Shown here piece after piece: positions 1-8,823 of a stretch of DNA of 8,823 nucleotides (positions within the stretch are counted from its first letter, which is position 1; each line of letters opens with the position of its first letter). The stretch is taken from assembly GCA_030613225.1 (NCBI GenBank), contig JAUWMJ010000093.1, forward strand, positions 1 through 8,823. Direction: 5' to 3'. The DNA comes from Desulfobacterales bacterium (GTDB taxonomy: Bacteria > Desulfobacterota > Desulfobacteria > Desulfobacterales > JAUWMJ01). The notes beneath the pieces were generated by a model, which saw only the letters and a list, made by a program, of their open reading frames with translations, was not told the origin of the DNA and made no database searches. Both the position numbers and the translations under genes were made by a program.

Positions 1-1845
1 CTGCCCATCAGGTTCAGCGTAGCCAAGCTCAACCTCTTTGAAATTGCCTTTGCGCTGTTTAAGAGGCAGTTCAGGCATTTTTGCCCTGGCTGTCCTTGGT
101 GCATCTTTAGGAATCGGGCGATAAACCGGATCATCTTTAACAATCGGTTCGCGACCTTCGACCATATCCTGCCCGTCAATATACCTGACAATAGATTCCG
201 CAGCTTCCTTACCGGCTGCAATTGCACCAATGGCAACCCACGGGCCGGTTTGCACATCTCCTCCGGCAAAAACTCCTTCACGGCCGGTGGCATATGTGAT
301 TGTGTTAACTTCGGTGGTTCCCCATCTGGAAAACTCCAGGTCTGCTATATCTTCTATGGCTGAATGATCGGGTCTCTGGCCGATGGCAGGAATAAGCTGA
401 TCGATTTTTACGTCGTATTCTGTTCCCGGAACCGGAACCGGCTTTCTTCTCCCCGATGAATCGGGTTCAGTAAGTTCCATCCTGATACAACGGAGACCGA
501 CGACCTTACCATCTTCTATCAAGACCTCCTGGGGGGCTGAAAGGTAGGTAATTTTAACACCTTCATCTTCTGCCGCTTGAATCTCTTCCTCCCAGGCGGG
601 CATTTCGGCACGGGACCTACGATAGATAATGCTGACTTCTTTTACCCCCAACCGAACAGCACAACGGGCTACATCAATAGCCACGTTTCCGCCTCCGATG
701 ATGCCAACACTTTCTCCCACCTTGGCTTTGCCGGAAAGATTTACTTCTCTTAAGAAATCAACGCCCTGTCGCACACCATTGGCCTTTTCACCCGGAACTC
801 CAAGCTCGATTCCCACATGAGCACCGATTGCTATGTAAACAGCTTTATAGCCCTGGCTGAACAGATCATCCACAGTCAATTCCGGCCCAAGGGGCGTATT
901 GGTCTTAATTTCTACACCGAGATTTGTCACCACCTCAATATCTTTATCCAGAACCTCTCTTGGCAGTCGGTGCGCAGGAATACCGACTCGCAGCATTCCG
1001 CCTGCTTCGGGCAGGGCTTCAAAAATAGTGGATAAAATTCCCTTTCGAGCCAATTGATAGGCAGCGGAAAGTCCCGCAGGACCTGACCCTATAATTGCAA
1101 CCTTTTCTTTTCTAGTCGGCAGGCATTTTACTTCAATATTCCGGGGGTCAAATTGATCAGCAGCCAGGCGCTTGAGGTCCCGAATAGCAACAGGATCATC
1201 AACTTCACACCTGCGGCAGGCGTCTTCGCAACCATGGGGGCAAATTCTACCAAGGACTCCCGGTAGCGGCAGGTCTTCCATTATAATTTCAAGAGATTCC
1301 TTATATTTCCCTTGCCCTACCATCTGGACATACCCCTGCTCATTCAAACCCGCAGGGCAGGCAAGGCGGCATGGAGCCTTGTCAACCTTTTGTACGGCAA
1401 AGGCTCCTGGAATAGCCTGGGCATATTTTTTATAAATAGCTTTTCTGTTGCCCAAACCCTCGTCGTATTCGCTTGGCAATTCCACAGGACAGACTTCCGT
1501 ACAATCGTTACATGCGGTGCATTTGTCAGGGTCAATATAGCGCGGTGTTTTGTGAAGGGTTATCTGAAAATTTCCAGGTTTTCCTTTAACATCTTTGATT
1601 TTTGATAAGGTGTGCAGTTCAATGTTTAAATGCCGGCCGACCTCGACCAGTATTGGAGAGATAATTCACATTGCACAGTCATTGGTAGGGAATGTCTTGT
1701 CAAGCTGAGCCATTGCCCCACCAATGGACGATGATTTTTCCAGAAGGTGAACATAATACCCTGAATTAGCTAAATCGAGTGCCGATTGCATACCGGCGAT
1801 ACCGCCGCCCACAACAAGTACCGATCCTGTGATTTTTTTGGTCAT
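1..1845 (-). CDS. HdrA-GltD type FAD/iron-sulfur oxidoreductase, selenoprotein, 3' end outside window
   Basis: Start ATG at 1845-1843, with AGGAG ten bases upstream. The frame stays open to the window edge (615 codons) except for one TGA at residue 60. Domains in order: an HdrA-type FAD Rossmann motif GGGIAG (residues 13-18); the HdrA signature [11 protein letters not shown] (50-60), where the usual second Cys is the TGA; a [4Fe-4S] motif C109-x2-C112-x2-C115-x3-C119-P; a GltD/NfnB-like N-terminal cluster region (C159, C163, C202, C206, C210, C213); a second FAD motif GSGPAG (253-258); an NAD(P)-binding GGGNVAID (384-391); RRSRAEMPA (409-417); and a C-terminal FAD-contact region with GGD near 528. 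From family knowledge, such proteins pass electrons between NAD(P)H, flavin and iron-sulfur partners such as Hdr complexes. The partner here is unknown, and the C-terminus and downstream genes are not visible. A cytosolic location is likely, as no signal peptide or membrane segment is seen. The domain order is clear; the exact reaction is not. Confidence 0.9.
1629..1654 (-). promoter_or_regulatory. Candidate bacterial SECIS hairpin
   Basis: Directly downstream of the TGA, CTGGTC (1650-1645) can pair with GGCCGG (1638-1633) as six consecutive pairs, two of them G-U. The apical loop is GAGGTC. An A-C mismatch then separates three further outer pairs (1652-1654 with 1631-1629). The loop begins with G and starts 21 nt after the TGA, which fits the general bacterial SECIS pattern of a short stem-loop, a G in the first two loop bases and a loop 16-37 nt downstream. 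The structure was found by eye and not folded computationally. Confidence 0.68.
1666..1668 (-). other. In-frame TGA read as selenocysteine (residue 60)
   Basis: The codon order is GAC TGT GCA ATG TGA ATT ATC TCT CCA, giving D-C-A-M-U-I-I-S-P. In HdrA proteins the matching motif is DCSMC followed by a hydrophobic stretch, so the TGA falls exactly on a conserved Cys and makes a CxxU redox or ligand pair with C57. Homology continues in the same frame for more than 550 further codons without another stop, which argues against a decayed gene. Sec at this Cys in HdrA is known from methanogens and reported in sulfate reducers. The selenium machinery (selA, selB, selC, selD) is not in this window. 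Confidence 0.87.
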
Positions 1846-1892
1846 CTTAATTAATCTCCTTTGTTAAACCTAAATTAAGATTAAGCTGAATT

Positions 1893-1921
1893 CTAATATA
1901 TGTCGATTAATAACTTGTCAA
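1893..1921 (-). promoter_or_regulatory. Putative sigma70-type promoter of the HdrA-GltD gene
   Basis: On the minus strand a perfect TTGACA (1921-1916) is followed by TATATTAG. The -10 can be read as TATATT after 15 bases (5/6 match) or TATTAG after 17 bases (4/6). This leaves a leader of about 40-45 nt before the ATG at 1845. It lies just outside the inverted-repeat element that begins at 1930. Confidence 0.45.
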
Positions 1922-1929
1922 TAAAACTT

Positions 1930-2110
1930 AGGGCTCGCGCAAAAATAAATTTACATTGTAGGCGCATGGATTTAGGTCATCTTTGTTCGATCCGAGGCTG
2001 CAAAACCACAGGAATAACAAGCTATTTCGAGGATTTTGGAGTTGAGGATCGGGCAAAGATGACCTGAATCCGGGATGTATAAAATGTGAAGTTATTTTTT
2101 CGCGAGCCCT
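1930..2110. repeat. 181-bp imperfect inverted-repeat element (MITE-like)
   Basis: The ends are AGGGCTCGCG and CGCGAGCCCT, perfect inverted repeats of 10 bp. Similarity continues inward: the left arm has ATTTAGGTCATCTTTG, the right arm (reverse complement) ATTCAGGTCATCTTTG, and both then reach CGATC. Most of each 65-base outer arm pairs, and the centre near 2020 pairs only weakly. Both strands hold open frames through it because the arms contain few stops, but I see no transposase. Flanking target duplication is unconvincing (AAAACTTA against CAAAGTTA). It could be a non-autonomous mobile element or a large transcribed hairpin. Confidence 0.72.
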
Positions 2111-2343
2111 CAAAGTTATGATGAATTTTTTTTAAATCATCCACAGGCTTTCCGGCATGTGAAATTGGACATAATTAACCGAAATCATAATTGTAAATTT
2201 CCTCCAAACAGCCAATCTAAAAATTTGATTTAAACAGAGCAATCTAAATTATTTTATTTAATATGGGTATCTTTTATTTTTTCTTTGTGTTTTTGGTGCC
2301 TTTGTGTTGAGAAAAGGCTTAACCGAAAAACGAAAAGAAAAAA
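2111..2343. other. AT-rich leader of miaA, no gene seen
   Basis: This stretch completes the 498-bp divergent gap between the HdrA-GltD gene and miaA. It is AT-rich and holds a short direct repeat, CAATCTAAA, at about 2212 and 2240. The last 70 bases are rich in T and G (TTTGTG-like units). No strong promoter hexamers stand out; TGGACA near 2166 with CATAAT or TAATTG downstream is only a weak candidate. No convincing ribosome binding site precedes miaA beyond a purine-rich AAAAGAAAAAA tract. Confidence 0.4.
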
Positions 2344-3276
2344 ATGAACTCTACCGGCAGAAAACCAAAAGTTATTATTATATGCGGACCCACGGGAATC
2401 GGAAAGACTTCTGTTGCCATTAAAATTGCCGAGGCTGTTAACGGTGAAATAATCAGTGCGGATTCGATGCAGATATACAGGCATATGGATATCGGAACGG
2501 CCAAACCTGTACCGGCAGAGCAGGTCAGGATTCGCCATCATATGATAGACATTGTTAATCCTGACGAACATTTTGATGCTGCGCTCTTTTCCGAGATTGC
2601 TCACAAGAAGGTGCTTAAGCTGGATAAAAGGCGTATTGTTCCGATTGTTGCAGGGGGGACAGGGCTTTATATCAAGGCGCTTATCCACGGACTTTTTGGT
2701 GCGGATCCTGCTGATTATGATATTCGCATGAGACTTAAAGGGGAAGCTGATGCTTATGGAGCCGGTTTTCTATATAAAAGGCTGGCTAAAAGCGATCCTG
2801 TTGCGGCCGGGAGAATCCATCCTAATGATACATACAGAATAATAAGAGCTCTTGAATTGGCGGAAGCAACCGGCAAAACGATTTCAAAGCACCATGGAGA
2901 GCATAGGTTTGCGGATAAGCGATACAAGGTTTTGAAAATCGGCCTGCAAATGGAAAGGGAAGCGTTGTACGATCGTATAAACCAAAGGGTTGATGTGATG
3001 ATAGAGAAAGGACTTGTGGATGAAGTAAGGGGCCTGCTGGAAAGGGGCTATTCACAAGACCTCAAATCCATGCAGTCCATCGGCTATAGACATATGGTCG
3101 ATTTTATTAAAGGGCGTGTTTTATTAGACGAGACAATCCAGACTTTAAAGCGGGATACAAGAAGGTATGCAAAGCGGCAGATGACCTGGTTCAATGCGGA
3201 TCCTGAGATTGTGTGGACAAAGCCGGATCATGCAGAAGATATCATGTTGCGGGTAAAAGATTTTCTGCAATTGTAA
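2344..3276 (+). CDS. miaA: tRNA dimethylallyltransferase MiaA
   Basis: 310 residues, the usual length for the family. MiaA transfers a dimethylallyl group from dimethylallyl diphosphate to N6 of A37 in tRNAs that read codons starting with U, the first step toward (methylthio-)isopentenyl adenosine. Visible motifs: P-loop GPTGIGKTS (15-23); ADSMQIYR with the catalytic-type Asp40, followed by DIGTAKP (49-55); GGTGLY (104-109); HPNDTYRIIRALE (159-171); SIGYRHM (about 245-251); and the C-terminal RRYAKRQMTWF (about 273-283). The start ATG follows a purine-rich tract without a clear Shine-Dalgarno. In-frame stops at 2308 and 2320 exclude a longer form. It is transcribed alone here, converging on alr. 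hfq, often next to miaA in other bacteria, is absent. Confidence 0.97.
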   Translation: MNSTGRKPKVIIICGPTGIGKTSVAIKIAEAVNGEIISADSMQIYRHMDIGTAKPVPAEQVRIRHHMIDIVNPDEHFDAALFSEIAHKKVLKLDKRRIVPIVAGGTGLYIKALIHGLFGADPADYDIRMRLKGEADAYGAGFLYKRLAKSDPVAAGRIHPNDTYRIIRALELAEATGKTISKHHGEHRFADKRYKVLKIGLQMEREALYDRINQRVDVMIEKGLVDEVRGLLERGYSQDLKSMQSIGYRHMVDFIKGRVLLDETIQTLKRDTRRYAKRQMTWFNADPEIVWTKPDHAEDIMLRVKDFLQL

Positions 3277-3290
3277 AAAAAGATGGCATG

Positions 3291-3370
3291 CGTTCAGGGG
3301 TTCAGAGGTTCAGGGTACATGGGTTCAGAGGTTCAGGGTTCAGAGGTTCAGGGTTCAAAGGTTCAAAGTT
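3291..3370. repeat. Tandem GTTCAGRG-type repeats, left arm
   Basis: About ten units of 7-8 bp built on GTTCAGGG, TTCAGAG and TTCAAAG follow the miaA stop after 14 bases. One unit is degenerate (TACATGGG at 3315-3322). The run can be translated as an RGSGF-rich peptide, but this is a by-product of the repeat. It is the left arm of a larger inverted arrangement: GGTTCAGGGTTCAGAGGTT at 3330-3348 has an exact reverse complement at 3548-3566. A role in termination between the convergent miaA and alr genes is possible. Confidence 0.8.
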
Positions 3371-3540
3371 GCTTTTTTTGCTGAAGCCCGATGGAATGAA
3401 TAAGTCTCAGGGGGTCTCTCAATCGAATTATTTCGCCATTTTGCATATTAATCAACCTGCTGTGCCATAAATTTGCTTTTTCAACCCAAAGTCGCAACCA
3501 AAGTTCAAGCTTGACGTATCAACGGTTGAGATTTGCATTG
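3371..3540. other. Spacer between the GTTCAG repeat arms, no gene seen
   Basis: With the flanking arms this fills the 319-bp gap between the convergent stop codons of miaA and alr. I see no protein-coding signal, tRNA or clear rho-independent terminator. A short palindrome TCAAGCTTGA lies near 3507-3516. If the outer arms pair, this stretch would form a loop of roughly 200 bases. Confidence 0.4.
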
Positions 3541-3583
3541 AACTTCAAACCTCTGAACCCTGAACCTTTGAACCCGTGAACGG
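3541..3583. repeat. GTTCAG repeats in inverse orientation, right arm
   Basis: Plus-strand AACCTCTGAACCCTGAACC (3548-3566) is the exact reverse complement of 3330-3348. It is followed by further GAACC and TTTGAACCC units up to CCGTGAACGG. The arm ends 12 bases beyond the alr stop codon, so it would lie in the alr mRNA 3' end. Paired with the left arm it could form a stem of at least 19 bp. Confidence 0.75.
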
Positions 3584-3595
3584 TTACAAAGATTT

Positions 3596-4738
3596 TCAAA
3601 GATACACTCTCTGCACACGAGCCGATATCCTGGTTACAACCTCATAGTTGATGGTGCCAGTAAGTTCTGCAATCTCATCGGCAGTAATGGATGCGTTGCC
3701 CTGGTGGCCGAAAACGACCACCTCATCTTCGATTTTAACTTCCGGGATGTGCCCTACATCGAGCATTGTAAGATCCATGCAAATACGGCCAATAATGGGC
3801 GCTTTTTGTCCATGTACAAGCATATGGCCGCGAGATGACATCAGGCGACTGAATCCGTCTCCATAACCTACGGGTATTGTGGCAATGGTTGTCGGTTTTT
3901 TTGTTTTATGGGTAATGCCGTAACTGACCATGAAACCGGCAGATACTTTCTTCAGATGAATAATCCTTGCTTTTAAAGACATTACAGGCAGAAGTTTTAT
4001 ACGGTTTTTATCAGTCTCATCAGATGGATAGAGGCCATAAACACTGATGCCCGCCCGTACCATGTCAAGATGGGTTTGTGGCATGTCTATAATCGCACCG
4101 CTGTTGGCTGCGTGCTTTACGCTAAATTGCAAACCGGCTTTGTGAAGCTGGTCTAAAAAACTTGAAAAAATTTGAAACTGTTTTTCGGCATACGACTTGT
4201 CAGACCAGTCTGCTGTAGCAAAATGGGTAAATATTCCTTCAAGTTTAAGACCTGAAAGTCCTGCGATGGATTTAACCTCTTCAACAGCCCTGTCGGCAGG
4301 AGCGGCGCGGCGACTGTCCGGCAGGAGACCGAGTCTCCCCATCCCTGTATCGACTTTAAGATGAATGTTGATTTTTATATTTAAAGAGGATGCTGTGTCG
4401 GAAAGCTCCCGGGCTGTTTCATAGGAATAGACGGTCTGGATCAGGTCAAACTCATAAAGCCTGGCGGCTTCAGATGACGGTGTGTATCCGAAAACCAGGA
4501 CAGGGGCATCTATACCGGCTTGTCTAAGCCGAATTCCCTCGTCAACCCTTGCCACTCCAAGAGCGTCTGCACCGCTTTCCAATGCCTGTCTTGCCACTTC
4601 GATAATGCCGTGGCCGTATGCATTTGCTTTTACGGCAACCATAAGGCGTGCAGAAGGGGCGGTAATACGCCGCAGCTCAAGTACATTATGAGCTATAGCG
4701 TTTAAATCGATTTCAGCCCATGTGAGAGGGGATTCCAA
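3596..4738 (-). CDS. alr: Alanine racemase, PLP-dependent
   Basis: 380 residues, typical for bacterial Alr. It interconverts L- and D-alanine, supplying D-alanine for peptidoglycan. Fold type III PLP barrel: the PLP lysine is K37 in AVKANAYGHG; KVDTGMGRLG (128-137) and FTHFATAD (170-177) are family blocks; HAANSGA (209-215) and RAGISVYG (228-235) follow; the catalytic tyrosine is Y273 in VSYG; PVGYGDGF (289-296) and GRICMDLTM (317-325) close the site. The start is TTG at 4738-4736, chosen because AAGGT lies eight bases upstream and no in-frame ATG or GTG fits; the nearby ATG at codons 6-7 is out of frame. It lies downstream of alanine dehydrogenase on the same strand, 154 bp away with a large hairpin between them. 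All key residues are present, so it is likely functional. Confidence 0.97.
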   Translation of the reverse strand: MESPLTWAEIDLNAIAHNVLELRRITAPSARLMVAVKANAYGHGIIEVARQALESGADALGVARVDEGIRLRQAGIDAPVLVFGYTPSSEAARLYEFDLIQTVYSYETARELSDTASSLNIKINIHLKVDTGMGRLGLLPDSRRAAPADRAVEEVKSIAGLSGLKLEGIFTHFATADWSDKSYAEKQFQIFSSFLDQLHKAGLQFSVKHAANSGAIIDMPQTHLDMVRAGISVYGLYPSDETDKNRIKLLPVMSLKARIIHLKKVSAGFMVSYGITHKTKKPTTIATIPVGYGDGFSRLMSSRGHMLVHGQKAPIIGRICMDLTMLDVGHIPEVKIEDEVVVFGHQGNASITADEIAELTGTINYEVVTRISARVQRVYL

Positions 4739-4778
4739 AGAAATTACCTTATAAACCCAACCCGGATAAACCGAGATT

Positions 4779-4880
4779 AATAAAATTTTTCATCACGAAA
4801 GCACGAAATTACGAAAACACGAAAAAAGAAATTTGTATTTCGTGTTTTCCCTCTTTCGTGTTTTCGTGATTGTTTTTATT
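4779..4880. repeat. Long imperfect hairpin of CACGAAA units between ald and alr
   Basis: TCACGAAAGCACGAAA (4793-4808) pairs with TTTCGTGTTTTCGTGA (4854-4869) over 16 positions with one G-T. Further in, GAAAACACGAAA (4813-4824) pairs perfectly with TTTCGTGTTTTC (4838-4849), leaving a 13-base loop. The outermost AATAAAA/TTTTATT also match. Transcribed from the minus strand (the ald-alr direction) it gives a strong mRNA hairpin 13 bases after the ald stop, without a clean U tract. It could attenuate transcription or protect the ald mRNA end, or be only a dispersed repeat. Confidence 0.82.
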
Positions 4881-4892
4881 ATAATCATCGAA

Positions 4893-6005
4893 CTATAACA
4901 AATCGTCAATGGAAACGCACTCAAGGCCGAATGCATCAGCAACCCCTTTGTAAACCACTTTACCCATGGCAACGTTTACGCCGGGTTTAATTTCAGGATT
5001 TTCTTTTATAGCCTTTTTCCACCCTTTGTTGGCTATTTCAACTGCATAGGGAAGTGTTGCATTAGTCAGCGCGTTTGTGGACGTTTTGGGCACAGCACCC
5101 GGCATGTTCGCTACACAGTAGTGTATTATGCCGTCTACAGTGTAGATCGGGTCTGAATGTGTGGTCGGTTTCGACGTTTCAAAGCACCCGCCTTGATCTA
5201 TGGCAACATCCACGATTACAGTGCCCCTTTTCATGGTTTTCAGCATTTCCTTTGTGATGAGTTTCGGGGCCTTTGCACCGGGAATAAGTACGGCGCCGAT
5301 AACCACGTCGGCTTCTTTAACAAGTTTGCGTGTAGTTGCAGGGCTTGCCATTAAGGGAAAGCAGTTGGCGGGCATTACATCACTCAGGTAGCGCAGGCGA
5401 TCAAGGTTGTAATCGAGGATGTAAACCTTAGCACCTAAGCCGCATGCCATCTTTGCGGCATTGGTTCCGACTACTCCGCCGCCTAAAATGAGAACCGTGC
5501 CCGGACTTACTCCCGGGACGCCGCCTAAAAGAACTCCCCTTCCCCCGTTTATCATTTCAAGGTACTTTGCTCCTTGCTGAATCGCCATGCGACCTGCCAC
5601 TTCGCTCATCGGTGTTAGCAGAGGCAGGGAGCCGTCTTCTTTCTGAATGGTTTCATATGCAATATTGATGCTTTTGCTCTTGATGAGAGCCTTGGTCAGT
5701 TTTTCCGCCGCTGCAAGGTGAAGATAGGTAAATACAATCTGGTTTTCCCTGATAAGCTCATATTCCGACGGCAGGGGTTCTTTGACATGCATAACCATAT
5801 CAGCACGGTTATAGATTTCTGCCGGTGTATCGACTATCTCGGCCCCGCTTTTAAGATATGCGCTGTCTTGATATCCGCTGCCTATGCCGGCGTTTTTTTC
5901 CACTAAAACAGTGTGCCCGTTTTGTCTCATGACTTCCGCTCCGGCAGGGGTCATGGAAACACGGTTTTCCTCAGCCTTGATTTCTTTCAGAATGCCTATA
6001 ATCAT
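4893..6005 (-). CDS. ald: Alanine dehydrogenase (NAD-dependent)
   Basis: 370 residues, the normal size. It interconverts L-alanine plus NAD+ and water with pyruvate, ammonium and NADH in the cytosol. The N-terminus MIIGILKEIKAEENRVSMTP is the family signature. Pyruvate-binding and catalytic residues are visible: R15, K75 in VKEP, H96 in TYLH, and D270 in VDVAIDQGG. The NAD Rossmann motif is GGGVVG (175-180), with acidic D198 at the end of the next strand, consistent with NAD rather than NADP. MPGAVPKTST near the C-terminus is also typical. ATG start with GAGG seven bases upstream. The gene begins 27 bp after the thiolase stop, so co-transcription is likely. Downstream lie the CACGAAA hairpin and alr, a second alanine enzyme. 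Confidence 0.97.
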   Translation of the reverse strand: MIIGILKEIKAEENRVSMTPAGAEVMRQNGHTVLVEKNAGIGSGYQDSAYLKSGAEIVDTPAEIYNRADMVMHVKEPLPSEYELIRENQIVFTYLHLAAAEKLTKALIKSKSINIAYETIQKEDGSLPLLTPMSEVAGRMAIQQGAKYLEMINGGRGVLLGGVPGVSPGTVLILGGGVVGTNAAKMACGLGAKVYILDYNLDRLRYLSDVMPANCFPLMASPATTRKLVKEADVVIGAVLIPGAKAPKLITKEMLKTMKRGTVIVDVAIDQGGCFETSKPTTHSDPIYTVDGIIHYCVANMPGAVPKTSTNALTNATLPYAVEIANKGWKKAIKENPEIKPGVNVAMGKVVYKGVADAFGLECVSIDDLL

Positions 6006-6032
6006 AGCGTTACCTCATAAATTGGGTTGATT

Positions 6033-7283
6033 TTAAATTATTTCAACAGCACAAGCCATCGACACTCCTCCGCCGCCGCAAAGGGTGGCAAGGCCGAGAG
6101 TTTTACCTCTTTTTTTCATAGCATGTATTAAAGTTACCATGATCCTGGCGCCTGTCGCACCCACAGGATGCCCCAGGCCGATTCCGGACCCGTTAACATT
6201 TGTGATCTCCCTGTTTAGGTTCAGCTCCCTTTCGCAGCCTATGTACTGAGCGGCAAAGGCCTCATTTAGCTCTATAAGCTCAAAATCTTCTATTTTTAGA
6301 CTGCTCCTTTTAAAAAGATCCTTTACAGCAGGTAAAGGAGAAAGTCCCATTACTGAAGGGTGGCATGCACCTTTTCCAACAGCCTTTATCCTGGCAAGAG
6401 GATGAATTCCCAGGGATTTAGCTTTTTGGGCAGACATGATTACCATACCCGAAGACCCGTCATTGATACCGCTGGAATTTCCTGCAGTAACCTTGCCGAT
6501 TTTGGGCAGAAAGGCAGGCGGAAGCTTGGCAAGCTGTTCCATTGTCAAACCGGGCCTGAAATGTTCGTCTTTGTCAAAGATGATTGGATCTTTTTTTCTT
6601 ACCGGGATTTCCACGGGAACAATTTCATCTTTGAATGAACCGTCGTTTGTCGCTCTTTCCGCATTGTTCTGGCTTCTTAATGCAACTTCATCCATTTCTT
6701 CCCTAGAAATATCCATGTGCTGGGCTATGAATTCAGCGGTATGTCCCATAATATATGGCTTTCCCTTGAAAAAACTCAAAGGGGGTTCATCTGCGTTTAC
6801 AGGCCCGTCTTCAGGATGAGGTATGATGTGTGATCCGCAGTGAAGGGCGTGGATCATGGAATCGACAAATACCCGGTCCTGGAGGCGACAGCCCCAGCGC
6901 GCTGCCGGCACGGTGTAAGCTACGCCGGACATGTGCTCGACACCGCCTGCAAGTATCACATCGGCCATGTCGGCCTGAATCATTGCCATGCCGGAGATAA
7001 TAGCTTCCATTGATGATATGCAAACGCGGTTAATCGTTACAGCAGGAATTGAGTCCGGAAGACCGGCAAGAAGTGCGCCTACGCGGGTTACGTTAAGGGC
7101 GTCAACAGGCTCCATGCAGCAGCCGTATCGTATATCATCAATAATTTCAGGGTCTATGCCTGCTCTTTTAATAGCCTCTTTCATAGTGATACCGGCTAAA
7201 ACAGCGGCATTGCTGTCCCTCAGACTTTCGCCGAATGCGCCTATAGCCGTCCGGCATGCTGAAACGATTACGACATCTTTCAT
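6033..7283 (-). CDS. Thiolase (acetyl-CoA C-acetyltransferase family)
   Basis: 416 residues, about 20-25 longer than typical biosynthetic thiolases. Such enzymes condense or cleave acyl-CoAs (two acetyl-CoA to acetoacetyl-CoA, or 3-ketoacyl-CoA plus CoA). Active-site parts are present: nucleophile C88 in NRVCISS, NEAFAAQ (340-346), H372 in GLGHPVGATGARI, and C402 in CGGGG. The usual CxSG after the nucleophile reads CISS, so Gly is replaced by S91. The extra length lies at about residues 145-172, between the HALHCGS segment and KPYIMGHTAE, in the tetramerisation/cap loop region. ATG start with AAAGGAG six bases upstream. It is the first gene of the run thiolase-ald. Whether it serves beta-oxidation, acetoacetyl-CoA synthesis or another acyl substrate cannot be told from sequence. 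Confidence 0.93.
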   Translation of the reverse strand: MKDVVIVSACRTAIGAFGESLRDSNAAVLAGITMKEAIKRAGIDPEIIDDIRYGCCMEPVDALNVTRVGALLAGLPDSIPAVTINRVCISSMEAIISGMAMIQADMADVILAGGVEHMSGVAYTVPAARWGCRLQDRVFVDSMIHALHCGSHIIPHPEDGPVNADEPPLSFFKGKPYIMGHTAEFIAQHMDISREEMDEVALRSQNNAERATNDGSFKDEIVPVEIPVRKKDPIIFDKDEHFRPGLTMEQLAKLPPAFLPKIGKVTAGNSSGINDGSSGMVIMSAQKAKSLGIHPLARIKAVGKGACHPSVMGLSPLPAVKDLFKRSSLKIEDFELIELNEAFAAQYIGCERELNLNREITNVNGSGIGLGHPVGATGARIMVTLIHAMKKRGKTLGLATLCGGGGVSMACAVEII

Positions 7284-7339
7284 TTTAAGCTCCTTTATTT
7301 ATATGTCAGCTAATAAAGAATTTCCCCAAGAAGACACTC

Positions 7340-7369
7340 ATCCTATGAAAATCTGCCGGGATTTGTCAA
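7340..7369 (-). promoter_or_regulatory. Possible sigma70-type promoter of the thiolase-ald genes
   Basis: On the minus strand a perfect TTGACA (7369-7364) is followed after 18 bases by TAGGAT (7345-7340), a 4/6 match to the -10 consensus. This would give a leader of about 50 nt before the thiolase ATG at 7283. The spacing is acceptable but the -10 is weak. Confidence 0.33.
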
Positions 7370-7430
7370 GACAGGAATCTTATCTTGCTTATCTTGAAGG
7401 GAAACTTCAAAGTCAGATATAATCCGAGTA

Positions 7431-7468
7431 AAAAATCCAGCTTTGAAAAGGAGGGTAGGGGGGATTTT
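7431..7468. repeat. Short inverted repeat, AAAAATCC...GGATTTT
   Basis: AAAAATCC (7431-7438) and GGATTTT (7462-7468) flank a purine-rich stretch with GGAGGGTAGGGGGG. On the minus strand this reads AAAATCCCCCCTACCCTCC, like the C-rich intergenic palindromes dispersed in many bacterial genomes. It lies in the 423-bp gap between the divergent thiolase and small plus-strand gene. The rest of that gap holds the two promoter candidates and no supported gene. Confidence 0.5.
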
Positions 7469-7557
7469 ACAATCAGAGACATTACGTTTTAAAATCACCA
7501 TGTTAGATGCAATTTTGACGTGGCCATGTCTTTTCCTGAACAAAGTTTGAAGTAGTA

Positions 7558-7586
7558 TTGACACAGCCCGACGATAATAGCATAAT
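7558..7586 (+). promoter_or_regulatory. Strong sigma70-type promoter candidate for the small gene and pilT
   Basis: TTGACA (7558-7563), 17-base spacer, CATAAT (7581-7586): 6/6 and 5/6 matches at ideal spacing. Transcription would begin near 7593, giving a 5' leader of about 115 nt before the start at 7707. This is the best-matching promoter in the window. Confidence 0.6.
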
Positions 7587-7594
7587 TATAGCTG

Positions 7595-7632
7595 CGAAAT
7601 CTTTGAAAAACGGTAAATTTTAAAAGGTTTCG
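7595..7632 (+). promoter_or_regulatory. 5' leader hairpin
   Basis: CGAAATCTTT (7595-7604) pairs with AAAGGTTTCG (7623-7632): ten pairs with one U-G, and an 18-base loop. It would lie at the very 5' end of the transcript from the promoter at 7558-7586. It could stabilise the mRNA. It is too far from the start codon (about 75 bases) to block the ribosome site directly. Confidence 0.35.
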
Positions 7633-7706
7633 TAAAGAAATTATTAAATATGCCGATATTATTGAAAAACAGAGTTTGAAAATTAGCAAATATGGAGGTC
7701 AAATCA

Positions 7707-7964
7707 TTGAATGAGCAAACAGACAAAACTAAAGTGGTAATACTAACTACAAATCACCGTATCAAGGGTAATATTTCTCTTTATTCAAATGCCCGCCTGA
7801 CAGATTATATTGTTGAAGCCAAACCGTTTGTAGCAGTGACCGATGCTGAAGTAATGGACATTAACGGTAACCTGATTTTCAACGCATCCTTTTTAAATGT
7901 TCAAAAGGACCATATTGAAATCATTGTGCCTGTCGATATGATAGCCGATAAGACGGAGCAATAA
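7707..7964 (+). CDS. Small uncharacterised protein, possibly DUF6812-like
   Basis: 85 residues from a TTG start. GGAGGT at 7694-7699 sits seven bases before this TTG, whereas the in-frame ATG at 7692 has no ribosome site and itself overlaps the GGAGGT, so TTG is the better start (90 residues if the ATG is used). No signal peptide, membrane helix or cysteine is seen. The sequence alternates as in a small beta-rich fold: KVVILTTNHRIKGNISL, then RLTDYI, then KPFVAVTDAEVMD, then a C-terminal IEIIVPVDMI. This pattern resembles small uncharacterised proteins I recall as DUF6812, but I could not check that. It lies upstream of a PilT-like gene on the same strand, 349 bp away, and has its own good promoter. 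Function unknown. Confidence 0.78.
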   Translation: MNEQTDKTKVVILTTNHRIKGNISLYSNARLTDYIVEAKPFVAVTDAEVMDINGNLIFNASFLNVQKDHIEIIVPVDMIADKTEQ

Positions 7965-8313
7965 TTTGGGATTAGCTTTTTTGTAAGATAAAATTTAACC
8001 TGCACTGAATGGTTTGGTAGCCGTTCACAGCTTGAAACTTGTCGTAGCGTAGCGTAGATCCCGTCTTTAACGAAAGGAAAGCGGGGAAATTGGAAAGTAG
8101 AAATTCGGGAGAGATGACCCATGCTTCGCTTTTGGCTTCAAGCTGCGCTTCCCAGCTTCGCCTTGACAAGACGCCGTACAGAGCACAAGCACAACCGTGA
8201 ACTGTAAACCGACAACTGTAAACAATTTCAAAGCATGAAAGCCATATTTCCAATTTCTATTTTCTAATTTCAACGTTCCGTGAAAGATTATCAATATATA
8301 AAGGGTGTATTTT
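7965..8313. other. Intergenic region with several short repeats, no gene seen
   Basis: This 349-bp gap holds CGTAG three times in tandem (8043-8057), a hairpin AAGCTG/CAGCTT (8140-8145 with 8153-8158), the direct repeat AACTGTAAAC (8200-8209 and 8214-8223), and a pair of inverted 20-bp repeats listed separately. Open frames on the minus strand across it have no ribosome site or protein-like character. I see no clear promoter or terminator for pilT, so read-through from the promoter at 7558 is possible. Confidence 0.5.
8086..8271. repeat. Inverted GAAATTGGAAA-type repeats flanking a 146-bp spacer
   Basis: GAAATTGGAAAGTAGAAATT (8086-8105) matches the reverse complement of 8252-8271 (GAAATTAGAAAATAGAAATT) at 18 of 20 positions; in plus-strand RNA the two mismatches become G-U pairs. 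The enclosed spacer contains the AAGCTG hairpin and the AACTGTAAAC direct repeats. The arrangement parallels the GTTCAG arms at 3291-3583. No terminal transposon features or flanking duplication are evident. Confidence 0.6.
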
Positions 8314-8823
8314 ATGGCAATACTGGAAAAAGTTTTTAAGGCGGCAGTTAATTATAAAGCCTCTGACATTCACGTAGTCCCTGAGGAACCGTTTATTTTT
8401 CGGCGTTTTGGCAGACTCATGAAAATGAAAAGCTCCGCACTGACTCCAAAGCAGTGCAAACACGCAATACTTGAAATTCTTGATAAAAACCAAAGAGAAA
8501 GGCTTGGAAAGGATCTGCAGCTCGATTTTGCCATTGAGATACCGAATCTCGGTCGATTTCGTGGCAGCGCCATGGTGCACCATAACGGTTTAACTGCTGT
8601 TTTTCGTGTAATCCCTCCAAAGATTCCCACACTTAAAGAACTGGGAATGCCTGCCATTGTCGACAAAATTCTTGATAATCACCAGGGATTGATTCTGGTA
8701 ACCGGCGCAACAGGCCAGGGGAAATCAACAACCCTTGCAGCCATGGTCGATTATTTAAATACAAAACGCGCGCACCATATCCTTACCGTTGAAGACCCCA
8801 TTGAATTTATACATCCCTTAAAG
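8314..8823 (+). CDS. pilT: PilT-type type IV pilus ATPase, 3' end outside window
   Basis: 170 residues visible. PilT is a hexameric cytoplasmic ATPase that drives pilus retraction and twitching motility. The N-terminal PAS-like domain begins with the PilT hallmark ASDIHV (16-21), then FRRFGRL and GRFRGSAM. RVIPPKIPTLKELGMP links to the RecA-like domain. Walker A is GATGQGKST (131-139), against the usual GPTGSGKST, so Pro and Ser are replaced by Ala and Gln while the Lys and Ser/Thr ligands are kept. The Asp box TVEDPIEF (158-165) is present. The Walker B and His box regions lie beyond the window. PilB and GspE relatives carry a longer N-terminus, so PilT or PilU is favoured; a PilT paralogue with another role cannot be excluded. 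ATG start with AAGGG eight bases upstream. Confidence 0.9.
   Translation, partial: MAILEKVFKAAVNYKASDIHVVPEEPFIFRRFGRLMKMKSSALTPKQCKHAILEILDKNQRERLGKDLQLDFAIEIPNLGRFRGSAMVHHNGLTAVFRVIPPKIPTLKELGMPAIVDKILDNHQGLILVTGATGQGKSTTLAAMVDYLNTKRAHHILTVEDPIEFIHPLK

Follow-up and report, generated by a model that had tools for sequence, protein, structure and literature searches.

HdrL was described in 2009 from Desulfobacterium autotrophicum HRM2 as a fusion of heterodisulfide reductase and glutamate synthase, with selenocysteine (Sec) in HdrL1 and HdrL3 and with mvhD adjoining (PMC2702500), so the kind of protein considered here is already known. An HdrL-like HdrA is also said to occur in Desulfurivibrio dismutans (PMC12142623). 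Sec-containing HdrA proteins have been reported from methanogens and Deltaproteobacteria, and both a UGA codon and a SECIS element were described for hdrA of Desulfococcus multivorans (PMC1794560, PMC5109826). Archaeal HdrA proteins bearing a GltD module are classed as type III, and Sec was noted to make gene callers miss HdrA (PMC12054007, 2025). In the HdrA dimer, the N-terminal cluster of one protomer is ligated by Cys197 of its partner, and where HdrAs occur in tandem or fused, the N-terminal domain belongs to one copy and Cys197 to the other (PMC9012536). We take Cys197 to follow the numbering of 5odc, since 5odc_A carries a Cys at 197; the source of the HdrA structure is given as M. wolfeii in PMC9012536 and as M. 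thermolithotrophicus in PMC5861303.

We analysed a window of 8,823 nucleotides, the whole stretch of DNA at hand, which very probably carries hdrL as a selenoprotein gene of a Desulfobacterales-type sulfate reducer. The gene matches HdrL as described from D. autotrophicum; that paper held HdrL to be unique to HRM2 (PMC2702500), whereas here the best 80 relatives, none of them from the D. autotrophicum genome, were kept of 283 found. As in the type III HdrA of methane-metabolizing archaea, for which pyridine-nucleotide use has been proposed, the GltD module is inserted at the ferredoxin domain of HdrA. The type III pattern, the GltD insert aside, is said to be most like a single type I HdrA, in contrast to the double HdrA found here, and the motif stressed for type III is GXGXXG, whereas the second GltD Rossmann motif of the window protein is GGGNVA, a GXGXXA form, so that under the rule quoted in the same paper NADPH may be preferred over NADH (PMC12054007). 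The Sec HdrA proteins of methanogens and Deltaproteobacteria share Sec at the CxxC position but, unlike the present fusion, are encoded in operons of the hdrA-frhD-frhG-frhA type or next to a stand-alone gene for a pyridine nucleotide oxidoreductase (PMC1794560, PMC5109826). The fused HdrA pairs of ANME (HdrA 3/4) and Moorella thermoacetica share the division of Cys197 and the N-terminal domain between complementary halves; the ANME fusions place the half with the N-terminal domain ahead of the other, the reverse of the order seen here, where Sec occupies the Cys197 position (PMC9012536).

An open reading frame interrupted by a single TGA

From an ATG at 1845, the minus strand is open to base 1 as a single frame of 615 codons, including one TGA and no in-frame TAA or TAG, while the other two minus-strand frames of this region are broken by 22 and 47 stops. 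The TGA, at 1668-1666, is codon 60 and lies within TNDCAM-TGA-II, exactly where a preliminary description of this DNA had placed it. If it is not read through, the longest ORF is one of 495 codons from a GTG at 1485 (residue 121), so N-terminal residues 1-120 are lost to a standard reading, in agreement with the earlier claim that no stop-free ORF covers this part of the gene. The 615-codon frame with one TGA thus stands as first described, but the gene is not confined to 1..1845: it runs off base 1 and its stop codon lies outside the window. Only about 40% of hdrL is visible, since complete relatives have a median of 1478 residues. The features of the locus are collected in Table 1.

Table 1 Features of the hdrL locus in the window
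Feature	Position	Strand	Basis
hdrL, N-terminal 615 codons (continues past base 1)	1..1845	-	Open frame; Pfam/NCBIfam HdrA and GltD-type matches; complete relatives
TGA read as selenocysteine, codon 60	1666..1668	-	71 loci with TGA and 9 with Cys (n = 80); aligns with 5odc_A Cys197
AAAGGAG, likely ribosome-binding site of hdrL	1856..1862	-	Seen directly in the sequence; ten bases upstream of the ATG
Bacterial SECIS hairpin (5′ arm 1650-1644, loop AGGU 1643-1640, 3′ arm 1639-1633)	1633..1650	-	Fold; no synonymous change at six codons among the 72 Sec genes
Ferredoxin-type CxxCxxCxxxC, residues 109-119, of the domain inserted in HdrA	1489..1521	-	Pfam Fer4; alignment to 5odc_A
GltD-type module, residues about 153-559, with Fe-S, FAD and NAD(P) sites	169..1389	-	PF14691, PF07992; PDB matches

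Selenocysteine and cysteine at codon 60 among relatives

Relatives were collected by a scan of genome contigs, and the best 80 of the 283 loci found, with records titled Desulfonema, Desulfosarcina, Desulfobacula and others, were kept; the cultured Desulfonema magnum and Desulfosarcina widdelii are represented among them. The N-terminal motif is present in all 80, and the column of codon 60 holds TGA in 71 and TGC or TGT (Cys) in nine. This is the count of Cys versus Sec around residue 60 that the preliminary description had proposed, and it bears out the placement of the TGA on the second Cys of the HdrA CxxC motif. Reading of the TGA as Sec is strongly supported by this column and by the hairpin described below; the nine Cys loci indicate that selenium is not essential to the family. 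The highest identity to the window protein among the loci compared is 79%, in L005.

Among the best 120 of 7945 homologous proteins, the motif is present in 49, all with Cys, and is missing from the other 71, many of which begin just downstream of it, some being contig fragments. These N-terminally short proteins confirm the expectation that standard gene calling misses or splits the gene.

In a quick tree of 81 sequences, with the Sec column masked and the root set by midpoint only, the distribution of Sec and Cys requires at least three changes, compared to a mean of 8.7 under shuffling, where none of 500 replicates was as low as three. Desulfosarcina widdelii carries two hdrL copies, L024 with Sec and L028 with Cys, which are sisters with a support of 100. 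Because L028 is sister to L024 and retains six of the seven hairpin pairs, a recent change from Sec to Cys following duplication is suggested for this copy.

A conserved hairpin downstream of the UGA

The hairpin downstream of the UGA has a stem of 7 bp and a loop of 4 nt (AGGU) with G at the second position, lies 22 nt from UGA to loop and has a predicted energy of -10.2 kcal/mol. It falls within all of the limits published for bacterial SECIS elements, namely a loop of 3-9 nt with G in the first two places, a stem of 4-16 bp, a distance of 16-37 nt from the UGA and an MFE of at most -7.5 (PMC13188914, a 2026 review). The window's 51 nt are matched in folding by 38 of 200 shuffled sequences (z -0.89) and, the folding energy alone being not unusual, the case for the hairpin rests on conservation. 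The Sec gene set for this comparison consisted of the window and the 71 TGA loci (n = 72), and a codon column was considered testable when at least 65 of the 72 genes shared one amino acid having several codons. Just six of the 138 testable columns, whose median entropy is 1.53 bits, show no synonymous change, and these are exactly the six contiguous codons of the hairpin; the search patterns that found the loci do not overlap them. The sequence CTGGTCGAGGTCGGCCGG is present in 65 of the 72 Sec genes, and the other seven are the same except that GTTC replaces GGTC in the loop region. All nine Cys genes differ from the Sec sequence at the hairpin and keep three to six of the seven pairs. Covariation is absent because the stem is invariant among Sec genes, and the hairpin is not an Rfam hit, as no Rfam family attains the gathering threshold anywhere in the window.

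Selenocysteine genes in the genomes of relatives

For 26 of the 80 loci (20 with Sec, 6 with Cys), the corresponding genomes were searched for genes of Sec synthesis and insertion, as were 14 control genomes. Curated cut-offs alone were used, since a plain E-value threshold lets selB, selC and selD match in all 14 controls as well. Over these cut-offs, selA is present in 25 of the 26 genomes (19/20 Sec, 6/6 Cys), selB in 21 (17/20 and 4/6), selC in 17 (13/20 and 4/6) and selD in 23 (18/20 and 5/6), compared to one, two, five and two of the 14 controls, respectively. Some of the selC misses may be false because at most 108 candidates were scored per genome. In G001, a possibly incomplete MAG with the closest-type Sec locus L001, selD is the only one of the four over cut-off, selA, selB and selC all falling short. 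The selD gene is itself a selenoprotein gene in these relatives, with one internal TGA in each match over cut-off (23 of the 26 genomes, G001-G026).

Domain architecture of HdrL

When the TGA is translated, solved structures of HdrA are matched by residues 5-159 (for the N-terminal piece, 5odc_A at E 6e-54). The GltD-type module, at residues about 153-559, is recognized by Pfam Fer4_20 and Pyr_redox_2 and, in the PDB, by NfnA, NfnI and the small chains of glutamate synthase. The window sequence therefore holds the fusion of HdrA with a GltD module by which HdrL is recognized. NCBIfam matches were obtained for 125 families and, as none of the 25 matches listed exceeds its curated cut-off, no NCBI model names the protein outright.

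The 62 relatives that reach a stop codon (55 Sec, 7 Cys) are 1474-1491 residues long, counted from 59 residues ahead of the Sec/Cys column. In L002, the residues past the GltD module align to residues 287-495 of 5odc_A and are followed by a second HdrA. The alignment of this second HdrA begins at residue 2 of 5odc_A, in the N-terminal domain, and covers the FAD domain; the inserted ferredoxin domain is missing, and a C-terminal ferredoxin closes the protein. A further HdrA part is present in all 62 complete relatives, and its N-terminal motif was found in 56 of them with a first search pattern and in all 62 with a looser one; in the window protein, this region falls past base 1. The complete relatives are thus predicted HdrA-GltD-HdrA proteins, with two HdrA halves in one chain. 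The identity of HdrA-GltD oxidoreductase proposed in the preliminary description was right for the two parts matched, but the protein is larger than that name implies.

A probable role for residue 60

Residue 60 aligns without gaps to Cys197 of 5odc_A and to a residue X in 9sfi_A, which is probably Sec; a literature search found no paper naming 9SFI. The visible sequence starts at the equivalent of 5odc residue 142, so the first half is without the HdrA N-terminal domain. In this half, the Cys197 position is taken by Sec or Cys, and the GltD module is set into the ferredoxin domain. The N-terminal cluster domain belongs to the second half, where its four Cys are kept in all 62 complete relatives, and the 40-residue stretch of this half that matches the Cys197 region contains a Cys or Sec in none of the 62; in L002, a Lys aligns with Cys197. 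The complementarity of the Cys197 position and the N-terminal domain between the two halves is therefore seen in 62 of 62 complete relatives. This arrangement, together with the alignment to Cys197, suggests that Sec60 probably ligates a cluster of its own chain and is not part of a CxxU redox pair. We consider it fairly probable, from the alignments, that Sec60 supplies, through its selenolate, the fourth ligand to the N-terminal [4Fe-4S] cluster of the second half, such that the chain would form its own HdrA pseudo-dimer and selenium would tune the cluster. For the broader proposal, that a single-chain, selenolate-ligated [4Fe-4S] cluster formed through Sec60 lets selenium tune a bifurcating enzyme driven by pyridine nucleotides, we put the chances slightly above even.

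Alternatively, Sec60 could pair with Cys57 as a redox-active CxxU site close to the FAD, in the manner of thioredoxin-reductase-like enzymes, with selenium speeding thiol/disulfide chemistry. The motif is indeed CxxU, the domain has been termed thioredoxin-reductase-like (PMC9012536) and Sec HdrA is listed as CxxU in a review table (PMC13188914). Such a pair would also explain why Cys57 is kept in all 72 Sec genes and all nine Cys genes, which ligation by Sec60 alone does not. Against it stand the alignment of residue 60 with Cys197, described as a cluster ligand (PMC9012536), and the complementary loss in the second half of all 62 complete relatives, and we regard the CxxU pair as rather unlikely. 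The functional CxxU flavoprotein of the preliminary description accordingly holds as far as Sec at the CxxC position is concerned, given the column, the hairpin and the sel genes of relatives, while for the redox pair we favor the ligand role instead. The accessible text of PMC6019823, PMC7596348, PMC2933860 and PMC5861303 contains nothing on a ligand role, and no literature tying the Sec of HdrL to Cys197 was found in searches that were not designed to prove absence and that covered few subscription journals.

Other readings of the TGA

The standard code reads TGA as a stop, and the gene could be a pseudogene, or the codon a sequencing error. The same TGA, however, is present in 71 of 80 independent records (best 80 of 283), and third codon positions account for most of the differences from relatives both before and after it, with a share of 0.71 before the TGA, 0.52 over residues 61-124 and 0.68 over residues 125-219; the comparison used a gap-free alignment, which dilutes the middle figure. 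With the TGA/Cys column and the hairpin both conserved, a real stop is highly improbable and was rejected. Organism-wide reassignment of TGA, for example to Trp, is more improbable still and was also rejected, since alr in the same window ends at an ordinary TGA with complete Pfam domains, the 615 codons contain just one in-frame TGA, homologues have Cys and not Trp, and no support for reassignment was found.

Genes and repeats around hdrL

An mvhD gene lies downstream of hdrL in 58 of the 61 loci with at least 600 bases behind the gene, a further 19 loci being too short; no match was found there in L002, L004 and L040. In the window locus, the position of this HdrL feature falls past base 1. 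The CxxC-type residue of MvhD is U in 15, C in 30 and without a call in 13 of the 58 loci. The 15 loci with U have a downstream MvhD with an in-frame TGA of its own (VSGUHPGECHY type), as in L019 at about 10190-10654.

The rest of the window encodes miaA, alr, an alanine dehydrogenase, a thiolase, a DUF6812 protein and the start of a type II/IV secretion ATPase. L019 is the only one of the 80 loci that matches other window proteins tested, and its miaA (4053-4952) is divergent from hdrL, as in the window. Between hdrL and miaA lies a palindromic element (1921-2119) with outer arms at 1921-1960 and 2080-2119 (80% complementary) and inner arms at 1968-2016 and 2023-2071 (73% complementary), which looks like a small inverted-repeat (MITE-like) element; its end pattern was found in none of 84 loci. 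Tandem repeats of GTTCAGAGGTTCAGG follow miaA, with an inverted counterpart before the end of alr (3292-3365 and 3548-3581), and the exact 14-mer GGTTCAGAGGTTCA is present in one of 84 loci, L011.

Proposed mechanism and significance

In the mechanism that we propose, SelB would deliver Sec-tRNA to the UGA at codon 60. In the protein, NAD(P)H would give or take electrons at the GltD module, and the FAD or FADs of HdrA would split or merge electron pairs between ferredoxin and a further acceptor. MvhD would connect HdrL to a partner enzyme, and Sec60 may tune a cluster on the electron path between ferredoxin and this MvhD-linked partner.

In protein databases, HdrL-type genes are truncated at the UGA, so that in a major group of sediment sulfate reducers the N-terminal HdrA part and the selenium are easily missed. 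If Sec60 is a cluster ligand, these genes would offer many natural Sec/Cys pairs in which to measure how selenium affects a [4Fe-4S] cluster involved in flavin-based bifurcation. If ligation within a single chain is true, the Sec and Cys copies L024 and L028, present in one genome, would form a natural pair in which to measure what selenium does to the cluster.
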